Below, one piece after another: positions 1 through 10,466 of a DNA stretch of 10,466 bases. Numbering within the stretch: position 1 is the stretch's first letter; each line of letters begins with the position of its first letter. The notes below the pieces were generated by a model. It saw only the letters and a list, made by a program, of their open reading frames with translations, had not been told where the DNA came from and did not search any database. Location: assembly GCA_934371915.1 (NCBI GenBank), contig CAKROE010000082.1, forward strand, positions 1-10,466, given 5' to 3'. Origin of the DNA: an uncultured Blautia sp. Lineage in GTDB: Bacteria; Bacillota; Clostridia; Lachnospirales; Lachnospiraceae. The position numbers and the translations under genes were made by a program.

Positions 1-1866
1 GGATGGGACTGCGTGGACTTTGTCTACGTTACCGGTGATGCCTACATCGACCATCCTTCTTTTGGTTCCGCGATCATCAGCCGGCTGCTGGAGAGCAGAG
101 GATATCGGGTCGGAATCATTGCACAGCCTGACTGGCGCAAAAAAGAAAGTATTCAGGTATTTGGTGAGCCACGTCTCGGATTTCTTGTTACGGCCGGAAA
201 TATGGACTCGATGGTAAACCATTATACCGTATCACGTAAACACCGTCAGAAAGATGCATATTCACCGGGGGGACAGATGGGGCTCCGACCGGATATGCCA
301 ACGGTTGTTTACAGCAATCTGATCCGCCAGACCTACAAACATACACCGATCATTCTCGGCGGCATCGAGGCAAGTCTTCGTCGTCTGGCACATTATGACT
401 ACTGGAGTAACCGTGTGCGCCGCAGCGTCCTTATGGATTCCGGTGCCGATCTGATTTCATATGGAATGGGAGAGCATTCCATCATTCAGATTGCAGAAGC
501 TCTTCAGAGCGGAATCCCGGTCGAAGAGATCACCTACATTCCGGGGACCGTCTTCAAAAGCAAAGAACTTTCCCGTGTTTATGATCCGATCATCCTTCCG
601 TCTTTTGAAGCCGTCGCTGCAGACAAAAAAACATATGCCGAAAGTTTCAATATACAGTATCGCAATACAGATCCGTTCACTGCACATCCGCTTGCAGAAG
701 ATTATGGTAACAGAGGATATGTCATACAGAATCCGCCGGCGCTTCCTCTGACACAGCAGGAGATGGATGATGTCTACGATCTTCCGTATCGTGAGACATG
801 GCATCCGGTCTATGATTCCATGGGCGGCATTCCTGCTCTGGAAGAAATCAAATTCAGTCTCACAAGCAACCGTGGTTGTTTTGGCGGCTGTAGTTTCTGT
901 GCGCTGACTTTTCATCAGGGAAGGATTCTGCAGACCAGAAGTCATGAATCTATACTCAAAGAAGCCCAAAAAATGACACAGGATCCGGATTTCAAAGGTT
1001 ATATTCATGATGTCGGCGGACCTACCGCAGATTTCCGTCAGCCTTCGTGTCAGAAACAGCTGACAAAAGGGGTTTGCCAGAACAGGCAGTGTCTGTTTCC
1101 TGAACCCTGCAAAAATCTCAGAGTAGATCATTCAGATTACGTTTCTCTGCTTCGGAAACTGCGGGAAATTCCGGGTGTCAAAAAAGTATTTATCCGTTCA
1201 GGTGTCCGTTTTGATTATGTAGTTGCAGACAAAAGTCCTGTTTTTTTGAAAGAACTTGTGAAGCACCATATCAGTGGACAGCTCCGTGTGGCACCGGAAC
1301 ATGTTTCCAATCAGGTACTTCATTATATGGGGAAACCAAACCATCAGGTCTATGAGGCTTTCCTTAAGGCTTATAACAAAGAAAATCAGGCTACCGGCAA
1401 AAAGCAGTACGCAGTACCTTATTTTATGTCATCTCACCCGGGATGTACGCTCAAAGACGCGGTAAAACTTGCTGAATATGTACGCGATCTCGGTTTCACA
1501 CCGGAACAGGTACAGGATTTCTATCCGACTCCGTCTACGCTGTCTACCTGTATGTATTATACCGGCATTGATCCCAGAGACGGAACACCGGTCTATGTAC
1601 CACGTGATCCACACGAAAAAGCAATTCAGCGTGCCCTGATGCAGTACAAAAATCCTGCCAACCGCAAACTGGTTCTCGAAGGCCTCAAAAAAGCAGGGCG
1701 CATGGATCTGGTTGGCTTTGGACCGAAATGCCTGATTCGCCCGGAGCGAGACAGCAAAGACAACAACCAGCGTACAGAACGTACTTCCTCCGGTCATAAA
1801 GCATCCTCCGGAAAGAGAACCGGCCGAACGATCCGCAACACCCATAAGAAAAAGACCCGAAAATAA
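1..1866 (+). CDS. YgiQ family (UPF0313) radical SAM protein, 5'-partial
   Basis: The reading frame is open from base 1 (Gly-Trp-Asp-Cys-Val-Asp-Phe-Val-Tyr), so the gene enters from the left edge and lacks only a short N-terminal piece, perhaps 15-20 residues. The GTG at 13 is an internal valine codon, not a start. The N-terminal part has the family's VTGDAYIDHPSFG and QPDW segments. The radical SAM cluster motif CxxxCxxC is seen as Cys codons at 877, 889 and 898 (NRGCFGGCSFCAL), which would bind a [4Fe-4S] cluster and S-adenosylmethionine. Later parts (HDVGGPTADF, RVAPEHVS, QDFYPTPSTLSTCMYYTG) are also typical of YgiQ. Four further cysteines lie in the stretch 1048-1110. The last ~40 residues are a Lys/Arg/Ser-rich, probably disordered tail. 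The reaction of this family is not known to me. The stop at 1864-1866 is followed 15 bases later by the next gene, suggesting cotranscription. Confidence 0.93.
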   Translation, partial: GWDCVDFVYVTGDAYIDHPSFGSAIISRLLESRGYRVGIIAQPDWRKKESIQVFGEPRLGFLVTAGNMDSMVNHYTVSRKHRQKDAYSPGGQMGLRPDMPTVVYSNLIRQTYKHTPIILGGIEASLRRLAHYDYWSNRVRRSVLMDSGADLISYGMGEHSIIQIAEALQSGIPVEEITYIPGTVFKSKELSRVYDPIILPSFEAVAADKKTYAESFNIQYRNTDPFTAHPLAEDYGNRGYVIQNPPALPLTQQEMDDVYDLPYRETWHPVYDSMGGIPALEEIKFSLTSNRGCFGGCSFCALTFHQGRILQTRSHESILKEAQKMTQDPDFKGYIHDVGGPTADFRQPSCQKQLTKGVCQNRQCLFPEPCKNLRVDHSDYVSLLRKLREIPGVKKVFIRSGVRFDYVVADKSPVFLKELVKHHISGQLRVAPEHVSNQVLHYMGKPNHQVYEAFLKAYNKENQATGKKQYAVPYFMSSHPGCTLKDAVKLAEYVRDLGFTPEQVQDFYPTPSTLSTCMYYTGIDPRDGTPVYVPRDPHEKAIQRALMQYKNPANRKLVLEGLKKAGRMDLVGFGPKCLIRPERDSKDNNQRTERTSSGHKASSGKRTGRTIRNTHKKKTRK

Positions 1867-1881
1867 CTAAAGGAGCGTTTC

Positions 1882-2505
1882 ATGAGTAAAAAAAATATAT
1901 TTTCCAACAGCAGCAAGGGCGATTTCGGATACCTTTCCTCAGAGAAAAAAAGGCGTATTCTGATCACAGCCATCTTGTTTTCCGTGCCGCTGTTGATTTT
2001 TTTCACCGCATTGTTATATTTTCACACAAGACTGACGATCTGGACCGTCGTAGCCGTTGTCGGCTGTCTGCCGGCATGTAAATCACTGGTCAGCCTGATC
2101 ATGGTTTATCGTGCAAAACCGATGTCAGCTTCCGTTTATAAACAGATCAGCCAGCATTCAGATAGACTTACCATGTCATACGAAATGTACATGACCTTTT
2201 ATGAAAAAAGTGCTTCCATTGATGCCTTTGCAATTTGTGGAAATGTCGTAGCCGGTTACAGCAGTGACCCTAAAATTGATGTTTCTTATATGGAAAAAGA
2301 AGCTCAGAAAATTCTCCGCGGAAACGGCTTCAAGGTCAATGTGAAGATTTTTACCAGACTGGAGCAGTTTCTGGAGCGTCTGGATTCCATGAATGAACAT
2401 AAGGAATCCCTGGAAGAGGGCATCAAATTCCGTCCGGACGAGAAGTATCCGGATCTTTCCAGAGACGAACTGATCAAACACACAATTCTTGCAATCTGCC
2501 TGTAA
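1882..2505 (+). CDS. Conserved-type hypothetical protein with two membrane helices
   Basis: This is a 207-residue protein that I do not recognise as a named family. A short polar N-terminus (residues 1-25, basic cluster EKKRR at 21-25) is followed by two hydrophobic segments, about 26-46 and 52-76, which should form a helical hairpin. The remaining ~130 residues are soluble and mixed in charge. The positive-inside rule places the basic N-terminus and probably the C-terminal domain in the cytoplasm. The soluble part contains ICGNVVAGYSSDPKID and a possible helical stretch around residues 155-180; no catalytic motif is evident. The ATG at 1882 is preceded by AAAGGAG at 1869-1875. It sits 15 bases after the YgiQ gene and 9 bases before the pseudouridine synthase gene, so it is probably in the same operon. 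The clean frame, good ribosome site and tight fit make it a real gene; its function is unknown. Confidence 0.85.
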   Translation: MSKKNIFSNSSKGDFGYLSSEKKRRILITAILFSVPLLIFFTALLYFHTRLTIWTVVAVVGCLPACKSLVSLIMVYRAKPMSASVYKQISQHSDRLTMSYEMYMTFYEKSASIDAFAICGNVVAGYSSDPKIDVSYMEKEAQKILRGNGFKVNVKIFTRLEQFLERLDSMNEHKESLEEGIKFRPDEKYPDLSRDELIKHTILAICL

Positions 2506-2514
2506 AGGAGCCAT

Positions 2515-3507
2515 ATGAAAGAATTTCAAATCACAGATAATGAGGCGGGGCAGCGTTTTGATAAATATCTTGCAAAATTGCTTGGAAATGCACCAAAAAG
2601 TTTTTTTTATAAGATGCTCCGCAAGAAAAACATCACCTTAAACGGCAAAAAAGCAAGTGGAAACGAAAAGCTTCAGGCCGGAGATCAGATAAAACTTTTT
2701 TTAAGTGAGGACACTTTTGCAAAATTCAGCCAGCAGGAACAGACTGCAAGAGCAGTTACAGATCTTGATATTCTTTACGAAGACAGTGCTATTCTCCTGA
2801 TCAATAAACCTGTCGGCATGCTTTCGCAGCCTGACGATACAAAAGAACCATCACTCGTAGAATATCTGATCGGATACCTTTTAAATAATGGTTCCATTAC
2901 AGAAGAAGGACTGCGTACTTTTCATCCGTCTGTATGCAACCGCCTGGACAAAAATACGAGCGGTATCGTCGCGGCAGGAAAGTCCCTTGCCGGACTTCAG
3001 GAATTGTCTTCCCTGTTTCATGATCGCACGATCCATAAGGATTATCTCTGCATCGTCAAGGGCATCCTGAATGCCCCAAAACAGATCCGTGGATATCTTT
3101 ACAAAGACACAAAGCTTAATAAAGTAACCATATCCAAAACCAAAATAAAAGATTCCCAGCCCATAGAAACACGCTATGAACCTCTGGGACACACCAGTCA
3201 CATGACGCTTCTGCGTGTGCGTCTGATCACCGGACGAACGCACCAGATTCGTGCCCATCTTGCCTCCGAGGGACATCCCCTTGCCGGCGATATGAAATAC
3301 GGTCAAAAAGAGTTTAACCGTTATTTTCATGAAAAATATCATCTGAATCATCAGCTGCTTCATGCATACCGGCTGACTTTTCCTGAACTTACCGGAAAGC
3401 TTGCCACATTGTCCGGCAAATGTTTCCTTGCACCTTTGCCAAAGCAGTTTTTAACCATATTAAAAGAAGAACACTTAGAGGAGAGTTATTATGAAAATCT
3501 GGAATGA
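2515..3507 (+). CDS. RluA-family RNA pseudouridine synthase with S4 domain
   Basis: This 330-residue enzyme converts specific uridines in RNA (probably 23S rRNA, judging from RluC/RluD relatives) to pseudouridine. Residues 1 to about 65 resemble an S4 RNA-binding domain (AGQRFDKYLAKLL, with LQAGDQIKLF at its end). The catalytic domain follows: INKPVGMLSQP at 96-106, then CNRLDKNTSGIV at 141-152 with Asp145 as the expected nucleophile, and LITGRTHQIRAHLASEGHP at 237-255, followed by GDMKYG. The usual His of HRLD is Asn here (NRLD), which also occurs in clostridial members as far as I know. The ATG at 2515 is supported by AAAGGAG at 2504-2510, which overlaps the stop of the preceding gene. The 3' end overlaps the start of lepB by 17 bases, so the two are probably translationally coupled. 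The exact target site and subfamily (RluC, RluD or other) cannot be decided by reading. Confidence 0.93.
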   Translation: MKEFQITDNEAGQRFDKYLAKLLGNAPKSFFYKMLRKKNITLNGKKASGNEKLQAGDQIKLFLSEDTFAKFSQQEQTARAVTDLDILYEDSAILLINKPVGMLSQPDDTKEPSLVEYLIGYLLNNGSITEEGLRTFHPSVCNRLDKNTSGIVAAGKSLAGLQELSSLFHDRTIHKDYLCIVKGILNAPKQIRGYLYKDTKLNKVTISKTKIKDSQPIETRYEPLGHTSHMTLLRVRLITGRTHQIRAHLASEGHPLAGDMKYGQKEFNRYFHEKYHLNHQLLHAYRLTFPELTGKLATLSGKCFLAPLPKQFLTILKEEHLEESYYENLE

Positions 3508-4048
3508 AATCTGGGATTATGTAAAAATGATCATTATTGTCGTTGTCGTTGTTCTCGTAGTAAACAACGTAGTTCTTATCAACGCCAAAATTCCTTCTGA
3601 ATCCATGGAAAACACAATCATGACCGGCGACCGTATCTTCGGTTTCCGTATGGCATATGGACTCAACTTTGATCTTTTCGGTAAACACATCTCACACAAA
3701 ACAAAAGATCCGGAACGTTTTGATATTATCATTTTCAAATTCCCGGATGATGAAAGCCAGCTGTTCATCAAACGTCTGATCGGACTCCCGGGTGAGACCG
3801 TTGAGATCCGTGATGGAAAAGTCTACATAAACGGTTCCGATGAACCTCTGGATGACAGTTTTGTACCGGAAGTACCGACCGGAAATTACGGGCCATACAC
3901 AGTACCGGAAAACAGTTACTTCATGCTCGGGGACAACCGTGAATATTCCAGAGATTCCAGATTCTGGCAGAACACCTTTGTTTCCTTCGATGAGATCGTG
4001 GGTAAAGCAATCGTCCGCTATTACCCATCCATCAAGCTTCTGAAATAA
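3491..4048 (+). CDS. lepB: Signal peptidase I
   Basis: This 185-residue membrane-bound serine protease removes signal peptides from secreted proteins at the outer face of the membrane. One N-terminal membrane anchor is visible at about residues 12-31, very rich in valine and isoleucine. Family boxes are complete: IPSESMENTI with nucleophile Ser38, FDIIIFKFP at 77-85, LFIKRLIGLPGE at 91-102 with general base Lys94, and LGDNREYSRDSRFW at 146-159. The length and the single anchor fit the Gram-positive (SipS-like) type; E. coli LepB is longer with two anchors. The ATG at 3491 lies inside the end of the pseudouridine synthase gene, with AGAGGAGAG at 3477-3485 as ribosome site. recU follows after 11 bases. 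Genomes of this group often carry several signal peptidase paralogues, so it need not be the only one. Confidence 0.95.
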   Translation: MKIWNEIWDYVKMIIIVVVVVLVVNNVVLINAKIPSESMENTIMTGDRIFGFRMAYGLNFDLFGKHISHKTKDPERFDIIIFKFPDDESQLFIKRLIGLPGETVEIRDGKVYINGSDEPLDDSFVPEVPTGNYGPYTVPENSYFMLGDNREYSRDSRFWQNTFVSFDEIVGKAIVRYYPSIKLLK

Positions 4049-4059
4049 GAGGAACATTT

Positions 4060-4593
4060 ATGGCAACATGGAACAGCAGAGGCCTCCGGGGATCTACCCT
4101 GGAGGATCTCATTAACCGTACAAACGAACAATACGCCGAGAAAAAACTTGCCCTGATCCAGAAGATTCCCACACCGATCACTCCGGTCCGTATGGACAAA
4201 GAAAACCGGCATATCACACTTGCTTATTTCGAACAGAGAAGTACCGTAGATTATATCGGCGCCGTACAGGGAATTCCTGTCTGCTTCGATGCCAAAGAAT
4301 GCAGTGTTGATACTTTTCCATTAAGCAATATCCACCCGCATCAGGTCGAGTTTATGAATGCATTCGAACAGCAGGGGGGCATTGCTTTTTTTCTTATCTT
4401 TTTCAGTCATGCTGATTTATTTTATTACCTGCCATTACGTGATCTGATGATGTTCTGGAACCGCATGAAAGAGGGCGGACGCAAAAGTTTTCGACGCGAA
4501 GAATTAAACAATGTTTATTATCTCCAGAAAAAAAACGGGTTTCTGATCCCGTATCTTGATGGAATCCAGACAGATTTGAAATTGCGGGATTGA
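4060..4593 (+). CDS. recU: Holliday junction resolvase RecU
   Basis: This 177-residue endonuclease of Firmicutes cuts four-way DNA junctions during recombination and chromosome segregation. The sequence follows Bacillus subtilis RecU closely: NSRGLRGSTLEDLINRTNEQY at the start, KIPTPITPV, then the catalytic core STVDYIG (Asp64), CFDAKE (Asp77, Lys79), and FPLSNIHPHQVEFM at 86-99, followed by FWNRMKEGGRKSFRREEL. Acidic and Lys residues sit where the B. subtilis metal-binding site has Asp, Glu and Lys; Asp77 stands in for the Glu. The basic N-terminal extension (~30 residues) of the B. subtilis protein is missing, so the protein begins almost directly with the NSRG motif. The ATG at 4060 follows AAGAGGA at 4047-4053. 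The gene is last in its run: its stop codon lies within the -35 box of the his promoter, and no terminator hairpin is seen, so some read-through into his is possible. Confidence 0.93.
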   Translation: MATWNSRGLRGSTLEDLINRTNEQYAEKKLALIQKIPTPITPVRMDKENRHITLAYFEQRSTVDYIGAVQGIPVCFDAKECSVDTFPLSNIHPHQVEFMNAFEQQGGIAFFLIFFSHADLFYYLPLRDLMMFWNRMKEGGRKSFRREELNNVYYLQKKNGFLIPYLDGIQTDLKLRD

Positions 4594-4618
4594 CATTTTT
4601 GATTTTTCCTATTATAAT
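4590..4618 (+). promoter_or_regulatory. Consensus sigma-A promoter of the his operon
   Basis: TTGACA at 4590-4595 and TATAAT at 4613-4618 both match the consensus fully and are separated by 17 bases. The spacer is T-rich. Transcription should start near 4624-4628, giving a leader of about 60 bases before hisZ. The -35 box overlaps the recU stop codon (4591-4593). A promoter this strong in front of a biosynthetic operon is likely to be held down by a repressor or by transcript control. Confidence 0.9.
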
Positions 4619-4644
4619 TTCTTTGTTTTATATAGTAACATGGT

Positions 4645-4660
4645 AGCACGTTAAAGTGTT
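4645..4660. promoter_or_regulatory. Imperfect dyad, possible operator for the his operon
   Basis: AGCACGTTAAAGTGTT is a dyad centred on TTAA, with 6 of 8 positions symmetric per half. It lies about 20-35 bases downstream of the predicted transcription start and ends 11 bases before the hisZ ribosome site GAGGAGGA (4672-4679), where a bound protein would block elongation or initiation. The flanks add a weaker outer symmetry (CATG at 4639-4642 and 4664-4667). TrpR-like regulators such as HisR/YerC are known to control his genes in Firmicutes and bind palindromes; assigning this site to such a protein is inference. The leader is too short for a T-box, and no histidine-rich leader peptide is seen. 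Confidence 0.5.
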
Positions 4661-4686
4661 TTGCATGTAATGAGGAGGAAACGATT

Positions 4687-5805
4687 ATGCAGCGAATTTT
4701 TCACACGCCGGAAGGTGTACGCGATATTTATAACGGAGAGTGCAGTCAGAAACATCATCTTCAGACAGAAATCCGCAAGGTATTTGACTCCTATGGATAT
4801 GAAGAGATTGAAACTCCTTCTTTTGAATATTTTGAAGTTTTCAGCAGAGAGGTTGGAACGATTCCGTCCAAGGATCTTTATAAATTTTTTGACCGTGAAG
4901 GAAACACCCTGGTATTACGCCCGGACTTCACCCCGTCTGTTTCAAGGGCCTGCGCCACTTATTTCAATCCGGAACAGGAAGTTGTCACACTGTCCTATAC
5001 AGGAAATACTTTCATTAATAACTCCAGTTATCAGGGGCGTCTGAAAGAAACAACACAGATGGGTGTCGAGCGTATCGGTGATGATTCTGCCGAAGCAGAT
5101 GCGGAACTTCTTGCCATGACTGTAGAATGTCTTCTTAAGTCCGGTCTGAAAGAATTTCAGGTCAGTGTCGGACAGGTGGATTATTTCAAATCACTTCTGC
5201 AGGACGCAGGATTGGATACCGAAGCAGAAGAAAATCTCCGTTCTCTGATTTCTCAGAAGAATTACTTTGGAGTAGAAGATCTTGTGCGCAGCCAGAATAT
5301 CCCGGAAAATCTGGAAAAAGCATTTCTGGAACTTCCTCATCTTTTTGGTTCCGCAGAAGTCCTTGCAAAGGCACGCAGCCTGACAGACAATACCTGTGCG
5401 ATCAAAGCAGTCAAACGTCTGGAAGAAATCTATGAGATTCTGAAAATCTACGGATACGAAAAATATATCAGTTTTGATTTTGGTATGCTCAGCAAACTGC
5501 AGTACTATACCGGAATCATTTTTCAGGCATACACCTATGGAACCGGTGAACCGGTCGTAAAAGGCGGCCGCTACAACGAGCTTCTGAAACACTTCGGAAA
5601 ACCTGCTGCCTCCATCGGTTTCGGACTTGCTGTAGATAATTTGCTCATGGCATTGTCCAGACAGAAGATCAGCCTTCCGGAAAAGAAAGCGCCGGTCATC
5701 CTGACTTATACGGAAGCAAACCGCCGTGAATCCATCCTGGAGGCTCAGGAACTCAGAAGCAAGGGGACATCCGTTGCCCTTCGCCGCGAAAAGGAGGACT
5801 GCTGA
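4687..5805 (+). CDS. hisZ: ATP phosphoribosyltransferase regulatory subunit HisZ
   Basis: This 372-residue paralogue of histidyl-tRNA synthetase binds the short HisG and confers activity and histidine feedback on the first step of histidine synthesis. It keeps the class II synthetase fold: FHTPEGVRDI at the N-terminus, LRPDFTPSVSRA at 77-88, GRLKETTQMGVERIG near 118-132 (motif 2) and GGRYNELLKHFGKPAASIGFGLAVD in the motif 3 region. The loop that reads RGLDYYTG in true synthetases reads SKLQYYTG here, so the aminoacylation arginine is missing, and there is no full anticodon-binding domain after motif 3. Together with hisG directly downstream this identifies HisZ, not HisS. The ATG at 4687 follows GAGGAGGA at 4672-4679. 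The protein ends in a charged ALRREKEDC; the codons of this end carry the hisG ribosome site. Only one base separates its stop from the hisG start. Confidence 0.95.
   Translation: MQRIFHTPEGVRDIYNGECSQKHHLQTEIRKVFDSYGYEEIETPSFEYFEVFSREVGTIPSKDLYKFFDREGNTLVLRPDFTPSVSRACATYFNPEQEVVTLSYTGNTFINNSSYQGRLKETTQMGVERIGDDSAEADAELLAMTVECLLKSGLKEFQVSVGQVDYFKSLLQDAGLDTEAEENLRSLISQKNYFGVEDLVRSQNIPENLEKAFLELPHLFGSAEVLAKARSLTDNTCAIKAVKRLEEIYEILKIYGYEKYISFDFGMLSKLQYYTGIIFQAYTYGTGEPVVKGGRYNELLKHFGKPAASIGFGLAVDNLLMALSRQKISLPEKKAPVILTYTEANRRESILEAQELRSKGTSVALRREKEDC
5791..5798 (+). promoter_or_regulatory. hisG ribosome binding site inside hisZ
   Basis: AAGGAGGA lies in the last codons of hisZ (Lys-Glu-Asp) and 8 bases before the ATG at 5807. 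It decides the hisG start: the in-frame ATG at 5726 has no such site and would add 27 residues unlike the family. The arrangement should couple translation of HisZ and HisG, which act as one complex. Confidence 0.85.
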
Positions 5806-5806
5806 T

Positions 5807-6448
5807 ATGAGATATCTTACTGTTGCACTTACAAAAGGACGACTTGCCCAGAAAACTCTGGATATGTTTGAAAAAATCGGTATCACCTGTGAGGAGATGC
5901 GTGATAAAGATACGCGTAAACTTATTTTTGTCAACGAGGAACTGAAATTACGGTTTTTCCTTGCAAAAGGTCCTGACGTACCTACCTATGTTGAGTACGG
6001 TGCCGCTGATATCGGTGTTACCGGCAAAGACATCATCCTTGAAGAAGGACGCAAAATGTATGAAGTCATGGATCTCGGTTTCGGAAAATGCCGTATGTGC
6101 GTCTGCGGACCGGAAAGCGCCCGTGAGCTTTTGCAGAACAACCAGCTGATCCGCGTGGCAACCAAATATCCGAATATTGCCAAAGATTATTTTTATAATA
6201 AGAAACATCAGACAGTAGAAATTATCAAACTCAATGGTTCCATCGAACTTGCTCCGATCGTCGGACTGTCGGAAGTGATCGTTGATATTGTAGAAACAGG
6301 AAGCACACTCCGCGAAAACGGACTGAATGTTCTCGAGGAAGTCTGCCCGCTTTCCGCAAGAATGGTCGTCAATCAGGTCAGCATGAAAATGGAAGATGAA
6401 CGAATCCGCAATCTGATCCGTGATCTTCGAAATGTAATTGATAAATAA
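5807..6448 (+). CDS. hisG: ATP phosphoribosyltransferase, short form HisG
   Basis: This 213-residue enzyme joins ATP and PRPP to form phosphoribosyl-ATP, the first committed step of histidine synthesis. It begins MRYLTVALTKGRLAQKTL, the standard HisG start, with GAADIGVTGKDII at 65-77 and the PRPP-binding loop DIVETGSTLREN at 160-171. It ends soon after the catalytic domains and lacks the C-terminal histidine-binding domain of long HisG (about 290-300 residues), so it needs HisZ, encoded just upstream, for regulation and probably for activity. The start at 5807 is chosen because of the strong ribosome site at 5791-5798 and the family N-terminus. hisD follows after about 20 bases. Confidence 0.96.
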   Translation: MRYLTVALTKGRLAQKTLDMFEKIGITCEEMRDKDTRKLIFVNEELKLRFFLAKGPDVPTYVEYGAADIGVTGKDIILEEGRKMYEVMDLGFGKCRMCVCGPESARELLQNNQLIRVATKYPNIAKDYFYNKKHQTVEIIKLNGSIELAPIVGLSEVIVDIVETGSTLRENGLNVLEEVCPLSARMVVNQVSMKMEDERIRNLIRDLRNVIDK

Positions 6449-6452
6449 AAAC

Positions 6453-6459
6453 AGAAGGG
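6453..6459 (+). promoter_or_regulatory. hisD ribosome binding site
   Basis: AGAAGGG ends directly against the ATG at 6460 but lies 9 bases before the in-frame ATG at 6469. Ribosome spacing therefore favours 6469 as the hisD start. Confidence 0.7.
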
Positions 6460-6468
6460 ATGAGCACA

Positions 6469-7770
6469 ATGCGTACAGTAGCACTCACAAAAGAAAGCAC
6501 AAAAGATATTCTGGAAAATCTCCTGAAACGAAGCCCAAATAACTACGGCAAATTTGAATCTGCTGTTGACGAGATTCTTCACAAAGTAAAAACCGAAGGC
6601 GATTCCGCCCTTTTTGCCTATACGAAAGAATTTGACAAAACCGAAATTACCGCAGATACGATCAAAGTCACCGAAGAAGAGATCAAAGAAGCTTATGAAG
6701 CTGTTGACCCGGCACTGATCGATGTCATCCGCAAAGCACTGGTCAACATCAGAAGCTATCATGAAAAGCAGAGACAGAACAGCTGGTTCACCAGTGAAAC
6801 AAACGGAACCATGCTCGGTCAGAAAGTAACCGCACTTGAAAGAGTCGGCGTATATGTACCGGGTGGCAAGGCAGTATATCCTTCCTCCGTTCTTATGAAC
6901 ATTGTACCTGCCAAAGTTGCAGGTGTTGACCAGATCGTTATGACCACGCCTCCGGGAAAAGACGGTAAAGTAAACCCGTCCACACTTGTTGCCGCAAAAG
7001 AAGCCGGTGCTGATGAGATCTACAAAGTCGGCGGTGCACAGGCGATCGGTGCTCTTGCCTACGGTACAGAAAGCATCCCGAAAGTTGACAAGATCGTAGG
7101 ACCCGGAAATATTTTTGTTGCTCTCGCAAAAAAGGCCGTATATGGATATGTCAGCATTGACTCTATCGCAGGACCAAGTGAAATCCTTGTCCTTGCCGAC
7201 GAAACCGCAAATCCAAGATATGTGGCAGCAGACCTTCTTTCACAGGCAGAACACGATGAACTTGCTTCCGCAATTCTGATCACCACAAGTAAAGAATTTG
7301 CTGCAAAAGTCAGCGAAGAAGTGGATGGTTTTGTCAAAATTCTTTCCCGTAAAGAGATCATCCGGAAATCTCTTGACAATTTTGGCTACATCCTGATTGC
7401 TGAAGATATGGACGAAGCAATTGAAGCTGCAAATGCCATTGCTTCCGAACATATGGAAATCGTAACTGCCAATCCGTTCGAAGTTATGATGAAAGTACGT
7501 AATGCAGGTGCTATCTTTATCGGAGAAAACAGTTCTGAACCTCTCGGTGATTATTTTGCAGGACCAAACCACGTTCTTCCGACAAACGGAACCGCGAAAT
7601 TTTTCTCCGCACTTTCTGTCGATGATTTTGTCAAAAAATCAAGTATCGTATATTATTCAAGAGAAGCACTGCGTAAGATTCACAAGGACATCGAGCAGTT
7701 TGCTACATCCGAACAGCTGACCGCACACGCAAATTCCATTGCGGTACGATTCGAAGACGAAGAACAGTAG
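6469..7770 (+). CDS. hisD: Histidinol dehydrogenase
   Basis: This 433-residue zinc enzyme oxidises L-histidinol to L-histidine with two NAD+, the last two steps of the pathway. Landmarks are RVGVYVPGGKAVYPSSVLMN at 125-144, KVGGAQAIGALAYGT at 186-200, GPGNIFVALAKK, GPSEILVLAD at 235-244, and SEPLGDYFAGPNHVLPT at 356-372. By match to E. coli HisD, the zinc ligands are Gln259, His262, Asp361 and His420 and the catalytic pair is Glu327-His328 (ASEHMEI); all are present within one residue of E. coli numbering. The start at 6469 is preferred over the ATG at 6460 because of the ribosome site at 6453-6459; the longer form would add only Met-Ser-Thr. hisB begins 11 bases after its stop. Confidence 0.96.
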   Translation: MRTVALTKESTKDILENLLKRSPNNYGKFESAVDEILHKVKTEGDSALFAYTKEFDKTEITADTIKVTEEEIKEAYEAVDPALIDVIRKALVNIRSYHEKQRQNSWFTSETNGTMLGQKVTALERVGVYVPGGKAVYPSSVLMNIVPAKVAGVDQIVMTTPPGKDGKVNPSTLVAAKEAGADEIYKVGGAQAIGALAYGTESIPKVDKIVGPGNIFVALAKKAVYGYVSIDSIAGPSEILVLADETANPRYVAADLLSQAEHDELASAILITTSKEFAAKVSEEVDGFVKILSRKEIIRKSLDNFGYILIAEDMDEAIEAANAIASEHMEIVTANPFEVMMKVRNAGAIFIGENSSEPLGDYFAGPNHVLPTNGTAKFFSALSVDDFVKKSSIVYYSREALRKIHKDIEQFATSEQLTAHANSIAVRFEDEEQ

Positions 7771-7781
7771 GAGGAAAAGCC

Positions 7782-8372
7782 ATGGCAAGAGAAGCTTCTG
7801 TAGAACGAAACACCAAAGAAACTGAAATCAAATTAAAACTGAATCTTGACGGAACCGGTTACTCAGATATTGAGACCGGCGTCGGATTTTTTGATCATAT
7901 GCTGGACGGTTTTACCCGTCATGGACTTTTTGATCTGTCCGTACGGGTACACGGTGATCTCGAAGTAGATGATCATCATACGATCGAGGATACGGGTATT
8001 GTCCTCGGTAATGCGATCAAAGAAGCCATCGGAGATAAAAAAGGTATCCGCCGCTATGGAAGCTGTATTCTGCCTATGGACGAAGTTCTGGTGCTGTGTG
8101 CCATTGATTTATCCGGACGTCCTTATTTTTCATGGGATGCAGAATTTACCTCTGAAAAAATCGGAGACATGTCCACTGAAATGGTAAAAGAATTTTTCTA
8201 TGCCATTTCTTATTCCTGTGGAATGAACCTGCATATCAAAGTGCTTACCGGCGGCAACAGCCACCATGTCGCAGAAGCAATGTTCAAAAGCTTTGCAAAA
8301 GCTCTGGATCAGGCTGTTTTTTATGATCCGCGTATCACAGATGTACTCTCTACCAAAGGAAGTCTTGCATAA
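7782..8372 (+). CDS. hisB: Imidazoleglycerol-phosphate dehydratase
   Basis: This 196-residue manganese enzyme removes water from imidazole glycerol phosphate to give imidazole acetol phosphate. It has the two metal-binding repeats of the family: GFFDHMLDGFTRHGLFDL at 35-52 with DDHHTIEDTGIVLG at 63-76, and EMVKEFFYAIS with GNSHHVAEAMFKSFAKALDQA at 158-178. Substrate residues lie in MDEVLVLCAIDLSGRPY at 99-115, and the C-terminus STKGSLA is close to the family's STKG end. It is the monofunctional type, without the phosphatase domain that enterobacteria fuse to it; histidinol phosphatase must be encoded elsewhere. The ATG at 7782 is preceded by AGGAGGA, which overlaps the hisD stop codon. hisIE begins 15 bases after its stop. 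In most his operons hisH, hisA and hisF would be nearby; none is present here. Confidence 0.96.
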   Translation: MAREASVERNTKETEIKLKLNLDGTGYSDIETGVGFFDHMLDGFTRHGLFDLSVRVHGDLEVDDHHTIEDTGIVLGNAIKEAIGDKKGIRRYGSCILPMDEVLVLCAIDLSGRPYFSWDAEFTSEKIGDMSTEMVKEFFYAISYSCGMNLHIKVLTGGNSHHVAEAMFKSFAKALDQAVFYDPRITDVLSTKGSLA

Positions 8373-8387
8373 GGAGGAAATTCAGCC

Positions 8388-9671
8388 ATGGCAGATAAAT
8401 TATTGATTCCCTGTCTGTATCTGCAGTCCGGAAAAGCAGTCACTGGTTTCGGTCAGAGAAACCTGTTCGGTGACGGAAATACGGAAAATCTTGTCCGTTT
8501 TTACAGAGACAATGGGGCCGATGAACTTCTTATTTTTGATATTTCTTCCGGAGACGCAGAGCATGAACAGGCCATCTCCAATATTAAGAAAATCTGTTCT
8601 GCTGCCGAGATTCCTGTTATGGCAGCAGGCAATATCAACCGTATGGAAGATGTCAAAAAGCTTCTTTATGCCGGCTGTACAAAGGTCGTTCTGAATTTTT
8701 CAAAAGCAAATAATATTTCACTTCTTGAAGAAGTATCCAAACGTTTCGGCAAAGAAAAAATGGCAGTCTGTATTTCTTCTACGGAAGAATTCACCGCAAA
8801 CCAGGCATTGATCGAGTCATTTGCAGATGAAGTCCTCGCACTTGATACCATCCAGGATGAAATTCATGCATGTTCCGCTATCAAAATCATCCTTCATACA
8901 GAAGTAAGTAAGACTGCCGCACTTAAATCTCTGCTCCATAAGGATTCTGTGTATGCTTTAAGCGGTGCTTATATCAGCTCTCTTGATATTTCTCTTCAGG
9001 ATTTCAAGGCAGACTGTAAAGCTGACGGAATTCCTGTGGTTACTTTTGAGAGTGCTATTGCATGGGCTGATTTCAAACTGAACAGTGACGGACTGATTCC
9101 GGTAGTCGTTCAGGATTATAAAACCGATCAGGTACTTATGGTCGCATATATGAATGAAGAAGCTTTCAATAATACACTCAAAACAGGAAAAATGACATAC
9201 TGGAGCCGGAGTCGTCAGGAACTCTGGCTTAAGGGCCTTACGTCCGGTCATTTCCAGTACGTCAAGTCACTTGCTCTTGACTGTGACAACGATACGATCC
9301 TTGCAAAAGTAGATCAGATCGGAGCGGCCTGCCATACCGGAAGCAGAAGCTGTTTCTTCAAGTCTCTGGTTCAGAAGGAATACAACGACACAAATCCACT
9401 TCATATATTTCAGGATGTGTATGATGTCATTGCCGACCGCAAACTGCATCCGAAGGAAGGCTCCTATACCAACTATCTCTTCGATAAAGGCATCGATAAA
9501 ATCCTCAAGAAAGTAGGAGAAGAGTGCACAGAGATCATCATTGCCGCCAAGAACCCTGACAAAGAAGAAATCAAATACGAGATTTCTGATTTTCTGTACC
9601 ATGCCATGGTTCTTATGGTCGAAAAGGGAATCACCTGGGAAGAGATCACCACCGAACTTGCCAGAAGGTAG
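8388..9671 (+). CDS. hisIE: HisIE with N-terminal degenerate HisF-like domain
   Basis: This 427-residue protein has three parts. Residues 1 to about 217 align almost without gaps to the first half of HisF ([41 protein letters not shown]) and more loosely to the second half. The two catalytic aspartates of HisF (11 and 130 in the Thermotoga enzyme) are Tyr11 and Ser130, GGGI is AGNI, and loops after strands 5 and 6 are shortened. Residues ~225-325 are phosphoribosyl-AMP cyclohydrolase (HisI): [18 protein letters not shown] at 271-288, magnesium residues Asp298, Asp300 and Asp302, zinc cysteines 299, 315 and 322. Residues ~335-427 are phosphoribosyl-ATP pyrophosphatase (HisE): EExxE at 378-382 and ExxD at 398-401. 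Steps 2 and 3 should thus be intact, while the front domain should be inactive as a cyclase. The ATG at 8388 follows AAGGAGG at 8371-8377. An ordinary HisIE is about 200-220 residues. Confidence 0.93.
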
Positions 9672-9672
9672 G
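9665..9672 (+). promoter_or_regulatory. Ribosome binding site of the DUF1294 gene
   Basis: AAGGTAGG overlaps the hisIE stop codon and lies 9 bases before the ATG at 9682. A TTG at 9676 in the same frame is only 3 bases away and so is an unlikely start. Confidence 0.6.
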
Positions 9673-9681
9673 TAATTGCCA

Positions 9682-10005
9682 ATGAACAATTTCGACTATC
9701 ATCTGCTCGCCAATTTTCAGGATTTTTTTATCCGACACAGGGGAGTGTATATTTATCTGATCATCATAAATCTTGTCACATTCGCTGTGTTTGGAATTGA
9801 TAAGTTTAATGCGATACATCATCGTTCAAGAATACGGGAGGTTACACTTTTCAGACTTTCTCTGATCGGCGGCTCCATCGGCGGACTGGCGGCAATGTAT
9901 CTGTTTCGCCATAAAACACGAAAGCTTAATTTTATATTGGGTATTCCCCTCATCCTTTTTGTACAAATAATTATATTGTTTTTTGCAATAAACACCGGAT
10001 GGTAG
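9682..10005 (+). CDS. DUF1294 family small membrane protein
   Basis: This 107-residue protein belongs to the DUF1294 family, recognised from NLVTFAVFGIDKFNAI at 30-45, SRIREVTLF at 49-57, LIGGSIGGLAAMYLFRHKTRK at 61-81 and FILGIPLIL at 84-92. Three hydrophobic segments are visible, at about 21-38, 57-75 and 84-103, with a basic loop (HHRSRIR) after the first and another (FRHKTRK) after the second. The function of the family is not known to me; some homologues carry a cold-shock domain in front, which is absent here. The start at 9682 fits the ribosome site at 9665-9672. It begins 10 bases after hisIE and may be transcribed with the his operon, although nothing ties it to histidine synthesis. 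Confidence 0.88.
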   Translation: MNNFDYHLLANFQDFFIRHRGVYIYLIIINLVTFAVFGIDKFNAIHHRSRIREVTLFRLSLIGGSIGGLAAMYLFRHKTRKLNFILGIPLILFVQIIILFFAINTGW

Positions 10006-10021
10006 ATCTGACCTTATTGCA
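9984..10021. repeat. AT-rich inverted repeat at the end of the DUF1294 gene
   Basis: TGCAATAA at 9984-9991 and TTATTGCA at 10014-10021 are perfect complements with 22 bases between them, and GGT/ACC (10001-10003, 10011-10013) could extend the stem on one side. The structure spans the stop codon at 10003-10005. It could slow or stop transcription at the end of the his transcript, but it is weak, and no clear T-run follows, so it is not called a terminator. Confidence 0.35.
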
Positions 10022-10023
10022 TC

Positions 10024-10052
10024 TGGCAAATTGTTCCTTTATGTGATAAAAT
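10024..10052 (+). promoter_or_regulatory. Possible promoter for the final gene
   Basis: TGA-TAAAAT at 10044-10052 resembles an extended -10 element (TGn followed by 5 of 6 TATAAT bases). A poor -35 candidate, TGGCAA at 10024-10029, lies 17 bases upstream. It sits in the only gap between the DUF1294 gene and the last gene, a reasonable place for a new transcript to start. Nothing else is seen in this gap apart from the inverted repeat. Confidence 0.45.
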
Positions 10053-10081
10053 AAAGCAAAAACAACGAGGGAGGATTAATG

Positions 10082-10466
10082 ATGACCTATACAGAAAAAA
10101 AGCGTTCCATGTTTCTTGGATTGCCATGGACTTTTACCTCTTATACCGTGACAGATGAGATCATAACAATAAACAACGGATTATTAAGAAAAGAGGAGAA
10201 TGACTGTTACCTGTATAAAGTAATTGATGTACGTCTGGAGAGTACTCTGCTGGAGCGTATGCTGGGACTCGGAACCATTCATTGCTTTACAGGAGATGTT
10301 ACAGACCCGGATCTCAAACTGTGTCATATCAAACATTCCAAAGAAATCAAGGACTTTATCCTGAAACAGTCCGAGGAAGAGCGCCTGAAAAGAAAAACAT
10401 TAAACATGCAGCATCTGGACGGCAATCCAGCCATGAGCCAAATGGCGGAGACCGACAGCTGCAGAT
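10082..10466 (+). CDS. Putative bacterial PH-domain (DUF304-like) protein, 3'-partial
   Basis: The frame is open to the right edge, giving 128 complete codons with no stop. The translation begins MTYTEKKRSMFLGLPWTF and continues with YTVTDEIITINNGLLRKEEND, CYLYKVIDVRLESTLLERMLGLGTI and ITHSKE-like residues (CHIKHSKEIKDFIL). The pattern of a beta-rich domain starting with YxVTdeiitinnGllrk, then yl.kI.Dv.v..sllerllG.G.I and ending in a helix resembles bacterial PH (bPH_2, DUF304) domains. Such proteins are usually associated with membranes; no transmembrane helix is visible in this part. The tail (after ~110) is rich in Glu, Lys and Arg, then Met, Asp and Asn, and may be disordered. The ribosome site GAGGGAGG at 10067-10074 gives 7 bases of spacing to this ATG; an adjacent ATG at 10079 would add one Met with 4 bases of spacing. 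The exact function is unknown. Confidence 0.75.
   Translation, partial: MTYTEKKRSMFLGLPWTFTSYTVTDEIITINNGLLRKEENDCYLYKVIDVRLESTLLERMLGLGTIHCFTGDVTDPDLKLCHIKHSKEIKDFILKQSEEERLKRKTLNMQHLDGNPAMSQMAETDSCR

Follow-up and report, generated by a model that had tools for sequence, protein, structure and literature searches.

The window (the whole stretch of DNA that we analyzed, 10,466 nucleotides long) contains a run of histidine biosynthesis genes, the last of which encodes a protein of three fused parts (Table 1). A gene for a DUF1294 protein lies immediately after it, at 9676-10005.

Table 1. Histidine genes of the window and parts of the fused protein, numbered from the first nucleotide of the window.
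Feature	Position	Strand	Basis
hisZ, upstream operon gene	4687..5805	+	TIGR00443, 312.4 bits
hisG	5807..6448	+	TIGR00070, 208.6 bits
hisD	6460..7770	+	TIGR00069, 557.6 bits
hisB (imidazoleglycerol-phosphate dehydratase)	7782..8372	+	NF002111, 284.0 bits
Whole gene, pseudo-HisF + HisI + HisE	8388..9671	+	open reading frame, 427 aa (stop included)
Pseudo-HisF (beta-alpha)8 domain, residues 1-217	8388..9038	+	PF00977, HisF alignments, AlphaFold2, Foldseek, tree
N-terminal half-barrel, residues 1-130, strongly constrained	8388..8777	+	median dN/dS 0.079
Codon 11, Tyr replacing the HisF catalytic Asp	8418..8420	+	alignments; relatives
Helix 3 patch, residues 85-96 (R85, E87, D88, K90, K91, Y94)	8640..8675	+	faces outward by hydrophobic moment; surface kept or lost with HisE in genomes
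Codon 130, Ser replacing the second catalytic Asp; Ser not conserved in the family	8775..8777	+	alignments
C-terminal half-barrel, residues 131-217, shortened, fast-evolving	8778..9038	+	median dN/dS 0.174 (131-215); reduced or deleted in relatives
HisI (PRA-CH), residues 227-331, intact	9066..9380	+	PF01502, 123.4 bits; NF000768, 168.3 bits
HisE (PRA-PH), residues 342-427, intact	9411..9668	+	PF01503, 78.8 bits; TIGR03188, 106.6 bits

A degenerate HisF barrel in front of HisIE

Residues 1-217 of the fused protein are a degenerate HisF barrel, joined to intact HisI and HisE domains. The first-pass annotation had made this claim for a dead, shortened HisF-like domain in an open frame, and profile searches bear it out. 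Specifically, the 427-aa protein matches PF00977 at residues 6-145 (E = 2.2e-22), PF01502 at 251-324 and PF01503 at 342-427; residues 231-427 score 271.2 bits against the HisIE family NF002747, for which the cut-off is 187 bits, and the HisE acids E378, E379, E382, E398 and D401 are conserved. Searched alone, residues 1-217 again match PF00977 (residues 6-148, E = 5.1e-23). They stay below the cut-offs of other families, with 78.4 bits for hisF (TIGR00735, cut-off 294.55), 51.8 bits for HisA (TIGR00007, 228.95) and, for the acetamidino family WbuZ/HisF2, 87.5 bits (TIGR03572, 299.7) and 77.0 bits (NF038364, 310).

Alignment to HisF structures in the PDB runs without a gap from residue 3 or 4 to residue 130 or 131 (three alignments among the matches listed), as had been noticed at the outset, and the three substitutions pointed out then are all visible: Tyr in place of Asp at position 11, Ser in place of Asp at position 130, and AGNI in place of GGGI. 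We take Asp11 and Asp130 to be catalytic residues of HisF. Past about residue 131 the domain has fewer residues than HisF, so the second half is indeed reduced, although AlphaFold2 (84-sequence alignment, mean pLDDT 90.3) still predicts eight strands in the domain. The predicted model has a (beta-alpha)8 barrel of HisF type; among the best 50 Foldseek rows, HisF and HisF-derived entries match it with target TM values of 0.70-0.77, and HisIE structures match the C-terminal part of the protein.

We examined these positions in 338 relatives, a set made up of database and locus proteins 380-480 aa long; P0017, which joins parts of different relatives, was left out, as were P0016 and P0018, which are close to P0017. 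Position 11 is Tyr in 265, Phe in 53, a gap in four and Asp in none; in a separate set of 148 loci, a single row has Asp there, next to a gap. Position 130 is Ser in 163 and Asp in 89 of the 338 (D130 in 24 of the 148 loci), and N103 is kept in 110 of the 148. The family thus conserves an aromatic residue at position 11 but not the Ser at position 130, conservation of both having been the check first proposed. On the former catalytic face, where the N-half phosphate site of HisF presumably sits, four residues are near-invariant (D51 in 334, S53 in 332, H59 in 329 and G81 in 338 of 338). K19 and the GGGI motif of HisF are mostly lost, and R5 and D98, which we take to be HisH-interface residues of HisF, never vary in 34 free HisF and have mostly given way to other residues in the pseudo-domain (R5 in 10 of 105).

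Spread and origin of the fused domain

Fusion of this pseudo-HisF domain to HisIE is widespread in the bacterial family to which Blautia belongs. Genome contigs scanned for a sequence pattern gave at least 525 places encoding a relative, of which the 80 matches listed are named Blautia, Lachnospiraceae, Eubacteriales and kin; the closest named contig among the matches listed, from Blautia sp. Marseille-P3087 (L001), is 97% identical over residues 1-157. In a set of 298 genomes that we take to be Lachnospiraceae, the family of that strain, a HisI domain is present in 281. Sorted by length, not by identity, the HisI-bearing open frames reach at least 412 aa in 196 genomes, 300-411 aa in 37 and 175-299 aa in 13, and are shorter than 175 aa in 35. 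Frames of 300-411 aa are a mixture of eroded pseudo-HisF-HisIE, pseudo-HisF-HisI and intact HisA-HisI fusions. No domain stands before HisI in 30 of the 183 HisI-bearing frames read, outgroups included. The idea that plain HisIE is absent from the family is wrong: of the 13 frames of 175-299 aa among the 281, twelve belong to genomes that have canonical HisA, and the thirteenth (G227) is HisI alone in a long frame.

Several other arrangements occur. Intact HisA is joined straight to HisI, without pseudo-HisF or HisE, in L092, L093, L100, L112, L113 and L115, and two frames of more than 600 aa (L102, L103) carry HisA, pseudo-HisF, HisI and HisE. The HisI match drops to 24.4 bits in L237 (G118) and 88.5 bits in L238 (G108), with pseudo-HisF and HisE still there. 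A single genome (L107, 3130-4407, + strand) has an open frame in which intact HisF (382.0 bits) is fused to HisI; this HisF groups with the HisF of canonical operons in a tree, and the frame may picture a possible ancestral HisF-HisI fusion.

In a tree built on 129 columns, the 42 pseudo-domains included group in a single clade (99/86) whose sister clade holds 20 HisF (99/96), with 16 HisA outside; the branching order beside HisF is uncertain because the columns are few and the branches long. An origin from HisA was considered, and tree and profile scores favour HisF instead. Gene order is informative as well. The order hisA-hisF-hisI(E) with an intact hisF is found in L105, L109-L111, L114, L120-L123 and L187-L191, and a HisA-like frame directly precedes pseudo-HisF-HisI(E) in 17 loci, at frame distances of -100 to 195 bases (L089, L090, L091, L097, L098, L108, L116, L117, L124, L129, L140, L141, L144, L150, L159, L173 and L181). 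Because hisA adjoins both arrangements, the domain fills a former hisF slot.

Could the domain stand in for a missing HisF? In 73 domain-bearing genomes, chosen by sequence for a check of HisF and HisH, all 73 have HisH and all 73 a free HisF, which rules this out. Free HisF scores above the cut-off in 71 of them, and the two below it either end at a contig end (G201) or reach 282.3 bits (G242). Domain and HisF share the fold, the gap-free stretch of residues 3-131, the slot between hisA and hisI, and a sister-clade relationship; in contrast to HisF, the domain lacks Asp11, has a short C-terminal half, scores below the family cut-off and is redundant with the free enzyme.

By profile scores, HisA too has been exchanged in these genomes: the eukaryote-type protein (TIGR02129) is above cut-off in 212 of 298 and canonical HisA in 64. 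Both types occur in G030, G034, G055, G065, G232, G252 and G254, and in six of these the canonical one falls short of its cut-off, which would fit decay following a replacement. In G242 and G244 the fusion gene is adjoined by a weak HisA (BLAST, 134 and 146 bits). Canonical as well as eukaryote-type HisA is found alongside frames of at least 412 aa.

Uneven constraint and the helix 3 patch

Median dN/dS, for pairs with dS of 0.15-1.2, is 0.079 over residues 1-130, 0.174 over residues 131-215 and 0.043 over HisIE; these are simple Nei-Gojobori counts, with several pairs near saturation, on 32 pairs of which 31 are distinct (the pair of window and L001 is doubled, L083 being the same locus). Between the window and L001 the values are 0.086, 0.159 and 0.036. 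Ten far relatives are 50-56% identical to the window over residues 1-130 and 16-31% over residues 131-225, and in some relatives the C-terminal half is reduced or deleted. Together these comparisons show an N-terminal half under purifying selection and a C-terminal half that is eroding. Constraint of this kind had been named as a check on the proposal that the region is kept for a reason other than cyclase chemistry, and the proposal agrees with it as well as with the wide spread, the single clade and the free HisF and HisH of all 73 genomes. With the fold kept in the predicted model, a catalytic residue lost, purifying selection and a single-origin clade, the domain has the marks of a putative pseudoenzyme.

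The domain stops after helix 4 in 11 relatives of 315-325 aa. For one of them, AlphaFold2 (14 sequences, whole-protein pLDDT 77.5) predicts beta1 to alpha4, with block pLDDT of 79-92 in the half-barrel save for two blocks at 73 and 67. We predict that these 11 short relatives keep a half-barrel only. All 11 retain E87, K90 and Y94, and one has R91; D51, S53, H59 and G81 are invariant also in an alignment that includes the half-barrel forms.

One surface of the N-terminal half stands out. With helix faces assigned by hydrophobic moment, entropy averages 0.41 bits over the outward face of helix 3 (E87, D88, K90, K91, Y94 and A95) in 105 thinned family members. The inward face of this helix averages 1.72 bits, the corresponding outward face in 34 free HisF 1.56, and the other seven helices of the domain 2.34-3.37 on their outward sides. 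The entropies of helices 5-8 are upper values because the alignment is poor there; helices 1, 2 and 4, at 3.14, 2.66 and 2.34 bits, are the better controls.

In genomes, the residues of this patch go with HisE. We compared 167 genome-derived domain-bearing proteins, a set that omits two repeats (L083, L241), one locus without the domain (L235) and one that ends at a contig end (L127): 160 have HisE and seven lack it (L087, L089, L157, L165, L171, L227 and L228), a count that includes near-identical rows and perhaps a few genomes entered twice by different locus numbers (for example L078 and L137). Where HisE is present, Y94 is found in 159 of 160, K90 in 159 and K91 in 157; among the seven without it, Y94, K91 and R85 are found in none, K90 in one and E87 in four. 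Structural residues persist in these seven (P76 and G96 in all; D45, G81, D88 and G121 in six each). E115 (three of seven) and F120 (two of seven) also fall, so some general relaxation is mixed into the loss of the patch. The full patch is kept in six HisE-bearing proteins in which the rest of the domain is equally eroded (L091, L094, L103, L128, L168 and L172), and three proteins with HisE (L133, L163 and L238) have half of the four patch residues left.

On a tree of 97 thinned rows with the patch columns removed, HisE presence changes six times, at least five of them on supported branches; the tree itself gives no direction, and we infer that the changes are losses. The patch state, by a strict rule, changes eight times, two of these without loss of HisE (L163, L238). 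Across five independent pairs, HisE and patch shift together in nearly all of 200 pairings (sign test on the five pairs, p = 0.0625). Taken together, the alignments show that in genomes the near-invariant helix 3 patch is associated with the presence of HisE. Mean-field DCA (338 sequences, effective number 145) finds its strong pairs within domains, the signal between the domain and HisIE being weak and scattered; the method is blind to invariant residues because these cannot covary. W417 and N389 are among the HisE residues fixed in the pseudo-HisF family and not in 11 plain HisIE proteins, and these and similar residues are candidates for the HisE side of a helix 3 contact.

Genomes without HisE extend the pattern. 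PF01503 is missing genome-wide at E 0.001 in 38 of 45 genomes picked for their short frames (G237, G234, G046, G285, G159, G211, G290, G054, G018, G025, G296, G153 and G291 among them); the other seven have PF01503 in the frame and are pseudo-HisF-HisIE. The 38 comprise 25 with HisI alone, most of them classed by frame length only, six with HisA-HisI and seven with pseudo-HisF-HisI. Since PF01503 is missing in all 38, step 2 of histidine synthesis is without a known enzyme there. PF03819 was considered as a substitute for HisE and is not a consistent one, since 20 of 30 genomes tested among these 38 have no PF03819 match, and a look by eye near HisI in L104, L106, L112 and L115 found no obvious candidate for a replacement. 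Within the clade, according to this survey, absence of HisE goes with absence of the domain or loss of the patch, and presence of HisE with retention of both; plain HisIE with hisF upstream falls outside the pattern.

Among 248 database proteins, 14 have the patch but no HisE that can be recognised. P0009 and P0154 end before HisI is complete, and nine others have cut or frameshifted tails. The remaining three (P0018, P0024 and P0105) end in frame after HisI with an intact patch; they are single sequences on metagenome contigs of 1533, 2021 and 1961 bases, and each could be a chimera, a case of recent loss or a genuine exception. The metagenome proteins P0017, P0018 and P0105 seem to be joined from parts of different relatives, and are probably assembly chimeras or recombinants.

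Possible roles of the retired domain

We propose that a retired HisF has been retained to serve HisE in docking or assembly, a reading drawn from comparative sequence evidence to which we give a probability of roughly 0.54. In this scenario hisF, in an ancestral hisA-hisF-hisI-hisE order, would have become fused to hisIE, and the cyclase job would have passed to a separate HisF partnered with HisH. Helix 3 (R85, E87, K90, K91 and Y94) would then be a docking surface for HisE, in the same chain or across subunits; the dead barrel would brace HisE or take part in its assembly, and HisE would have come to depend on it. Docking by helix 3 would explain why the barrel could shrink to a half-barrel that still bears this helix, and why genomes without HisE have either no such domain or one that has lost its patch. 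In its favour we counted the association of patch and HisE, the hisF slot, the single clade, the constraint on the N-terminal half, the erosion of the C-terminal half and the loss of Asp11; against it we counted the three metagenome proteins that keep the patch without HisE, the weak covariation between the domain and HisIE, the small number of independent pairs, the patch changes in which HisE stays, the general relaxation seen at E115 and F120, and plain HisIE (11 proteins; solved structures), where HisE functions with no domain of this kind.

A bolder form of the proposal is that helix 3 completes the active site or dimer interface of HisE, making the dead HisF essential to HisE, and that some lineages have trimmed the domain to a naturally occurring (beta-alpha)4 half-barrel, which may pair up again to form a barrel across the HisIE dimer. 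We offer this only tentatively. The (beta-alpha)4 half-barrel is the postulated ancestor unit of TIM barrels.

Three roles had been suggested at first for the domain: a docking platform for other histidine enzymes, a sensor, and a folding aid for HisIE. The comparative evidence favours assembly or docking within HisIE, tied to HisE; it speaks weakly against a pocket sensor, in that half-barrels persist, and against a platform for HisH. Docking by helix 3 leaves the near-invariant D51, S53, H59 and G81 unexplained, and this keeps a sensor alive as a rival. The old catalytic face of the dead barrel (these four residues and N103) would bind a phosphorylated pathway compound or nucleotide and signal to HisI or HisE, and the constancy of the four, in half-barrel forms too, on a face that presumably holds the N-half phosphate site of HisF, speaks for such a sensor. 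However, the Asp of beta1 is gone, much of the C-terminal half is eroded, half-barrels have no closed pocket, and the residues that track HisE sit on helix 3 rather than on the top face, and we consider a sensor unlikely.

If the domain were instead passive ballast, HisIE after the fusion would need it for folding or solubility, and its conservation would reflect packing only. Erosion of the C-terminal half, cut back in some lineages, the 30 of 183 frames with no domain before HisI and the patch kept without HisE in three metagenome proteins would all suit ballast. Against it stand an outward face of helix 3 that is more conserved than the inward one and a patch that goes with HisE in genomes more than nearby structural residues do; we hold ballast to be quite unlikely.

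HisF binds HisH, and a HisA-like frame adjoins the fusion gene in the 17 loci listed above, so the domain might be pictured as a docking platform for HisH, free HisF or HisA in a metabolic complex. Yet the presumed HisH-interface residues R5 and D98 are mostly replaced in it, long frames coexist with either type of HisA, and the patch tracks HisE, which makes a platform improbable. Continued catalysis, perhaps ProFAR isomerisation or other chemistry, is hardly credible: D51, N103 and D130 remain in part of the family, but Asp11 is missing in 338 of 338, D130 is not conserved, half-barrels persist, a complete HisF is present elsewhere in all 73 genomes, and most have HisA of either type.

Compared with known HisIE (NF002747), the window protein is alike in residues 231-427, which pass the cut-off, and in its conserved HisE acids; it differs in an extra N-terminal domain of 217 residues that is missing in the 11 plain HisIE proteins and in structures such as 6j2l and 7bgn. 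Some of this has precedents. The passage of PMC9413887 at hand names hisF, hisI and hisE among genes that underwent fusions and, unlike the findings here, contains nothing on catalytic-residue loss, HisE coupling or half-barrels; hisF-hisI-hisE is not among the five his fusions listed in the part of PMC1963479 consulted. In Roseburia, passages of PMC7478625 report a similar split of his loci with a gene called hisEI and name no extra domain, and an excerpt of PMC9026213 puts HisE in brackets in its pathway table. Laboratory-made HisF half-barrels, a (beta-alpha)4 unit, are cited in excerpts of PMC8250049 and PMC5770038; in contrast to these, the natural forms fused to HisIE are known from sequences and one predicted model. 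Our literature searches, which covered few subscription journals, found no description of the dead domain, the HisE coupling or the half-barrel forms. A hisF-hisI-hisE fusion is thus already in print, and the dead domain with HisE as its inferred partner is the addition.

These results have implications for annotation, where database entries label the protein plainly as HisIE. Pseudoenzyme domains are known, but what they work with is often a matter of guesswork. In the present family HisE is naturally absent more than once, and these cases indicate both a partner and a surface, so that the role of a dead enzyme becomes testable by three substitutions. The family also forms a natural gradation, with eroded barrels at one end and half-barrels at the other, that is relevant to how TIM barrels arose and how they can be dismantled. 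If the bolder form of the proposal is true, one enzyme of the histidine pathway would have turned into an essential part of another.
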